A stretch of 64,000 nt of DNA from Bacilli bacterium (GTDB lineage: Bacteria; Bacillota_I; Bacilli_A; RF39; UBA660). Made by a program: the position numbers and the translations under genes. The notes under the pieces were generated by a model. The model was not told the origin of the DNA. It saw only the letters and a list, made by a program, of their open reading frames with translations, and did not search any database. Positions 1-64,000 of the stretch are shown piece by piece. The DNA lies in assembly GCA_017450205.1 (NCBI GenBank), contig JAFSVF010000009.1, forward strand, positions 62,001 to 126,000, read 5' to 3'. How positions within the stretch are numbered: position 1 is the stretch's first letter; every line of letters begins with the position of its first letter.

Positions 1-18
1 AGATAATTAAAGAGAATT

Positions 19-44
19 AAAAGTTCTAGGAAACTAGAACTTTT
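19..44 (+). terminator. Terminator hairpin of an upstream gene
   Basis: Perfect 11-bp stem (AAAAGTTCTAG at 19-29, CTAGAACTTTT at 34-44) with a GAAA tetraloop, ending in a short T run. It lies between the window edge and pepF and presumably ends the gene to the left. All three forward frames are closed by about base 20, so at most a few codons of that gene are inside the window. Confidence 0.75.
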
Positions 45-63
45 AACTAGTGAGGAAGATTTT

Positions 64-1848
64 ATGCAAACTTATAATAATAGAAGTGAAGTTCCAGATA
101 AATATAAATGGAATTTAAATGAATATTTTAAAAATGAAGATGAATTAAAAGAAACTATTAAAAAAACAGAAGAAATGATTAAGATAATTCCTGAATACAA
201 AGGTACTCTTAAAGATTCTAACAAAGTATTAGAATGTATGGATTTAATATTTGAGACTGGTTTTAATGTAGAAGATATTTATGTTTATACATATTTAGTT
301 AATGATCAAGAATTAGGTAACTCTAATAGTATGAAGAATAAATCAATTGCTGAAAATTTATATGCTAAATATTCTAGTAGTTTATCATTCTTTGATCCTG
401 AAATACTTTCTTTAAATGAAGAAGAATATAAAAGCCTTTTTAAAAATAAAGGCTTAGATAAATATAAGTTTGCATTAGATCAAATTTATAGAGCAAAATC
501 ACATGTTTTAAGTGAAAATGAAGAAAGAATTATTACTGAGATTACTCATGCTGCTGATCACTTTGATGATATGTCATCAACTATGTTAAATAGTGAACAT
601 GATTATGGTGAGGCTGAAATAGATGGAGAAAAAAGAGTAATTACTCCAACTAATTTAAGAAGTTTTTTAAAGAATAAAGATGCTTCTAAAAGAAAAGAAA
701 TTAGAGAATCTTATTCAAAAACACTTGAAAACTATGGTACAACTTCTGCTCAATTACTAAATGGTTATGTTTCACTTTCTGAAACTGTATCAAAGATAAG
801 AAAATATGAAAATTCATGGGATGCTAAATTATTTAATCTAAATATTCCTAATAAAGTATTTGAAACATTAGTTAATGTTGTTGAAAATCATGTTTCTAGC
901 TTACAAGAGTATTTTAAACTTTATAAAAGTGAATTAGGATTAGATGAATTAACTTTAAATGATTTATCATTAGAAATGAGTAAAAATGAAAAGAAGTATT
1001 CTATTGAGGATGCTCAAAAGTTATGTTTAGATGCATTAAAACCACTTGGTAATGATTACTTAAATCATTTCAAAAAAGTATTTGATAATAATTATATTGA
1101 TTATTGTACTTACAAAGGAAAATGTTCTGGTGGATATTCATTTAATACTTCTACTAAAGACTCAAGAATTTTACTTTCATTTAATGGAGATTTAGAAGAT
1201 GTTTCTACAATTATTCATGAAGGTGGACATAATGTACATCATCAATATGTTAAAGAAAATAATCCTGCATATTATAGAGAAATAAGCTCACTTGTTTGTG
1301 AAGTTGCTAGTTTAACTAATGAATGCTTACTTTCTAGTTATCTTGCTAAGAATGGTGAATCTATTACTGAAAGAAAAGCAGGAATTGATAATATACTAGG
1401 TGTAATTATTTCTAATTTATTTGGTGCCGTTAGAGAAGGTAAAATGGAACAAGATTTCCATAATGAATATTTAGATACAGGATCAATAACTAAAGATTAT
1501 ATGGATAAATTAACTGTTGATTCTTTAAAGAAATATTATGGAAATACAGTTAAATTAGATGAATATGCTAATGTATCTTGGATGAGAAGAAGTCACTATT
1601 ATATGGACTTTTACTTATATAGTTATGCAATTTGTATTTCTGTTGCATCATATGTTGCAAAAAATATTTTAGATGGAGATAGTGAAATGTTAGATAAGTA
1701 TATTAAATTCTTATCTACAGGTGGAGATACATGGCCAATTGATGCTTTCAAAGTATTAGGTATAGATTTAACTGAAAGTAAAGTATATGAAGAAGCTATT
1801 AATTATTTTGATAGTTTAATTGAAGAATATAAGAAAATAAATAATTAG
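64..1848 (+). CDS. pepF: Oligoendopeptidase F (M3 family metallopeptidase)
   Basis: Cytosolic zinc endopeptidase that cuts short peptides, a member of the M3 family (thimet oligopeptidase/PepF). The product has 594 residues, the usual PepF length of about 600. The zinc motif HEGGH is at residues 385-389 and is followed by the typical downstream glutamate in a CEVASLTNE context. The long N-terminal helical half matches the PepF lid region. There is no signal peptide, which fits peptide turnover in the cytoplasm. The start is preceded by GAGGAAG at a good distance. dnaJ follows after 14 bases, so the two may be co-transcribed. Assignment to the PepF subgroup is from overall length and motif context. 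Confidence 0.93.
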   Translation: MQTYNNRSEVPDKYKWNLNEYFKNEDELKETIKKTEEMIKIIPEYKGTLKDSNKVLECMDLIFETGFNVEDIYVYTYLVNDQELGNSNSMKNKSIAENLYAKYSSSLSFFDPEILSLNEEEYKSLFKNKGLDKYKFALDQIYRAKSHVLSENEERIITEITHAADHFDDMSSTMLNSEHDYGEAEIDGEKRVITPTNLRSFLKNKDASKRKEIRESYSKTLENYGTTSAQLLNGYVSLSETVSKIRKYENSWDAKLFNLNIPNKVFETLVNVVENHVSSLQEYFKLYKSELGLDELTLNDLSLEMSKNEKKYSIEDAQKLCLDALKPLGNDYLNHFKKVFDNNYIDYCTYKGKCSGGYSFNTSTKDSRILLSFNGDLEDVSTIIHEGGHNVHHQYVKENNPAYYREISSLVCEVASLTNECLLSSYLAKNGESITERKAGIDNILGVIISNLFGAVREGKMEQDFHNEYLDTGSITKDYMDKLTVDSLKKYYGNTVKLDEYANVSWMRRSHYYMDFYLYSYAICISVASYVAKNILDGDSEMLDKYIKFLSTGGDTWPIDAFKVLGIDLTESKVYEEAINYFDSLIEEYKKINN

Positions 1849-1862
1849 AAAGGTCGTTTATT

Positions 1863-2981
1863 ATGGCTGATAAAAAAGATTATTATGAATCGCTTGGTGT
1901 TAGTAAGACTGCTACTGATGCTGAAATAAAATCTGCATTTAGAAAACTTGCTAAGAAGTATCACCCAGATAATAAAGAAACTGGTGATGAAGCTAAATTT
2001 AAAGAAATTGGTGAAGCATACTCTGTATTAAGTGATAAAGAAAAACGTCAACAATATGATCAATTTGGTCATGCTGCATTCCAAAATGGTGGAGCAGGCT
2101 TTGGTGGTGGAGCTTCTGGATTCTCTGGATTTGGATTTGATGATATTGATTTAAGTGATTTATTTAATATGTTTGGCGGAGGATTTTCTTCTAGAAGTTC
2201 ATCACGTGGTAATGCTAAAACTAAGGGTAGAGATATTGAAACTAATGTAGAAATATCATTTGATGATGCTGTTTATGGATGTGAGAAAGTTTTAAAAGTT
2301 TCACTTGATGAACCTTGTTCAGAATGTTCTGGTAAAGGTGGTAAGGGAGAAAAAACTTGTCCTACATGTGGTGGTAGAGGTAGAGTTGTTTCTCAACAAA
2401 GAACTATGTTTGGTGTTTTCCAAACTGAAACTGCTTGTCCTGATTGCCGTGGTAGAGGAGTCACTTATGAATCTACTTGTTCAGCATGTCATGGAAAAGG
2501 GATTATTGAAAAAGTAAAAGAAATTACTTTAAGAGTTCCAAGAGGTGTAGAAACTGGAGATACACTTAGATTAAGCGGTAAAGGTAATGCTGGTGCTAAT
2601 GGTGGTGCAAGAGGAGACATCTATATTAACTTTAAAGTTAAAGAACATGAAATCTTCAAAAGAGATGGTAGAGATGTTTATGTAGATATTCCACTTACGC
2701 TTACTGAGGCTATTCTTGGATGCGAAAAAGAAATTCCAACTATTCATGGAACTATAGTTACTAAGATTCCTGCAGGTACTCAAAATTTAGAGAAATTTAG
2801 ATTTAAAGGTAAAGGTGTAGATGATGAAAAGTCAGGTCGCCTTGGAGATGAGTATGGAATTGTTAAAGTAATTATTCCTGATAAACTTACTAAAGAGCAA
2901 AAAGAACTTATTAAAAAGTTATCTGAAACCACTTTAGATAATTCTAAAGAATTTAAAACTTATTATAAATATACAAAGTAA
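1863..2981 (+). CDS. dnaJ: Chaperone DnaJ (type I Hsp40)
   Basis: Co-chaperone that stimulates the DnaK ATPase and delivers unfolded proteins. All type I parts are present in order in 372 residues: a J domain with HPD at residues 34-36, a Gly/Phe-rich linker (about 75-115), four CxxCxGxG zinc repeats starting at Cys152 (CSECSGKG, CPTCGGRG, CPDCRGRG, CSACHGKG), then the C-terminal substrate-binding and dimerisation region. dnaK and grpE are not next to it here, unlike the usual hrcA-grpE-dnaK-dnaJ order. It follows pepF by 14 bases and ends in a clear terminator. No CIRCE element is visible upstream. Confidence 0.97.
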   Translation: MADKKDYYESLGVSKTATDAEIKSAFRKLAKKYHPDNKETGDEAKFKEIGEAYSVLSDKEKRQQYDQFGHAAFQNGGAGFGGGASGFSGFGFDDIDLSDLFNMFGGGFSSRSSSRGNAKTKGRDIETNVEISFDDAVYGCEKVLKVSLDEPCSECSGKGGKGEKTCPTCGGRGRVVSQQRTMFGVFQTETACPDCRGRGVTYESTCSACHGKGIIEKVKEITLRVPRGVETGDTLRLSGKGNAGANGGARGDIYINFKVKEHEIFKRDGRDVYVDIPLTLTEAILGCEKEIPTIHGTIVTKIPAGTQNLEKFRFKGKGVDDEKSGRLGDEYGIVKVIIPDKLTKEQKELIKKLSETTLDNSKEFKTYYKYTK

Positions 2982-3006
2982 AGTGAATTTTTAATTCACT
3001 TTTTTT
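2981..3006 (+). terminator. Rho-independent terminator after dnaJ
   Basis: Nine-bp stem AAGTGAATT / AATTCACTT (2981-2989 and 2993-3001) with a TTT loop and a T run to 3006. It starts on the last base of the dnaJ stop codon. Confidence 0.85.
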
Positions 3007-3042
3007 AAATTATATGTTATTCTACGTAAAATGAGTGATATT

Positions 3043-3876
3043 ATGAAAAAAATAAATGAATATATTGTAATGACTTATCGTGAATTAAAAGATAAAGGAT
3101 GGCCAACTGAAAACTTTATAAATAATATTAAAGATGTTAATATAGATGAAGTTGATGTTAGCGAGTATATTTATTTAATGGATGGAAGTGACTTAAAGTC
3201 AGCTTTAAAATTTTTAAAAAATAATATTATATATACTAAATCGACTAAGTTTTTTACTTTATATAAAGATTTAGTTAGATTTGCCACTTGTAAAGATTAT
3301 CCATTAAATAAATATATTATGAATGATTTAGTAAATGAGAATCCATTTGTATTTAATCCTTGTGGTATTTGTAATGTAGTTGAAGCTACTAATTATTATT
3401 TTGCAACTATATTATTTAAAAAAGAAAAGAATCCAGTTTTAATATATGATGATTTTAATTCTTTAACTCTTGCAATGGCAATAGTTATTAATAAGATTGG
3501 AATTGATAAATTTGCCAATATGTATTTTAATGGCGATTATACGTGTTTAACTAGTGAAGTTGTTAATGCAGTTGGTCCAGTTATGACAAAGAAGATATAT
3601 GATTATGCTGCAAAGATTTTTGATGAAAATGGAACCAATTTAGATTTGTTAAATGAAATATTAGATACAAGTGATGATTTAACTTATTTAAGTGAGTATA
3701 AAGATATGCTAGGTAGAGGAATTGATTATCGCATGAATCACTATAATGATGAAATGATTGCTGATTTTGTCAAGAAACCAATTTCTGTACCAACGTATGT
3801 TAAGACTGAAAAACCAAAGATGAAAGCAAGAAAGCTTTTAGATATATTTAAGTTTAATAAGAAAAAAGAAAAATAG
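3043..3876 (+). CDS. Hypothetical protein, 277 aa
   Basis: No family recognised. The start at 3043 is preferred over the in-frame ATG at 3031 because the GTGAT ribosome-binding motif used throughout this window lies between them. The protein is soluble-looking and mixed in secondary structure, with a basic tail (KARKLLDIFKFNKKKEK) that could touch nucleic acid or membrane phospholipid; this is inference. There is no signal peptide and no convincing membrane segment. It sits alone between the dnaJ terminator and a hairpin at 3957-3992. It is probably a lineage-specific gene. Confidence 0.75.
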   Translation: MKKINEYIVMTYRELKDKGWPTENFINNIKDVNIDEVDVSEYIYLMDGSDLKSALKFLKNNIIYTKSTKFFTLYKDLVRFATCKDYPLNKYIMNDLVNENPFVFNPCGICNVVEATNYYFATILFKKEKNPVLIYDDFNSLTLAMAIVINKIGIDKFANMYFNGDYTCLTSEVVNAVGPVMTKKIYDYAAKIFDENGTNLDLLNEILDTSDDLTYLSEYKDMLGRGIDYRMNHYNDEMIADFVKKPISVPTYVKTEKPKMKARKLLDIFKFNKKKEK

Positions 3877-3956
3877 AAGGCTTTTATGTTAGTAGTGGAG
3901 AAAAATGATTTAAAATTAAATTTGAGAAAAAGAAGTATAATAAAACCATGAAAATA

Positions 3957-3998
3957 AATAATACCACAATTATTAACACTTGTGGTATTATTTATTTA
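3957..3998 (+). terminator. Strong hairpin between two genes: terminator or 5' leader hairpin
   Basis: Thirteen-bp perfect stem (AATAATACCACAA at 3957-3969, its complement at 3980-3992) with a 10-base loop, followed by a broken T run. It may end the gene at 3043-3876. A TATAAT box at 3936-3941 just upstream would, however, place it at the very 5' end of the transcript for the gene at 4011. The sequence alone does not decide between these. Confidence 0.6.
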
Positions 3999-4010
3999 AG
4001 GTGTATAAAG

Positions 4011-4895
4011 ATGGAATATGAAATTAAAAGTCCAAAGATAAAAAAAGTAGATGATAAATTTATCCCAATAGATAATATTGATGTATTAAATGTTTATATT
4101 ACTTTAAAAAATAAGAATTTGAATGTAGAAACTTTTAGAGAAAATATTAAAGATTTAGTAATTAAAGATGAATTTGATAAAGATGGGGATACATCATATG
4201 ACTATATAGATAATGTAATTTATTGTCCAAAAGAAAAATATAAGAATAGTATTACTCATGAGTTATTACATGCTGCTACCTCGATAAAAAATGTAAATGG
4301 CGTTTATGCTGGTTTTATGTATGCAGATTTCTTTACAAAAGATTGGATTGGTATTGGATTATATGAAGGAATGACTGCATATGTTGATGAATTATTATTT
4401 GGTGATTATACAAAAGAAAAAAGAGAAGTTGAAAAATATACATATCAACTTACAAAGAGTATAATAAAAAATTTAGAATTAATTATACCAGAAGAAACTT
4501 TAATTAATTATTTTATGAATAGTGATCTTTCCTCACTTATATTAAGATTTAATGATTTATATGATGATGTGACTCATGTATTAGATTTTTTAGAAGCTGT
4601 TGATAATTTATATTTTAAGTTTGATTTAACAAGTAATGTTGATTCCGATTATATTAATGATATTAAAGAAGATTATAATAAAGTTAAAACTTTTATTGCT
4701 GAATCTCTTTATATAATTGTAAATGATAGTTTCAATAATAAAGAAATTAATAAAGAAGATTTAAAATATTTTAATAACTTATCAAAAAGCATATTAAATG
4801 GTGTTATTGAAATGAATGGAATTGCATATGGAGTGAAAAATCCTAGAGAATATAATAAAATTAAAAAAAGATATAAGAAAAGAAAAAACGCTTAG
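4011..4895 (+). CDS. Putative zinc metallopeptidase-like protein, 294 aa
   Basis: The protein carries HELLH at residues 83-87, the HExxH zinc-binding pattern, and a downstream LYEGMTAYVDE segment (about 117-127) whose Glu could be the third ligand, as in gluzincin peptidases. No specific family is recognised and no substrate can be named. There is no signal peptide, so it probably acts in the cytoplasm. An in-frame ATG at 3948 is rejected as the start because the strong hairpin 3957-3992 would lie inside the coding region; the ATG at 4011 has AAGGTG eight bases upstream. Its stop codon overlaps that of the convergent Crp-like gene. Confidence 0.75.
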   Translation: MEYEIKSPKIKKVDDKFIPIDNIDVLNVYITLKNKNLNVETFRENIKDLVIKDEFDKDGDTSYDYIDNVIYCPKEKYKNSITHELLHAATSIKNVNGVYAGFMYADFFTKDWIGIGLYEGMTAYVDELLFGDYTKEKREVEKYTYQLTKSIIKNLELIIPEETLINYFMNSDLSSLILRFNDLYDDVTHVLDFLEAVDNLYFKFDLTSNVDSDYINDIKEDYNKVKTFIAESLYIIVNDSFNNKEINKEDLKYFNNLSKSILNGVIEMNGIAYGVKNPREYNKIKKRYKKRKNA

Positions 4896-4917
4896 TAATA
4901 TAAGCGTATTTTTTTTG
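4888..4917. terminator. Bidirectional terminator between convergent genes
   Basis: Seven-bp stem ACGCTTA / TAAGCGT (4888-4894, 4901-4907) with T runs on both strands. It contains the stop codons of both convergent genes, at 4893-4895 (+) and 4892-4894 (-). Confidence 0.85.
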
Positions 4918-5524
4918 TTTTTTGATCTATCATTCCTTCTTCTTTAAGATATTTAATTTCTCGAATCATAGCACTTCTATCTACTGATATGAATCTAGCT
5001 AAATGAGATAAACTAAAGGGAAGAGTAATAGATTTTGATCCTTGTTCTTTAGATAACTGTTTAAAATATGTAAGTAATTTATTTCTTATAGTTTTTTTAG
5101 TTAATATATCAATTCTTTTATTTTTAAAAGACATTTGTTCAAAAATAATTGCTAGTAAGTTCTGTACGAATGTAATATAAAAGTCACTTTTAATAAACTC
5201 GGCATTTTCAATTTCACGATAATCAATAAATGTAACATTAGTATTATCTTTAGTAATAATAGAACATTCATCTGATAATACGATAGAGTAAATGGTAGAA
5301 CCAAAGATATCATTTTCTTTTAATTCATCAATTAATGTTTCATTACCATCATAGTCTGTTTGTATTATATCTATTGATCCAGTATCTATGATTCCAATTG
5401 AGTTTGTTCTATCCATGTAATCAATAATATTGATTCCTTTTGTAAACTTTACAGTACTTGCTCTAAAAATTTTAAATAGTTTTTCCTTGTTTTTTAGGCT
5501 TATATTTTCAAACAAATTTTTCAT
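4892..5524 (-). CDS. Crp/Fnr-family transcription regulator, 210 aa
   Basis: DNA-binding regulator with the two-domain Crp/Fnr layout: an N-terminal cyclic-nucleotide-binding-type beta-roll (about residues 10-115, with the GIIDTGSIDII and DIFGSTIYS segments), a long helix, and a C-terminal winged helix (about 150-205, SLSHLARFISVDRSAMIRE). There is no N-terminal cysteine cluster, so it is not a classical Fe-S FNR; the ligand is unknown. It is divergent from nrdD, and the 128-base gap holds a palindrome suited to binding by such a dimer. It probably controls itself and the anaerobic ribonucleotide reductase, by inference from position. Confidence 0.88.
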   Translation of the reverse strand: MKNLFENISLKNKEKLFKIFRASTVKFTKGINIIDYMDRTNSIGIIDTGSIDIIQTDYDGNETLIDELKENDIFGSTIYSIVLSDECSIITKDNTNVTFIDYREIENAEFIKSDFYITFVQNLLAIIFEQMSFKNKRIDILTKKTIRNKLLTYFKQLSKEQGSKSITLPFSLSHLARFISVDRSAMIREIKYLKEEGMIDQKTKKIRLYY

Positions 5525-5549
5525 TTGACATCATCCTTGTAAAAATTTT

Positions 5550-5608
5550 ATCAAATTATGCAAAAAGTTGCAAATGCAACATTTGATATTTTTTTAATAT
5601 ATTATAAT
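5550..5608 (+). promoter_or_regulatory. nrdD promoter with Crp-type palindrome
   Basis: A -10 box TATAAT is at 5603-5608. Upstream lies the inverted repeat GTTGCA-AA-TGCAAC (5567-5580), and a second spaced pair ATCAAAT (5550-5556) / ATTTGAT (5581-5587). The positions overlap the -35 region of nrdD and the start region of the divergent regulator. The geometry suits a Crp/Fnr dimer; the identity of the binding protein is inference. Confidence 0.6.
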
Positions 5609-5652
5609 GAGAGTGTGATAGAGATACTATCAAGGAATGGAGAGGAAATAAA

Positions 5653-7860
5653 ATGAAAGTTATCAAAAGAGATGGACATGTCGTTGACTATAGCCCTGAT
5701 AAGATAGAAGCGGCAATCCAAAAAGCTAACGCTGAAGTTGATGAAGAGTTTCAAGCTTCTAGCGTACAAATCAAAAACATTATTAAGTACATTGAAAAAT
5801 TAGGAAAGAAAAGAATTTTAGTTGAAGATATTCAAGATATTATTGAAACTAAGCTTATGTCTATTGGTAAATATGAACTTGCGAAACATTATATTACTTA
5901 TAGATATACAAGAGAATTAGTTAGAAAAGCTAATTCAACTGATAGAGCTATTAAAGAACTTATTGATGGAGAATCTGAATATTGGAATACTGAAAACTCA
6001 AATAAGAATGCTAAAGTAGTAACTACTCAAAGAGATTATTTAGCTGGTATTACTAGTACAGATATTACTAAGAGATTTTTACTACCTGAAGATATAGTTA
6101 CTGCTCATGAAGAAGGTATTATTCATTTCCATGACGCAGATTATTTTGCACAAAATGCTTTACACAACTGTGATTTAATTAACTTAGATGATATGTTACA
6201 AAATGGAACTAATGTTAATGGAGTTATGATTGAAAAACCTCATAGATTTTTAACTGCTATGACTATTGCAACTCAATTAATTACAGCAGTATCAAGTTCT
6301 CAATATGGAGGAGCCACAATTACATTAACTCACTTAGCACCATTTATTAGAGCATCTAAAGAAGCTTATGAGAAAAAATATAAAGCTCGTAAACTTACTG
6401 CAGCTCAAATTAAGAAGTTTGTAGATGAAGACTTAAGAAAAGAAATTACAGATGGAGTACAAACTTTCCAATATCAAATTAATTCAATGACTACAACAAA
6501 CGGACAAGCACCATTCTTAAGTGTTTGTATGTATTTAGGGGAAACAGAAGAATATAAAGAAGAATTAGCGCTTTTAATTGAAGAATTCTTACATCAAAGA
6601 ATTCAAGGTATGAAGAATGAAAATGGTGTTTATATTACACCAGCATTCCCAAAACTATTATATGTTCTTGAAGAAGATAATATTAAGAAGGGCTCTAAAT
6701 ATTATTATTTAACTGAACTTGCAGCTGAATGTACTTCAAAACGTATGGTACCAGATTATATTTCAGAAAAAGTTATGAAAGAACTTAAGAAGAATGAATA
6801 TGGAGTAGGAGAATGCTATCCATGTATGGGATGTCGTTCATTCTTAACGCCTGATAGAGGAATTAGTAGAGGTAATGTTGCTAAAGCTAAGAATTATAAA
6901 GAAGGTGTTGGTAAATACTATGGTAGATTTAACCAAGGTGTTGTTACTATTAACTTAGTAGATGTAGCACTTTCTAGTGATAAAGATATGGAAACATTCT
7001 GGGAAATTATGGAAGATAGACTAGAATTATGCCATAGAGCATTACAAATTAGACACAAACGTCTTTCTAAGGCTACTAGTGATGTTGCTCCAATTTTATG
7101 GCAACATGGTGCTTTAGCTAGACTTGATAAGGGTGAATCTATTCATGATTTATTACATGGTGGATATTCAACTATTAGTTTAGGTTATGCAGGCCTTTAT
7201 GAATGTGTTAAGTTCATGACTGGACATTCACATACTGATCATGGTAAAGGATATGACTTTGCTATTGAAGTAATGCAAAAATTAAATGATAAATGCAAAG
7301 AATGGAAAGAAGCAGAAGATATTGATTATTCAGTATATGGAACTCCAATTGAATCTACTACTTATAAATTTGCTAAATGCTTAAGAGAAAGATTTGGGGT
7401 TATTAAAGGAATTACTGATAGAAATTATATTACTAATTCATATCATGTTCCTGTATTTGAACAAATTGATGCATTCACTAAATTAAAACTTGAAAGTGAA
7501 TTCCAAAAACTTTCTCCAGGTGGTGCAATTTCATATATTGAAACTGCTAATCTTTCAAACAATATTCCAGCTGTACTAGAAGTTATTAATTTTATTTATG
7601 ATAACATTATGTATGCTGAATTAAATAGTAAATTTGATTATTGCCAAGAATGTGGATATACAGGAGAAATTCTAATTGATGAAAATCTTGAATGGTATTG
7701 CCCAAACTGTGGTAATAGAGACCATGATAAATTAAATGTTGCAAGACGTACTTGTGGTTATATTGGTTCTAATTTCTGGAACAAAGGAAGAACTCAAGAA
7801 ATTAAAGAAAGAGTAATTCACTTAGATAACTGCGATGCAGAATGTGAAACTTGTAAATAA
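5653..7860 (+). CDS. nrdD: Anaerobic ribonucleoside-triphosphate reductase, large subunit
   Basis: Glycyl-radical enzyme that makes dNTPs from NTPs without oxygen. The 735-residue length is typical. An ATP-cone (about 1-90, starting MKVIKRDGHVVDYS) gives allosteric control. The catalytic barrel follows, with the YPCMGCRSFL cysteine region. A zinc site is formed by Cys664, Cys667, Cys683 and Cys686, and the glycyl-radical loop RTCGYIG has the radical glycine at about 702. The start has GGAGAGG upstream. The stop overlaps the ATG of nrdG by one base, and dut follows, giving a deoxynucleotide operon. A Crp/Fnr-type regulator is divergent. Confidence 0.97.
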   Translation: MKVIKRDGHVVDYSPDKIEAAIQKANAEVDEEFQASSVQIKNIIKYIEKLGKKRILVEDIQDIIETKLMSIGKYELAKHYITYRYTRELVRKANSTDRAIKELIDGESEYWNTENSNKNAKVVTTQRDYLAGITSTDITKRFLLPEDIVTAHEEGIIHFHDADYFAQNALHNCDLINLDDMLQNGTNVNGVMIEKPHRFLTAMTIATQLITAVSSSQYGGATITLTHLAPFIRASKEAYEKKYKARKLTAAQIKKFVDEDLRKEITDGVQTFQYQINSMTTTNGQAPFLSVCMYLGETEEYKEELALLIEEFLHQRIQGMKNENGVYITPAFPKLLYVLEEDNIKKGSKYYYLTELAAECTSKRMVPDYISEKVMKELKKNEYGVGECYPCMGCRSFLTPDRGISRGNVAKAKNYKEGVGKYYGRFNQGVVTINLVDVALSSDKDMETFWEIMEDRLELCHRALQIRHKRLSKATSDVAPILWQHGALARLDKGESIHDLLHGGYSTISLGYAGLYECVKFMTGHSHTDHGKGYDFAIEVMQKLNDKCKEWKEAEDIDYSVYGTPIESTTYKFAKCLRERFGVIKGITDRNYITNSYHVPVFEQIDAFTKLKLESEFQKLSPGGAISYIETANLSNNIPAVLEVINFIYDNIMYAELNSKFDYCQECGYTGEILIDENLEWYCPNCGNRDHDKLNVARRTCGYIGSNFWNKGRTQEIKERVIHLDNCDAECETCK

Positions 7861-8354
7861 TGAGTAAGTATAACAAAATAAGAAAAATGGATATATCTAA
7901 TGGCCCTGGTGTCAGGGTCTCTATATTCATGCAAGGTTGTATATTTCATTGTGAAGGATGTTTTAATCCAGAAACTTGGGATTTTAAATGTGGTAATGAG
8001 TTTACTGATGATACAATAAATGAAGTATTAAATTTATGTGCACCGGATCATATTAAAGGTTTATCAATTTTAGGTGGTGAACCAATGCATCCTAAAAACA
8101 TTGAAGCTACTACTAAACTTGCTAAAGAATTTAAGAAGATGTATCCAAATAAAACTATTTGGTCTTGGACAGGATTTAATTTTGAAGATATTAAAGATAA
8201 AGAAGTTTTTAAATATATTGATGTTTTAATAGATGGACAATTTAAGATTAATCTTAGAAATCCTAATTTAAGATGGAAAGGTTCATCTAACCAAAGAGTT
8301 ATTGATGTAAAAAAATCACTTAAAAAAGGTGAAGTAGTATTAAGCGAGGAGTAA
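7860..8354 (+). CDS. nrdG: Anaerobic ribonucleotide reductase-activating protein
   Basis: Radical SAM enzyme that generates the glycyl radical on NrdD using a [4Fe-4S] cluster and S-adenosylmethionine. The cluster motif CxxxCxxC is formed by Cys27, Cys31 and Cys34. The nearby GPGVRVSIFMQGC and LGGEPM segments are typical of the family. The length of 164 residues matches NrdG. Its ATG uses the last A of the nrdD stop codon, so translation is coupled. dut begins two bases after its stop. Confidence 0.96.
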   Translation: MSKYNKIRKMDISNGPGVRVSIFMQGCIFHCEGCFNPETWDFKCGNEFTDDTINEVLNLCAPDHIKGLSILGGEPMHPKNIEATTKLAKEFKKMYPNKTIWSWTGFNFEDIKDKEVFKYIDVLIDGQFKINLRNPNLRWKGSSNQRVIDVKKSLKKGEVVLSEE

Positions 8355-8356
8355 AA

Positions 8357-8812
8357 ATGGCAAGAGGATTTGAAATAGCAAAAGGTTTTGAAGATAAAAA
8401 CATTAATTTACCTGTAAGAAAAACAAAGTTAAGTGCAGGTTATGATTTTGAGGCAGCTGAAGATACAATTATTCCTGCTTTCAAAAGAGGGGATGCCCCA
8501 ACTTTAATTAAGACTGGTATTAAAGCTTATATGGAAGATGATGAGGTGTTATACCTTTATAATAGAAGTTCTAATCCAAAGAAAAAAGGACTTATCTTAG
8601 CTAACTCAGTAGGAGTTGTAGATGCTGATTATTATGGTAATCCTGATAATGATGGACATATTATGTTTGCTTTCTATAATATGAAAGATGAAGATGTTAC
8701 TATAAAAAAAGGTGAAGCTATTGGTCAAGGAGTATTCCAAAAATATTTAGTTGTAGATAACGATCAAGCGGAGGGAGAAAGAACTGGCGGGTTTGGTTCA
8801 ACTTCGAAATAA
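8357..8812 (+). CDS. dut: dUTP diphosphatase (trimeric dUTPase)
   Basis: Hydrolyses dUTP to dUMP and pyrophosphate, keeping uracil out of DNA and feeding dTMP synthesis. All five dUTPase motifs are visible in 151 residues: AGYDFEA, RSSNPKKKGL, NSVGVVDADYYGN (with the catalytic Asp), GEAIGQGVF and the C-terminal glycine-rich arm RTGGFGSTSK. It is the last gene of the nrdD-nrdG-dut operon, starting two bases after nrdG with GAGGAG upstream. It ends at a strong terminator. Confidence 0.94.
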   Translation: MARGFEIAKGFEDKNINLPVRKTKLSAGYDFEAAEDTIIPAFKRGDAPTLIKTGIKAYMEDDEVLYLYNRSSNPKKKGLILANSVGVVDADYYGNPDNDGHIMFAFYNMKDEDVTIKKGEAIGQGVFQKYLVVDNDQAEGERTGGFGSTSK

Positions 8813-8837
8813 GAAAGATGAAAATCTTTCTTTTTTT
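8811..8837 (+). terminator. Terminator of the nrdDG-dut operon
   Basis: Stem AAGAAAGAT / ATCTTTCTT (8811-8819, 8824-8832) with a GAAA loop and a T run; it includes the last bases of the dut stop codon. Confidence 0.9.
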
Positions 8838-8872
8838 ATAAAAAACTGTTTTAATAAAAATTAACATAATGT

Positions 8873-8878
8873 TATAAT
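8873..8878 (+). promoter_or_regulatory. Extended -10 promoter (TGTTATAAT)
   Basis: TATAAT preceded by TGT, 27 bases before the start codon at 8906. This is the single-gene promoter layout seen repeatedly in the window. Confidence 0.6.
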
Positions 8879-8905
8879 ACATATGCGATATACGGGGGAA
8901 TTTAT

Positions 8906-9451
8906 ATGAAAATTAAAAAAATGAATGCAGATGTTTTAAAAATATTAACTTGCTATTTTTCATTGTATATTATTAATTTGCCACAAGTCCTAAGATATAG
9001 TGATCCAGAATTACTTTTTAAAACTAATATTTTAACTATTTTGGACATATTTTTTATATCTTGTTTAGCAACTTTTATTCCCTGTATTCATTATATTAAT
9101 AGGGGTGAAAAATTAGATAAAAAGTTTGGTCATAAGATATGTCTATTAAATTCTATTATTATTTGTTTTGTTGGTTTATTATTTTCATATTTTTTATTGA
9201 GAACTTATGGATATTATTTTATAATTTCTGATATTGCTGGCAGTGTAATTTATTATTTTATAAATCGTGTTTTATTTACTGATTTTAAAAAGTTAGATTA
9301 TTATGTAGTTAATTTAATTGAATATACTATTGTAATGTCATCAATTCTAATTATTCTTTATATCAGTATAAATTACTTTAGAAGTTCAGTAGATCCTCCT
9401 AATTATAGGATTGAAGAAAACATTTATAGTGAAAATGTAAATAGGTCTTAA
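8906..9451 (+). CDS. Multi-pass membrane protein of unknown function, 181 aa
   Basis: Four or so hydrophobic segments can be seen (about 18-35, 43-63, 80-102 and 135-158), separated by short charged loops. A hydrophilic tail follows and ends in an Asn/Glu-rich stretch. The hydrophobic profile of the middle resembles GtrA-type small membrane proteins, but the resemblance is too weak to name it. The start has GGGGGAA upstream, it has its own promoter at 8873-8878, and it is closed by a terminator. Confidence 0.75.
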   Translation: MKIKKMNADVLKILTCYFSLYIINLPQVLRYSDPELLFKTNILTILDIFFISCLATFIPCIHYINRGEKLDKKFGHKICLLNSIIICFVGLLFSYFLLRTYGYYFIISDIAGSVIYYFINRVLFTDFKKLDYYVVNLIEYTIVMSSILIILYISINYFRSSVDPPNYRIEENIYSENVNRS

Positions 9452-9465
9452 AAGGCCTATTTTAA
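9439..9465 (+). terminator. Terminator after the membrane protein
   Basis: Eleven-bp stem AAATAGGTCTT / AAGGCCTATTT (9439-9449, 9452-9462, one G-T pair) with a two-base loop, followed by TTAATTT. The stop codon lies in the stem and loop. Confidence 0.75.
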
Positions 9466-9524
9466 TTTGACTATAAGTTCTCTAAATGTTAGAATAATAA
9501 GCATTATTGAAAGGAGCAATGTAT

Positions 9525-10421
9525 ATGATTAGAAGTAATTCTTTTGAAAAAAAATATCCTATTCTTGCACCTTTTATTAAGGATACTGAAGTAAGAAATA
9601 ATTTACTTAATAATAAAGATTTACTTATGAAATATGAAAAGAATAATTCTTTAATTAAAGCTTATGTAAATGAATTATCTAATATATTTGATAACGAAAC
9701 TGTAAGAAAGATGATTATTGATACAGTATTTAAATTACCAGAAGAATTATTAGTTTCATTTATTACTGCTTATTTAAATAGTGATGATATAACTAAACGT
9801 AATAGTAATTGTTTAGTTTACTATAATAAGACAGTTGTTTATGGTAAGGAAGTTGTTAAATATATCGAAGAACATGGTATTGTATCTAATAGAGATTATA
9901 AAAATTTACCTAGAGTTATTGTTGAAAAGAAGTTTAATGATATTATTCTAAAACAAGTATTAACTTATGGTGGAGAGAATATCTTAATGATGAAAGAACA
10001 ATTAACTCTTCAAGAAAAAAGTTTATTAATTACTTTTATTGAATCTAATAACTTTAATGTTTTAGATTTATTATTTAGTGAATATGTTCCGTTTAAAAAA
10101 TTACTTGCTTTCTTAAATGCTACAGGTATTAATACTAATATAATCAATAATAAGAATTTAAATACCTATGGTGCTGAAAAATTAATTTCTTTAGTTATGA
10201 TTAATTTCTCGTTATATGGAGATATTAATTTAAAGAATAATATTGAAACTATATCTTTAATGTTAAAAGAAAATAGAAAAGATCTTATTGATAAATTAAT
10301 TGAATATAATTTAGTTCCATATACATTCTTTATTGATAATGATTCAATTGAGACAATTTCTGTTGATGAGATGCTTGATAAAATAACAACATCTAGATAT
10401 GTTTTAGAAAAAGCAGCTTAA
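9525..10421 (+). CDS. Hypothetical protein, 298 aa
   Basis: No family recognised. The protein is predicted to be largely helical (many Leu/Ile/Asn/Lys, no signal peptide or membrane span). The start at 9525 is chosen because AAGGAG (9511-9516) lies eight bases upstream; upstream in-frame starts overlap the ribosome-binding site. It lies immediately before the tRNA-Arg promoter without an obvious terminator of its own, so read-through into the tRNA is possible. Confidence 0.7.
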   Translation: MIRSNSFEKKYPILAPFIKDTEVRNNLLNNKDLLMKYEKNNSLIKAYVNELSNIFDNETVRKMIIDTVFKLPEELLVSFITAYLNSDDITKRNSNCLVYYNKTVVYGKEVVKYIEEHGIVSNRDYKNLPRVIVEKKFNDIILKQVLTYGGENILMMKEQLTLQEKSLLITFIESNNFNVLDLLFSEYVPFKKLLAFLNATGINTNIINNKNLNTYGAEKLISLVMINFSLYGDINLKNNIETISLMLKENRKDLIDKLIEYNLVPYTFFIDNDSIETISVDEMLDKITTSRYVLEKAA

Positions 10422-10435
10422 GTTAAAATTTATAC

Positions 10436-10464
10436 TTGCATTTTACTGTGAATTATACTATAAT
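10436..10464 (+). promoter_or_regulatory. tRNA-Arg promoter
   Basis: TTGCAT (10436-10441) and TATAAT (10459-10464) are separated by exactly 17 bases. The tRNA begins 21 bases after the -10 box. Confidence 0.85.
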
Positions 10465-10485
10465 CTATTTGTTCGCAGTAAATAT

Positions 10486-10562
10486 GTCTGGGTAGCTCAG
10501 CTGGATAGAGCATCCGCCTTCTAAGCGGCAGGTCAGGAGTTCGAATCTCCTCCCGGACACCA
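10486..10562 (+). tRNA. tRNA-Arg (anticodon TCT)
   Basis: A complete cloverleaf of 77 bases can be folded. The acceptor stem pairs GTCTGGG with CCCGGAC. The D stem is GCTC/GAGC. The anticodon loop CTTCTAA carries TCT, which reads AGA, the commonest Arg codon in this AT-rich window. The T arm is AGGAG-TTCGAAT-CTCCT. The discriminator base is A and CCA is encoded. The outermost anticodon pair (T27-C43) is unpaired. It is a single tRNA unit with its own promoter and terminator. Confidence 0.97.
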
Positions 10563-10573
10563 GTTTGTAAATT

Positions 10574-10600
10574 AACTAACCAATTGGTTAGTTTTTTTAT
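10574..10600 (+). terminator. tRNA-Arg terminator
   Basis: AACTAACC-AATT-GGTTAGTT (10574-10593) followed by a T run. Confidence 0.9.
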
Positions 10601-10671
10601 TTTTATAAATGATCTATTAGATTGCATTTTTTATGTTCTTTTTTTAAAATTATTATTAGAGGATAAAGTGT

Positions 10672-12018
10672 ATGAAGAAAAGAATAATAATTATAGTTTC
10701 ATGTCTTTCTACAATTCTAATTTCTATATTACCTATGGGTCTATCTCCTGAGTGGAATGGTAAAAATATGTATCATAGGAATCAATATGAGTTACTTGCT
10801 GATTCATTCATAAAAGGTAGATTAGATATTGAATATGATAAAGTTTATTATGAAAGTTTAAGCAAGCTTGAAAATCCTTATGATTTTGAATTACGAAATG
10901 AAAAAAATGTTATATATAAATGGGATCATGCATATTATAAAGGAAAGTATTATGTTTATTTTGGGGTTGTTCCGGTAATAATAATTTTTTTACCATATAG
11001 ATTTATTGCTGGAAAATCACTTAATACATATCATGCTACTCAAATATATGTAGCAATATTTATTATTGGTATATTTTATTTATTTTATTATTTAAAGAAA
11101 AAGACTAAGAGTAAGATTAGTGATTTTGAATATATACTTGCATCAATTGGTGTATCGCTTGCAACTGTTTGGTATGCTACTGGTTATCCTGCTTTGTATA
11201 CTACTGCAATAACCGCAGGTTTAATGTTTTCTATACTTAGTATTATTATGTATATGAAATGTATTTTAGATAAGAGGAAAAGTATTAAATACTTATTATT
11301 AGGTGCATTATTTGGTGCTTTAATATTTGGATGTAGACCAACAATTGGTTTTGTTAATATTTTATTTTTCCCTGCACTTTTAAGTGTAATAAAAAAAGAA
11401 AAGAGAAGTGAAAAGTTTCTTATAACACTTTTATCTCTTTTACCATATCTTTTGATTGCAGTTCTTTTAATGCTTTATAACTATGTAAGATTTGATAGTT
11501 TATTTGAATTTGGTCAAAGTTATCAGTTAACTGATTCTGATCAATCACATTTATTAGATATAACTCTTAATTTAAAACATATGTTAAATTCTTTAAAGAA
11601 CTTCTTCTTTTATAATGAACCTTTTGGCGATAAATTTCCTTTTATTAAATATTTTGGATTATTTTTAAATTATCCAGTAATGGTTTTACCTTTAGTACTT
11701 TTATTTAGTAAAAAAATAAGAAAAGAGTTAAAGGATAATAATTTATTTAGTTCTTATATTTTAATAATAGTATCTATAGTTATAAGTGTTATTTTTATTA
11801 CATTAATGGTTCCTTATGTAATAGTGAGATATCATATGGATGTAATCTATTTATTTGGAATACTACTTTATATTTGTTATTTATTATTAGCTGATAAGAA
11901 ATATATAAGAGTATTATTTATAATTATATTTATTGATATTATTATTAAATCTTTCCTTTTATATATGATTCCGGATATGTATAATTTTCCAAGTCATTTA
12001 TATAATAAGGACCTTTAA
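10672..12018 (+). CDS. GT-C-like multi-pass membrane protein, 448 aa
   Basis: About ten membrane spans with an N-terminal signal-anchor. Between spans 1 and 2 there is a large outer loop containing NQYELLADSFIKGRLDI, then NPYD, then AYYKGKYYVYFG (from about residue 87). The same series occurs in the protein at 43927-46032, so the two are paralogues. The layout (first outer loop with a polar/acidic motif followed by many spans) resembles GT-C glycosyltransferases that use lipid-linked sugars, and I infer a role in envelope glycosylation. This copy lacks the roughly 230-residue N-terminal part of its paralogue. A GAGG ribosome-binding site lies upstream. Confidence 0.72.
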   Translation: MKKRIIIIVSCLSTILISILPMGLSPEWNGKNMYHRNQYELLADSFIKGRLDIEYDKVYYESLSKLENPYDFELRNEKNVIYKWDHAYYKGKYYVYFGVVPVIIIFLPYRFIAGKSLNTYHATQIYVAIFIIGIFYLFYYLKKKTKSKISDFEYILASIGVSLATVWYATGYPALYTTAITAGLMFSILSIIMYMKCILDKRKSIKYLLLGALFGALIFGCRPTIGFVNILFFPALLSVIKKEKRSEKFLITLLSLLPYLLIAVLLMLYNYVRFDSLFEFGQSYQLTDSDQSHLLDITLNLKHMLNSLKNFFFYNEPFGDKFPFIKYFGLFLNYPVMVLPLVLLFSKKIRKELKDNNLFSSYILIIVSIVISVIFITLMVPYVIVRYHMDVIYLFGILLYICYLLLADKKYIRVLFIIIFIDIIIKSFLLYMIPDMYNFPSHLYNKDL

Positions 12019-12052
12019 TAAAGTTTTTATTGAAGATAATATTTTGTTGATT

Positions 12053-12058
12053 TATAAT
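12053..12058 (+). promoter_or_regulatory. Putative -10 box for the TPR gene
   Basis: TATAAT 25 bases before the ATG at 12084, with TTGTTGATT just upstream and GGGGGATG as ribosome-binding site. Confidence 0.45.
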
Positions 12059-12083
12059 AAAATCAATTTATGGGGGATGTTGT

Positions 12084-13964
12084 ATGCAATTAATTGAAAA
12101 TCTTAAAAGAATCGGTTTGCCAGAAGAAACAATTAATTATTATATTAAAGAAGGTTTAATAGTTAATAATGGACTAGGTAGTTATGAAATAGTTAACGGA
12201 GATATATTAATTTCATTAATAAAGAAGTGTACTGAATTTAGAATTAATCCTTCATTTTTACTTGTTCCAGTTGAAAATAATATTAAAGATGAATTAGATA
12301 TTTTATGTACTAATTTAATTAATGATAATTATATGATGGCTTATGAGGCTGCAAAAGCAATTGATAATAAGATGCATACTAAATCTCTTGAGTTATTCAT
12401 GAATACTTGTAAATCATATCCTGATTATAATCAATATATAGTTAATCTAGAAGATCATGGGAATGATCCTGTTACAGTAGAAGGACTTCATAGTCTTGAA
12501 AGAAAGCTATTATTAGAATTAGAATCTTTTGATTTTATGAGCGCTATTGATACTGCTAATTTACTTATAAATATATATCAAGATTCAAATCCAATATTTT
12601 GTGATAATTTAAGTTGTTTACTTAGAATATTTAGTGAAATGAGTCAAGATAATACACTTGTAGGTAATTATAGTGAAGAAATATTAGTTGGGCCTTCTGA
12701 CTTTGTATTAGGTTGTCTTCTTGATTCAAATGATATTTATAGAGCTGATAATATTATTAGTAATCAATTAAAAGAAAATATTTATTCAATTGAATGGCAA
12801 ATATATTTTACTTTAATGTTTCAAATTAAAGTATTAAACGAAAAAAATATGAAAAAGGCTATAGCAAGAACTGTTGCAGATGCTTCTTTAGATATAAATA
12901 ATACTTGGGCTTTCCCTGAAACTCCATTTCCAAAAATAACTAAAGAAGATATGTTAAGAATTAAAAATGGTTCTGAAACTGAAGTTGATGATACAGATTA
13001 TTATAGTGAATATGAAAGTGCTTTATTTGAAGATTGTGATTTAGATAGAGCAAAAGATGCTTTAGAAAAACATCAAAAACAATCAATATTATCATACGAT
13101 AATGATGACTTTGATTACTTATTTGATGAAATAAAGATTTTAAAAGAAAACAAAGAACTCGGTGTTGATTTAAGAAAATATAATAGTGCATTACAATTCG
13201 CTATGAATTATTCAGAAATAGGTAAGTATGAGTTAGCTAAGAATTATGCTGCTAAATGTTATAACTTATTACAAGTTAAGAATCCAAGAGTACTTTGTAT
13301 ATTAGGCAATATTTATTATAAGACCGGTGATTTAAAACAAGCATATTATTTCTATAATGAAGTTATTAATGATTCTGTTAGTCCTGATTCATTAATTGAA
13401 ATGGCTGAAGTATTCTATTTAAGTGGAGAATATAGAAAAGCATTATATGCTGTTAATAAATATGATTCTTATGAACCGATGCAAAATGCTAGAATTCATT
13501 ATATAGCTGCTGCTTCATATTTAAAATTAAAGAAATATGATGATAGTAGATCGGAACTTGATGTTTGTACTACAATTCTTTCTGCAGATGATGGACTTGC
13601 TATTGAATTTGAAGATGAAAGAGAAATAATTGATGCTAATGAAAACGGGAAAGATATATCCTTTGAATTAGAAGATTACGTTGATTATGAATTAACTGAT
13701 GATGAATTTGTTATTGCTCAATATTTAGATGAAAATGTTGCCCATGCAAACAATGTTTTAGAAAATATTAATAAAGCTCCTAAAGAGTATACTAATAATT
13801 TAAAATACTTATTAAGTGTTACTAAAGTATTATTTCAATCATATGATTTTGATAGGGGAATAGAATTCTGTAATAAAATAGATGAAGTATTTGATACTAA
13901 ACTTTTATCAAAAGAAGATGCGAAAGTAATGAGAAAAATGATTAATAATTTAAGAAGATTATAA
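12084..13964 (+). CDS. TPR-repeat protein of unknown function, 626 aa
   Basis: The central to C-terminal part (about 370-500) shows tetratricopeptide-type helical repeats, for example EIGKYELAKNYAAKCYNLL, ILGNIYYKTGDLKQAYYFY and MAEVFYLSGEYRKALYAV. Strongly acidic stretches lie around residues 300-330 and 510-555. There is no signal peptide or membrane span. TPR proteins generally act as protein-binding scaffolds; no partner can be named from the neighbours. It has its own promoter and a terminator that overlaps the stop codon. Confidence 0.75.
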   Translation: MQLIENLKRIGLPEETINYYIKEGLIVNNGLGSYEIVNGDILISLIKKCTEFRINPSFLLVPVENNIKDELDILCTNLINDNYMMAYEAAKAIDNKMHTKSLELFMNTCKSYPDYNQYIVNLEDHGNDPVTVEGLHSLERKLLLELESFDFMSAIDTANLLINIYQDSNPIFCDNLSCLLRIFSEMSQDNTLVGNYSEEILVGPSDFVLGCLLDSNDIYRADNIISNQLKENIYSIEWQIYFTLMFQIKVLNEKNMKKAIARTVADASLDINNTWAFPETPFPKITKEDMLRIKNGSETEVDDTDYYSEYESALFEDCDLDRAKDALEKHQKQSILSYDNDDFDYLFDEIKILKENKELGVDLRKYNSALQFAMNYSEIGKYELAKNYAAKCYNLLQVKNPRVLCILGNIYYKTGDLKQAYYFYNEVINDSVSPDSLIEMAEVFYLSGEYRKALYAVNKYDSYEPMQNARIHYIAAASYLKLKKYDDSRSELDVCTTILSADDGLAIEFEDEREIIDANENGKDISFELEDYVDYELTDDEFVIAQYLDENVAHANNVLENINKAPKEYTNNLKYLLSVTKVLFQSYDFDRGIEFCNKIDEVFDTKLLSKEDAKVMRKMINNLRRL

Positions 13965-13988
13965 CTAGAGATAGTTATAATTTTTTTA
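13959..13988 (+). terminator. Terminator overlapping the TPR gene stop
   Basis: TTATAACTA-GAGA-TAGTTATAA (13959-13980) followed by seven T. Confidence 0.88.
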
Positions 13989-14017
13989 TTGATATATGAT
14001 TAAATATAAAAAAATGG

Positions 14018-14023
14018 TATAAT
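14018..14023 (+). promoter_or_regulatory. Extended -10 promoter (TGGTATAAT)
   Basis: TATAAT with an upstream TG, 19 bases before the ATG at 14043. Confidence 0.6.
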
Positions 14024-14042
14024 TTTAGATGGAAGTGATATT

Positions 14043-15065
14043 ATGAGCTTAATTAATTATGCACTTAGCGGAAGTTTAAAAAACTTTTCTAAAAAGTTAG
14101 ATGGAATAAGTAAGAAGACTGGTAAATCAAAAACTAGATTATTTTTAAATTTCTTACATTGTTTTTTAATGACTGGTGGAGGTTATAGTGACTATTTAAA
14201 TTATGAGTTTTATAACAAAACTAGAAAAGAAATTAAAGAATATGTTACTATAAAAACACAAGATACTTTTTATGGTTTAGTTTCACCAGACAGATATAAA
14301 ACATTCTTTTCTGTTAAGTCTAATTTTTTAAAGAATTTTAGTGAATATATTGAAAGAGATTCTTTCCATATGGGTACTAAAAAAGAGTTAGAAGAATTCC
14401 TAAAACGAAATAAACAAATAGTATATAAACCTGTATCAGGTTTAGCAGGTACTAGTGTAAAAAGAATGGCTTCTAAAGATATTAAAGATTTAAATGCTTT
14501 TTATAAAGAAATAACTGAAGATAAAGATATTTTACTTGAAGGATTTGTAGAACAACATCATGAAATAGCTGAATTTGCTGAAAATAGTTGTAATACAATT
14601 AGAGTAATGACATTTGGTTATAATGGACATTCTGAAATATTATGTGCTATTATGCGTTTTGGTAATGGTATTGCTGATGTAGATAATTTTCATCAAGGTG
14701 GTATGGCTTGTTTAGTTGATGTAGAAACTGGTACTTTGGTAGGGGATGCTATTAATAAGAATGTTGAACATTTTGAAAAACATCCTAAATCAGGTAAAAA
14801 GTTTGATGGATTTAAAATTCCCAATTGGGATATAGTTAAAAAAACTTGTTTAGAAGCTGCACTTAAAAGTGATAAGATTCACGTAGTTGGATGGGATGTT
14901 GCTGTTACTGAAAAAGGATGTACTTTTATTGAAGGTAATAGAAGAGCAGGTTTTGACCTAGTTCAAGTTCTTTATAGAAAAGGTAAAAAGGACATAATGA
15001 GACATGTTCTAGAAGAAATGAATAAAGAAGGCGAATTTAAGGGTAAAATAAGGGTGAGAATATGA
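14043..15065 (+). CDS. Sugar-transfer-associated ATP-grasp protein, 340 aa
   Basis: ATP-grasp fold of the type annotated as sugar-transfer associated. Visible elements are the nucleotide-binding strand IVYKPVSGLAGTSVKRM (about residues 124-140), LLEGFVEQHHEIAEFA, NTIRVMTFG and the metal-binding end VVGWDVAVTEKGCTFIEGNRRAGFDLVQ. ATP-grasp enzymes join a carboxylate to an amine or thiol through an acyl phosphate; family members are often found in capsule and wall polymer loci. The substrate is unknown. It overlaps the flippase gene by four bases (ATGA, TGA stop), so it probably modifies a precursor handled by that flippase (inference). Confidence 0.82.
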   Translation: MSLINYALSGSLKNFSKKLDGISKKTGKSKTRLFLNFLHCFLMTGGGYSDYLNYEFYNKTRKEIKEYVTIKTQDTFYGLVSPDRYKTFFSVKSNFLKNFSEYIERDSFHMGTKKELEEFLKRNKQIVYKPVSGLAGTSVKRMASKDIKDLNAFYKEITEDKDILLEGFVEQHHEIAEFAENSCNTIRVMTFGYNGHSEILCAIMRFGNGIADVDNFHQGGMACLVDVETGTLVGDAINKNVEHFEKHPKSGKKFDGFKIPNWDIVKKTCLEAALKSDKIHVVGWDVAVTEKGCTFIEGNRRAGFDLVQVLYRKGKKDIMRHVLEEMNKEGEFKGKIRVRI

Positions 15066-16708
15066 AAAAGAATAACTTTGTAGAAGGAACAATAATTGCT
15101 ACTGCTATAATAGTTATTGTTAAAATTTTAGGAATGCTTTATGTAATACCTTTTTATGCTATCGTAGGTACTAAAGGTGGAGCGTTATATAGTTATGCTT
15201 ATAATATTTATTTAATATTCTTAGGTATTTCTAGTGCAGGTTTACCTGATGCCGTTGCTAAGATAATCTCAGAATATAATGCACTTGGATATGATGATGC
15301 TAAACAGAGAGCTTATAAGATTGGTAGAAACTTAATTAGTATAATTGCAATTATTTCATTCTTAGTATTATTTGTGTTTGCTGAAGAAATTGGTGTATTT
15401 ATAATTGGTGAATTAAAGGGTGGTAATACAGCAGAAGATGTTGCATTTGTTATTAGATGTTTATCTCCTTCAGTATTACTTGTTCCTTTCTTAAGTATTA
15501 CTAAAGGATATTTACAAGGACATAAATTTATTAGTGCTTCATCATTAAGTCAACTATTTGAACAAATCATTAGAATATTTATTATTTTAGTAGGTTCATT
15601 CTTAGTATTAAAAGTATTTAATGGTAGTTTATCACTTGCTGTTGGAGTTGCAGTATCTGGTGCTTTCTTTGGTGGGTTAGTAGCTTACATTTATTTAAAA
15701 CACATAATGAAAAAGAATAATTTGATTCAAGAAGTAAGCATGGAAGATAAGATTACTAATAAAGAAATAGTAATGAAAATAATTAAGTATGCGATTCCGT
15801 TTGTAATTATTAGTATAGTAGTTAATATTTATAATGAAACTGATCAATTATTAGTTTTAAGAACACTGGGAGATATATTGAAGTTTCCAACTGATCAAGT
15901 AGAAACAATTGCATCTTCAATATCTACATGGTCTCCAAAAATATGTATGGTAATTAATGCTATGTCTATGGGTATGACAATGAGCTTAGTACCTGCAATT
16001 GTATCTTCTTTTGCAAGAAGAGATTATAAAGATGTTGAAAGTAAGATAAATAAGTCATTAAGTATGATTATATTTATTTCACTACCAATGAGTATTGGTT
16101 TAAGTATTCTTTCTAAGAGTGTTTGGACTATGTTTTATGGAGCTAATAAAATAGGAAGTACTATTCTTAGTTTAACTGCATTTAGTGCACTTTTTGGTAA
16201 TCTATATATGATAGTATCTGCTATATGTCAAAGTTTAAATAAATTTAAAGCAGTATATTTAGTATCATTTACTGGATTCTTACTTAATGCATGTTTAGAT
16301 GTACCAATAATGCTTCTTTATAATAAAATAGGTATTCCTCCTTATTTAGGAAGTGTTACAGCATCAATTATAGGTTATAGTACATCTACTATTATTGGGC
16401 TTATTTTACTTCGAAAAGATGGTAAATACTCATATAAACAAGCAGTACTTAATGGTTTGAAAACTTTAATACCTGCATTATCTATGTTAGTTGTATTACT
16501 AGTAATTAATCATTTCATTACATTAAATGAATTTGTTAGACCAACTGCTTTAGTAAAAATAGTAATTGATACTTTAGTAGGTGCTTTGGTATATATAACA
16601 ATTTCATTTAAGACTGGATTAATGGAACAAATTATTGGAAGACAAATGTTTGCAAGAATAGTAAAAAAACTTACTTTTGGTTTGATCAAGTTAAAAGATG
16701 CTGAATAA
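15062..16708 (+). CDS. murJ: MOP-superfamily lipid flippase, YtgP/MurJ-like
   Basis: Integral membrane protein of 548 residues with about 14 spans. It belongs to the polysaccharide flippase branch of the MOP superfamily. The N-terminal segment FVEGTIIATAIIVIVKILG followed by PFYAIVGTKGGALYSYAYNIY and AGLPDAVAKIISEYNALG closely matches the pattern of Bacillus YtgP and SpoVB. YtgP is an established MurJ that carries lipid II across the membrane. A lipid II role is most likely, but a wall- or capsule-polymer flippase cannot be excluded. It is coupled to the ATP-grasp gene and ends in a terminator overlapping the stop. Confidence 0.85.
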   Translation: MKKNNFVEGTIIATAIIVIVKILGMLYVIPFYAIVGTKGGALYSYAYNIYLIFLGISSAGLPDAVAKIISEYNALGYDDAKQRAYKIGRNLISIIAIISFLVLFVFAEEIGVFIIGELKGGNTAEDVAFVIRCLSPSVLLVPFLSITKGYLQGHKFISASSLSQLFEQIIRIFIILVGSFLVLKVFNGSLSLAVGVAVSGAFFGGLVAYIYLKHIMKKNNLIQEVSMEDKITNKEIVMKIIKYAIPFVIISIVVNIYNETDQLLVLRTLGDILKFPTDQVETIASSISTWSPKICMVINAMSMGMTMSLVPAIVSSFARRDYKDVESKINKSLSMIIFISLPMSIGLSILSKSVWTMFYGANKIGSTILSLTAFSALFGNLYMIVSAICQSLNKFKAVYLVSFTGFLLNACLDVPIMLLYNKIGIPPYLGSVTASIIGYSTSTIIGLILLRKDGKYSYKQAVLNGLKTLIPALSMLVVLLVINHFITLNEFVRPTALVKIVIDTLVGALVYITISFKTGLMEQIIGRQMFARIVKKLTFGLIKLKDAE

Positions 16709-16720
16709 GCATCTTTTTTA
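16694..16720 (+). terminator. Terminator overlapping the flippase stop
   Basis: AAAGATGCT / AGCATCTTT (16694-16702, 16708-16716) with the loop GAATA holding most of the stop codon, then a T run. Confidence 0.88.
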
Positions 16721-16783
16721 GTGTCGTTTATTTACATAAATTAAAGATTTTAATATAATTAATTAAGAATAGGGTGATTATTT

Positions 16784-17932
16784 ATGGAAATTATTACAGT
16801 AGGAAAACCAGCGATTAATATTTATATTAATTTAGTAGAATTCCCTCAAGATGGTGATGTTTTTAGAATCAATAAAAAGATCGAATCATTAGGTAATGCA
16901 TCTGCTACTTCAGCATGTTTACTTTCTAAATGGGGATTACATGTTAATTTTTGTGGTAGTGTAGGTAATGATGCTTATAATGAAAAGATTCAAAATACTT
17001 TTAAAGAATTAAAAATTAATACTAAATATTTAGAAACTGATTATGAAGGTGGTAGTGCTGTTAACCACATGATTATTAATAATCAAACTAAGAATATAAC
17101 TAAGATTTTGTATTCTTCAGATACATCAGCTATTAAGAGATTTAAATTTGATTTTCAACCTGATTGGGCTGTATTTGATGGAACTGATATACAAGCAACC
17201 CTAGGAGTTATTAATACTAATCCTGATATGAAATCCGTATTTTATTTAAATACGATTAATAAAGAAATAAATAATATTGCAAAGAAATGTACATGGATTG
17301 TTACAAATCAAAATTATGCAATTAATATGACTAAAGCTACGATTGATGGAAGTGCTGAAAGTTATGTTTCTTTATATCAACAATTAGTTGATGTAAATGG
17401 ACAAAGTAATTATATTATTTTACTTAATAATCATAAAATACTATATGTAGAAGATGGAAAAGTTAAAATGCTTCCTGATTTACAATTTGTTGTTGAAGAT
17501 AATTCATCATTTGATTCAGTATTTACTGGTGCATTCACTTTTGCACAAGCAATGGGGCTTTCACTAGACGAATCAATTAAGTTTGGTAATACTGCTGCTT
17601 CAATAAGTTTAAGTGTTATTGGAGAAGTACCATCTATTCCTGAATTACAAGTTGTTATGGATAATAGTGGACTTGGAGATAAAATTATTGAAGCAAAGAA
17701 TAGATTGAGTGAAGAAAACTATCAAAAAACTCAAACACAAGCTCCAGCAAAACCTAAATTAGGTCAAGCTTTTAGTGATATACAAACGCAACAAAATGTT
17801 GCCTCTGCAGTTGCAACTCCAATAGAAACTCCTGTAACTCCACAACAAGAAACTCCTCAAGTTAATATACCAACTCCAAATGTAGAAGCTGCTACTCAAG
17901 CAGTAGCATCAAATAATAGTCAAAATGTATAA
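16784..17932 (+). CDS. PfkB-family protein with degenerate active site
   Basis: The first 300 residues follow the PfkB/ribokinase fold: MEIITVGKPAINIYINL at the start, the WGLHVNFCGSVGNDAYNEKI segment, and the C-terminal DxxxxxDSVFTGAFTFAQAMG region with the expected spacing before GAF. The signature DTxGAGD, which carries the anion hole and catalytic Asp, reads D239-N-S-S-F-D-S245 here. The GAGD positions are thus S-F-D-S and the catalytic Asp is apparently lost. The usual GG motif near the N-terminus reads LGNASATS. A Gln/Pro/Thr-rich tail (about 315-382) has no counterpart in ribokinases. It may be a binding or regulatory pseudo-kinase. Its last eight bases overlap the Smr gene. Confidence 0.8.
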   Translation: MEIITVGKPAINIYINLVEFPQDGDVFRINKKIESLGNASATSACLLSKWGLHVNFCGSVGNDAYNEKIQNTFKELKINTKYLETDYEGGSAVNHMIINNQTKNITKILYSSDTSAIKRFKFDFQPDWAVFDGTDIQATLGVINTNPDMKSVFYLNTINKEINNIAKKCTWIVTNQNYAINMTKATIDGSAESYVSLYQQLVDVNGQSNYIILLNNHKILYVEDGKVKMLPDLQFVVEDNSSFDSVFTGAFTFAQAMGLSLDESIKFGNTAASISLSVIGEVPSIPELQVVMDNSGLGDKIIEAKNRLSEENYQKTQTQAPAKPKLGQAFSDIQTQQNVASAVATPIETPVTPQQETPQVNIPTPNVEAATQAVASNNSQNV

Positions 17933-18200
17933 ACCAATTGATCCTTTTACAGTATTAATCCCTAAGTTAGATGTTCATGGATACACTAGAGATATAGTTA
18001 CAACTGTTGTTAATGATTTTGTATATGAACATTATCGTATGGGTGATGAAAAAGTAATGGTTATACATGGTATAAGTGGTGGGGTTATAAAAAAAGCTAT
18101 TCATGATAGTTTAAAGAGAAACAAGTATGTAAAAAAATATTACTTGTATAATATGAATATTGGTTGTACAATAATTGAGCTTAATAAAGAAAGGGGGTAA
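17925..18200 (+). CDS. Small stand-alone Smr-domain protein, 91 aa
   Basis: Almost the whole protein is one Smr domain, the nuclease module of MutS2 C-termini. The LDVHGY motif is at about residues 15-20, IHGISGGVIKKAI at about 47-59, and the closing strand NIGCTIIEL at the end. Smr domains cut or bind nucleic acid, and stand-alone Smr proteins have been tied to ribosome rescue and collision response in Bacillus (MutS2); a similar role is inference. The reading frame overlaps the PfkB-like gene by eight bases and obg follows after five, so the three are co-transcribed. Confidence 0.85.
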   Translation: MYKPIDPFTVLIPKLDVHGYTRDIVTTVVNDFVYEHYRMGDEKVMVIHGISGGVIKKAIHDSLKRNKYVKKYYLYNMNIGCTIIELNKERG

Positions 18201-18205
18201 CTCTT

Positions 18206-19477
18206 ATGTTTGTCGATGAAGTTGTATTAAATGTTGAAGCCGGTAAAGGTGGAGATGGCTGTACTTCTTTTAGAAGAGAAAAATTTGTTGATATGGGAGG
18301 ACCAGATGGTGGTAATGGAGGTAAAGGTGCTTCTATTAAATTAGTAACTGATCCTGGATTAAAAACTTTAATAGATTTAAAGATGATGAAACATATTAAG
18401 GGTGAAAAAGGTGTTAATGGTAAAGGTAGTAATAGAAATGGTGCTAATGCTGAAGATGTAGTTGTTAAAGTACCTTGTGGAACTACTATTACTGATGTTA
18501 ATACTGGTGATGTATTAGCTGATCTTACTAAACCTAATGAATCTGTAATTATTGCAAGAGGTGGAAGAGGAGGACTTGGAAACCGTGCGCTTGCTAATCA
18601 TGAGAATGTTGCTCCTAAAATGTCTGAACTTGGAGAACCTGGAGAAAAATTAAGAATTAAATGTGAATTAAAAGTACTTGCTGATGTTGGTTTAATAGGT
18701 ATGCCTTCAGTAGGTAAGTCTACTTTAATTAATATGATAAGTAATGCTAATGCTAAAATTGGTGCTTATCATTTTACTACATTAAATCCAAACCTTGGAG
18801 TAGTATTTGCAGAAACAGGTACATTTGTAATGGCAGATCTTCCTGGTTTAATTGAAGGTGCTTCTGAAGGTGTAGGTTTAGGACTTAAATTCCTTAAACA
18901 TGCTATGCGTACAAAGATACTTGCTCATGTTATTGATATGGGTGCTGAAGAAGGAAGAAATCCAATTGATGATTTTGAAATTATTAATAATGAAATTAAA
19001 AACTATGGTAATGATTTAGATAAGAAAGAATCTATTGTTATTGCTAATAAAATGGATTTACCTGATGCTAAAGATAATTTAAAAGCATTTAAAGAAAAAT
19101 ATCCTGATTTAAAAATATTTGAAATAAGTGCTCTTAATAATGAAGGATTAAAAGATTTAATTAATTATTTAGGTAAAAAGGTTTCTGAACTTGATGAAGT
19201 TGAACTTTATAATAAAGGTGAAATTGAATCTCATATTTTATTTAAATATAAAAATGAAAAACCATTTACAATTCATAGAAATGGAAATGTATGGGAGTTA
19301 TCTGGTAAAGAAATTGAAAACCTTTTCTATATGACTAGATTTACTGAAGATGAAGCAGTTCAAAGATTCGGTAGAAAGTTAAAAGGAATGGGTGTAGATA
19401 AAGCTCTTGAAGAAGCTGGAGCTAAACGTGGTGATGAAGTTAAACTTCTAGATTATATATTTATATTTAAAGATTAG
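18206..19477 (+). CDS. obg: GTPase Obg (ribosome assembly and stress)
   Basis: Essential GTPase that binds the 50S subunit and links assembly to growth state. The 423 residues comprise a glycine-rich Obg fold (1-158, starting MFVDEVVLNVEAGKGGDG), a G domain with P-loop GMPSVGKST at about residue 165, DLPGLIEG and NKMD, and the C-terminal OCT domain typical of Firmicutes. It follows the Smr gene by five bases with a GGGGG ribosome-binding site and ends at a terminator that contains its TAG stop. Confidence 0.97.
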   Translation: MFVDEVVLNVEAGKGGDGCTSFRREKFVDMGGPDGGNGGKGASIKLVTDPGLKTLIDLKMMKHIKGEKGVNGKGSNRNGANAEDVVVKVPCGTTITDVNTGDVLADLTKPNESVIIARGGRGGLGNRALANHENVAPKMSELGEPGEKLRIKCELKVLADVGLIGMPSVGKSTLINMISNANAKIGAYHFTTLNPNLGVVFAETGTFVMADLPGLIEGASEGVGLGLKFLKHAMRTKILAHVIDMGAEEGRNPIDDFEIINNEIKNYGNDLDKKESIVIANKMDLPDAKDNLKAFKEKYPDLKIFEISALNNEGLKDLINYLGKKVSELDEVELYNKGEIESHILFKYKNEKPFTIHRNGNVWELSGKEIENLFYMTRFTEDEAVQRFGRKLKGMGVDKALEEAGAKRGDEVKLLDYIFIFKD

Positions 19478-19496
19478 TTTTACTAATCTTTTTTTC
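19469..19496 (+). terminator. Terminator overlapping the obg stop
   Basis: AAAGATTAG / CTAATCTTT (19469-19477, 19483-19491) with loop TTTTA and a T run. Confidence 0.9.
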
Positions 19497-19508
19497 ATTA
19501 TTTAATGT

Positions 19509-19514
19509 TATAAT
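19509..19514 (+). promoter_or_regulatory. Extended -10 promoter (TGTTATAAT)
   Basis: TATAAT with TGT upstream, 17 bases before the ATG at 19532; AGGTGGAT is the ribosome-binding site. Confidence 0.6.
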
Positions 19515-19531
19515 TGCTTTAGGTGGATGAT

Positions 19532-20071
19532 ATGAATAATACAATTATAAAAGAAGCTCTTTCTTATTCTTTAGGTTCAGATTTACATGAAGAATGGAGA
19601 AAAACAAGAAAACTTAAAGATGGAACTTACGAACCTAGAATGAAAAAATCTAAAGATGAATCTTGGAATCTAGTACATGGAACTGATGATGTTGATATTG
19701 CAAACACATCTTTTAGTGAATTACCATTTAATTGGCAATATGAAAATCTAGAAGCAGCAAAAGTAGTTATAAATCTTGTTTTTGATAAAATTATTAATAA
19801 TGAAACTTTTAATGATGAAGAAATGAGAAGAATGGCATCAATTGTACATGATGAGTGGTTAAAGAGAAACAGTTGGGTATATGATCTAGAGTATGGAGAT
19901 CCTAAACTTACTGTATCTTTTGATGAATTAAGCGAAGAAGAAAAGAAAAAAGATGTTGTTCAATTAGAAGCTGCTTATTCTAAAGTTATGAAATATGTTA
20001 ATGGATTGATTGATATTGATTCTTTATGTAGTCAATATAATATAGGAAATAGTAATATTAAGACAAAATAA
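19532..20071 (+). CDS. Hypothetical protein with RyR-like motifs, 179 aa
   Basis: No firm family. Two segments share a pattern: LHEEWRKTRKLKDGTYEPRM (from about residue 18) and VHDEWLKRNSWVYD followed by SFDELSEEEKKKD (from about 107). The second half resembles the bacterial RyR domain (PF02026) pattern of H-x-x-W, an aromatic, then F-x-x-L-S/P-x-E-E-K-x-x-D. RyR domains are small ligand-binding or interaction modules. No signal peptide or membrane span. The ATG at 19532 is chosen because an upstream in-frame GTG at 19523 lies inside the ribosome-binding site. Promoter and terminator enclose this single gene. Confidence 0.7.
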   Translation: MNNTIIKEALSYSLGSDLHEEWRKTRKLKDGTYEPRMKKSKDESWNLVHGTDDVDIANTSFSELPFNWQYENLEAAKVVINLVFDKIINNETFNDEEMRRMASIVHDEWLKRNSWVYDLEYGDPKLTVSFDELSEEEKKKDVVQLEAAYSKVMKYVNGLIDIDSLCSQYNIGNSNIKTK

Positions 20072-20097
20072 AATCATCTCTTTAGATGATTTTTTTA
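20070..20097 (+). terminator. Terminator after the RyR-like gene
   Basis: AAAATCATCT-CTTT-AGATGATTTT (20070-20093) followed by T. Confidence 0.9.
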
Positions 20098-20109
20098 ATG
20101 CTTGCATGA

Positions 20110-20115
20110 TATAAT
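20110..20115 (+). promoter_or_regulatory. Extended -10 promoter (TGATATAAT)
   Basis: TATAAT 15 bases before the ATG at 20131; TGGTGATAGT serves as ribosome-binding site. Confidence 0.6.
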
Positions 20116-20130
20116 AAAAATGGTGATAGT

Positions 20131-21003
20131 ATGAAGCTATTCTTATATATTATATATATTGTTTTTTTATTAATTGGATTATTCTTTTTAAATAAGAAAA
20201 TGAATTTAAAGTATAATGATTTTTCTATTAATAATTTTGGGATTTATGTTGAATGTCTATTTATAAATATATCTGGTTTATTATTTGGCAAAAATTATTT
20301 TTCTTTTTCTGTTTATTTAATTGCTATCATTATGATTTATTTATACTTTTTAAAGAAAGGTATAAAAGAAATCAATGACGAAGATAAAAGAGTAGTAGAA
20401 ACTTTTAAACACTTTATTAAACATTTTATATTTATATTGCTAATAAATATTCCAATATATTTTATTAGTAGCTTAAAAATAATTGGATATACTTTCTTTT
20501 CAATAGTATGTATTTCAGTAGTAATACTTGTTGATACTTTACTTTCAATTAAGAAAAAAGAAGAATATAAAGTAATGTCTCAAGAAGAAATTTTTAAGTT
20601 ATTTCCTAACTATAATATAAATAATTTATTTCATAGTTTATATAATACATATGTATTTATCAAAAATAATTATATGAATTCTAGAAATGATTTAAATAAA
20701 GATTATTTAGGTAATGAATTATTTAATGAGTATGATTTAAAAGAAAAGAATAATATAGCTAAAGCACAAAAAGAAATATATGAAGAGTTTTTATATGTTT
20801 CTGCTTCATTAGTAGAATATAAAAAAGATACTAATAGTTTTAAAGTAGAATTAGTTTTATCTTATAAAGATTATGTAATTGATCTTAATGGAAGAGTACT
20901 AGAAGGAACTCCACAGTTTCCTCATAGATATACTTATTTAATTGATTTTAAGTATACTGACAAGATAATTATTGAAAACGAAAAACTAATAAAAAGTATT
21001 TAA
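20131..21003 (+). CDS. Membrane protein with cytosolic C-terminal domain, 290 aa
   Basis: Four or five hydrophobic segments occupy the first 140 residues (about 1-20, 35-50, 52-72, 90-110 and 115-135). The C-terminal half is soluble, with YEEFLYVSASLVEYKKD and a beta-rich end (FKVELVLSYKDYVIDLNGRVLEG). That last part resembles a small alpha/beta domain sometimes found after membrane anchors, but I cannot name a family. Single gene with its own promoter and terminator. Confidence 0.72.
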   Translation: MKLFLYIIYIVFLLIGLFFLNKKMNLKYNDFSINNFGIYVECLFINISGLLFGKNYFSFSVYLIAIIMIYLYFLKKGIKEINDEDKRVVETFKHFIKHFIFILLINIPIYFISSLKIIGYTFFSIVCISVVILVDTLLSIKKKEEYKVMSQEEIFKLFPNYNINNLFHSLYNTYVFIKNNYMNSRNDLNKDYLGNELFNEYDLKEKNNIAKAQKEIYEEFLYVSASLVEYKKDTNSFKVELVLSYKDYVIDLNGRVLEGTPQFPHRYTYLIDFKYTDKIIIENEKLIKSI

Positions 21004-21006
21004 GTA

Positions 21007-21033
21007 AAGGAAAGTAAACAACTTTCTTTTTTC
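21007..21033 (+). terminator. Terminator
   Basis: GAAAGT / ACTTTC (21010-21015, 21021-21026) with flanking A/T pairing and a T run. Confidence 0.75.
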
Positions 21034-21088
21034 TTGCTTATGTGTTAGCAAATAAGCTATAATTTATATGTTTGAGGATGGTGATTAT

Positions 21089-23092
21089 ATGTCTATTTCA
21101 GAAAAAGATATGAGACTTGAAGAGATAAAGTTAGAGGAAGTAAAAAAGATTATAGACGAAGAGTTACAATCCGCAGGTGGAGATCTTTTCCAAGAAGAGA
21201 AAGACTTAAAAGAATTCCAAAAACTTATGTGGGAATCACAACAAGAAATGGATGAAGAAGAATTAGCTCAATTTCTTTATGAAAATGAAGGTAAAGTTGA
21301 TAGGTTAGAAACTAAACTTAAAAAGTTAAGAAAACTTGTTAAAGTAAAAGATAAACCTTATTTTGCATCTATTGTATTTAATGATGAACCTATATATATT
21401 GGTATTACTTCAGTAAAAAAAGGACTTGATTATCATGTTGTTGACTGGAGAGCTCCCATGGCATCAATGTTTTATGATTATGATGAATTAGGTGAAGCAA
21501 GTTATAAAGCACCTGGTGGTGTTGAAACAGGTATTATAAGTCGAAAAAGACAATATTTAATTGAAGAAGGTAAAATTAAAGATGTATTTGAATCTGGAAT
21601 GAATATTCAAGATGATATGCTTCAAAATGTACTTGCTCAATCTAAATCTGATAAGATGAGGAATATTGTTAATACTATTCAACAAGAACAAAATGAAGTA
21701 ATTAGAAATGAAAGAAGTAAGAATATTATTGTACAAGGTATAGCTGGTTCTGGTAAGACTTCAGTTGCACTTCATAGAATTGCATTCTTACTTTATAGAT
21801 TTGAAGTATTAACTTCTAATAATATATTAATTCTTTCTCCTAATAATGTGTTTTCAGAATATATTAGTAATGTATTACCTGATTTAGGAGAAGAAAATAC
21901 TTTACAAACAACATATCATGAATTCGCATCTAGTTTTATTGAAGAATATAGAAGAGTAGAACCATATTCATCTTTTGTAGAAAGATATTATAAAGGTGTT
22001 AAACAAGATAATGATCTTATAAGATTTAAATTATCAGATAGAATGGCACAAGTAATCGAAGACTTTGTTAAGTATTATGAAAAAGCATCTAAGTTTATTA
22101 GTGATATTGAATATAAAGATAAAGTTATTCCTGTTGAAGAAATAAATGATTTATTACATGAAAGATACTCTAATAAACAATTATTTGAAAGAATAGAACT
22201 TATTGGAGAAAAGATTAATAATGTTTACTTTAAGGGTACTAAAGCAGATAAGAAGAGTATTATTTCTAGACTTAAGAAAGCATCTAATTTTTTTAATGAT
22301 TATAAAAAGATTTATAGTGTTATGTTTGATTCAATAATATTTAAGAAAGCATATGGAAAAGAATTTTCTAGAATTGAAAACAATGGTAACTTAAAGGAAC
22401 AAACTCTTAGATATGAAGATGCAACACCATTTATATATTTAAAATGTTTATTAGAAGGATATCCTTATAAAGTAGCTATGAGACATGTAGTAATAGATGA
22501 AGCTCAAGATTATACTTATTTACAATATAAGATACTTAGAAAGATATTTAAGAATTCTAATTTTACTATCTTAGGAGATGTTAATCAAACAGTTAATCCT
22601 TTTTATAAATATGAAAATTTAAAAGTACTTCTTGATCTTTATGAAGACTCTGAATATATTGAACTTAATAAAACATATAGATCTTCGCCAGAGATTATTG
22701 AATATGCTAATAAAGTATTAAATTTAAAACATGTAAGTGCTATTAGAAGATCTACTTCTACACCAGTTATAAAAAGAAGTATTAAAGATCTTAAACATAT
22801 AGGTAGAGATATTAATTACTTACATAAAAAGTATAAGAGTGTATGTGTAATTACTAAGAGTATAGATGAAGCTAAAGCTATAGTTAAAGCATTTGAGAAA
22901 AATTATAAGATAATATCTTTAATTGATATTAATACTGAGTCATTTAATACTGAATTAGTAGTATCACCAGCATATGGAGTAAAAGGACTTGAGTTTGATG
23001 CTTGTGTAATTATTAATAATTTCTCAAGTGATGCAAATCTATATTATGTAGCAGTTACAAGAGCTCAACATGAGTTGATTGTATACGAATAA
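21089..23092 (+). CDS. helD: HelD-like UvrD/Rep-family ATPase (RNA polymerase recycling)
   Basis: Superfamily 1 ATPase. A long N-terminal coiled-coil arm (about 5-85) is followed by Walker A GIAGSGKT (217-224), ALHRIAFLLY, the DEAQD box at about 470, a GDVNQTVNPF segment, LNKTYRSSPEI and VAVTRAQHEL near the end. This layout matches HelD, which pulls stalled RNA polymerase off DNA, rather than UvrD or PcrA. At 667 residues it is shorter than Bacillus HelD (about 770). The ATG at 21089 is chosen because GGTGATT immediately precedes it; an in-frame ATG at 21068 lies before that site. No terminator is obvious before the yneF promoter. Confidence 0.88.
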   Translation: MSISEKDMRLEEIKLEEVKKIIDEELQSAGGDLFQEEKDLKEFQKLMWESQQEMDEEELAQFLYENEGKVDRLETKLKKLRKLVKVKDKPYFASIVFNDEPIYIGITSVKKGLDYHVVDWRAPMASMFYDYDELGEASYKAPGGVETGIISRKRQYLIEEGKIKDVFESGMNIQDDMLQNVLAQSKSDKMRNIVNTIQQEQNEVIRNERSKNIIVQGIAGSGKTSVALHRIAFLLYRFEVLTSNNILILSPNNVFSEYISNVLPDLGEENTLQTTYHEFASSFIEEYRRVEPYSSFVERYYKGVKQDNDLIRFKLSDRMAQVIEDFVKYYEKASKFISDIEYKDKVIPVEEINDLLHERYSNKQLFERIELIGEKINNVYFKGTKADKKSIISRLKKASNFFNDYKKIYSVMFDSIIFKKAYGKEFSRIENNGNLKEQTLRYEDATPFIYLKCLLEGYPYKVAMRHVVIDEAQDYTYLQYKILRKIFKNSNFTILGDVNQTVNPFYKYENLKVLLDLYEDSEYIELNKTYRSSPEIIEYANKVLNLKHVSAIRRSTSTPVIKRSIKDLKHIGRDINYLHKKYKSVCVITKSIDEAKAIVKAFEKNYKIISLIDINTESFNTELVVSPAYGVKGLEFDACVIINNFSSDANLYYVAVTRAQHELIVYE

Positions 23093-23097
23093 ATTTC

Positions 23098-23126
23098 TTG
23101 TTAAAAGGATTATTTTAAAGTATAAT
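23098..23126 (+). promoter_or_regulatory. Promoter of the yneF-yceD-rpmF group
   Basis: TTGTTA (23098-23103) and TATAAT (23121-23126) with 17-base spacing, 22 bases before the yneF start. Confidence 0.7.
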
Positions 23127-23147
23127 TGAAGACGAGGAGTGATAAAT

Positions 23148-23357
23148 ATGTTACATGATATTTTATTAGTAGTAGTCGGTTTAATAGTTGGGTTTATTAT
23201 TGGATTTTTTGTAGCTAGAACAGTTATGAAAAAATATCTTGAAAAGAATCCACCAATTAATGAAAAGATGATTGGTGCTTTAATGGCATCTATGGGTAGA
23301 AAACCTAATAGTAAACAAGTAAAACAAATTATGTCTCAAATGAATAGAGTTAAGTAA
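23148..23357 (+). CDS. yneF: YneF family small membrane protein (UPF0154)
   Basis: Sixty-nine residues with one N-terminal membrane helix (about 4-26), then the family hallmark KYLEKNPPINEKMIGALMASMG and a C-terminal KQIMSQM segment. This pattern is typical of Firmicutes YneF/UPF0154. The function is not settled. The ATG at 23148 has GAGGAGTGAT upstream; an in-frame GTG at 23139 overlaps that site. The next gene starts one base after its stop. Confidence 0.88.
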   Translation: MLHDILLVVVGLIVGFIIGFFVARTVMKKYLEKNPPINEKMIGALMASMGRKPNSKQVKQIMSQMNRVK

Positions 23358-23358
23358 T

Positions 23359-23775
23359 ATGGAAATAGAAGTTTATAAGTTTAATATGAATAATAGAGTT
23401 GAAATAGACTCTGATGTAAATTTTCCTGAAGATTATGATATGGGAGATATTAAATCACTAAAAAATGTGCATGTAAATGGTGTACTTTCAATTGGTGAAG
23501 ATGATGAACTTGATTATAATCTTGAAATATCTGGTACTATGGTACTTGAAGATAGTATTACTTTAGAAGAAACTGAATACTCATTTTTATCAGATGCAGA
23601 AGATTCTGCTGGAAATTATGAAAAATATTTAAACAAAAATAGAAATTTACTTGATATTTTACCAATTTTATGGGAGAATATTGTTTCGGAAGTTCCTATT
23701 CAAATAAAAAAAGAAGGAAGTACATTACAAAATGTAAGTGGTAATGGATGGGAATTTGAAAGTAATAACGAATAA
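23359..23775 (+). CDS. YceD/DUF177 family protein
   Basis: Protein of 138 residues with the beta-rich DUF177 pattern, including VNGVLSIGEDDELDYNLEISGTMVLEDSITLEE. The cysteines seen in many members (CxxC...) are absent here. DUF177 genes lie directly before rpmF in most bacteria, as here, and affect 23S rRNA or L32 assembly in several species. The conserved neighbourhood is the main support. No separate promoter is seen between it and yneF or rpmF. Confidence 0.85.
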   Translation: MEIEVYKFNMNNRVEIDSDVNFPEDYDMGDIKSLKNVHVNGVLSIGEDDELDYNLEISGTMVLEDSITLEETEYSFLSDAEDSAGNYEKYLNKNRNLLDILPILWENIVSEVPIQIKKEGSTLQNVSGNGWEFESNNE

Positions 23776-23796
23776 TTACGAAAGGAGTGAATGAAG

Positions 23797-23982
23797 ATGG
23801 CAGTTCCATTTAGAAGAACTAGTAAAACTAAAAAGAGAATGCGTCGTACTCATTTAAAGAAAGAATTACCAGGAATTACTACTTGCCCAAATTGTGGGGA
23901 ACCAATTAAACCACATAGAGCTTGTACTAAATGTGGAAGTTATAAAGGAAAAGAAGTAATCTCTGTTAAAGAAGCTGAATAA
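23797..23982 (+). CDS. rpmF: Ribosomal protein L32
   Basis: Component of the 50S subunit, 61 residues. The N-terminus [19 protein letters not shown] is the L32 signature, and the zinc ribbon is formed by CPNC (about 32-35) and CTKC (about 45-48), so this is the zinc-binding form. The ATG at 23797 is used rather than the one at 23791 because AAAGGAG (23781-23787) fits the later start and L32 begins MAVP. Ends in a good terminator. Confidence 0.96.
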
Positions 23983-24008
23983 TTTTTCTTTAAGTTATGC
24001 AAAAAAAT

Positions 24009-24036
24009 AAGAAGTTAGTAATAACTTCTTTTTTTG
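24009..24036 (+). terminator. Terminator after rpmF
   Basis: AAGAAGTTA-GTAA-TAACTTCTT (24009-24030) followed by T. Confidence 0.9.
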
Positions 24037-24091
24037 TTTTGCTCTACAAATAGTTGATTAATAATGTTATGATTATTATGGTGATAATAAT

Positions 24092-26266
24092 ATGATGAGA
24101 ATATGCAAAAATAGAAAAATATTTGGTTTTACTTTAGTTGAATTACTTGCGATTATTATTGTACTAGCTATTCTTCTATTGATTGGAATACCTATAATTC
24201 TTAATATGATATCCGGTGCTAATAAAACTACTTTTATACAATATTATGAAAGAATGGCTAAGGAAAGCGATAAAAAATTTGAATCTGATATTGCACTAAA
24301 GAAAATAGATATGGATTCTTGTATTATTTATGATATAACTACTGACTTTGGAATTAGTAGTACTGGTAAATTTAAAGGTTATGTACTTCTTACAAGTGAT
24401 GATAAGAAATATATTACTCTTTATAATGATGAATATATGATTGTTGCTAAAGAGTATGTTAATAAGTTTAATCCTAATGATTTAGAAAAATATAAAGATG
24501 ATCAAGCTACAAGAGAAAAACTTACTAAAGAATATTTATGTAATGCAAGTGAGAACTGTACTACGTGTAATTATTTTAAAGAGGATAAAACTGTTGATGA
24601 AATAGTTAAACCACAATCAATTTCAAAATTGGTTAGTGGTACTAGTTTTAATAGTATAATTAAAACTTTAGCTAATGGTATTTCAACTGGCACTTATGAT
24701 GAAGATTATAAAATAAAGAAAATTAAATTTATTCCTAATAGTGATGATGAGTATGGAATAGATGTTTCTACAGAAGACTCTACTGTTAAAACTTATGCAT
24801 CATATGAAAATGGAATAATTTATTTAAAATCTAAAAATGACAAAATATATTTAAATGAATACTGTGCTTATATGTTTCATGATTTTATGGAATTAAATGA
24901 AATTGATCTAGAATATTTTGATTCTAGTTTAACTACTTCAATGTATGGTATGTTTGATAATCTTCCTTGTATTACTAAATTAAATGTTAGTCATTTTGAT
25001 ACTAGTAAAGTTACTACAATGACTGCTATGTTTATTGCGCTTGATAACCTTGAAGAAGTTGATGTTAGTAATTTTGATATGTCAAACGTAAAGACTGCTT
25101 TTGCAATGTTTTTTAGAGATGGAAATCTAAAAGAATTGGATGTCTCCAGTTGGGATGTATCTAATTTAGAGGATTTTACACAAATGTTTTTGGGATGCAG
25201 TAGTATAAAAACTTTAGATGTATCTAATTGGGATACGAGAAGTGCCAAAAAAATGGGTGGATTATTTGAGGAAATGAATAATTTAGAGTATTTAGATGTA
25301 TCTCATTTTAATACAAGTAAAGTAACTGATTTTTCTTATATGTTTGCAGAATGTGAAAAATTAAAATCTCTTGATGTCTCACATTTTGATACAAGAAATG
25401 CCACAAATATGACAGGGATGTTTGAATATTTAAGATCAATAGAATCTATTGATGTTAGTAATTTTGTTACAGATAATGTAACTGATATGCATGGTATGTT
25501 TAGATTATGTCAATCATTAAAGTCACTTGATGTTAGTAATTTTAATACAAGTAAAGTAACTAATATGTATGAAATGTTTAAATGGATAGAAAATGTTGAA
25601 TATTTAGATTTAAGTAATTTTGATACAAGTAATGTTACGAACATGGGTGAAATGTTTTATGATGATACTAAATTAAAACATTTAGATATTCATTCTTTTG
25701 ATACATCTAAAGTTAAGGATATGAGTTATATGTTTGCATATGTTAAATTTGATAAACTTGATATATCTAATTTTGATACAAGTTCTTTAGAAGATACACA
25801 TGCTATGTTTTATGATATGTATAATTTAACTGAAATAATAATTGGACCTAAATGGACTACTAAAAATGTAACTGATTTCCATATGATGTTTGAAGGAGTA
25901 CCTAAACTTAGATTTGATTTTTCTAAAAATATAAATACTAGTAGTGCAACTTGTATGGAGAGAATGTTTGGTAAAAATGATATGGAGATACTAGATCTTA
26001 GAGGTTTTGATACTTCAAAAGTATTTGATATGAATTTAATGTTCTGGGGTGTTGATGCTAAAGAACTAAGACTTGATACATTTGATTTTTCTGCAGTTCA
26101 ATATCATGGAGGTAATCCATATTATAATAGTTCTATTAATGGACCTATGTTTAGTCATATTAGTGATAGTATGGTTATTTATGTTAAAGATGAAGCAGCT
26201 AAAAAGTTTGTTGAAGATAGACTAGTTGAAGCGGAAAAGACTAACACAGTTATTATTGCATCTTAA
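24092..26266 (+). CDS. Prepilin-type leader fused to BspA-type (DUF285) repeats
   Basis: The N-terminus is a type IV prepilin (class III) signal: basic leader, then G12-F13-T-L-V-E17-L-L and a hydrophobic helix to about residue 40. Cleavage would fall between Gly12 and Phe13, with Glu17 as the conserved Glu5. From about residue 280 to 660 come tandem units of about 23-25 residues of the DUF285/BspA leucine-rich type, of the form LDVSNFDTSKVTNMxxMF. BspA-type repeats are surface adhesion modules. The combination suggests a pilin-like or pseudopilin-anchored adhesin. No prepilin peptidase or pilus assembly genes lie in the window. GGTGATAATA precedes the start. Confidence 0.85.
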   Translation: MMRICKNRKIFGFTLVELLAIIIVLAILLLIGIPIILNMISGANKTTFIQYYERMAKESDKKFESDIALKKIDMDSCIIYDITTDFGISSTGKFKGYVLLTSDDKKYITLYNDEYMIVAKEYVNKFNPNDLEKYKDDQATREKLTKEYLCNASENCTTCNYFKEDKTVDEIVKPQSISKLVSGTSFNSIIKTLANGISTGTYDEDYKIKKIKFIPNSDDEYGIDVSTEDSTVKTYASYENGIIYLKSKNDKIYLNEYCAYMFHDFMELNEIDLEYFDSSLTTSMYGMFDNLPCITKLNVSHFDTSKVTTMTAMFIALDNLEEVDVSNFDMSNVKTAFAMFFRDGNLKELDVSSWDVSNLEDFTQMFLGCSSIKTLDVSNWDTRSAKKMGGLFEEMNNLEYLDVSHFNTSKVTDFSYMFAECEKLKSLDVSHFDTRNATNMTGMFEYLRSIESIDVSNFVTDNVTDMHGMFRLCQSLKSLDVSNFNTSKVTNMYEMFKWIENVEYLDLSNFDTSNVTNMGEMFYDDTKLKHLDIHSFDTSKVKDMSYMFAYVKFDKLDISNFDTSSLEDTHAMFYDMYNLTEIIIGPKWTTKNVTDFHMMFEGVPKLRFDFSKNINTSSATCMERMFGKNDMEILDLRGFDTSKVFDMNLMFWGVDAKELRLDTFDFSAVQYHGGNPYYNSSINGPMFSHISDSMVIYVKDEAAKKFVEDRLVEAEKTNTVIIAS
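24979..26070 (+). repeat. Tandem DUF285 repeats within the coding region
   Basis: Recurring DNA units of roughly 70-75 bases encode L-D-V-S-x-F-D-T-S-x-V-T-x-M-x-x-M-F. Phrases such as GATGTTAGTAATTTT and ACAAGTAAAGTAACT recur. The copies are diverged, so this looks like an old protein repeat and not recent DNA expansion. Confidence 0.8.
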
Positions 26267-26268
26267 TT

Positions 26269-26297
26269 AAGTAGCATTTATATGCTACTTTTTTTAT
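26269..26297 (+). terminator. Terminator
   Basis: AAGTAGCAT / ATGCTACTT (26269-26277, 26282-26290) followed by T. Confidence 0.9.
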
Positions 26298-26308
26298 TTG
26301 TTTAATGA

Positions 26309-26314
26309 TATAAT
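26309..26314 (+). promoter_or_regulatory. Extended -10 promoter (TGATATAAT)
   Basis: TATAAT 18 bases before the ATG at 26333. Confidence 0.6.
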
Positions 26315-26332
26315 TAATTAGGGTAGATGGTT

Positions 26333-26689
26333 ATGAAAAAGAATAAACAAATATTAAAACATTGTCCTTTCTTTTATAAGATAATTAATTTTGATTATTT
26401 TGAAGAAGATGATTTATCTGAAAAATTAATAGATATATATCATAGATTTGTTTTTATGGTAGATGCAACTGATTCAAAACAAGTTAAAAGATTAGAAGAA
26501 TTAGATTTAATATTAAATAAATATATTGATGATTATTTCTTTAGAAAAGAGTTACGTGCTCAAATGGAAAATATAAAGGTACGTAAGGGTTCTGATATAA
26601 TGGATGCAATTGTATCTTGGATCATTGATGTATTTGATAATTATGAGGTTGGTTATACAAAGAATATTTATTTTTCGAGGTGGATATAG
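26333..26689 (+). CDS. Hypothetical protein, 118 aa
   Basis: Small soluble-looking helical protein, no family recognised. It has an acidic helix (YFEEDDLSEKLIDIYHRFVF) and a tryptophan-containing helix (DAIVSWIIDVFDNY). Start 26333 is preferred to an in-frame ATG six bases earlier because of the distance to AGGGTAG. It ends exactly where the next gene begins (TAG then ATG), so the two form an operon and may work together. Confidence 0.7.
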   Translation: MKKNKQILKHCPFFYKIINFDYFEEDDLSEKLIDIYHRFVFMVDATDSKQVKRLEELDLILNKYIDDYFFRKELRAQMENIKVRKGSDIMDAIVSWIIDVFDNYEVGYTKNIYFSRWI

Positions 26690-27577
26690 ATGGATGATTT
26701 TTATTTAGAAGAGACTAGCAAAAAAGAAATTTTTTTTAAAATATTTATTACTTTAATAATTGTTGCTTGTGCAGTTCTTTTAGGTATGTATTTAATTGGT
26801 AAAAATTCATTACATATTAATAAAGAAATAACTGTTGAAGTAGGAGATACTTTATCTAAAAAGGTAAGTGATTATGTTTTAGGTAAGATTAAGAATACTA
26901 CTGAATATAAGATTAAAGTAGATAAATTAAAACTTGGTGAAAAAGTAGAAAAAACTGGTGAATATAAATATACAGTTAAATATAATAATCATATTAAAGA
27001 AGGTGTTATTAAAGTAGTAGATACTAAAGCTCCTGTTGTTAGTGTTCAAGATTTAACTGTAGGTTTAAATGAAGACTATGATTTAGATGATTTTGTTACT
27101 TCTTGTGAAGATTATTCTAAACCTTGTACTATTCAACTTAAGGATGATAAAGAATATACCAGTGTAGGAACTTATGATATTACTTTAGTTATTAGTGATA
27201 CTTTTAATAATAAGACAGAAAAGAAAGCTAAACTTACTATTAAAGAAGGATATTCTTTAAAGAGTGTAAAAGAAAGTGATACAAATATTGTTAGCATGGA
27301 ACCTAATGTAGATAATTTTAAAGATGAATATATATTCAAAAAGTTTGATAAAGCATCTATGCCTGATGATGAAGAATCTATTGCAGAAGAATATTTATAT
27401 GAAATAATTAATGATGATATGTCAAAGTATATTCCAAGTGAATATGTTGGTTCTTCAATTATAAATCAAGAAACAATTGAGCTTTTTAATAAATATGGAT
27501 ATATAGTAGGATATGCTTTCAAAGTAAAATTATCTAATGGAGAAGAAACATATTTAAAAAATAATCAAGAAAATTAA
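26690..27577 (+). CDS. Membrane-anchored protein with Ig-like (DUF5011-type) domain
   Basis: Type II membrane protein of 295 residues: a short cytosolic start, one membrane span (about 16-38), then an outer region. Residues about 105-190 form an Ig-like bacterial domain of the DUF5011/Big type (VVDTKAPVVSVQDLTVGLNEDYDLDDFV, closing SVGTYDITLVISDTFNNKTEKKAKLTI), with two cysteines (SCEDYSKPC) that could pair. The C-terminal 100 residues are unassigned. Such domains usually mediate surface contacts. It directly follows the 118-residue gene. Confidence 0.75.
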   Translation: MDDFYLEETSKKEIFFKIFITLIIVACAVLLGMYLIGKNSLHINKEITVEVGDTLSKKVSDYVLGKIKNTTEYKIKVDKLKLGEKVEKTGEYKYTVKYNNHIKEGVIKVVDTKAPVVSVQDLTVGLNEDYDLDDFVTSCEDYSKPCTIQLKDDKEYTSVGTYDITLVISDTFNNKTEKKAKLTIKEGYSLKSVKESDTNIVSMEPNVDNFKDEYIFKKFDKASMPDDEESIAEEYLYEIINDDMSKYIPSEYVGSSIINQETIELFNKYGYIVGYAFKVKLSNGEETYLKNNQEN

Positions 27578-27600
27578 ATTTTTTCTTGATTTTTCTTTTT
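27564..27600 (+). terminator. Terminator overlapping the stop codon
   Basis: ATCAAGAAAA / TTTTCTTGAT (27564-27573, 27581-27590) followed by a T-rich run. The TTGATT inside it also serves as a possible -35 box for the next unit. Confidence 0.8.
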
Positions 27601-27613
27601 ATAAGAGTATAAT
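27586..27613 (+). promoter_or_regulatory. Promoter of the candidate structured RNA
   Basis: TTGATT (27586-27591) and TATAAT (27608-27613) with 16-base spacing, predicting a start near 27620. Confidence 0.6.
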
Positions 27614-27619
27614 GATTAC

Positions 27620-27785
27620 TTGTGGGTGTCATTTACCCGGAAGATAATAGATAACACTAAACACTTAATTATTTCTTTATACACAACTTGATCTTTATCT
27701 ATTAAAACAACTGAGACTATACAACTTTTGATCTTCCAAACAAATGATAATATAGATTCTAGAGGATTATCTCTAGTTTTTTTGT
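27620..27785 (+). ncRNA. Candidate structured RNA upstream of polC
   Basis: A non-coding stretch between a promoter and a terminator, about 165 bases. It can fold as follows: hairpin GGGT/ACCC (27624-27627, 27635-27638), whose loop TCATTT (27629-27634) can pair with AAATGA (27742-27747) as a pseudoknot; a nested long stem GGAAGAT/ATCTTCC (27639-27645, 27731-27737) and AATAGATAA/TTATCTATT (27646-27654, 27695-27703); and a terminator CTAGAG/CTCTAG at 27759-27776 with a T run. ACAACTT-type segments recur at 27683, 27708 and 27722. It does not match 4.5S, tmRNA, RNase P, T-box or TPP patterns that I know. It may be a small RNA or a leader controlling polC. Confidence 0.55.
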
Positions 27786-27800
27786 GAAAAAAATTAGTTT

Positions 27801-27846
27801 TTAAAGTAAACTTTAAGTATAAAAAGATATATAAATTTGGTAAAAT
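27801..27846 (+). promoter_or_regulatory. polC upstream region with palindrome
   Basis: The palindrome TTAAAGT-AA-ACTTTAA (27801-27816) is followed by A/T-rich sequence and TAAAAT (27841-27846), which could be the -10 of polC, 27 bases before its start. No good -35 is seen at 17 bases. Assignment is tentative. Confidence 0.35.
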
Positions 27847-27873
27847 AGTAAGTGATGAAATGGAAGATGTAAA

Positions 27874-30800
27874 ATGGATGATAAACTACTAAGATTTTTC
27901 AAAAAAATTGGTTTTAATGATATTATTTCTTTTGAAAATGCATCATTTGAATCATGCATTATACATAAGAAGACTAATGCTTGGACTATAAAAATAAGTG
28001 CACCTGAAATAATACCTGTTTCATCAATGATGAGCTTAAAGAAGTTATGTAGTGAAGGTATTGATGAAGTTGATACTATTAATATAGATATTAATTATGA
28101 ATCATTAAATCCTGATTTAGTTTTAGAGTATTTTAATTACTTCTTTAAGAATATAGTTAAAGATCAAATTGCTTTATCTGGTATTGATTATGATTTAATT
28201 ACTATTAGTGAAGATACTATTAATATTGATGTTACATCTGAAATGGAAAAGAAACTTATTAAAGCCGAAGAAAAGAAGTTATTATCTTATTTAAAAGATG
28301 TAGGTATTAATGGATTTAAAATAAAATGTAATATAAATGATGTTGAAAGAGCACAAATAAAAAAGATAATAAAGAAAACTAAAGAAGAAGTAGTAGTTCC
28401 TATTCCTATTATTAATCCAAATACTAAAGAACAAAAATGGGTACCTAAGAAAAAGGTTGAATATCAAAGAGAAGGTTTAGTACCAATTGTATCTCTAACT
28501 AAAGAAGAAAATGCAGTTAATCTAGAAGCTTATGTAATAGACACTGAAGGTATGGTTAGACAAAAGAAGACTGGTGGAGAGTTTTATTTAATTAATATTA
28601 AGATTTCTGATAATACTTCATCTATATTAGGAAAATACTTTGCTAGTGATGAAGAAGATTATATGAAAGTTATGAAAGAGTTAAAGAAAGGTAATTGGTA
28701 TCACTTTACTGGTCAAGTAAGAGATGATCAATATGCTCATGATTTAGTATTTAATATGAGAACTTATGAACAAATTGATTCTCCGATTGTTAAAAGAAAA
28801 GATGATTATCCAGAAAAGAGAGTTGAGTTACATGCTCATACTATGATGTCTCAAATGGATGGAGTAATTAATGAAGAAGAATTAGTTGATACTGCTATTA
28901 GATTTGGTCATAGTGGAGTTGCAATAACTGACCATGATTGTTGCCAAGCATTTCCACACGTTTTTGATAAAGTTACTAAATATAATAAGTCTAAGAAAAA
29001 AGAATTTGATGAAAAAATTAAAGAAAATGAAAAGAGTATCGAAGAGTTAAAAGAATCAGGTAATACTGAAGGAATAAAAGCTTTAGAAGAAATGAATGAA
29101 GAATTAAGAAATGAAAAGAAAAACTATGTTCCTTTTAAAGCTGCTTATGGTGTTGAACTTGATATGTTTGATTCATTCTTAAATGTTTGTTTCAATGCTG
29201 ATGATAGAAAATTGAAAAATCAAACATATGTAGTATTCGATACTGAAACAACTGGTTTTAACCCTGGTATTGGGGATTCTATGATTGAAATTGGTGGTGT
29301 TAAAGTTAAGGATGGAGAAGTAATTGATAGATTTGATGAACTTATTAATCCTGGTCACCATATTGATGAAGCAATTACTAGAGTTACTAATATAAGTGAT
29401 GATGATGTTAAGAATGCTGATAATGAAGAAAATGTAACTAAGAGATTTAAAGAGTGGATTGAAGATTTACCACTTGTTGCTCATAATGCAAAATTCGATA
29501 AAAATATGTTAGATATGGCATATTTTAAATATGATTTAGGTCCACTTAAAAATCCTATTATTGATACACTTAATTTATCACGTGTGATTAATAGAGACCT
29601 AAAAAGACATTCACTTGCTGCTTTAGGTAAAAACTATGGAGTAGATACTGGTGAAGGCGATAGTGATGAAGAAGAAGATAATAGTGAATCTAATGTATAT
29701 GAAGTAAAGAGTGAAGTAGGTTCTTTAATTCAAGATGTTAAGTTAGATGGAGAATCAATATTTAATATTACTTCTGTTGAAAATGAATTAAGAGATGCTG
29801 CTACTGAAACAGTTGTTAAAGGATATAAAAAAGAATACTCTTTAACAAAAAAATATATTGGTTCTAAAACAGAAACTATTAATTTTGAAGTATTTTTAAA
29901 TAGTGATGATTTTAGTGTAGTTTCTAAAACTGGAACAATTAAACTTAATCCAGCTGAAAATAATATTCCAATTATTATTACTAATGGATTGCAAGAATAT
30001 AAGATTGATTATTCTATTTATGTTGGACAACACCATGGTGCTGATGTCGACTCGGAAAATACTGCTTTAATATTTAATAGTATGTTAAAGCAAATTGATG
30101 GTATAAGCACTTTAAAAGAACTTAATGATTTAGGATTACTGGAAAGTATTGCTATTAAAAATAATCCTAGATATTTAAAAAATATTCAAGATATGATTTC
30201 TTATAAGAATTATATTAAGATTAAAATGGATGGGGATACTAATCCTGAAAATCCATTTGAAGATTATGGAGTAGAAGGTTATTCATGGAAGTTTGATTGG
30301 TGTCATAAAGATCATCTTCAAATGTATGAGAATATTCCTAGTGAATCATTTACTGAAAATATTGCAAATGATTATGATTCAATAAAGCATATAACTATTA
30401 TTGCTAAGAATCAAAAAGGATTAAAAGATTTATTTAAGATAATTAGTTTTGCTAATACTAATTTTATGAGTAGAAATGCAAGAATACCAAGAAGACTAGT
30501 TAATGATTTAAGAGAAAATTGCTTTGTTGGATCTGCTTGTTTAAATGGTGAAATATTTAATATTGCACTTACTCGTAATGAAGATGAACTTGTTAAAGCT
30601 ATTGAATTTTATGATTATATTGAGGTTCAACCACTTGATAATTATATGTTTTTGATTGATTCTCATGATATTAACAATAAGACTCATTTAGTTAAGTTAA
30701 TAGAAAAGATTATTAGATGTGCTAAAAACGCTGGTAAGATGATAGTTGCATCTGGTGATGTACATAATTTAAATCCTGAAGATGTACTTGCAAGAGAAAT

Positions 30801-33654
30801 TATTGTTAATCAAAATGTTCCGGGTAAAGGAAGACATCCTTTAGCTAGATGCTTAAAATCTAAAGCTAAAACTCCAGTTAATAAAACTAATTTAGAAGAA
30901 GCAATAGCTAAAGCTGAGAGAAACAGTACAGATATAACTGATTTTGATAAAAAGATTTTAAAATATGTATATGTTTTAAGTGGATTTAAATCTATTCCAA
31001 TTACTATTAATAATATTTTAGATATATATGCTACTCAAAAAGAGTTAAAGGCTAGTGATGAACTTGAACAAATTAAAAATGAAGAAGATAAAAAGTCTGC
31101 TATTAATAAAGCATTAGGTAAGTTTACTAGAAATGGTATTATTGGATTTGATTTTGAAAATGGTACTTATAAATTATTATCTAAGTATACTGATACTGGA
31201 TTAACTGTTCATGGAAGTATTCCTAATCAATTCTTTAGAACTACTAAAGAAATGTTAGATGCATTCTCATTTATTAAAGATAAAGATTTAGTTCATGAGA
31301 TGGTTATTGATAATCCTAATAAGATTATTTCTGAGTTAGAAGAAATTCAAGTAATAGATTATCCTGAAAAACCTTATTCTCCAATTATTGAACACTCACA
31401 AGAAATATGTAGAGATTTAGTATTTGATAAAGCTCACTCAATGTATGGAGATCCACTTCCTAGAAATATTGAAGAACGTATTGCTCAAGAATTCTATGGA
31501 GATAAGATTACTGATTTAGTTAAAGCTCACATGGATCAAGAATATCCTAATATGAGTGAAGAAGAAAAAGATAAAATGTTTTCTAGTTACTTACATGATG
31601 TAATTATGTCAGGTTATGATGGAGTAGTTAAGTTAAAGACTGAAGAGATTAAAAGAGATGAACCTGAGTTAAGTGATGAAGAGGCTATTGAAAAAGCTAA
31701 ACTTAAACTTACTGGTATCATTGGTGGTGGATTTGACGTTATTTATTTAATTGCACAAAAGTTAGTTAAGCACTCTAATGATGATGGATTCTTAGTTGGA
31801 TCTCGTGGTTCAGTTGGTTCTTCATTTGTTGCATCAATGATGGGTATTACTGAATGTAATGGACTTCCTGCACATTATTATTGTCCTAAGTGTTGTCATA
31901 ATGAATTTGTTGATTCTGAAGGACATGCTTATGCTGAAAAATATGCAAGTGGATACGATTTACCAAATAAGGATTGTCCTGAGTGTGGAACATTAATGAT
32001 TCACCAAGGTAATGACATGCCATTTGCAACATTCCTAGGTTTTGCAGGAGAAAAAGTACCTGATATTGACCTTAACTTTTCAGGATTAAATCAAGCATCA
32101 GCTCATGCTTATACAAAAGTATTATTTGGTACAGATAATGTTTATAGAGCAGGTACTATTGGTACAGTTGCTGATAAAACAGCATTTGGTTATGTACAAG
32201 GATTTTATGAGGATAGAGAATATAATGATTTAGTACAAGAAGCTAAAATGTATGGTGTTAAAGTTGCTTCTAAAGATGATTTAAAGAAGAAGAAACTTAT
32301 TAGATGTGATATTAGAGATGTTGAAGTTGAAAGACAAGCAATTGGATGTACTGGAGTTAAGAGAACAACTGGACAACACCCAGGTGGTATAGTAGTAGTT
32401 CCAGGATATAAAGATATTTGGGATTTTACTCCTTTCCAATATCCTGCTGATGATCCAACTGCTGAGTGGAGAACAACACACTTTGATTATCATAAGATTG
32501 AAGCAGACCTTCTTAAACTTGATATACTTGGTCACGATGATCCAACTGTATTAAGAAAACTTGGTGAGTTATCAGGAATTGATGTTAATGATATAGATCT
32601 TGGAGACTTAGATACAATGTCTATATTTACTAGTCCAAAAATACTTGGTAAATATACGGCTAGTGGTGAGGTAATTGATTTAGAACCTACTAGGTTAAGA
32701 GGATTAACTAAAGATGGAGTTAAGTATTGTCCAACTGGTACATTAGGTATTCCTGAGTTTGGTACACCATTTACTTTAGGAATGCTTGAAGATACTAAAC
32801 CAACTACATTTGGTGAACTTATAAAAATCTCTGGTTTATCACATGGTACAGATGTATGGCTTGGTAATGCTAAAGATTTATGTACTCCAAATGAAGATGG
32901 AGTTATTCAAGTTCCATTTAAGAATGTAATTGGTTGTCGTGATGACATTATGGTTAACTTAATTGCATGGGGACTTCCTGCTGGTAAAGCATTTAAGATA
33001 ATGGAGTTTGTAAGAAAAGGTAGAGCAAGTAAAGATCCTGCTGGATGGAAAGAACATGCAGAGTATATGAGAGAACATAATATTCCTGAATGGTATATTG
33101 AATCTTGTAGTAAGATTAAATACATGTTCCCTAAAGCGCATGCTACTGCGTATGTAACAAGTGCATTTAGAATTGCCTGGTTTAAAGTACATCATCCAAT
33201 TTGGTATTATTGTGCTTATCTTTCAATAAGAAGAGATAAATTTGATGTCGCATCTATGATTCAGGGTGAAAAAGGTATAAGAGATAAGATTGATGAAATG
33301 GATATGACTCCAAATCTATCGGATGTAGATAAAGAAAAAAGAGATACACTTCTTTTATGTTTAGAGATGTGTGCTAGAGGTTTCTACTTCAAAAATATAG
33401 ATATTGAAAAGAGTGAAGCTAAAGACTTTGTTATTACTGAAGATGGTAAGGGACTTATTATTCCATTTTGTGCGATTGATGGTTTAGGTGAAAATGTTGC
33501 AATGAAGATTATTGAAGAACGTAAGAAAATGCCATTTATTTCACAAGAAGATTTACATAATAGAGGTAAATGTCCAACAAGTGCTATGGAAAAACTAAAA
33601 GAACTTGGTGTATTTTATAATCTAAGTGAATCAAATCAATTATCGTTGTTTTAA
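27874..33654 (+). CDS. polC: DNA polymerase III PolC-type, unusually long
   Basis: Replicative polymerase of low-GC Gram-positives with its own 3'-5' exonuclease. Order: N-terminal domains, OB fold (about 215-310), PHP part with HAHT from 320, exonuclease starting FDTETTG (Asp456, Glu458), rest of PHP, then palm and fingers with GSRGSVGSS, a zinc finger (Cys1337 CPKC and Cys1368 CPEC region) and catalytic PDIDLNFSG (Asp1397, Asp1399). At 1926 residues it is about 480 longer than Bacillus PolC. Extra material is seen at about 370-425 (coiled coil inside PHP), 590-714 (acidic, beta-rich, just before the last exonuclease motif HHGADVDS), about 800-835, 995-1116 (possibly winged-helix) and after the DTMSIFTSP segment. 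Confidence 0.95.
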   Translation: MDDKLLRFFKKIGFNDIISFENASFESCIIHKKTNAWTIKISAPEIIPVSSMMSLKKLCSEGIDEVDTINIDINYESLNPDLVLEYFNYFFKNIVKDQIALSGIDYDLITISEDTINIDVTSEMEKKLIKAEEKKLLSYLKDVGINGFKIKCNINDVERAQIKKIIKKTKEEVVVPIPIINPNTKEQKWVPKKKVEYQREGLVPIVSLTKEENAVNLEAYVIDTEGMVRQKKTGGEFYLINIKISDNTSSILGKYFASDEEDYMKVMKELKKGNWYHFTGQVRDDQYAHDLVFNMRTYEQIDSPIVKRKDDYPEKRVELHAHTMMSQMDGVINEEELVDTAIRFGHSGVAITDHDCCQAFPHVFDKVTKYNKSKKKEFDEKIKENEKSIEELKESGNTEGIKALEEMNEELRNEKKNYVPFKAAYGVELDMFDSFLNVCFNADDRKLKNQTYVVFDTETTGFNPGIGDSMIEIGGVKVKDGEVIDRFDELINPGHHIDEAITRVTNISDDDVKNADNEENVTKRFKEWIEDLPLVAHNAKFDKNMLDMAYFKYDLGPLKNPIIDTLNLSRVINRDLKRHSLAALGKNYGVDTGEGDSDEEEDNSESNVYEVKSEVGSLIQDVKLDGESIFNITSVENELRDAATETVVKGYKKEYSLTKKYIGSKTETINFEVFLNSDDFSVVSKTGTIKLNPAENNIPIIITNGLQEYKIDYSIYVGQHHGADVDSENTALIFNSMLKQIDGISTLKELNDLGLLESIAIKNNPRYLKNIQDMISYKNYIKIKMDGDTNPENPFEDYGVEGYSWKFDWCHKDHLQMYENIPSESFTENIANDYDSIKHITIIAKNQKGLKDLFKIISFANTNFMSRNARIPRRLVNDLRENCFVGSACLNGEIFNIALTRNEDELVKAIEFYDYIEVQPLDNYMFLIDSHDINNKTHLVKLIEKIIRCAKNAGKMIVASGDVHNLNPEDVLAREIIVNQNVPGKGRHPLARCLKSKAKTPVNKTNLEEAIAKAERNSTDITDFDKKILKYVYVLSGFKSIPITINNILDIYATQKELKASDELEQIKNEEDKKSAINKALGKFTRNGIIGFDFENGTYKLLSKYTDTGLTVHGSIPNQFFRTTKEMLDAFSFIKDKDLVHEMVIDNPNKIISELEEIQVIDYPEKPYSPIIEHSQEICRDLVFDKAHSMYGDPLPRNIEERIAQEFYGDKITDLVKAHMDQEYPNMSEEEKDKMFSSYLHDVIMSGYDGVVKLKTEEIKRDEPELSDEEAIEKAKLKLTGIIGGGFDVIYLIAQKLVKHSNDDGFLVGSRGSVGSSFVASMMGITECNGLPAHYYCPKCCHNEFVDSEGHAYAEKYASGYDLPNKDCPECGTLMIHQGNDMPFATFLGFAGEKVPDIDLNFSGLNQASAHAYTKVLFGTDNVYRAGTIGTVADKTAFGYVQGFYEDREYNDLVQEAKMYGVKVASKDDLKKKKLIRCDIRDVEVERQAIGCTGVKRTTGQHPGGIVVVPGYKDIWDFTPFQYPADDPTAEWRTTHFDYHKIEADLLKLDILGHDDPTVLRKLGELSGIDVNDIDLGDLDTMSIFTSPKILGKYTASGEVIDLEPTRLRGLTKDGVKYCPTGTLGIPEFGTPFTLGMLEDTKPTTFGELIKISGLSHGTDVWLGNAKDLCTPNEDGVIQVPFKNVIGCRDDIMVNLIAWGLPAGKAFKIMEFVRKGRASKDPAGWKEHAEYMREHNIPEWYIESCSKIKYMFPKAHATAYVTSAFRIAWFKVHHPIWYYCAYLSIRRDKFDVASMIQGEKGIRDKIDEMDMTPNLSDVDKEKRDTLLLCLEMCARGFYFKNIDIEKSEAKDFVITEDGKGLIIPFCAIDGLGENVAMKIIEERKKMPFISQEDLHNRGKCPTSAMEKLKELGVFYNLSESNQLSLF

Positions 33655-33656
33655 TT

Positions 33657-33684
33657 AAAGCGAGTTTTTCTCGCTTTTTTTATA
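33657..33684 (+). terminator. Terminator after polC
   Basis: AAAGCGAG-TTTTT-CTCGCTTT (33657-33677) followed by T. Confidence 0.92.
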
Positions 33685-33718
33685 TTTTATGTTAGTATAT
33701 ATACCGGAGTGATTTTAT

Positions 33719-35608
33719 ATGGAAGAATACAAGAATAAACTTAATCCAATACAATATGAATATATTTATCATGTATGTAAAAGATTAGCTCCTCATTTAG
33801 ATGAATTTGATAGTTATATAAAACCTGAAAAGAAAAATATAATTATTCTTAGATGCTTAATTGATTCGTTTTTTGAGATGGATAACTTTTTAGATTTTGT
33901 AAAAAGAAATTCTTTAATAGATATGATTGATGTACCTGCAAGCGAAAATGAAAAAGGCTTAAATAAAACTAGAATAGAGGTATCTGATGATTTTGAATTA
34001 ATTAAGAAAGCATTTCTTTCATTTAAATCATTATTCTTAGTAGATAGAAACATCTATGGAACACTATCTTATATGCCATATGACATTATTAATAATCATG
34101 TATATAGAAATAGAAATCATAAAATGGAGGAATATTTACCTAAATACTTTGAAGATAACATGACAAGTGATGATGTTCCATTTAAAACATTTATGTATGA
34201 TTTAGAAAATGAATGCAGTAATCAACAAAATAGATATGTAAATAATGAGAATGAAAAAATATCTAATATGTTTATTGATTCAACTTTATTTAATGTAATA
34301 TGTGCAACAATTAATTCATCTTATTATAAAAACAATAATACTAGGATTGGTTTTATAGAAAACTTCATACAAGAATTAAGAAGAAACGATAGTATTTTTA
34401 AAAGTGGTGATATTAGAGAATATGATTATAGAAAGATATCACCAAGTGTAACATTTCGAACTGATAGAAATTTTTCAAAACGTTTATCGTTAGAAGGTTT
34501 AAGAGATTTTTATAACTACGTATATTTTCCTGATAATAATCCAAGTATTAGTGATATGACTCTTGAAGAATTCTTAAACTATACACGTTTATATTATAAA
34601 GATGAATATGAATGTGCTTTAGATAATTGTTTGATTAACCCTGAAGACTTTAATGCGATAGTAGATAAATATCTTCCAGATAATAAAAATAAAGTAGCAA
34701 AAGTAGAAACTCTTGAAGAAAAATTAGAAAGAAATTATAAATTAGCTCAAAATATAGAACTAGAATCTTTAGAACCGTCATCGACAAATAAAATATTTAA
34801 ATATGGAGAGACTAGTTTAAAAGAAATAACCTCTATTATTAATGAAATAACAAGCTTAGTAACAAATATTAATACAAGTGAAAATATAATAAGCGAAACA
34901 CTTAATGGAGTAGTCCCAAGACTTACAATATTTGATAGATTAAGTTCGAAAAGTATGTCCAGAAAAATGGAAGAAAACTTTGAAAATACGAAATCAAACC
35001 TTACAGATATAGAGAGTCAAATAAGTAATCATATAGAAATTTACGAGTATTTAGTTAAACTGTATGATATAAAACTAAATATAATTAATAAAATGCAAAG
35101 AGTTATTAATTCGTATTTAAAAAAAACAGATACAGGACTAATTAAAACCGCATTAATAAATAAGAAAGATAATTTAAAGTTAAATGAAGTTAGTACTAAT
35201 ACTATGAAAGCTCAAGTAATCGTTCTTGCGAGTAATCATATGAATGTACTAAATATGCTTTATAGAACAAAAGAAACGTTTATCACAGTAATTGAAGGAC
35301 AAACATTAATTAATAGTAGTATTCAAGCAGAAAAAGCAGCACTTAAGAATATTAAAAATATTGTTAATGTATATGAATCTGCATTAAATAATGATTTTGT
35401 TTCAGCTTTTGAATTAATAAACAAATTAAAAAGTAGTGGGTTAGACCAAAATTCTGCAAATCAATTAGAAACTAATATTTCAAATATTCAAGTTTTATTT
35501 AGCCCAAGTGTTATTGATGAAGTAAATGAAATTAAACCAAGTACTTCAAATATAGAAATTGAGACAGATGAAAATTTAATTTTACCAGTAGGTCATGTAA
35601 GAGACTAA
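33719..35608 (+). CDS. Hypothetical helical protein, 629 aa
   Basis: No family recognised. The N-terminal 330 residues are mixed, and the C-terminal half (about 330-600) is predicted to be long helices with coiled-coil character (for example NFENTKSNLTDIESQISNHI). There is no signal peptide or membrane span. It uses rarer codons (ATA, TCG, CGA) somewhat more than its neighbours, which may mean weaker selection or transfer. It begins after GTGATTTT, and its stop codon lies in a terminator. Confidence 0.7.
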   Translation: MEEYKNKLNPIQYEYIYHVCKRLAPHLDEFDSYIKPEKKNIIILRCLIDSFFEMDNFLDFVKRNSLIDMIDVPASENEKGLNKTRIEVSDDFELIKKAFLSFKSLFLVDRNIYGTLSYMPYDIINNHVYRNRNHKMEEYLPKYFEDNMTSDDVPFKTFMYDLENECSNQQNRYVNNENEKISNMFIDSTLFNVICATINSSYYKNNNTRIGFIENFIQELRRNDSIFKSGDIREYDYRKISPSVTFRTDRNFSKRLSLEGLRDFYNYVYFPDNNPSISDMTLEEFLNYTRLYYKDEYECALDNCLINPEDFNAIVDKYLPDNKNKVAKVETLEEKLERNYKLAQNIELESLEPSSTNKIFKYGETSLKEITSIINEITSLVTNINTSENIISETLNGVVPRLTIFDRLSSKSMSRKMEENFENTKSNLTDIESQISNHIEIYEYLVKLYDIKLNIINKMQRVINSYLKKTDTGLIKTALINKKDNLKLNEVSTNTMKAQVIVLASNHMNVLNMLYRTKETFITVIEGQTLINSSIQAEKAALKNIKNIVNVYESALNNDFVSAFELINKLKSSGLDQNSANQLETNISNIQVLFSPSVIDEVNEIKPSTSNIEIETDENLILPVGHVRD

Positions 35609-35625
35609 AAATTAGTCTCTTTTTA
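35600..35625 (+). terminator. Terminator overlapping the stop codon
   Basis: AGAGACTAA-AAA-TTAGTCTCT (35600-35620) followed by TTTTT. Confidence 0.9.
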
Positions 35626-35629
35626 TATT

Positions 35630-35647
35630 TGCGAAAAAATGTTCGCA
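35630..35647 (+). promoter_or_regulatory. LexA-type SOS box before ruvAB
   Basis: The perfect inverted repeat TGCGAA-AAAATG-TTCGCA contains CGAAAAAATGTTCG (35632-35645), which differs at only two positions from the Bacillus LexA box pattern CGAAC-RNRY-GTTYC. It overlaps the -35 region of the ruvA promoter, a position suited to repression. ruvAB is SOS-controlled in Bacillus. Confidence 0.75.
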
Positions 35648-35664
35648 TTTTGTTTTAGATATGT

Positions 35665-35670
35665 TATAAT
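35665..35670 (+). promoter_or_regulatory. ruvAB extended -10 promoter (TGTTATAAT)
   Basis: TATAAT with TGT upstream, 19 bases before the ruvA ATG at 35690 and 17 bases after the right arm of the LexA-type box. Confidence 0.7.
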
Positions 35671-35689
35671 TTAAAAGGATGGTGATTAT

Positions 35690-36244
35690 ATGTATAATTA
35701 CATAATTGGTAAGATAGTAGAACAAACAAGTTCTTTAATAGTAGTAGATAATAATGGTATTGGATATGATGTATATGTATCTAATCCATATGCTTTTGAA
35801 TTAGATAAAGAATATAAAGTTTATTTATATCATCATATAACTGAAAATTCACAAAGTTTATTTGGTTTTAAAAGTGCAGAAGAAAAAGAGTTATTTTTAA
35901 GACTTATTAATGTTAAAGGATTAGGTCCTAAAATTGCACTTCCAATGTTTGCAACTGGATCTGTTGATGGTATTATTGATGCAATTGATAGAGAAAATGT
36001 ACTTTATTTAACTAAGTTTCCTAAAGTTGGAGATAAGCTTGCTAGACAAATTATACTTGATTTAAAAGGAAAACTAGCTAAGGGTACAAGTAATGGAGAA
36101 AGTATAGATTCAAATGAACTTGTAGAAGTACTTTTAAATTTAGGTTATAAGAAACCTGAAATTAAAAAGATACTTCCAAGTGTTGATTATTCTAAGAGTC
36201 TAGAAGAACAAATTAAAGAAGCTTTAAGATTAATGCTTAAATAA
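35690..36244 (+). CDS. ruvA: Holliday junction DNA helicase subunit RuvA
   Basis: Tetrameric Holliday-junction-binding protein that loads RuvB for branch migration. The 184 residues hold an N-terminal OB fold (MYNYIIGKIVEQ, VYLYHHITENSQSLFGF), the helix-hairpin-helix region (FLRLINVKGLGPKIALPMF and FPKVGDKLARQIILDLKGKL) and a C-terminal three-helix domain (NELVEVLLNLGYKKPEI) that contacts RuvB. It precedes ruvB by 14 bases, with a LexA-type box upstream. Confidence 0.96.
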   Translation: MYNYIIGKIVEQTSSLIVVDNNGIGYDVYVSNPYAFELDKEYKVYLYHHITENSQSLFGFKSAEEKELFLRLINVKGLGPKIALPMFATGSVDGIIDAIDRENVLYLTKFPKVGDKLARQIILDLKGKLAKGTSNGESIDSNELVEVLLNLGYKKPEIKKILPSVDYSKSLEEQIKEALRLMLK

Positions 36245-36258
36245 AATAGGGGGATAAA

Positions 36259-37260
36259 ATGAAGACTAATGAGTTATATGATACTAAAAGAAATGATGAG
36301 ATATTTGAGTCTAACATAAGACCTCAAATATTAGATGAGTATGTTGGACAAAAAGAAGTAAAAGAAAATTTAAGAGTGTTTATTGAAGCTGCTAAAATGA
36401 GAGATGAGTCTTTAGATCATGTTTTATTATATGGCCCTCCTGGACTTGGTAAAACAACTCTTGCTCATATTATTGCAAATGAGTTAGGTGCTAACTTTAA
36501 AACTGCTAGTGGACCTTCAATTGAAAAGAGTGGAGATTTAGCTGCTGTACTTTCTACGTTAGAGCCAGGTGATGTTTTATTTATTGATGAAATACATAGA
36601 CTTCCTAAGTTTATTGAAGAAATGCTTTATCCCGCTATGGAAGACTTTGAACTTGATATTGTAGTTGGAAGTGATTCTTCAAGTAGAAGCATAAAAATAG
36701 ATTTACCACCTTTTACTTTAGTTGGTGCAACAACTCGTGCTGGTGATGTATCAAGTCCACTTAGAGACAGATTTGGTATCGTAAATAAACTTGAATTTTA
36801 TAGTGATGAAGAACTTGCTAGTATTATTAAAAGAACAAGTAGAGTACTTGATATGCCTATAAGTGATGATGCTGCAGTTGAACTTGCTAAGAGATCAAGA
36901 AAAACTCCAAGAATCGCTAATAGATTATTTAAAAGAGTTAGAGACTTTGCTTTAGTAGATGGTTTAGATGAGATAAATAGTGAAGTAACTAAAAAGAGTC
37001 TTGAAAGACTTAAAGTAGATGAATATGGACTTGATAGTATTGATATTGAATATTTAACTACTTTAATTGAAAAATTTAATGGAGGACCGGTCGGTGTTGA
37101 AACTATTTCAAGTGCAATTGGAGAAGAAATATCAACTCTAGAAGATGTAGTTGAACCATTCCTTATGCAAGAAGGTTTTATTAAAAGAACTCCAAGAGGA
37201 AGAGTTGCTACTGAAAAAGCTTATAAACATATTGGAATAAGTGATAATAGATTATTTTAA
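36259..37260 (+). CDS. ruvB: Holliday junction DNA helicase subunit RuvB
   Basis: AAA+ motor for branch migration. It is 333 residues long with Walker A GPPGLGKT (59-66), Walker B with DEIH at about 110, sensor GATTRAG, and a C-terminal winged helix ending [25 protein letters not shown] is the ribosome-binding site. It is the second gene of the SOS-type ruvAB operon and is closed by a terminator. Confidence 0.97.
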
Positions 37261-37285
37261 AGAAACATTTGATGTTTCTTTTTTT
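37259..37285 (+). terminator. ruvAB terminator
   Basis: AAAGAAACAT-TTG-ATGTTTCTTT (37259-37281) followed by T. Confidence 0.9.
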
Positions 37286-37295
37286 CTTTAATCGT

Positions 37296-37324
37296 TTGAT
37301 AATTATATTAATCTATTGTATACT
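37296..37324 (+). promoter_or_regulatory. queA-tgt promoter
   Basis: TTGATA (37296-37301) and TATACT (37319-37324) with 17-base spacing, 27 bases before the queA start. Confidence 0.7.
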
Positions 37325-37351
37325 ATACACGATTGTTAAGAGGTGAATTAA

Positions 37352-38380
37352 ATGAGAACTGATGATTTCGATTATTATTTACCAGAAGAGTTAATTGCTC
37401 AAAGTCCTCTTTTAGAGCGTGATCAAGCAAGACTCCTTGTATTACATAAAAAGACTGGTGAAATAGAAGAAAAAGTTTTCTCAGATATTATAGATTATTT
37501 AAATCCAGGAGATGCTTTAGTTATTAATGATACTAAAGTTATTCCTGCTAGATTAATCGGAGAAAAAGTTGATACACATGCAGTTATAGAACTTCTTTTA
37601 TTAAAAGAGTTAGGTAATGATTCATGGGAATGTTTATCTAAACCACAAAAGAGATTACATGTTGGTACAGTTGTATCATTTGGTGACGGTTCTTTAAAAG
37701 CAGAAGTAACAGAAATACTTCCTGATGGTATTACACATGTTAAACTTTTATATAAAGGAATACTTATGGAGATTTTAGAGAGCCTTGGTACTATGCCACT
37801 TCCTCCATATATTCATGAAAAGTTAGAAAAACAAGATATGTATCAAACAGTATATGCTAAGAATTATGGTTCTGCTGCAGCTCCAACTGCTGGATTACAT
37901 TTTACTGAAGAGTTGTTAGATAAGATTAGAGATAAAGGAATTGAAATAATCCCTGTTACATTAAATGTTGGACTTGGTACATTTAGACCAGTTCAAGTAG
38001 ATGATGTATCTAAACATGTAATGCATACTGAAAGTTATGTAATGTCTAAAGATTCTTGTGATAAGTTAAATAAGATTAAAGAGAATGGTGGCAAAATATT
38101 TGCTGTTGGTACTACTTCTACAAGAGTACTTGAAACAAATAGAAGTAGATATGATAAGTTTACTCCTGAGGTATCTGAGACAAATATATTTATTTATCCA
38201 GGATTTGAATTTAAAGGTATTGATAATTTAATTACTAATTTTCATTTACCTAAGAGTACACTTGTTATGTTAGTATCAGCACTTGTTGGTAAAGATAATA
38301 TAATGAATGCATATAAATATGCAGTAGATAATAGGTTTAGATTTTTCTCCTTTGGAGATGCAATGTTAATAATAGATTAA
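37352..38380 (+). CDS. queA: S-adenosylmethionine:tRNA ribosyltransferase-isomerase QueA
   Basis: Moves the ribosyl part of SAM onto preQ1 in tRNA to form epoxyqueuosine. The 342 residues show the family hallmarks: [26 protein letters not shown] at the start, [48 protein letters not shown] and [15 protein letters not shown]. It lies before tgt, so the two form a queuosine operon. No preQ1 synthesis genes are nearby, suggesting that the precursor is salvaged or made elsewhere. Confidence 0.97.
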
Positions 38381-38400
38381 AAAATAAGAGTGAGGTTTAA

Positions 38401-39960
<1,560 letters not shown>

Positions 39961-39973
39961 TTTTTGGGGTATT

Positions 39974-40348
39974 ATGAATATAGATATTTTAAGAGAAAAG
40001 AATAGTTTGCTTTTAAGCAAAGTATATAAAAAGAATAAAATTGTAACTAATGAAGAAGAATATTTAAAATATTCAAGAAAAGCAATTGCGGATGGTATTA
40101 TTATAGTTACTTCATTTGGAGTTATTACTTTATCTGCTTATTTAGCTAATCATTTAAATGATAATTTTATATTAGGAGTTGTTCCTGGAACTTTAGGTAT
40201 TATTGGTGGTTCATTAAGAATGTTAAAAAATGCTGATAAATCTAATGAGATTGAATTAGGCTTAATAAATGAAAGAGAAGAACTTTATAATATTCAACAT
40301 GATTATCATAATGCTGGTAATGATTTTGTTAAAAAGTTAACTAGATAA
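39974..40348 (+). CDS. Small membrane protein of unknown function, 124 aa
   Basis: Two hydrophobic segments (about 38-58 and 66-85) lie in the middle, with a charged N-terminal helix and a Glu/His/Asn-rich tail. No family recognised. The ATG at 39974 has TTGGGGT upstream and comes 13 bases after the tgt stop, so it probably belongs to the queA-tgt transcript. An alternative in-frame start at 39944 would overlap tgt. Confidence 0.68.
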   Translation: MNIDILREKNSLLLSKVYKKNKIVTNEEEYLKYSRKAIADGIIIVTSFGVITLSAYLANHLNDNFILGVVPGTLGIIGGSLRMLKNADKSNEIELGLINEREELYNIQHDYHNAGNDFVKKLTR

Positions 40349-40355
40349 TTAGTAC

Positions 40356-40384
40356 TTGCAAATATTAATAATTGATGTTATACT
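40356..40384 (+). promoter_or_regulatory. rplS promoter
   Basis: TTGCAA (40356-40361) and TATACT (40379-40384) with exact 17-base spacing. Confidence 0.8.
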
Positions 40385-40390
40385 ACTATT

Positions 40391-40475
40391 GCTTTTGTGT
40401 GAAAGCTAAACTTAATCCGCTGAGCATTGACTCAAGATTCTGTGGGTGTAATATATAGAGAAAGGGTGGCGCTTT
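40391..40475 (+). promoter_or_regulatory. L19 ribosomal-protein leader (candidate)
   Basis: The untranslated leader of rplS folds into a first hairpin GCTTT/AAAGC (40391-40395, 40402-40406) and a second stem ATCCGC/GTGGGT (40415-40420, 40442-40447) capped by TGAG/CTCA (40421-40424, 40431-40434). The AUCCGCUGAG element and the position before L19 match the described L19 leader motif of Firmicutes, which is thought to respond to L19 protein. The identification is from memory of that motif. Confidence 0.65.
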
Positions 40476-40814
40476 ATGAATTTAATAGATAAGGTTAACG
40501 CTAAATCAGTAAGAACTGATATTCCTGAATTTCGTGTTGGAGATACTGTAAGAGTAGACTACAAAATTAAAGAAGGTAATAAAGAAAGAATTCAAGCTTT
40601 CGAAGGTTTAGTAGTTTCAATTAAAGGTGGATTTGTTGGAAAATCATTCACTGTTAGAAAAAAATCTGGTAGTGTTTGGGTTAAAAGAATTTTCAAAGTT
40701 AATTCACCATTAGTAGACAAAGTTACAGTAACTAGAAAAGGTTATGTTAGAAGAGCTAAACTTAACTTCATTGACAATATGTCTGGGGAATATAAAGTTA
40801 AAGAAAGAAATTAA
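40476..40814 (+). CDS. rplS: Ribosomal protein L19
   Basis: 50S protein at the subunit interface; 112 residues, with IPEFRVGDTVRVDYKIKEG, RIQAFEGLVVSIKGG, TVRKKSGSVWVKRIF and the C-terminal RRAKLNF segment typical of L19. The start is preceded by AAAGGGTGG. It is a single gene with leader and terminator; trmD and rimM, usual neighbours, are not here. Confidence 0.97.
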   Translation: MNLIDKVNAKSVRTDIPEFRVGDTVRVDYKIKEGNKERIQAFEGLVVSIKGGFVGKSFTVRKKSGSVWVKRIFKVNSPLVDKVTVTRKGYVRRAKLNFIDNMSGEYKVKERN

Positions 40815-40833
40815 TTTTTCTTTCTTTTTTTGT
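40801..40833 (+). terminator. rplS terminator overlapping the stop
   Basis: AAGAAAGAAA / TTTCTTTCTT (40801-40810, 40817-40826) followed by T. Confidence 0.85.
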
Positions 40834-40850
40834 TTGTGAATATAAAAAAT

Positions 40851-40869
40851 AGAACTATTTATTAGTTCT
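40851..40869 (-). terminator. Terminator of the minus-strand gene
   Basis: AGAACTA / TAGTTCT (40851-40857, 40863-40869); on the minus strand it is followed by ATTTTTT and includes the stop codon at 40855-40857. Confidence 0.8.
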
Positions 40870-41337
40870 ACTTATATTTGTTTTAGTTAATTTTTTTGTT
40901 TCTTTGGTTTCTTTTGGATATTTTTTATAAACTATTGTTCTTAGATAGAAACCTTCAAATTTTCTTAAGTTGTCATCTGAGAATCCTAATGCTTCATTAA
41001 CAGTTTTTAAATATTCACTGTATAATGGATCATCCTTTTTAGGAGAACCAAATCTATTGAATATTTTTAATGCTAATAGGTCAGGATCACATGCTTCGAT
41101 TAAACAGAATAATTTTTCATCAAAGTTATAATTCTTTTTGTAATCTAAGACTACTAATTGTAATACTCTTGAATATAATTCAAGTTTACTATAATAATTT
41201 GTTAAATATGAAATATCTTTTCTTATTTCTTCTTGTCTTTCTTCATTTATATTATAGAATTTATTAAAGTCTTTATATCTTTGATATAGTCTTATTTTTA
41301 AATCATAAATACTTATATCTGGAATTATTTTTCTCAT
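40855..41337 (-). CDS. Hypothetical protein, 160 aa
   Basis: Helical, charged protein with a basic tail (KETKETKKLTKTNISRTNK); no family recognised. Residues about 85-125 (ACDPDLLALKIFNRFGSPKKDDPLYSEYL) are the most distinctive part. No signal peptide or membrane span. On the minus strand, its start is preceded by GGGGTGA. The open frame on the opposite strand within it looks non-coding. It converges on rplS. Confidence 0.68.
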   Translation of the reverse strand: MRKIIPDISIYDLKIRLYQRYKDFNKFYNINEERQEEIRKDISYLTNYYSKLELYSRVLQLVVLDYKKNYNFDEKLFCLIEACDPDLLALKIFNRFGSPKKDDPLYSEYLKTVNEALGFSDDNLRKFEGFYLRTIVYKKYPKETKETKKLTKTNISRTNK

Positions 41338-41401
41338 TATTTCACCCCGAATAGTATGTATTATATACTACATTTATATTTATTGCAAATTTAAATTGTG
41401 T

Positions 41402-41407
41402 TATAAT
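41402..41407 (+). promoter_or_regulatory. lepB extended -10 promoter (TGTTATAAT)
   Basis: TATAAT 16 bases before the ATG at 41424. Confidence 0.6.
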
Positions 41408-41423
41408 TTTTTTGGTGATTAAA

Positions 41424-42113
41424 ATGGCAGAAAAGAAAAAAAATAGTAATAAAGAAATTGAAAAGAAAGAAACTAAAAATTTAGAAAAAGAAGAAAAAAT
41501 AGAAATACCTGAAAAGAAGAAATATTCTCAAGAAGAAATAGATGCTGCCACTAAAGCTGCTAAAGCTGATATGTTTAAAGAATTATTGCCTTATTTAGTT
41601 ATTATAGTAGTAGTAGTTATTATAAGAACATTTATTATGACTCCAGTTGCAGTAGATGGTGAATCAATGTATCCAACACTTCATGATAATGATATTATGC
41701 TTTTATATAAATTAAGAATTAAGACAGTTGGTATTAATAGATTTGATATTGTTGTTATTAATACTGATGAAGGTAAATTAATTAAAAGAGTTATTGGATT
41801 GCCTGGAGATAAGATTAAATATGATATTAATATAGATGAAGATGGAAACTCTAAAGGTATTTTATATATCAATGGTGAAGTAATTGAAGAAAACTTTATT
41901 GATGAAAAAGCAAAAGCTAATACATGTAAGTATAATAATATAGATATATGTGAAAGCGAAACAGAAGTACCTAATGGAGAATACTATGTAATGGGTGATA
42001 ATAGAGGAAACTCTAAAGATTCAAGAATAATTGGTACAATTGAAAAGAAACAAATTAAAGGTATTACCTCATTTGTTATCTTCCCATTTGGCAGATTTGG
42101 AACAGTAAAATAA
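41424..42113 (+). CDS. lepB: Signal peptidase I
   Basis: Membrane serine protease that removes signal peptides from secreted proteins. A Lys/Glu-rich cytosolic leader (1-50) is followed by one membrane span (about 55-72) and the catalytic domain: GESMYPT with nucleophile Ser81, RFDIVVI, KRVIGLPGD with the general base Lys121, and YYVMGDNRGNSKDSR. Length 229 residues. The leader is longer and more charged than in most Gram-positive SipS proteins. The ATG at 41424 has TTGGTGATT just upstream. It would serve the many secreted proteins encoded to the right. Confidence 0.95.
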   Translation: MAEKKKNSNKEIEKKETKNLEKEEKIEIPEKKKYSQEEIDAATKAAKADMFKELLPYLVIIVVVVIIRTFIMTPVAVDGESMYPTLHDNDIMLLYKLRIKTVGINRFDIVVINTDEGKLIKRVIGLPGDKIKYDINIDEDGNSKGILYINGEVIEENFIDEKAKANTCKYNNIDICESETEVPNGEYYVMGDNRGNSKDSRIIGTIEKKQIKGITSFVIFPFGRFGTVK

Positions 42114-42142
42114 AGAATATTTGGAAAAATATTCTTTTTTTT
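42112..42142 (+). terminator. lepB terminator
   Basis: AAAGAATATTT / AAATATTCTTT (42112-42122, 42127-42137) followed by T. Confidence 0.88.
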
Positions 42143-42168
42143 GTTAAAATAAACATCGGTGTTTGAGT

Positions 42169-42903
42169 ATGATTAAAAAGATTGAGAGTATTAAAAATTT
42201 GAAAGTATATCCTAATATATTATTTTCTAATAGAGGAACTACTGCGATAGTTTATAGAATAAATGCTAACGAAGTAATAAAATTATATACAAACTCTTTA
42301 AGAAGAGATATTTTATTTAGAACTAGAGATATGAATTTTTTATTAGAAAAATTATCTAAGACTAATTTAAACTCTTTTGTTAGTCCAAAGGATATTTATG
42401 TAGATAAAGCAAATAATATACTTGGTTATTCTATGGATTATATAAGAGGAAACTATACAAATAGATTGGATTTAGATATTTATTTAGATGATTTAATTGA
42501 AGCAATTAAAAAATTAGATCAAGATAATAGATGTATAAGTATGGAAAACTATAGTATTTTAGATCTTCATGAAAAAAATATGAAGTATGATGGAAAATAT
42601 TTTAAAATCTTTGATTTAGATGGTGGCTATTTTAAAGTAAATGATACTTATGAAGATATTTATGAAGCTAATAGTCAAATAATAAAGAAAGTTATTGTTA
42701 AGGGTATATATGGTGTAAATTCATTAAAAGAACTTAACTCTAATAGTTTAGATTTTATGGATTGTTATTATAAAGGAACACTTTTAGAAATGTTTGAATA
42801 TATTAAGAAGTCTACTAATTCTTGGTGTCCAACTGTTAATGATGCAAGAAAAGTATTAAGAAGAAATTGTGTTACTTATGATAATTATTACAGAATGTTT
42901 TAA
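42169..42903 (+). CDS. Protein kinase-like (APH-type fold) protein, 244 aa
   Basis: The sequence shows kinase-fold landmarks. A strand with TAIVYRINANEVIKLY could hold the ATP-binding Lys. D132-L-H-E-K-N137 has the catalytic-loop spacing of Asp to Asn, and F-D149-L-D151-G matches the metal-binding DxD/DFG position. The C-terminal part is helical. It is shorter than most aminoglycoside or choline kinases. The phosphorylated substrate is unknown; protein, small-molecule and sugar kinases are all possible. Start 42169 is chosen from the distance to CGGTG. Single gene between terminators. Confidence 0.68.
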   Translation: MIKKIESIKNLKVYPNILFSNRGTTAIVYRINANEVIKLYTNSLRRDILFRTRDMNFLLEKLSKTNLNSFVSPKDIYVDKANNILGYSMDYIRGNYTNRLDLDIYLDDLIEAIKKLDQDNRCISMENYSILDLHEKNMKYDGKYFKIFDLDGGYFKVNDTYEDIYEANSQIIKKVIVKGIYGVNSLKELNSNSLDFMDCYYKGTLLEMFEYIKKSTNSWCPTVNDARKVLRRNCVTYDNYYRMF

Positions 42904-42932
42904 TGTATATTTTTAAATATACATTTTTTTTA
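42902..42932 (+). terminator. Terminator overlapping the stop codon
   Basis: AATGTATATTT / AAATATACATT (42902-42912, 42915-42925) followed by T. Confidence 0.88.
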
Positions 42933-42961
42933 TTGCATTAATATAATTTGTGTAATATAAT
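42933..42961 (+). promoter_or_regulatory. Promoter of the metal-permease gene
   Basis: TTGCAT (42933-42938) and TATAAT (42956-42961) with exact 17-base spacing. Confidence 0.8.
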
Positions 42962-42966
42962 CAATA

Positions 42967-42981
42967 TGAAAATGATTTTCA
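42967..42981 (+). promoter_or_regulatory. Fur-family 7-1-7 operator (candidate)
   Basis: TGAAAAT-G-ATTTTCA is a perfect 7-1-7 inverted repeat, one base per half from the classical TGATAAT-N-ATTATCA of Fur, PerR and Zur. It covers the expected transcription start and lies 18 bases before the gene. Confidence 0.65.
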
Positions 42982-42998
42982 AATTAAAGGAGAGATTT

Positions 42999-43835
42999 AT
43001 GATTGATTTATTATTAGATGCATTTTTAGATTCTGTTCACTTGATTCCTTTTTTACTTGTAACATTTTTATTGCTAGAATTAATTGAACATAAATTTAAA
43101 AATAAAAGCAAAAAGACTTTAACTAAGAGTAAAAGATTTGGACCAATAGTAGGTGCTTTATTAGGTGCTTTCCCACAATGTGGATTTAGTGCAGTTGTAT
43201 CAAATTTATTTTCATCTAGAGTAGTTACCATGGGTACTGTTATTGCAGTATTCTTATCTACTAGTGATGAAATGTTACCAATGATGATTGCTGAAAAATC
43301 AAATATTAAGGAATTATCATTAATACTTATTTCTAAAGTTATTATTGGTATGATTATTGGTTTAATTGTAGATTTAATTATTAATAAGTCACAAGAAAAA
43401 GAACATGTACATGAATTATGTGAACATGATCATTGTGATTGTGAAAATCATGGTGTAATTGTTTCAAGTATAATACATACTTTAAAAATTACTTTATTTA
43501 TATTTGTTGCTAATTTATTTGTAGGTTTTATAATTGAAACTATTGGAGAAGAAAAGCTACAAGAAATATTATTAAATAAGAATATATTTAAATATTTTAT
43601 AGCATCACTAGTAGGATTAATTCCTAATTGTTCTTCTTCTGTAATACTTACTCAAGTTTATCTTGATGGTTTAGTTACACTTGGTACACTTTTATCTGGT
43701 TTACTTACTGGATCTGGAATTGGTATTTTAATTCTATTTAAACAAAATAAAAATTTAAAAGAAAATATGACTATTCTTGGTGTTATTTATATAGTTGGAG
43801 TAGTAATTGGAATAATAGCTGACTTACTTATTTAA
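42999..43835 (+). CDS. Putative heavy-metal/manganese exporter (ArsP_2-type 10TM)
   Basis: Integral membrane protein of 278 residues in two related halves. Each half begins with a Pro/Cys motif in a hydrophobic context: GALLGAFPQCGFSAVVSNL (about 51-69) and GLIPNCSSSVILTQ (about 208-221). Between them is a His/Cys-rich cytosolic loop (EHVHELCEHDHCDCENHG). This is the pattern of the PF11449 family annotated as putative manganese or heavy-metal exporters. The Fur-type operator upstream supports metal control. The ATG at 42999 is chosen because AAAGGAGAG precedes it; upstream in-frame codons would lie within the operator and promoter. Confidence 0.85.
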   Translation: MIDLLLDAFLDSVHLIPFLLVTFLLLELIEHKFKNKSKKTLTKSKRFGPIVGALLGAFPQCGFSAVVSNLFSSRVVTMGTVIAVFLSTSDEMLPMMIAEKSNIKELSLILISKVIIGMIIGLIVDLIINKSQEKEHVHELCEHDHCDCENHGVIVSSIIHTLKITLFIFVANLFVGFIIETIGEEKLQEILLNKNIFKYFIASLVGLIPNCSSSVILTQVYLDGLVTLGTLLSGLLTGSGIGILILFKQNKNLKENMTILGVIYIVGVVIGIIADLLI

Positions 43836-43841
43836 GTTTAC

Positions 43842-43868
43842 AAAAGGGAACGTAATTGTTCTCTTTTT
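43842..43868 (+). terminator. Terminator after the metal permease
   Basis: AAAAGGGAAC / GTTCTCTTTT (43842-43851, 43858-43867), one G-T pair, T-rich tail. Confidence 0.82.
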
Positions 43869-43926
43869 AATTGTTTAGAATTGATATAAGTGATAAAATA
43901 TTGTGTTGTGAAGGAGTAGTGCATAT

Positions 43927-46032
43927 ATGATTGGTGTACCTATGAATATAATATCCATTGTACTTTCAATTATTGTATTATTAGTACATGGTATTTTACT
44001 TTATAAGAATAACAAGAATAAATTTGTTAAAAGTAGTTTGATAGTATGGGCTATTTTAATGGTTTTAGAAGTTTCTTTATTTAATTTTAGGTTCTATGAA
44101 TCTAGAAATTATGAAGAACAAGTAATAAATGATTATTCAGTATGTGAAGGACTTGAAATAGATGATGAAGGAACTGTTACAATTGCTCAAAGTACTAGAA
44201 ACTGTATTGAAATAATTGATTTAAATAAAGAACTTCATGATATTTATATAGATTTAGATTCAAGAACTTATAAAGGTGAAAAGTTAAAAAATCAAGTAAT
44301 TTGGGTTGCTTTTGGTTATACTGATGCTGCTAATAGTAAGTATAAATATACTCAAACAAGATCAATACTTGCGTCTAAAGATAAGGGTGAGATTATTAAA
44401 TTTAATCTTGCTGGTAAATCTTCTAAATTAAGAGTTTATTTTAATGGTGGAGATGATCAATTATTCGCAATTAATAAGATAATATTAAATAAGAAATATA
44501 ATTTTAATTATTCAATTATAAGAATGCTTAGTATTTATTTTGTATTCCTTTTATGGTTCTTAGTTGGGCCTAAAGCTAAGATGTGGAAATTAAGATTAAA
44601 TGATTCAAAAGCTAAAAAGTATATTATTGGTGCTCTAGTATTTGAACTTTGTTTATTTATATTTGCATTTAATTTAAATGGATATTTTGTTAAAGAAGAC
44701 TTTGGTGTACAAAAAGGACAAAGAGATCAATATAAGTATTTAGCTGAAAGTTTTTCTCATGGACATCTTTATCTAGAAGAAGAACCTAGTGAGTTATTAC
44801 AATCAATGAAGAATCCATATGATACTAAAAAGAGAGATGATCTATTTAAAGATAGTGATGAAGTATATTTATGGGATTGTGCTTATTATAAGGGTAAATA
44901 TTATGTTTATTTTGGAGTAGCTCCAGTAATCTTCTATTATTTACCACATTATTTAATATTTAAGACTCATATTAAGACTAGTACTTGTATATTTATTACT
45001 GGTATCTTTACAATGATTGCAGTTCTTTTATTTATGAAACGTATTTGTAAGATGTGGTTTAAGAATGATGTTAATTTAGGATTATTTATTATTATATTCT
45101 TAATGTTTATTAATGGGTGTGGAATACTACATACATATGGTAGACCAGACCATTATTATTTACCAATACTTATGGGTGTAATGTTTAGTTTATATGGATT
45201 AATTGCTTGGCTAAAAGCTTCAGAGACTGATAAGACTAGATATTACTTCTTAGGAAGTTTATGTATGGCATTAGTTGCTGCATGTAGACCACAATTATTG
45301 CTTACTTCATTTTTAGCTATTCCAATATTCTGGAATAAGATAAAAGAAATATTTAAGAAAGAAAACTTAAGTAAAGTAATAGCGTTTGTAATGCCTTATA
45401 TAGTAATAGCTGGTTTATTAATGGCTTATAACTATTTAAGATTTGGCTCAGTAACTGATTTTGGTGCTAATTATAATTTAACTACTAATGATATGACTAA
45501 GAGAGGATGGGTAATGGCAAGAATCCCTAGTGGACTTTTCTATTACTTCTTAAATACTCCAGAGTTTAGTGTTAAGTTCCCATTCATACTTAGAACAGAT
45601 GTTGTTAATAATTATATAGGTACAACAATATTTGAATCTATGCCAGCTGGTTTTTTCTGGTCTAATGCATTATGTATATTAGGACTATTTATTTATAAGA
45701 TAAAAAATAGATTTAAAAAGAATAAATTACCTTATATACTAAGTATAATGTTACTAGTATTTGCATTTATAATATCAGTTGTAGATACAGAAATGGCTGG
45801 AATATTACCAAGATATATCTTAGACTTTGGATTTATGATTTATACAGCTACTGTAATATCATCATTTAAATTAGAAGAAGAACTTACTAAGAGTAGTTTA
45901 AGATTATCTATTTTAAGACTTATATTTATAGCAACTATGATTTCTAGTATTTGTTTCTTACTTACTGACACAACTTTAACTAGATATATGTTCTATTATC
46001 AAATAAGACAAATATTTGAATTTTGGGTATAA
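43927..46032 (+). CDS. GT-C-like multi-pass membrane protein, 701 aa
   Basis: Large membrane protein with about 13 spans. Two or three spans at the N-terminus are followed by an outer, beta-rich domain (about 60-190). The second part (from about 235) is paralogous to the protein at 10672-12018: DQYKYLAESFSHGHLYL, then NPYD, then AYYKGKYYVYFG (from about 319), then ACRPQLLLTSF. The outer-loop motif plus spans resembles GT-C glycosyltransferases; transfer of a sugar from a lipid carrier to a wall polymer is inference. The N-terminal domain could bind the acceptor. AAGGAG lies ten bases before the start. Confidence 0.72.
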   Translation: MIGVPMNIISIVLSIIVLLVHGILLYKNNKNKFVKSSLIVWAILMVLEVSLFNFRFYESRNYEEQVINDYSVCEGLEIDDEGTVTIAQSTRNCIEIIDLNKELHDIYIDLDSRTYKGEKLKNQVIWVAFGYTDAANSKYKYTQTRSILASKDKGEIIKFNLAGKSSKLRVYFNGGDDQLFAINKIILNKKYNFNYSIIRMLSIYFVFLLWFLVGPKAKMWKLRLNDSKAKKYIIGALVFELCLFIFAFNLNGYFVKEDFGVQKGQRDQYKYLAESFSHGHLYLEEEPSELLQSMKNPYDTKKRDDLFKDSDEVYLWDCAYYKGKYYVYFGVAPVIFYYLPHYLIFKTHIKTSTCIFITGIFTMIAVLLFMKRICKMWFKNDVNLGLFIIIFLMFINGCGILHTYGRPDHYYLPILMGVMFSLYGLIAWLKASETDKTRYYFLGSLCMALVAACRPQLLLTSFLAIPIFWNKIKEIFKKENLSKVIAFVMPYIVIAGLLMAYNYLRFGSVTDFGANYNLTTNDMTKRGWVMARIPSGLFYYFLNTPEFSVKFPFILRTDVVNNYIGTTIFESMPAGFFWSNALCILGLFIYKIKNRFKKNKLPYILSIMLLVFAFIISVVDTEMAGILPRYILDFGFMIYTATVISSFKLEEELTKSSLRLSILRLIFIATMISSICFLLTDTTLTRYMFYYQIRQIFEFWV

Positions 46033-46065
46033 AATCTACAAGATAATTTCTTGTAGATTTTTTTA
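46032..46065 (+). terminator. Terminator
   Basis: AAATCTACAAGA / TCTTGTAGATTT (46032-46043, 46049-46060) followed by T; begins on the last base of the stop codon. Confidence 0.92.
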
Positions 46066-46138
46066 TAAAAAACTTTCTTTTCGATTTGAAAAATAGTAAA
46101 ATGTAAATGTATAGTATAGGAAAGTGGAGAGTGAGTTT

Positions 46139-48184
46139 GTGAGTTTTAGATTTAAAAATATTATATTATCTATAGGATTATTATTTGTTTTTCCTATGGT
46201 TGTAAATGCAGAGTTACCAGGTGCTAGAAGTGCTACTAATGAAGCTGGTGATGTATTTCTAGGTGGTAATTATATTGAGGTAGGTATAAGTAAAAGTGGA
46301 AGTTTTGGAACGAGTTTAAAAGCTCCTGAAGAATTTCATTCGCATGCTTTATCTGCTTATTCATATAAGCTTGGTTTAATTGCAGACGGTGATGGTTGGG
46401 ATGTAGGTAATCCTCCTACAAGTGGAGATTTCTTCTTGCCAGGTAATCCTTATGAAGGTTATATTTTTTCATATGTGATGAATGGTAACAGTTATGTTTA
46501 TAGAATAGCTGAAAGATCTGGTGATACTTGGGATGGTAAATATTTTACTGCTCCTTCAGTCGTAGATCAATCTGATATTGCTCATAATAAATTAAAAGCT
46601 GTATTCTCGGTTGTAACAAAAGAAAAAGTAAAGCTAGAGTTAACAATTGAGTTTGGAGTAGATGATGTATATTACTCAACTTTAGTTAATGTTATAAATA
46701 TGAGTGAAAATGAAATAACTGATGTCATTTTTACTAGAGACTTAGATCCTGATAATGATAAAGACTTGAATGGTACTTATGATACATATAATAAAGTTCC
46801 ATGTAATCCTGATACAAGTGTAGAAGGTAGTGCTACTAACTTTGCAATGGTTGTTGCTGTTGGACCAGTTACTTATAACGGTTTCTTCTTTGTATCATTT
46901 GATAATAGGGCTATGGGGTTAATCGGTAATACGGCTCCATCAGGAATTCCAACTTATGCTGATGAATCAGCATTGGAAATTACTTCAAGTAATGCGAATG
47001 GATATTCTCTTATGGATACAAGAATTCAATTACAAACTAAATTAAAAAATTTGAAATCAAATGAAAGTGATGAAACTATTTTTTATTCATCTTTAGATCC
47101 AAATGTAATTCAATCAATAAGTAAGATTTTAAAAGCAGTTGCTGCTAAAGTAAAAGGGTTAAGTGATACTAGAATAGAAGTAGAAACTCAGGAAGGTTAT
47201 GAATATTCAATTGATAATGGTGAGCATTGGCAAGATAGTGGAGTATTTGAAAATCTTGAACCAGGTAAAGAATATGTAGTTTTATCTCGTATTAAAGCTA
47301 CTGAAACTGAAGAAGCTTCTGAACCTGAAGAAACAAAGATTACAACAAAACATTCATCAAAAGAATCTCCAGATTTATCAGAAATTGTTGTTACTGAAAA
47401 TGAAGTTGTTATTAAAAGTGATCCTTTGTATGAGTATTCAATAGATAATGGAGAACATTGGCAAGATTCATCTTTATTTACTGGATTAGAACCAGATACA
47501 GAATATACAATTATTGCTAGAATCAAAGAAACATCTACTGATATGCCAGGATATCCAACTGAACCAATTGTTATACATACTCCTGCTAAAATTCAAACAA
47601 CATTAGATGATGTGGATAATGTTTCTATTGATGTTATTGTTAAAGATGATGCTCCTGGAGTTATTATTCATAAAGGTCTTTTATATGAATCTGTTATGGA
47701 TAATGAGGATGTTAAGAATTATGTAGATGATAATCATGATGTTAAACTTATATTTGATGTTGAAGCAATTCAATTAGATGAAGAAGAATTAAATGTAGTT
47801 AAAGAAAAGTCACTTGGAGATACGATTGCATTTACTGTTAATGCAACTATTAAATTATATGCTGATTCTACTTATGTTAAAGATATAGTTTCGAGCGATA
47901 AAAAGATTACATTTACTTTAAAAGTACCTAATGAATTTGTTAAAAAAGGAAGAAAATTTAGTGTTATTAGAAAACATGTAGGTGAAAACGATTATACTGA
48001 ATATGAAGTATTAACTGATGAAGATAATGATGATACTACAATAACTATTTCTAGTGATAAGTTTTCTGAATTTACAATAATTTATAATGATTCTTCGAAT
48101 CCAAAAACAAGTGATAATTTATTAACATATGTATTTATATTATTTATAAGTGTAAGTGCTTTGTTTATAGTAAAAAGATACTAG
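46139..48184 (+). CDS. Sortase-type surface protein with tandem FN3-like repeats
   Basis: Secreted, wall-anchored protein of 681 residues. Signal peptide (1-24: FKNIILSIGLLFVFPMVVNA), a beta-rich head (25-345), two Fn3-like repeats starting YEYSIDNGEHWQDS at residues 354 and 431, a further domain, and a C-terminal sorting signal: N654-P-K-T-S-D, hydrophobic segment, then KRY. The NPKTS box differs from LPxTG and suggests a class B/D or NPxTG-type sortase, none of which is in this window. The start is a GTG at 46139, chosen because it opens directly on the signal peptide and follows GGAGAGTGAG; TTG at 46136 is an alternative. Confidence 0.8.
   Translation: MSFRFKNIILSIGLLFVFPMVVNAELPGARSATNEAGDVFLGGNYIEVGISKSGSFGTSLKAPEEFHSHALSAYSYKLGLIADGDGWDVGNPPTSGDFFLPGNPYEGYIFSYVMNGNSYVYRIAERSGDTWDGKYFTAPSVVDQSDIAHNKLKAVFSVVTKEKVKLELTIEFGVDDVYYSTLVNVINMSENEITDVIFTRDLDPDNDKDLNGTYDTYNKVPCNPDTSVEGSATNFAMVVAVGPVTYNGFFFVSFDNRAMGLIGNTAPSGIPTYADESALEITSSNANGYSLMDTRIQLQTKLKNLKSNESDETIFYSSLDPNVIQSISKILKAVAAKVKGLSDTRIEVETQEGYEYSIDNGEHWQDSGVFENLEPGKEYVVLSRIKATETEEASEPEETKITTKHSSKESPDLSEIVVTENEVVIKSDPLYEYSIDNGEHWQDSSLFTGLEPDTEYTIIARIKETSTDMPGYPTEPIVIHTPAKIQTTLDDVDNVSIDVIVKDDAPGVIIHKGLLYESVMDNEDVKNYVDDNHDVKLIFDVEAIQLDEEELNVVKEKSLGDTIAFTVNATIKLYADSTYVKDIVSSDKKITFTLKVPNEFVKKGRKFSVIRKHVGENDYTEYEVLTDEDNDDTTITISSDKFSEFTIIYNDSSNPKTSDNLLTYVFILFISVSALFIVKRY
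47198..47659 (+). repeat. Two-copy intragenic repeat
   Basis: Two units with a 231-base period (starting 47198 and 47429) encode nearly identical openings (YEYSIDNGEHWQDS) and then diverge, consistent with duplicated Fn3-like domains. The right end is approximate. Confidence 0.75.
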
Positions 48185-48207
48185 AAGAAAACTTCTAGTA
48201 CTTTTTT
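48180..48207 (+). terminator. Terminator of the surface-protein gene
   Basis: CTAGAAG-AAAA-CTTCTAG (48181-48198) then ACTTTTTT; it overlaps the stop codon. Confidence 0.88.
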
Positions 48208-48266
48208 ATAATAGATTAGGTAGTGATACAGAATTTATAGAAATGGAAATGAATTAAAAAATACAG
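48208..48266. other. Short interval before the insertion sequence
   Basis: Contains TATAAT (48207-48212) and AGGTAGTGAT (48217-48226), the usual promoter and ribosome-binding layout of this window, but no start codon opens a frame of any length. The A-rich end and TACAGG are the left half of the terminator that the insertion sequence interrupts. It may be the remains of a small gene. Nothing more can be supported. Confidence 0.4.
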
Positions 48267-48274
48267 GTTTTAAC
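48256..48274. terminator. Left half of an interrupted bidirectional terminator
   Basis: AAAAAATACAGG plus loop bases. Joined to 49632-49640 without the insertion sequence it gives AATACAGG-TTTTAA-CCTGTATT with A/T runs on both sides, a perfect bidirectional terminator. Its partner half is at 49624-49641. Confidence 0.75.
48267..48274 (+). repeat. Target-site duplication, left copy
   Basis: GTTTTAAC, repeated exactly at 49624-49631. Because the target is itself a palindrome, duplications of 8, 6, 4 or 2 bases all reconstruct the same site; 8 is the one giving TG...CA element ends. Confidence 0.65.
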
Positions 48275-48354
48275 TGAAGTTGTAAGATAAAAGTGTACAC
48301 TAAAAAAAGTGTATGCTTTTATTTTGTTATAATTAAATAAAGGAGATGATCAAA

Positions 48355-48702
48355 ATGGCAAAAAAAGGACAAAAATTTAATCGATGGACACCAGAAGAAA
48401 AATACAATATTATAAAACCTTTATTAAATATGGAAAAAGGAACTTATTCATATTCAAAAGAAATAGGTATAAATTCTGGATTACTCTATGCTTGGATTAA
48501 AAAATATAGAGAAAACGGAATGAAAGGCTTAGAAAATAAAAGAAAACCAGGCAATCCAATGTGCAAATATTTTTCAAAAAAAAATCTAACTAAAGAAGAA
48601 CAATTAGAATATGAAAATATGAAACTAAGAATCGAGAACGAAATGTTAAAAAAAGGATTCCTAATGAAAGAAGATGGTACGTATGTAAAATTCATGAAAT
48701 AA
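48355..48702 (+). CDS. IS3-family transposase OrfA (helix-turn-helix)
   Basis: DNA-binding part of the transposase, 115 residues. A helix-turn-helix region (about 10-60: WTPEEKYNIIKPLL, SYSKEIGINSGLLYAWIKKYRENG) is followed by a leucine-zipper-like helix (LTKEEQLEYENMKLRIENEML). It binds the terminal repeats. Start 48355 is chosen because AAGGAG is nine bases upstream; an ATG at 48346 is too close. The frame contains AAAAAAAG (48648-48655), where -1 slippage would join it to OrfB. Confidence 0.92.
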   Translation: MAKKGQKFNRWTPEEKYNIIKPLLNMEKGTYSYSKEIGINSGLLYAWIKKYRENGMKGLENKRKPGNPMCKYFSKKNLTKEEQLEYENMKLRIENEMLKKGFLMKEDGTYVKFMK

Positions 48703-49589
48703 CACAAGCCAAATTTGAAATAATAGAATTATTAAGTAAAGAATATAATATCAAATCTTTATGTAAAATATTAAAGGTTTCTAGATCTGGTTATTATAAA
48801 TGGTTAAAGAATAAAGATATATTGAATAATTATGAATTAGTCCGAATAAATTTAGGAGAAATGATTAAAGACATACATAAAAGAAAACCAAGTTATGGAT
48901 ATCATAGAATAAATGCAATAATCAGACGTGATATAGGTTGGGTTGTATCAGATAATTTGGTTCATAAAGTATGTAAAATATTAAAAATAAAATCTAAAGC
49001 AAAGCATTATAAATATAAACCAGCTGGTGAAGAGTCTATTAAATATTCAAATATTGTTAATGGCAATTGGAATGTATCGAGACCATTTGAAATTATAGTT
49101 TCAGATACAACTACAATTGGCTTTAAAGGAAAACCATACGATTGGACATTTTACTTGGATGTGTTTAATAATGAAATTGTTGGTTATGATGTAAGAGAAT
49201 CAATGCACGGTAATGGCGTTTTAAATCATCGTGAAGCATTAAACGATATGTTAAAAAACAAAATAAAAAGAGGATACGAAAACCTTGAGACTATTGTTCA
49301 CACAGATCAAGGAGCTGTTTATTCCTCAGTGTCATTTAACAATATGTTTAATTCTTACAATATCAAACGCTCAATGTCTAGAGCTGGAACACCAACCGAC
49401 AATCCTGTTATTGAATCTAAAAATGGTTGGATGAAAAAAGAAATGCATATTGATTTTGACAAAAATAATTATAACACAGTTCAAGAATTTATTGATGATA
49501 TTGTTTGGGACAATAACAATTATCGACCAAGTTTTGCTTTACAATATAAAAACCCAGTTGAGTATAGAACTCAACTAGGTTTTAAATAG
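48654..49589 (+). CDS. IS3-family transposase OrfB (DDE integrase), made by frameshift
   Basis: Catalytic part, open from 48615 and entered after -1 slippage near 48648-48655. The N-terminal portion has the IS3 hallmark KVSRSGYYKWLKNK and RKPSYGYHRINA. The rve core shows Asp in IIVSDTTTI, Asp in VHTDQGAVYSS, and Glu in GTPTDNPVIESKNGWMK, giving a complete DDE triad. Translation from a TTG at 48822 would remove the conserved N-terminal region, so the OrfAB fusion is the more likely product. No internal stops. Confidence 0.9.
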   Translation, partial: RIPNERRWYVCKIHEITQAKFEIIELLSKEYNIKSLCKILKVSRSGYYKWLKNKDILNNYELVRINLGEMIKDIHKRKPSYGYHRINAIIRRDIGWVVSDNLVHKVCKILKIKSKAKHYKYKPAGEESIKYSNIVNGNWNVSRPFEIIVSDTTTIGFKGKPYDWTFYLDVFNNEIVGYDVRESMHGNGVLNHREALNDMLKNKIKRGYENLETIVHTDQGAVYSSVSFNNMFNSYNIKRSMSRAGTPTDNPVIESKNGWMKKEMHIDFDKNNYNTVQEFIDDIVWDNNNYRPSFALQYKNPVEYRTQLGFK

Positions 49590-49591
49590 TC

Positions 49592-49623
49592 TTTTTAGTG
49601 TCTACTTTTCATTGACAACTTCA
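49592..49623 (-). repeat. Right terminal inverted repeat of the insertion sequence
   Basis: Reverse complement begins TGAAGTTGTC and ends near CACTAAAAAG, matching the left end at 48275-48306 with about six differences. Confidence 0.88.
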
Positions 49624-49641
49624 GTTTTAACCTGTATTTTT
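49624..49641. terminator. Right half of the interrupted terminator
   Basis: GTTTTAAC (second copy of the target duplication) followed by CTGTATTTTTTTTT. On the minus strand it comes directly after the stop codon of the gene at 49647. With the element in place, this gene no longer has the intact hairpin next to it. Confidence 0.75.
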
Positions 49642-49646
49642 TTTTA

Positions 49647-50981
49647 TTATTCAACTTTATGATCGTTTACTACAAGTCCAGTAGCAACTGGTCTAGTTAC
49701 ATTTTTAAGGCTTCCATTGATAGGTCTTGAAATTGTAACTCCTTTTTCAACCATTACTGTTGATGTTCCACCATCTAGTGCTGCTGCATTAATAGCTCCA
49801 TAATGTGTCATTATGTCTGTTAAATCTTTCATGCTAGCGCCACTAGTTCTTGTTTCATTTGAGTCTACTACTAGAAGTAGGGTAACACCATCAATTCTTT
49901 GACCAACTGCTGTTCTTGCAGCATAACCATAACCACCATTTCCTTTAGTAAATGAAGGAACTCCATTAACTATTAAGAAAGGTACTGATGTAACACAATC
50001 TCTAACTCCTAATTCTAGAAGTTCTTGTGCTGATTTATTTTTATATAGTACTAATATATTATCTTTATTAAATCCGATTGTACCCCAACCAGTGCCTTCG
50101 TAATCATGATCTGTTATTATTTTACGTTTTTGAATAGTAACTCCAGCTGGATTATTACCGTTACTTTTATTTGTTGGATCTATAAATCTACCACCATTAA
50201 CTGCTACTAGAGCATTTGTTCTTTTAGCCATATCTACAATGTATTCACCACTATAAGGAAATTTACCACTAGTTAAGAATTCACAGTAGGCAGGATCATA
50301 TACAACTGCTAAGTAAGCATTTTGTCCATTTACTTTAAATCTTAGTATTCTATATATTTCATCTTTAGTATGATTCTTAAACATTAGAACTTCATATTCA
50401 TTATTTTCATCATATTCAAATGAATTATCTAAGTTATATTTAATTAAATTTGTATTCATTTCTTCATTAGGTTCGATTAGATAGTTTTGACTTAATAAGT
50501 TATTTATATAAGCATCACTATAAAATATTTTACATAAGTATTGATGATTCATTGTTTCCATTGCTGTGGTTATTAACCATTCTCTAAACTTAGGTAATGG
50601 TCCATATAATAGATTAATAAATATTATACATCCTAAAACATATAGAATAGTTATTGTATTAAGTATCCATCTTTTAAGAGGAAGTTTTAGATTAGTGTCT
50701 AATTTTACATAACCTACAATGAAGTAGAGAAATGCTATAAAACTTATAATAAATAGAATAAAGAATATCCATTTGCATACTGAATTAAATAAGTAATTAC
50801 TATGACAAGAAATTATAAATAAAACTAAGAATGTTGAGTTAATTATTAAGAAGAATCTAGATAGTCTTAATTTACTTTGTTTTTTCTTTAATAGTAGTTT
50901 TTTTAATTTTTCTAGTTTTTTAGATTTATTATATTTAGTTTTACGTTTTTTAATTGTTTTCTTTTCTTTTATTTCTTCCAT
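49647..50981 (-). CDS. Membrane-anchored phosphodiester glycosidase-type protein (NAGPA domain)
   Basis: A Lys-rich cytosolic start (1-45), then three or so membrane spans (about 45-130), then an outer domain (about 215-440) of the phosphodiester glycosidase family (PF09992, related to the mammalian uncovering enzyme NAGPA). Markers are AVNGGRFIDP, AGVTIQKRKII, TIGFNKDNILVLY, ARTAVGQRIDGVTLLLVVD and the highly conserved AAALDGGTSTVMV. Members act on sugar-phosphodiester links such as those in wall polymers or exopolysaccharide. The start at 50981 has GTGATAATT just upstream. Its terminator has been split by the insertion sequence. Confidence 0.87.
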   Translation of the reverse strand: MEEIKEKKTIKKRKTKYNKSKKLEKLKKLLLKKKQSKLRLSRFFLIINSTFLVLFIISCHSNYLFNSVCKWIFFILFIISFIAFLYFIVGYVKLDTNLKLPLKRWILNTITILYVLGCIIFINLLYGPLPKFREWLITTAMETMNHQYLCKIFYSDAYINNLLSQNYLIEPNEEMNTNLIKYNLDNSFEYDENNEYEVLMFKNHTKDEIYRILRFKVNGQNAYLAVVYDPAYCEFLTSGKFPYSGEYIVDMAKRTNALVAVNGGRFIDPTNKSNGNNPAGVTIQKRKIITDHDYEGTGWGTIGFNKDNILVLYKNKSAQELLELGVRDCVTSVPFLIVNGVPSFTKGNGGYGYAARTAVGQRIDGVTLLLVVDSNETRTSGASMKDLTDIMTHYGAINAAALDGGTSTVMVEKGVTISRPINGSLKNVTRPVATGLVVNDHKVE

Positions 50982-51047
50982 AATTATCACTATTTAATTA
51001 TAACATGATATATGTAAATAACCACTATGTTTACTTAAAGTTTATGT

Positions 51048-51053
51048 TATAAT
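51048..51053 (+). promoter_or_regulatory. Extended -10 promoter of the envelope operon (TGTTATAAT)
   Basis: TATAAT with TGT upstream, 26 bases before the ATG at 51080; the only clear promoter before the terminator at 54976. Confidence 0.6.
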
Positions 51054-51079
51054 TTAATAGTATTGTAGGTGAAGGTGTT

Positions 51080-52024
51080 ATGAAAATAAGAGATTATATT
51101 GATGCTGGAAAATCAAAAGATGAAATTTTTAATTTTATTATATATGTGTTCCCAATTTATATACTTAAACTTCTTTTTGAAGATTTTATTTTCTTATCTA
51201 ATTTTTTAGATTATGCAATAAAACATGTTTGGCCTGCGTTATTATTGTTAATTGGAGTTGTTATATTATATTTTATATTAACTAATTTATTGTTTTTATT
51301 ATTTGGATTTATTTTATATTTATTTTCTAAAAGTGAGAATTTTGAAAAGATAGTTAAAAGGGCTTTAATTTTTCTTTTACTTTTGCCTTTTATAGGTTTT
51401 TTCTTTGTAAAATTATTTGAATTATTTGGTTTTATATCATTTAAAGCACAAGGTAATGTGTTAACTACTGCTTATGTATTTGTTGGTATTGGTGTTGTAG
51501 TTACTTTAATAGTTATTTTTAGAAGTTATATTGTTAAATTTTTTAAATATATAGGTTCTGCTATTTCTGATTTCTATAAATCAGAAAAATATTTAAAAGT
51601 TATTCCTATTGCTTGTGCATTATTAAGTGGAAGCTATTTTTATAGATTGATAACAATAGAAGCTGAGAGAATGAAGTTCGATTTAAACTATAATGATAAT
51701 TTAACTACTTATGTGCTTTGTTTGGTTATAGTTCCTTTTTTAGTATATTTTTTATCAGGAACTATTTTTTATAAAATATATGATAAATTTAAATCTGATA
51801 AATTAAAAATTATAATTAAAGTAATTAATATTATTATTTATATAATTGCATTTTTCTTTGTTGGTTCTTTTATTATCAAGGTTTTTAGTCCTAGTGCACT
51901 TGTATCAAATGGACTTTTATTATTTTTTGGTATTTTATTAGGACTTGAGATTACATTATTCTTTTTTATTTATAAAAGTGTTCTAGAAATAATTAGACTT
52001 GTTAGAGGTGATTCTTATGAGTAA
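51080..52024 (+). CDS. Multi-pass membrane protein of unknown function, 314 aa
   Basis: About eight hydrophobic segments; no family recognised. The second half alternates spans with short basic loops (YDKFKSDKLKIIIK). First gene of a tightly packed operon: its TAA stop overlaps the ATG of the MFS gene (ATGAGTAA). Ribosome-binding site GGTGAAGG. A role with the transporter and the small proteins downstream is likely from the coupling but cannot be named. Confidence 0.72.
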   Translation: MKIRDYIDAGKSKDEIFNFIIYVFPIYILKLLFEDFIFLSNFLDYAIKHVWPALLLLIGVVILYFILTNLLFLLFGFILYLFSKSENFEKIVKRALIFLLLLPFIGFFFVKLFELFGFISFKAQGNVLTTAYVFVGIGVVVTLIVIFRSYIVKFFKYIGSAISDFYKSEKYLKVIPIACALLSGSYFYRLITIEAERMKFDLNYNDNLTTYVLCLVIVPFLVYFLSGTIFYKIYDKFKSDKLKIIIKVINIIIYIIAFFFVGSFIIKVFSPSALVSNGLLLFFGILLGLEITLFFFIYKSVLEIIRLVRGDSYE

Positions 52025-53030
52025 GAATAGAATAGGTATTATATATTTTTATGTTCATTATGTAGTTGAAGTATTATCATTCTTCTTTTTATATTCTAAT
52101 TATAAAAGTAGTTATGTATGGTTAATACCACTAGTATATGATTCATTTGCTTTTGTACCTCAAAGTTTAATTGGATATGTATCAGATAAATATAAAAAGA
52201 TTAATATGGGATTAATTGGAATTGCTTTATTCTTTATAGGTTACTTATTCTTTTTATATACAAAAGTTAATATATTTGTTCCACTTTTAATTATTTGTTT
52301 AGGTAATGCATTCTTACATGTAGATGGAGCAGAGAACACTATTAGGTTTGGTAATGGTAAGCTTTCTAACGTTGCAATATTTGTTGCAGGTGGATCTTTT
52401 GGAGTTTTATCAGGAAGATTACTTGTAAATAATCTTAATACGCCTGAAGTTTTATTTTTACCCTTAATTTCTTTAATACCACTAGTTATTATGTGTAATG
52501 ATGAAACTAGAGACTTAAAAGGATATAAAAAGTATGATTATGTTAAAGAATCTGTTAATGGATTGGTTGCAATATTAATTGCATTCTTAATTGTTATTAT
52601 TAGAGGATATATGGGATATGGAATTCCTACATCTTGGAATAAAACAACATTTGAGATGATACTTTTATTTTCATCAATGGGAATAGGTAAAGCATTAGGT
52701 GGAATATTAAGTGATAAGTATGGTATTAAAAGAATAGCGCTTATTAGTACTTTGGGTTCAATTCCATTCCTTTGCTTCGGAGATAAAATAATGCTTATTT
52801 CATTACTTGGTATATGTAGTTTTTCAATGACTATGTCTATTACTTTAGGAATTATACTTTCTGTTTTAAAGAATAAACCTGGTTTATCTTTTGGTATAAC
52901 AACAATTGGATTATTCTTAGGTACACTACCAATATTCTTTATTAAATTATCATTTATATATAATGTAATTATGATTATAGTATTTTCTAGTATATGTGCA
53001 TATTTACTTACTAGAATATTAAAGGAGTAA
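52017..53030 (+). CDS. MFS transporter, FSR-like, 337 aa
   Basis: About ten to eleven membrane spans. Two MFS loop motifs are visible, at the same place in each half: LIGYVSDKYKKINMG (about 46-60) and LGGILSDKYGIKRIALI (about 225-241), each matching the GxxxDxxGRR-type loop between spans 2-3 and 8-9. A charged segment DGAENTIRFGNGK lies near span 5. Shorter than most MFS proteins (about 400). The pattern is closest to the fosmidomycin-resistance group, but the substrate is unknown. The ATG at 52017 has GAGGTGATT upstream. Confidence 0.78.
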   Translation: MSKNRIGIIYFYVHYVVEVLSFFFLYSNYKSSYVWLIPLVYDSFAFVPQSLIGYVSDKYKKINMGLIGIALFFIGYLFFLYTKVNIFVPLLIICLGNAFLHVDGAENTIRFGNGKLSNVAIFVAGGSFGVLSGRLLVNNLNTPEVLFLPLISLIPLVIMCNDETRDLKGYKKYDYVKESVNGLVAILIAFLIVIIRGYMGYGIPTSWNKTTFEMILLFSSMGIGKALGGILSDKYGIKRIALISTLGSIPFLCFGDKIMLISLLGICSFSMTMSITLGIILSVLKNKPGLSFGITTIGLFLGTLPIFFIKLSFIYNVIMIIVFSSICAYLLTRILKE

Positions 53031-53034
53031 TATT

Positions 53035-53169
53035 ATGAGTTTTATATTTAATTCTATTTTTATTAAAAATTATGAAATATTATTTATAATTCTTTCAATA
53101 ATTACTATAATTATAATTGGTATAACAATATATTTAGTTATTAAAGAGGTTAATAATGGGAATAGATAA
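53035..53169 (+). CDS. 44-residue single-span membrane protein
   Basis: Small open frame with AAAGGAG ten bases before its ATG and four bases after the MFS stop. The product is one very hydrophobic helix (about 16-37, rich in Ile) with a short polar tail ending in VNNGNR. Its last 14 bases overlap the start of the next gene, so all are translationally coupled. The ribosome-binding site and exact packing make it a real gene; function unknown. Confidence 0.72.
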   Translation: MSFIFNSIFIKNYEILFIILSIITIIIIGITIYLVIKEVNNGNR

Positions 53170-53512
53170 TATACCAATCACTATGGTAGTTTGTTTAAGT
53201 CTTACGATTATTTTAGAAACTTTATTGGCTTTTCTAATTGGAGTAAGAAAGAAAGATTTGATATTTGTGGTTTTAGCACAAGTAGTTACAAATCCAATTG
53301 TAGTAACAGTACCGTATTTAATATTTATATTATTTGGTTATAAAAACTATTTAATATCTATTTATGTTTTAGAAGTATTAGCATTTTTAGTTGAAGGACT
53401 AATTTATTCTAAAAGTTTAAGAAATAAGAAAATAAATCCATTTCTTTTATCTTTAATATTAAATGTATGTTCATATGGATTTGGATTATTAATGAATGGA
53501 GTTTGGCAATGA
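53156..53512 (+). CDS. Small four-span membrane protein, 118 aa
   Basis: Four hydrophobic segments cover nearly the whole sequence. Two acidic residues lie inside spans (ILETLLAFLIG and VLEVLAFLVEG), which suggests a transport or ion path instead of a simple anchor. A conserved-looking QVVTNPIVVTVPY segment lies in span 2. No family recognised. It overlaps the 44-residue gene by 14 bases and the next gene by four (ATGA), ending in a TGA stop. Confidence 0.72.
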   Translation: MGIDNIPITMVVCLSLTIILETLLAFLIGVRKKDLIFVVLAQVVTNPIVVTVPYLIFILFGYKNYLISIYVLEVLAFLVEGLIYSKSLRNKKINPFLLSLILNVCSYGFGLLMNGVWQ

Positions 53513-53697
53513 AAAAATTAAAGTTTCTTTTATTAAGTTTATTATTAGTACCTATTACTAGTAAAGCTGATGTAATAAGTGATATTAGTGAAACTAGTAA
53601 TAATAGTCAAATATTTATTTTTATTGGTATATTATTTACAGCAATACTAGTTACTGTTGTAATTACTATATTAAGATCAAGAAAGGATAAGAAATAA
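53509..53697 (+). CDS. 62-residue secreted/anchored protein
   Basis: A signal peptide (1-19, ending PITSKA) is followed by a short polar outer part (DVISDISETSNNSQ) and a membrane span (about 33-53) with a basic end RSRKDKK. Type I topology with an outer segment of about 14 residues. The ATG at 53509 overlaps the previous TGA stop; an upstream frame start at 53467 would add nothing sensible. Its TAA stop shares one base with the next ATG. Confidence 0.75.
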   Translation: MKKLKFLLLSLLLVPITSKADVISDISETSNNSQIFIFIGILFTAILVTVVITILRSRKDKK

Positions 53698-54971
53698 TGA
53701 AAAAAATATTTAAGATTTTATTAATATGTATGTTTTTAATTCCATTTGCAGTTAGTGCTGATATGGGTGCTCCTTATATTAAACCAATTGAAGCTGTAAT
53801 TACTAAGAAGGGTGGAATTACTGCTAAAGACTATTCTGGTAAAACAAAACATTTTGCTGAAAATGAAGTTGTTTTAGTAACTGGTGTAGGTAATGAGATA
53901 AATATCATTACAAAGAGTAATGATTATTATGATGTTAGTAGTAGTGATATTAAATATATTATCCCTAAAACTAGTGAAGTTAAACCTGGAGATGATGGAG
54001 TAAATAAACTTCAAAAACAAAGAGAGTTTGAAGTAGTTATTGATGAAATTAAAGTTTATAAAGGACCTTCAATCGTATTTCCTGAAGTTGGTACTTTTAA
54101 AAAAGGAACTCAATTAACTGCTTTTTATGAAATGGAAACACCTGAAGCTTTTAGTGAGTGGTTTTATATTCAAGAAGAATCTTTAAGTGGCTGGATTCAA
54201 ATCCAAGGTGATGGTGATAATAGTTATCCAGTTTATGAAGTAAATGCTAAACCATTAAAAGTATTATTTACTAGTAATGTTACACTTAATGGTGTTGAAA
54301 TTAAAGAAAATAGTATTTATAAAATCTATTATTGGAGTAATCCTTATTTAACAATTGGACCAGTTATAAAAATAAATAATGATTTTTTAGATGTTACAAA
54401 TGAAAAAGTTGAAATTATTTCTGATTCTAAAAAAGTAACTGGATTATTTCATATGACTCAATTTAATTTTAGCCTTAAAAAAGATACTAAATTATATTCA
54501 GATTATAAATTAAGTGATGAAATTACAATAATACCAGCTGGTACTAAGTTATCAAATATTAATCTTTTACCTGATTATGTATTTGGTGATGAAAATGAAA
54601 ATTTTATTATTTATGTATCATATAATAACAAATTAGGTTGGATTAAAGTAAATGACAAAGGTGTTGAAAATATAGAAATAGATAATGATGAGTTAGTTAG
54701 TCCTTATATTGATCCTGAAGGCGATGATGGAGAAGAAGATGAAGAACAAACTACTGAACTTGCGGTTGTAGAAGAACCTAAAAAAGGAAAAAAATTAATA
54801 GATAAGAATACTATTATAATTTCTGTTGTAGTTGCTGTAAGTGCTGCTGTTATAGCATTCTCATCAATTGTTTTACTTAATAAAAAGAACAAAAAAGATA
54901 CTTTATCGGAAATTAATGAAGAATTAAGTAAAACTCAAAGTATTAAAATTAATAATAATGATGAAAAATAG
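53697..54971 (+). CDS. Membrane-anchored protein with SH3-like domains, 424 aa
   Basis: Signal peptide (1-20, LICMFLIPFAVSA), outer region, then an acidic stretch (EGDDGEEDEEQ) and a C-terminal membrane span (about 374-396) with a charged cytosolic tail. Residues about 115-180 (FEVVIDEIKVYKGPSIVFPEVGTFKKGTQL ... GWIQIQGDGD) form a bacterial SH3-type domain, and a second, more diverged copy may lie at about 255-330 (TKLYSDYKLSDE ... LGWIKVND). Such domains bind peptidoglycan or wall peptides. Last gene of the operon that starts at 51080. Confidence 0.8.
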   Translation: MKKIFKILLICMFLIPFAVSADMGAPYIKPIEAVITKKGGITAKDYSGKTKHFAENEVVLVTGVGNEINIITKSNDYYDVSSSDIKYIIPKTSEVKPGDDGVNKLQKQREFEVVIDEIKVYKGPSIVFPEVGTFKKGTQLTAFYEMETPEAFSEWFYIQEESLSGWIQIQGDGDNSYPVYEVNAKPLKVLFTSNVTLNGVEIKENSIYKIYYWSNPYLTIGPVIKINNDFLDVTNEKVEIISDSKKVTGLFHMTQFNFSLKKDTKLYSDYKLSDEITIIPAGTKLSNINLLPDYVFGDENENFIIYVSYNNKLGWIKVNDKGVENIEIDNDELVSPYIDPEGDDGEEDEEQTTELAVVEEPKKGKKLIDKNTIIISVVVAVSAAVIAFSSIVLLNKKNKKDTLSEINEELSKTQSIKINNNDEK

Positions 54972-54975
54972 ATAG

Positions 54976-55002
54976 ACAGGATTATTTCCTGTTTTTCTTT
55001 TT
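54976..55002 (+). terminator. Terminator of the envelope operon
   Basis: ACAGGA / TCCTGT (54976-54981, 54987-54992) followed by a T-rich tail. Confidence 0.75.
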
Positions 55003-55011
55003 TAAAAATGC

Positions 55012-55017
55012 TATAAT
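55012..55017 (+). promoter_or_regulatory. Extended -10 promoter (TGCTATAAT)
   Basis: TATAAT 22 bases before the ATG at 55040; TAGGAGG is the ribosome-binding site. Confidence 0.6.
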
Positions 55018-55039
55018 AATAAATAGTAGGAGGATTGTT

Positions 55040-55744
55040 ATGATTGAAATTAAAAATGTAACAAAAAAATATGGGAATAATATTGCCGTAAATGATGTCT
55101 CTTTCAAAGTTGGAGATGGAGAAATATTTGCATTTATTGGACACAATGGAGCAGGTAAAACAACTTTAATTAAATGTATTACAGGTATTCAAGAATTTGA
55201 TTCTGGAGATATTTTGATTAATGGTAAATCTATAAAAAAAGATTCAGTTGAATGTAAAAAAGAGATGGCTTTTGTTCCAGATAATCCTGAACTTTATGAA
55301 CAAATGAAAGCAATTGATTATATTAATTTTATTTGTGATATGTATGAAGTTAATGATGAAGATAGACAAAAATCTATTAAAAAATATGCTGAATTATTTG
55401 AAATAGAAGATAAGCTTAATGATACACTTGAGTCTTACTCACATGGTATGAAACAAAAGATTGCTCTTATTAGTGCACTTGTACATAATCCAAAAGTTTT
55501 AATAATGGATGAACCATTTGTAGGTTTAGATCCTAAAGCTGTATTTGATGTTAAAAAGATTATGAAAGATTTAACTAAGGAAGGTACTACAATTTTCTTT
55601 TCAACTCATATCTTAGAGGTTGCAGAAAAACTTTGTTCTAGAGTTGCTATTATTAAAAAGGGTGAATTAGTAAGTATTGGTACTATGAAAGAAGTTAAAG
55701 GTGACAAATCACTAGAAAAAGTCTTCTTAGAATTAGAGGATTAA
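55040..55744 (+). CDS. ABC transporter ATP-binding protein
   Basis: ATPase subunit of 234 residues: Walker A GHNGAGKT (34-41), Q-loop region FVPDNPELYEQ, signature SHGMKQK (about 137-143), Walker B VLIMDEPFVGLDP and switch His in STH. The closest pattern is the ABC-2/EcsA-like group of exporters. Together with the permease that starts one base after its stop it forms an export system; substrate unknown. Confidence 0.93.
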   Translation: MIEIKNVTKKYGNNIAVNDVSFKVGDGEIFAFIGHNGAGKTTLIKCITGIQEFDSGDILINGKSIKKDSVECKKEMAFVPDNPELYEQMKAIDYINFICDMYEVNDEDRQKSIKKYAELFEIEDKLNDTLESYSHGMKQKIALISALVHNPKVLIMDEPFVGLDPKAVFDVKKIMKDLTKEGTTIFFSTHILEVAEKLCSRVAIIKKGELVSIGTMKEVKGDKSLEKVFLELED

Positions 55745-55745
55745 A

Positions 55746-57356
55746 ATGAAAAAGTTATTATCTTTAATAAGAGCATGTTTTAAAGATAACATGTCTATAT
55801 TTAAAATTAAATCTAAGAATAAGAATAGTAAGTATTTACCATTTATTCTTGCATTAGTTTTAATGATTTCTTTTTATAATTATTCTGAACTTTTAATAGA
55901 ACCTCTAATAGAAGTTCATTTAGAATATGTTGTTATTACACTTTTTGTAGTTGGTACATGTGTTATGACATTTATGGAAGGAATCTATAAGAGCAGTGGA
56001 ATATTATTTAATTGTAAAGATGATGATTTATTATTGTCACTTCCTATAAAAAAGTCTACTGTTCTTTTCGTAAGATTACTTAAGTTTTATGTATTTGAAC
56101 TTATATTTAATAGTCTATTTTTAATACCTGCACTTATTTCTTATGCAGTTCATGTTAATCCTGGAATTATGTATTATATTGTATCTGTATTTGGAATTCT
56201 TTTACTTCCTATTATTCCAATTGTATTATCTACAATTATGGGTATATTTATATCTTTTGTTTCATCTCTAGCTAAAAATAAGAATATTATGCAAACAATT
56301 TTTACATTTTTCTTATGTGGTGTAATTTATGTAATATTATTTAGAATGAATGGTTTTGTAGAGAGTCTTGCAGAAAATGCTAAATCAATAAATGATTTAA
56401 TTATTAAAATATATTATCCAGCTGGACTATTTATTAATATGATTATTGATTTTAAGTTTATTGATTTAATTAAATTTATTTTTGTTAATGTATTACCTTT
56501 AGTTATATTAGTTTTAACATTTAAAAATATGTATTTTAGTATTAATTCTTCATTAAAGATTGTTAAAAAGAAGAGTGGTTATAGTAAGGACACTAATTAT
56601 AAAATTGTTACTAGTTCAAAAAGAAGTGCATTTATAAAAAAAGAAATTAAGAAACTTATTAATACTCCAGTATATATACTGAATTCATGTTTTGGATTAG
56701 TATTATATTTAGGAATTATTATTTATGCTGTTATAAATGTTGATGGTGTTATAAGTAAATTTCAAGCAGGTGGTGCAAATATACCATTTGATTTATATTC
56801 AATAATTCCTTTAGTTATATTAGGATTAGTTATTTTTACATCACTATTATCATCACTTACTTGTTCAATGATTTCATTAGAAGGTAAGTCATTTAATATA
56901 TTAAAGAGTTTACCAATTAAACCAATTGAAATTATTATGTATAAAGTATATACAGTGTTAGTTGTAGAAATACCGATTATACTTATTGGAGTTATTATAT
57001 CTATTATTAAATTTAAAATAGGTATTGTACCAAGTTTATTATTAATAGTTGCTTCTTGTGTATTTCCATTTATATCAGGAATATTTGGTATTATAGTTAA
57101 TATTAAATATCCTAAATTAGATGCTAAGGATGATACTGAAGTAGTTAAACAAAGTATGTCTTCATTTATAGCAGTTACTGGTGGTATGCTTGGAACAGGT
57201 GCATTTATTTACTTAATGTTTAAACTTATTGATTTTAAATTAAATATATCGCTAGTAATGTTAGCTGTTTTAATACTTGCTCTTATTATTTCTTCTTGCT
57301 TATATTGGTATGCTAAAAAGGTAAGTTCTAAAGAATTTGAAAAATTAGTTGTATAG
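55746..57356 (+). CDS. ABC transporter permease, 536 aa
   Basis: Membrane subunit with about 12 spans in two halves. Both halves carry the segment DDLLLSLPIKKSTV / FNILKSLPIKPIEIIMYK, a repeated LPI-x-x motif typical of large ABC-2-type permeases in Firmicutes. A cytosolic, basic loop lies at about 275-305. It begins one base after the ATPase gene, and a HAD protein gene follows after eight bases. Likely an exporter of a lipid, peptide or drug; nothing in the sequence decides which. Confidence 0.82.
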   Translation: MKKLLSLIRACFKDNMSIFKIKSKNKNSKYLPFILALVLMISFYNYSELLIEPLIEVHLEYVVITLFVVGTCVMTFMEGIYKSSGILFNCKDDDLLLSLPIKKSTVLFVRLLKFYVFELIFNSLFLIPALISYAVHVNPGIMYYIVSVFGILLLPIIPIVLSTIMGIFISFVSSLAKNKNIMQTIFTFFLCGVIYVILFRMNGFVESLAENAKSINDLIIKIYYPAGLFINMIIDFKFIDLIKFIFVNVLPLVILVLTFKNMYFSINSSLKIVKKKSGYSKDTNYKIVTSSKRSAFIKKEIKKLINTPVYILNSCFGLVLYLGIIIYAVINVDGVISKFQAGGANIPFDLYSIIPLVILGLVIFTSLLSSLTCSMISLEGKSFNILKSLPIKPIEIIMYKVYTVLVVEIPIILIGVIISIIKFKIGIVPSLLLIVASCVFPFISGIFGIIVNIKYPKLDAKDDTEVVKQSMSSFIAVTGGMLGTGAFIYLMFKLIDFKLNISLVMLAVLILALIISSCLYWYAKKVSSKEFEKLVV

Positions 57357-57364
57357 GAGTATAT

Positions 57365-58303
57365 ATGCATAAAGGAATAGATAATTATAAAGATAATTGT
57401 TATTATTTGAATGATGTAAAAAAAGCTATTGATGAAAATAGAACTGTATTTCTAGATATTGATGGTGTTATTCAACCAGGAACACAAAAAAGATTTGATC
57501 ATGATAATGAATATTTAAAGAAATATTTATATGAAAAGTATGATGACGAGAGATATCTTGAAATGATGCATTATGATGCTGGTGCAGTATTTTATGATTG
57601 GAGACCTTCATCAGTAGGATTTTTAAGAGAATTATTAGATACTACTTATTCTCACATTGTTCTTTCTAGTGACTGGAGAAGTGGACACTCATTTGAAGAA
57701 TTAAAAGCATTCTTTAAAATGTATGATTTAGATGATTATTTAATTGATAGAACTCCTTTTGATGATACATATAAAAAGTTTTATTCACATGAAAGTTCTA
57801 TAAAAGAGTATTTAAGTCTACATCCGGAAATAAAAAAGTATATTGTGTTAGATGATATTAATTTATATGAAAGTTTTGGAGAAAATTTTAGATTAGTTAA
57901 TAATATGTATAACTCTCTAGGATTAGGTGATTATGAGTATGCAAAATTTGTATTAAATCATAATCCTGAGATAAGAATAGAAAATAATATTATTTCTTTT
58001 GATGATTTTATTATGATGCATTTTAATATTATTGAAGATGATAATTATAAAATAATGTATATCGATTCTATATATAATAAATATAATTCTTTAAATATTG
58101 ATTTATATATAACTTATATTTTAGCTTATATGTTTAAGAGATACTTAGATATTAATGAATTTATAATTAATGATTTTAAATATAAATTTAATGATTTAGG
58201 AATAGGTTATAAAGATTCATTTGGTTGTTTAATTGTAGTTAGAGATTATTATGAGAGTAGTAAACACAATAGTTTAAAAACAAGAATACTTAAGAAGATT
58301 TAA
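57365..58303 (+). CDS. HAD-superfamily protein (SAK RNA-repair-associated type)
   Basis: The N-terminal 190 residues are a HAD fold: motif I TVFLDIDGV with the nucleophile Asp, motif II LSSDWR, and motif IV VLDD. The spacing and the WRPSSVGFLREL and SSDWRSG sequences match the HAD domain described in Swiss-army-knife RNA repair proteins (PF18143). The C-terminal 120 residues are helical and unassigned. Known members are phosphatases, possibly acting on nucleic acid ends. It follows the ABC permease by eight bases, so it is probably co-transcribed. Confidence 0.75.
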   Translation: MHKGIDNYKDNCYYLNDVKKAIDENRTVFLDIDGVIQPGTQKRFDHDNEYLKKYLYEKYDDERYLEMMHYDAGAVFYDWRPSSVGFLRELLDTTYSHIVLSSDWRSGHSFEELKAFFKMYDLDDYLIDRTPFDDTYKKFYSHESSIKEYLSLHPEIKKYIVLDDINLYESFGENFRLVNNMYNSLGLGDYEYAKFVLNHNPEIRIENNIISFDDFIMMHFNIIEDDNYKIMYIDSIYNKYNSLNIDLYITYILAYMFKRYLDINEFIINDFKYKFNDLGIGYKDSFGCLIVVRDYYESSKHNSLKTRILKKI

Positions 58304-58320
58304 AATTAATCTTCTTTTTT
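58292..58320 (+). terminator. Terminator overlapping the HAD gene stop
   Basis: AAGAAGATT / AATCTTCTT (58292-58300, 58308-58316) followed by T. Confidence 0.88.
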
Positions 58321-58322
58321 GA

Positions 58323-58328
58323 TATAAT
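58323..58328 (+). promoter_or_regulatory. Extended -10 promoter (TGATATAAT)
   Basis: TATAAT 15 bases before the ATG at 58344. Confidence 0.55.
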
Positions 58329-58343
58329 AGATATGTGATCTTT

Positions 58344-59267
58344 ATGAATATGAAAAAGTTTAAGAAAAAATTAACTCTTTTAAGTCTGGTTCTTATGACT
58401 ACTTTAAGTTCTAGTGGATCTAAAGGAGTTATAAATGAAAGACTTCCTTTTGATAAGAATCAAATAAGAAATGAAATAGATATAGAAAAGGACTCATATG
58501 TTATTCAAGGAATATGTGTTGTAGATGATTATATTTTTGTTTCTCTTTATAATGATTCAATAAGTAAATCATCTAAAGTGTTTATATATGACTTAGATAT
58601 GAACTTTATTAAAGAATGTAGTCTTAATAATAATAGTCATGTTGGTGGTATAGCTTATGATGATATAAATCAAATAGTTTGGATTACAGATATTAAAGGT
58701 ACTGTTAGTGGATATAATAAAGATGAATTTATTGTAAATGATCATATAAATCCTAAATATTATAGATTAGATGTATCTAATGGACTTACTAATATATATG
58801 GAAATAATTCAGTTGCTTATATTACTTATTATGATGGATATTTATTCTTAGGAGATTATGCATTAGAAACTTTTTCTACTTTGAAAAAGTTTAAAATACA
58901 AGATAATGGTTCAATAAATCCTGATGATTATGAAAAAATATATTTTTATGGTTTAGTACAAGGATTATCTTTCTTTGAACATGATGGTAGTACTTATATG
59001 TTAGTGTCTTCATCTATTGGTACTAATTTTAAATCTAATATAAAGTTAGTTAAGTATGATCCTAATATTAAAGATTATCGTAATGAAAAGTGTTTAAATA
59101 TTGAAATGCCTAATATGCTTGAACAAATATATATGGATAAATCTAATATACTATATAGTACTTTTGAATCTAATGCTGATAAATACAAAAAGAGTATTAA
59201 ACATTCAGGAGATATTATTATTGAAGATTTAGATGAAAAAATAGATGATTATATACATAAGTTGTAA
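58344..59267 (+). CDS. Secreted beta-propeller-like protein, 307 aa
   Basis: A basic start followed by a hydrophobic signal segment (about 8-22, LTLLSLVLMTTLS) and no lipobox Cys. The mature part shows repeated strand blocks such as VVDDYIFVSLYND, IAYDDINQIVWITDIKG and YYDGYLFLGDYALE, which resemble blades of a six-bladed beta-propeller of the NHL/SMP-30 type. Such proteins often bind sugars or peptides outside the cell. The ATG at 58344 follows GTGATC; ATG 58350 is also possible. Single gene between terminators. Confidence 0.68.
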   Translation: MNMKKFKKKLTLLSLVLMTTLSSSGSKGVINERLPFDKNQIRNEIDIEKDSYVIQGICVVDDYIFVSLYNDSISKSSKVFIYDLDMNFIKECSLNNNSHVGGIAYDDINQIVWITDIKGTVSGYNKDEFIVNDHINPKYYRLDVSNGLTNIYGNNSVAYITYYDGYLFLGDYALETFSTLKKFKIQDNGSINPDDYEKIYFYGLVQGLSFFEHDGSTYMLVSSSIGTNFKSNIKLVKYDPNIKDYRNEKCLNIEMPNMLEQIYMDKSNILYSTFESNADKYKKSIKHSGDIIIEDLDEKIDDYIHKL

Positions 59268-59292
59268 ATTTTTAAAAATTTACAATTTTTTT
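59262..59292 (+). terminator. Terminator overlapping the stop codon
   Basis: The stop codon lies in TTGTAAATT, which pairs with AATTTACAA (59262-59270, 59277-59285), followed by T. Confidence 0.82.
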
Positions 59293-59295
59293 ATT

Positions 59296-59329
59296 TTGTA
59301 ACTTACTTGTAACTTTAGCTTCATATAAT
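59296..59329 (+). promoter_or_regulatory. Promoter with 11-base direct repeats (OmpR/PhoB-type site)
   Basis: TTGTAACTT occurs at 59296-59304 and again at 59307-59315, an 11-base period, and TATAAT follows at 59324-59329 with no -35 at 17 bases. Tandem 11-base-spaced repeats replacing the -35 are typical of sites bound by OmpR/PhoB-type response regulators. No such regulator gene is in the window. Confidence 0.55.
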
Positions 59330-59356
59330 GAAGATGTAAAAAGGAGAGAAAAGTGT

Positions 59357-59515
59357 ATGGAAAATTTAGAAAGAAAATTTAATATTGGATTTTTATCAGT
59401 TAGTTTATTCGTATTATTATCTTTATTAGGATTATATATACTACTTGAAATAACTGAATCAAAACCAAATGTGAATTTAGCAAGTAATTACAATATAAAT
59501 GAAAATATAATATAA
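59357..59515 (+). CDS. 52-residue single-span membrane peptide
   Basis: Starts MENLERKFNIG, then one membrane helix (about 11-30), then a short polar, Asn-rich outer tail ending NINENII. AAGGAG lies at the right distance before its ATG (59341-59346). It is followed after 19 bases by the ABC ATPase gene and has its own regulated-looking promoter, so it is the first gene of that operon. It could be a regulator, a subunit or a substrate of the exporter. No family recognised. Confidence 0.68.
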   Translation: MENLERKFNIGFLSVSLFVLLSLLGLYILLEITESKPNVNLASNYNINENII

Positions 59516-59534
59516 TAATTAAGGAGTGATTAAG

Positions 59535-60206
59535 ATGGAGATATTAAAAGTAGAGAATTTAACTAAAGTTTATGGTAAAGGATCAACTGAAGTAAGAGCA
59601 CTTGATGATGTTAGTTTTAGTGTTAAGAAAGGTGAATTTGTTGCAATTGTTGGAGCTTCTGGTTCAGGAAAATCAACACTTTTACATTTACTTGGTGGAG
59701 TAGATAGACCAACTAGTGGAAAAGTATTTATAGATGGTGAAGATATATTTAAACTTAATGATGAAAAACTTGCTATATTTAGAAGAAGACAAGTAGGATT
59801 AATTTATCAGTTTTATAATTTAATTCCAATTCTAAATGCTGAAGAAAATATTACATTACCTTTATCTCTTGATAATAGAAAAGTAGATAAAGTAGAGTTA
59901 GATGAACTTATCAAGTTATTAGGTTTAGAAAGAAGAAAGAAACATTTACCTAATGAACTTTCTGGTGGCCAACAACAAAGAGTATCAATTGGTAGAGCTT
60001 TAATTACAAAACCTACGATTGTACTTGCAGATGAACCAACAGGTAACTTAGATAGTAAGTCTAGCGATGAAATAGTAGCATTACTTAAAAAGAGTAATAA
60101 AGAATATAAACAAACCATTGTAATGATTACTCATAATATGGAAATTGCTAAGGAAGCAGATCGTGTTATAAAAATTGAAGATGGAAAAATTATTGAGGAG
60201 GTTTAA
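59535..60206 (+). CDS. ABC transporter ATP-binding protein, LolD/MacB type
   Basis: ATPase of 223 residues with Walker A GASGSGKST (40-48), signature LSGGQQQRVSIGRAL (about 136-150), Walker B ADEPTGNLD and switch His in ITHNM. The LSGGQQQR and PTGNLDS pattern is that of the MacB/LolD/BceA group that pairs with FtsX-type permeases. Start at 59535 follows AAGGAGTGAT. The permease gene begins three bases after its stop. Confidence 0.94.
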   Translation: MEILKVENLTKVYGKGSTEVRALDDVSFSVKKGEFVAIVGASGSGKSTLLHLLGGVDRPTSGKVFIDGEDIFKLNDEKLAIFRRRQVGLIYQFYNLIPILNAEENITLPLSLDNRKVDKVELDELIKLLGLERRKKHLPNELSGGQQQRVSIGRALITKPTIVLADEPTGNLDSKSSDEIVALLKKSNKEYKQTIVMITHNMEIAKEADRVIKIEDGKIIEEV

Positions 60207-60208
60207 TA

Positions 60209-62809
60209 ATGAACTTGCTTAATAAATTAACTGTTAAGAATTTAAAACTAAATAAAAAGAGAACAATAGTTACTATTATAGGTATAATACTTTCAATAGC
60301 ACTTTTAACTGCTGTATCTTCTTTTTATACTAGTGGAATAAATTCTTTAATTGAATATGAAAAGTATATAACTGGTAATTATCATGTTAAATTTGAAAAT
60401 GTTAGTGAAGAAGACTTAGAGTTTCTTAAATTAAATGAGAATTTTGAATTTATTAGTGTAATGAAAGATATTGGTTACTCTAAGATAAAATCTAATAATG
60501 AGAATAAACCATATGTTTTTGTTAAAGGTTATACTAAAGAATCATTTAATCAATTAGGAGTTAGATTAATTGATGGAAGACTTCCCGAAAACGATTCTGA
60601 AGTATTAATTCCAACTCATCTTTATACTAATGGAAGAGTTAAATATGAGATTGGTGATAAGATTAAATTAAATCTTGGTAAAAGATATATAAATGGTGTA
60701 GCTGTTAATCAAAATGCACCTTATGAAAAAGAAGAAATGTTCAAAGCTGAAGAAGAAAAAGAATATACAGTTGTAGGTAAGATAGAAAGACCTATTTCTA
60801 AAGTAGAACCTTATTCAGCTCCAGGATATACTTTGATTACTTTATTACCAGAAATTAAAAAAGACGATTCTCTAGATTTATATATTAGATTTAAGAAAGA
60901 TAGACTTAAAAATTTTTATAGGAGTATTGCTTTAATTGAAGGTTTTGATCCTGATTTATTTACTAAAGCAACTGATACAAGTAAACTTTCTGACTTTACC
61001 GAAGAGGAAGAAGCGAAATTAGATGAACAATACGAAAATAGAAAATATGATTTTGTATTAAACCAATATTTAGCTGAATTTGAAAAGAATCCTCTTACTG
61101 GTTCTGCAATGGGAGATATGGGTAGAGTAGTAATACTTGTTTTAGCTATTATTGTAGTATCTTCAGTATTTTGTATAAGAAATAGTTTTGATATTTCAAT
61201 TACAGAAAAGATTAAACAATATGGTATGTTAAGAAGTGTTGGAGCTACTAAGAAACAAATTAGAAAAAATGTATTATATGAAGCAACCGTTTTAGGCCTT
61301 ATTGGTATTCCTTTAGGTATTATTTTAGGATTAGTTGCAACTATAATTCTTATGATTATTACTAATGTTTTAACAGATGGAATGTTAGGAAATGGACTTA
61401 CATTAAAGTTTGTATTTTCATGGATTGCAGTTATTGCATCTATTATACTTGGATTTGTAACTATTTATTTATCTGCATTAAAGAGTGCGTTTAAAGCATC
61501 TCATGTTTCTCCAATTGAATCTATTAGAAATTCTGCTAATATCAAGATTAAAAGAAAAAGCTTGAAAGTACCTAAAATTATTTCTAAGATTTTTAAAATT
61601 GGTGGAGAAATTAGTTATAAAAACATTAAGAGAAATAAAAGAAAATTTAGAACTACTGTTATTTCTATTATAATATCTGTTAGTGTTTTTATTGGTTTAA
61701 CATCATTTATGAATGTTGCTATGATGTCTGTAAAAGATGAAATTAAAAATGCTGATTATACAATCTCTGTTTCGATTGATTATCCTCTTGATAAAACATT
61801 ACAAAAATATAGAGACTTTAAGAATGTTACAAATGTAGATAAAGTATCTATAACGAAAACTGATTATATGTTTTTAGATAATGTATCATTCAGTGATGAT
61901 TATAAAAGAATAGAAAAAGATAATGTAGAGTATCAAGATACTTATGTTCAAGTTAAAGCTTTAGATAATGATTCATTTAATGAATATTTAAAGAGTTTAA
62001 AACTAAATCCAGATGATTATAAAGATAAAGCTATTTTAAATAATATAGTTTTAAAATATGATAATAGTAAAAAGGTAAAGATAAATACATTTAATATTAA
62101 TGAAGGAGATTCTATTAAGAATAGAATTGAAGTCGAAGGTGATAAGGATTTTTCAATTAAAGTAGGAAAAATTACTTATGATAGACCATTTGGTGAAGCT
62201 AATAATGTTAATCAACCTTTATTAATTATTAATTATGATTTATATAAAAATACATTTAATAAAGACTTTGATAAAATTAAAATTTATATTAATTCAAGTG
62301 ATTCTAAGACTAGTCAAGATGAATTAGAAAAATTACTAAATAATGAAGGATATAGTTTAGAAAATATTGAAGAAACTGTAAGACAAATGAATAATATAAT
62401 TCTTTTAGTAGGTATATTCCTTTATGGATTTATTACTGTAATTACTTTAATTGGAGTAACTAATATATTTAATACAATTAATTCTAACATTAGTTTAAGA
62501 AGACAAGAATTTGCTATGTTAAAATCGATTGGTATGACTAAAAAGGAATTTAATAATATGATTCGTTTAGAGAGTATATTTATTGGAATTAAATCACTTG
62601 TATTTGGTATTCCTGGTGGAATAGGTATTTCATTACTTGTATATAAATCTTTTGATGTAGGTAGTGCTATTCCATATCAATTACCATTAAATGCAATTAT
62701 TATTTCTGTAGTAGCAGTATTCTTACTTATTTCAATTATAATGAGTTATTCTGTTAAGAAATGTGAGAATCAAAATATTATTGAAACTATTAGAAATGAA
62801 AATATTTAA
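60209..62809 (+). CDS. FtsX-type ABC permease, 866 aa
   Basis: Membrane protein with a first span at about 16-38, a large outer domain (about 45-300), three spans (about 304-325, 360-390 and 403-430), a second N-terminal-like span (about 485-507), another outer region (510-725) and three closing spans. Two FtsX domains are clear: IKQYGMLRSVGATKKQI and RRQEFAMLKSIGMTKKEF mark the same cytosolic loop in each. This duplicated layout with a large outer domain resembles YtrF/BceB or YknZ-like exporters that handle peptides. Paired with the LolD-type ATPase and the 52-residue peptide gene. Confidence 0.9.
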   Translation: MNLLNKLTVKNLKLNKKRTIVTIIGIILSIALLTAVSSFYTSGINSLIEYEKYITGNYHVKFENVSEEDLEFLKLNENFEFISVMKDIGYSKIKSNNENKPYVFVKGYTKESFNQLGVRLIDGRLPENDSEVLIPTHLYTNGRVKYEIGDKIKLNLGKRYINGVAVNQNAPYEKEEMFKAEEEKEYTVVGKIERPISKVEPYSAPGYTLITLLPEIKKDDSLDLYIRFKKDRLKNFYRSIALIEGFDPDLFTKATDTSKLSDFTEEEEAKLDEQYENRKYDFVLNQYLAEFEKNPLTGSAMGDMGRVVILVLAIIVVSSVFCIRNSFDISITEKIKQYGMLRSVGATKKQIRKNVLYEATVLGLIGIPLGIILGLVATIILMIITNVLTDGMLGNGLTLKFVFSWIAVIASIILGFVTIYLSALKSAFKASHVSPIESIRNSANIKIKRKSLKVPKIISKIFKIGGEISYKNIKRNKRKFRTTVISIIISVSVFIGLTSFMNVAMMSVKDEIKNADYTISVSIDYPLDKTLQKYRDFKNVTNVDKVSITKTDYMFLDNVSFSDDYKRIEKDNVEYQDTYVQVKALDNDSFNEYLKSLKLNPDDYKDKAILNNIVLKYDNSKKVKINTFNINEGDSIKNRIEVEGDKDFSIKVGKITYDRPFGEANNVNQPLLIINYDLYKNTFNKDFDKIKIYINSSDSKTSQDELEKLLNNEGYSLENIEETVRQMNNIILLVGIFLYGFITVITLIGVTNIFNTINSNISLRRQEFAMLKSIGMTKKEFNNMIRLESIFIGIKSLVFGIPGGIGISLLVYKSFDVGSAIPYQLPLNAIIISVVAVFLLISIIMSYSVKKCENQNIIETIRNENI

Positions 62810-62833
62810 AGGAACTTTATGTTCCTTTTTTTG
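62808..62833 (+). terminator. Terminator of the FtsX-type exporter operon
   Basis: AAAGGAAC-TTTAT-GTTCCTTT (62808-62828) followed by T. Confidence 0.92.
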
Positions 62834-62947
62834 TTATGTTTTGTTATAATCTTTAGTAGATGGTAGTAAATAGAGTTTTGATATTTATTGATTTAGATAA
62901 TTTAAACTTGTTACTATATTTTAACAACTTTTTGTGGAGGACTTTTT
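62834..62947 (+). promoter_or_regulatory. Promoter and long leader of the last surface protein
   Basis: TGTTATAAT is at 62842-62850, giving a leader of about 90 bases before the start at 62948, longer than usual in this window. GTGGAGGA is the ribosome-binding site. No strong hairpin is seen in the leader. A short open frame from ATG 62870 runs out of frame into the gene and is not supported as coding. Confidence 0.5.
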
Positions 62948-63904
62948 ATGAAAAAATATATTATGTTTGCATTTATTATGTTTATGCCAATTGTTGTTAA
63001 TGCGGCTAGTATTCAAATTGTATGTGAAAAAGATACAATAACAGTTGGAGACAGTGTTAGATGTGATATCATTGGTAATGATACTACAGTTGGTGGCGCC
63101 AAAGCTGATAGTGTATCTGTAACTAATGGAACTATTACGAGTTTTATAAAAGGAAATTGTATAGAGTTAGCTGCAGGTGCAGTTTCTAATTCATCTTTTG
63201 AATGTATTAGTGATGAAGCACCTAATAGTACTAAAATAGTTTCATATGTATTAAAATCTCAAAATGAAGGTAATATGGTTTTTGAACTTACTAATGCGCA
63301 ATTAGTTGGATATGAGTATGCTACAATTGATTTCCCATCAATTACTAAAACCATAACTGTAAAAGCTAAAGAAACTACTCAAGCTACTACTAAGCCTGCA
63401 GTTAAACCACAACCAAGTCCAAGTGAACCTAGTCCATCAGGCCCTAATACACAAGCTCCTGTACAAACTGAACCTGTAATTGAAGCACCAACAACTGAGG
63501 TTGTAACTGAACCGGAGTCAGAACCAACTAGTGAGGTTGTTAAACCAAATCCTAAGAGTGATGAAGTTATTTATTTAAAATCATTAAAGGTTGATGGTAT
63601 AGAAATTAATTTTAGTCCTACTAGTTTTAATTATAATTTTAGTGTTGGAAAAGATATTAATGAATTAAATATTACTTATGAAACTGAAGATGATGAAGAT
63701 GTAGAAGTAAGTGATACTAAATTAAAGAGTGGATTAAATAAAATATATATTGTAGTTACTAAAGGAAATTTAAGTTCAACTTATACTTTAAATGTTACTA
63801 AGGAATCTAGTAATAAAACAGTAAAGACAATAAAGATTGTTGGATCTGTTTCTGGAATTGGAGTATTAGTTTATTGCTTATTTAGAGTACTTAGAAAATT
63901 CTAG
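62948..63904 (+). CDS. Anchored surface protein with cadherin-like beta-sandwich domain
   Basis: Signal peptide (1-19, MFAFIMFMPIVVNA), an N-terminal outer domain (20-135) with Cys pairs, a Thr/Pro/Glu-rich linker (about 138-200, TTQATTKPAVKPQPSPSEPS), a cadherin-like beta-sandwich domain (PF12733 type; about 205-290, IYLKSLKVDGIEINFSPTSFNYNFSV ... STYTLNVT) and a C-terminal membrane span with a basic end (about 299-315). Type I topology. Such proteins are usually wall-spanning adhesins or sensors. Single gene. Confidence 0.82.
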   Translation: MKKYIMFAFIMFMPIVVNAASIQIVCEKDTITVGDSVRCDIIGNDTTVGGAKADSVSVTNGTITSFIKGNCIELAAGAVSNSSFECISDEAPNSTKIVSYVLKSQNEGNMVFELTNAQLVGYEYATIDFPSITKTITVKAKETTQATTKPAVKPQPSPSEPSPSGPNTQAPVQTEPVIEAPTTEVVTEPESEPTSEVVKPNPKSDEVIYLKSLKVDGIEINFSPTSFNYNFSVGKDINELNITYETEDDEDVEVSDTKLKSGLNKIYIVVTKGNLSSTYTLNVTKESSNKTVKTIKIVGSVSGIGVLVYCLFRVLRKF

Positions 63905-63932
63905 ATTAGTATTAAGAAAATTAACAGTTTAT

Positions 63933-63964
63933 AAGAGAACTAATATTAAATAGTTCTCTTTTTA
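63933..63964 (+). terminator. Terminator
   Basis: AAGAGAACTA / TAGTTCTCTT (63933-63942, 63951-63960) followed by T. Confidence 0.9.
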
Positions 63965-63988
63965 TGTTATACTTTAATTGGTGATTAT

Positions 63989-64000
63989 ATGAATATCTTA
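63989..64000 (+). CDS. Start of a gene cut by the window edge
   Basis: ATG followed by three codons (MNIL). It is preceded by TGGTGATTAT and by a TATACT box (63969-63974), the usual start layout here. Nothing can be said about the product. Confidence 0.6.

Follow-up and report, generated by a model that had tools for sequence, protein, structure and literature searches.

A probable gene for a small RNA upstream of polC in uncultured Bacilli, with repeated ACARC motifs in segments predicted to be unpaired

What occupies the 296 bases that separate the end of a gene for a 295-aa membrane protein (27577) from the start of polC (27874) in the genome of an uncultured Bacilli bacterium? The locus lies in a window of 64,000 nucleotides, i.e., the whole stretch of DNA that was analysed (assembly GCA_017450205.1, contig JAFSVF010000009.1, positions 62,001 to 126,000). 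From its letters alone, this gap had been proposed to hold a new structured RNA with a pseudoknot, which might be a small RNA, possibly a diverged 6S RNA, or a leader for polC.

Signals of an independent gene

The 296-base gap, its own promoter and a good terminator are all present as the original prediction described them. The -35 element (TTGATT, 27586-27591) and the -10 element (TATAAT, 27608-27613) were found by sequence reading and in a consensus scan. With the 5' end placed from the -10 box and the 3' end from the terminator, 27620-27783 would be transcribed as one short RNA. Both marks of an independent small RNA gene, a promoter and an intrinsic terminator, are thus there, as consensus signals only, and the gap very probably contains an independently transcribed, standalone small non-coding RNA gene. 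The features of the locus are as follows:

27586-27613, + strand: promoter of the RNA, TTGATT-16-TATAAT (10/12 consensus matches; AGTATAAT kept in G001 and G007)
27620-27783, + strand: putative non-coding RNA, ~164-165 nt (promoter and terminator signals, conservation)
27624-27638, + strand: P1, a 5' hairpin GGGT/ACCC with loop GTCATTT (folding prediction; invariant in three species)
27629-27634, + strand: 5' strand of P0, TCATTT, forming either a pseudoknot with P1 or a nested extension of P2
27639-27654, + strand: 5' strands of P2 (27639-27645) and P3 (27646-27654), stacked (complementarity, folding, shuffles)
27655-27694, + strand: large loop of P3; contains ACTAAACA at 27656-27663 and ACAAC-N-GA motif one at 27683-27691
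27695-27703, + strand: 3' strand of P3 (complementarity, folding)
27704-27730, + strand: bulge of 27 nt separating P3 from P2; contains ACAAC-N-GA motifs two and three (27707, 27721)
27731-27737, + strand: 3' strand of P2 (complementarity, folding)
27742-27747, + strand: 3' strand of P0, AAATGA (complementarity, folding)
27759-27783, + strand: intrinsic terminator CTAGAGGATTATCTCTAG followed by T7 (0 expected in shuffles; kept in G001 and G007)
27839-27847, + strand: extended -10-like box TGGTAAAAT (TGGTACAAT in G007), presumed polC promoter (sequence reading)

Of the neighbouring genes, one upstream of the RNA locus (24092-26266) encodes a 724-aa protein whose N-terminus is prepilin-like and which has six DUF285 (BspA-like) repeats, and two proteins flanking the locus (26327-26689, 120 aa; 33719-35608, 629 aa) had no Pfam match.

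Predicted fold and competing pairings

Three complements had been reported in this RNA, and each proved exact and correctly placed: P0 (TCATTT, 27629-27634, with AAATGA, 27742-27747), P2 (GGAAGAT, 27639-27645, with ATCTTCC, 27731-27737) and P3 (AATAGATAA, 27646-27654, with TTATCTATT, 27695-27703). That they exceed chance held for the split helix, but not for the loop pairing by itself. Among 3000 dinucleotide shuffles of 27620-27756, a test designed after the structure had been seen, 0.1% contained a split helix of 16 bp or more, 10% a hairpin-loop complement of six bases or more, and 0.03% both; the overall folding energy of the RNA was ordinary relative to shuffles (z = -0.77). Thus the split helix P2-P3 is notable, while the loop pairing alone is not.

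P0 and P2 together make up one imperfect inverted repeat of 17 bases (27629-27645 and 27731-27747), with arms TCATTT-ACCC-GGAAGAT and ATCTTCC-AAAC-AAATGA. When P1 is open, TCATTT/AAATGA can extend P2 as a nested stem, with a 4x4 internal loop between the two. Folding prediction for the full-length RNA gave 0.57 for the P1 hairpin versus 0.43 for the nested stem, and without the terminator 0.28 versus 0.72. Across the three species that carry close copies of the RNA, the full-length values were 0.57/0.43, 0.95/0.05 and 0.86/0.14, P1 being preferred in each; in G007 the nested-only prediction gave P2 a probability of only 0.26-0.36. Therefore the TCATTT/AAATGA pairing needs no pseudoknot, because these bases can also pair in a nested stem that competes with P1. 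Of the pseudoknot as originally proposed, the exact loop complement and the conservation of P1 and P0 stand, but P0 fits the nested stem as well. A form with P1 and P0 both made, which would leave a one-base loop across six pairs, is sterically plausible, and a pseudoknot in this RNA is possible.

Conservation in two relatives

Within the genus, close copies of the RNA occur only in G001 and G007, each directly upstream of polC; a public genome collection held the core in two metagenome-assembled Bacilli genomes, which were the same two. From 27620 to 27692, 73 of 73 bases are identical in both relatives, against just 60% and 58% identity at polC four-fold sites and 81% and 54% in the spacer between the RNA and the polC leader; the wider polC 5' leader (27841-27873) is 91-97% identical. 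Judged by the four-fold sites and the spacer, the RNA is thus more conserved than would be expected of neutral non-coding sequence. All 52 bases assigned to pairs or to the putative pseudoknot are unchanged, versus 8 and 5 changes in the 85 unpaired bases in the two relatives, and the bulge (27704-27730) takes most of the substitutions. Comparison of the same gap in relatives, which had been suggested as a check for covarying pairs, therefore yielded conservation in G001 and G007, but covariation could not be counted since the stems are invariant among the three species.

A diverged RNA in two further species

In G005 and G009, the gaps before polC measure 296 and 297 bases, and each carries another RNA of 189-193 nt. 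In both species it has its own promoter and terminator, a hairpin at the 5' end, a closing helix of 11 bp and five ACARC motifs. These two RNAs fold better than shuffles (z of -2.2 and -3.6). Common to both groups are ACTAAACA, then T/A-rich sequence, then ACAAC, and the final ACARC motif reads ACAGC in four of the five RNAs. Local alignments between the groups were equalled by 0-9 of 500 shuffles under 1/-1 scoring and by 11-59 of 500 under 2/-3 scoring. The pattern ACTAAACA-N-ACAAC had 33 matches in 11 genomes; where reading frames were inspected, the matches lay in coding sequence, apart from the RNAs and one non-coding match (L144) that does not resemble the RNA. Covariance models of the two sequence groups did not recognise each other, and no joint model was built because the register of the outer helices was unreliable in a MAFFT joint alignment of both groups. 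Between G005 and G009, one pair change (U-A/U-G) was seen, in the terminator. The G005/G009 RNA is probably homologous to the window RNA, with its outer helices rebuilt, a case resting on moderate alignment scores and on position before polC. In both genomes (L036, L035) a polC promoter-like sequence, TTGTCT-17-TATAAT, overlaps the RNA terminator.

So far, the range of the RNA is narrow: five species of one genus, two of them by probable homology. In G002, G004, G006, G008 and G010, the polC gaps are 46-139 bases long and lack it, and no gap before polC in the other genera examined has more than one ACARC; in G031 and G003 the contigs end close to or inside polC, so that the gap was only partly assessable. 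Searches for distant homologues (model R1 on 145 family genomes and 11 genus genomes, model R2 on 60 relatives) returned only weak matches, and those that were read look protein-coding or unrelated. No convincing paralogue was found in the same genome. As a search pattern, ACAAC repeats alone were abandoned, being swamped by threonine-rich coding sequence. A phage or plasmid origin was likewise rejected: phage and plasmid records held no match, and viral contigs no exact match to the core.

Repeated ACARC motifs

Three recurring ACAAC segments had been noticed in the unpaired parts of the RNA; they are present at 27683, 27707 and 27721 and are predicted to be mostly unpaired. Shuffles of the window RNA are expected to contain 0.33 ACARC, and at least three occur in 0.2% of them. 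The longer motif ACARC-(1-5)-GA, defined after looking at the RNAs, is found in three copies each in the RNAs of G000 (the genome of the window), G001, G007 and G005 and in four copies in that of G009, as compared with 0.07-0.25 expected in shuffles; in all five RNAs this enrichment was reached by at most 0.03% of shuffles. Elsewhere in the 64,000-nt window, no cluster of ACARC-N-GA was found. The probability that a motif is unpaired was predicted as 0.64-0.99 in the window group and mostly 0.55-0.91 in the G005/G009 group, with one exception at 0.24.

A possible role in trans

The RNA most likely acts in trans, because polC is preceded by a separate promoter-like box and the RNA pairs with the polC start much as shuffled sequence does. 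The explanation that we favour would run as follows: i) the 5' hairpin and the long closing helix P2-P3 would hold out two large unpaired segments; ii) these segments would present three copies of ACARC-(1-5)-GA (three to four copies, and five ACARC, in the diverged homologues); iii) the intrinsic terminator would release the RNA; iv) on the model of CsrB-type RNAs, the repeats would serve as docking sites for an RNA-binding protein, which would be titrated or guided; and v) the RNA would act in trans and not on polC. Taken whole, the statement that a trans-acting RNA of ~164 nt presents ACARC repeats for multivalent binding seems to us evenly poised between right and wrong; the binding mechanism on its own is somewhat less likely than not.

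CsrB/RsmY-type RNAs sequester proteins and are bound by CsrA/RsmA at GGA motifs. Like them, the window RNA is small and free-standing and, by folding prediction, repeats one short motif several times in its unpaired segments; unlike them, its motif is ACARC-N-GA and not GGA in hairpin loops. As to the binding partner, none of the 11 genus genomes gave an Hfq match, while five control genomes did, and KhpA/KhpB-type KH domain proteins are present in 11 of 11. A broader proposal, that of a new multivalent RNA class in bacteria without detectable Hfq, whose exposed ACARC-N-GA motifs titrate or guide a protein (with KhpA/KhpB as candidates) and whose helices evolve fast while the sites are kept, looks rather doubtful at present.

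Alternative readings

The repeated, exposed motifs of the predicted fold suggest protein binding, and antisense pairing is nearly as likely. As an antisense small RNA, the molecule might pair with mRNAs through the exposed CACUAAACACUUAAUUAUUUCUUUAUACACAACUUGAU and the bulge, its ACAAC repeats acting as seeds for GUUGU-type targets. Such a role is a real if minority possibility: the P3 loop is identical in three species, as a seed region would be, and the gene is free-standing with its own terminator, but Hfq was not found in the genus, and polC, the sole target tested, gave no support. Many Gram-positive small RNAs work without Hfq.

The leader for polC raised by the original prediction would be a cis-acting attenuator, either controlling read-through of the terminator or masking the polC ribosome site GGAAGAU with AUCUUCC. 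It is improbable, although the RNA always lies upstream of polC on the same strand in five species and TTTTGATCTTCCA (27726-27738) is 85% complementary to TGGAAGATGTAAA (27861-27873). Hybrid energies with the polC start equal those of shuffled sequence in five of five species; a promoter-like box stands between the terminator and polC in the same five and in relatives that lack the RNA; and in five members of the genus polC is present but the RNA is absent. The box in the window (27839-27847) was not returned by a plain consensus scan. Since polC apparently has its own promoter, which the terminator precedes, and pairing with its start is no better than shuffled, a leader is disfavoured.

PolC itself (27874-33654) is 1926 aa long; near relatives with a complete open frame have ~1917-1960 aa, and most other genera of the family ~1430-1650 aa, the extra length appearing between the exonuclease (453-592) and polymerase (1254-1553) domains.

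A short coding gene, in which GTG at 27626 opens a 21-codon frame MSFTRKIIDNTKHLIISLYTT, is very improbable. Identical DNA keeps the frame open in three species, and the absence of synonymous changes disfavours it (0 in 73 bases, against 58-60% four-fold identity nearby); moreover, its ribosome site would lack room after the presumed RNA start, and a matching frame was not seen in G005 or G009.

The diverged 6S RNA once considered, to which the length and the rod-like fold with an open middle could point, is rejected and keeps next to no likelihood, the 6S model (RF00013) giving no hit within 27400-28000, whether at gathering score or with E relaxed to 10, and full-length candidates, each under the gathering score yet carrying conserved 6S sequence blocks, lying at another locus in the genome of the window and in its two nearest relatives, G001 and G007 (E of 2.8e-5 to 3.1e-6). 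With 6S RNA the window RNA shares a size of ~165-190 nt, an independent gene and a predicted long closing helix; it differs in that it lacks a match to the model, and its genome has a 6S candidate elsewhere. The latter (G000:C21:9375-9546; L152:476-647) is full-length and diverged, scoring 33 bits versus a gathering score of 46.4.

Relation to known RNA families

The view that the RNA fits no common family agrees with Rfam 15, in which none of 4227 families matched the window RNA or the G005/G009 RNAs at gathering score. With conservation in relatives and its own promoter and terminator, this result supports the proposal of a new structured RNA gene. Orphan structured RNA motifs (PMC6429828, PMC8632094, PMC11109978, PMC8040213) are similar in being conserved intergenic RNAs of unassigned function; the main texts of PMC11109978 and PMC8040213 contain no mention of polC. 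The literature search turned up no description of such an RNA, supplementary motif lists lying outside its scope.

Given the narrow known distribution, the importance of the RNA rests on its binding partner. What the locus offers is an RNA family that seems not to have been described before, from a lineage of uncultured Bacilli whose genomes are small and in which Hfq was not detected, and the repeated ACARC-N-GA would provide a concrete motif with which to seek the protein that handles small RNAs in this lineage.
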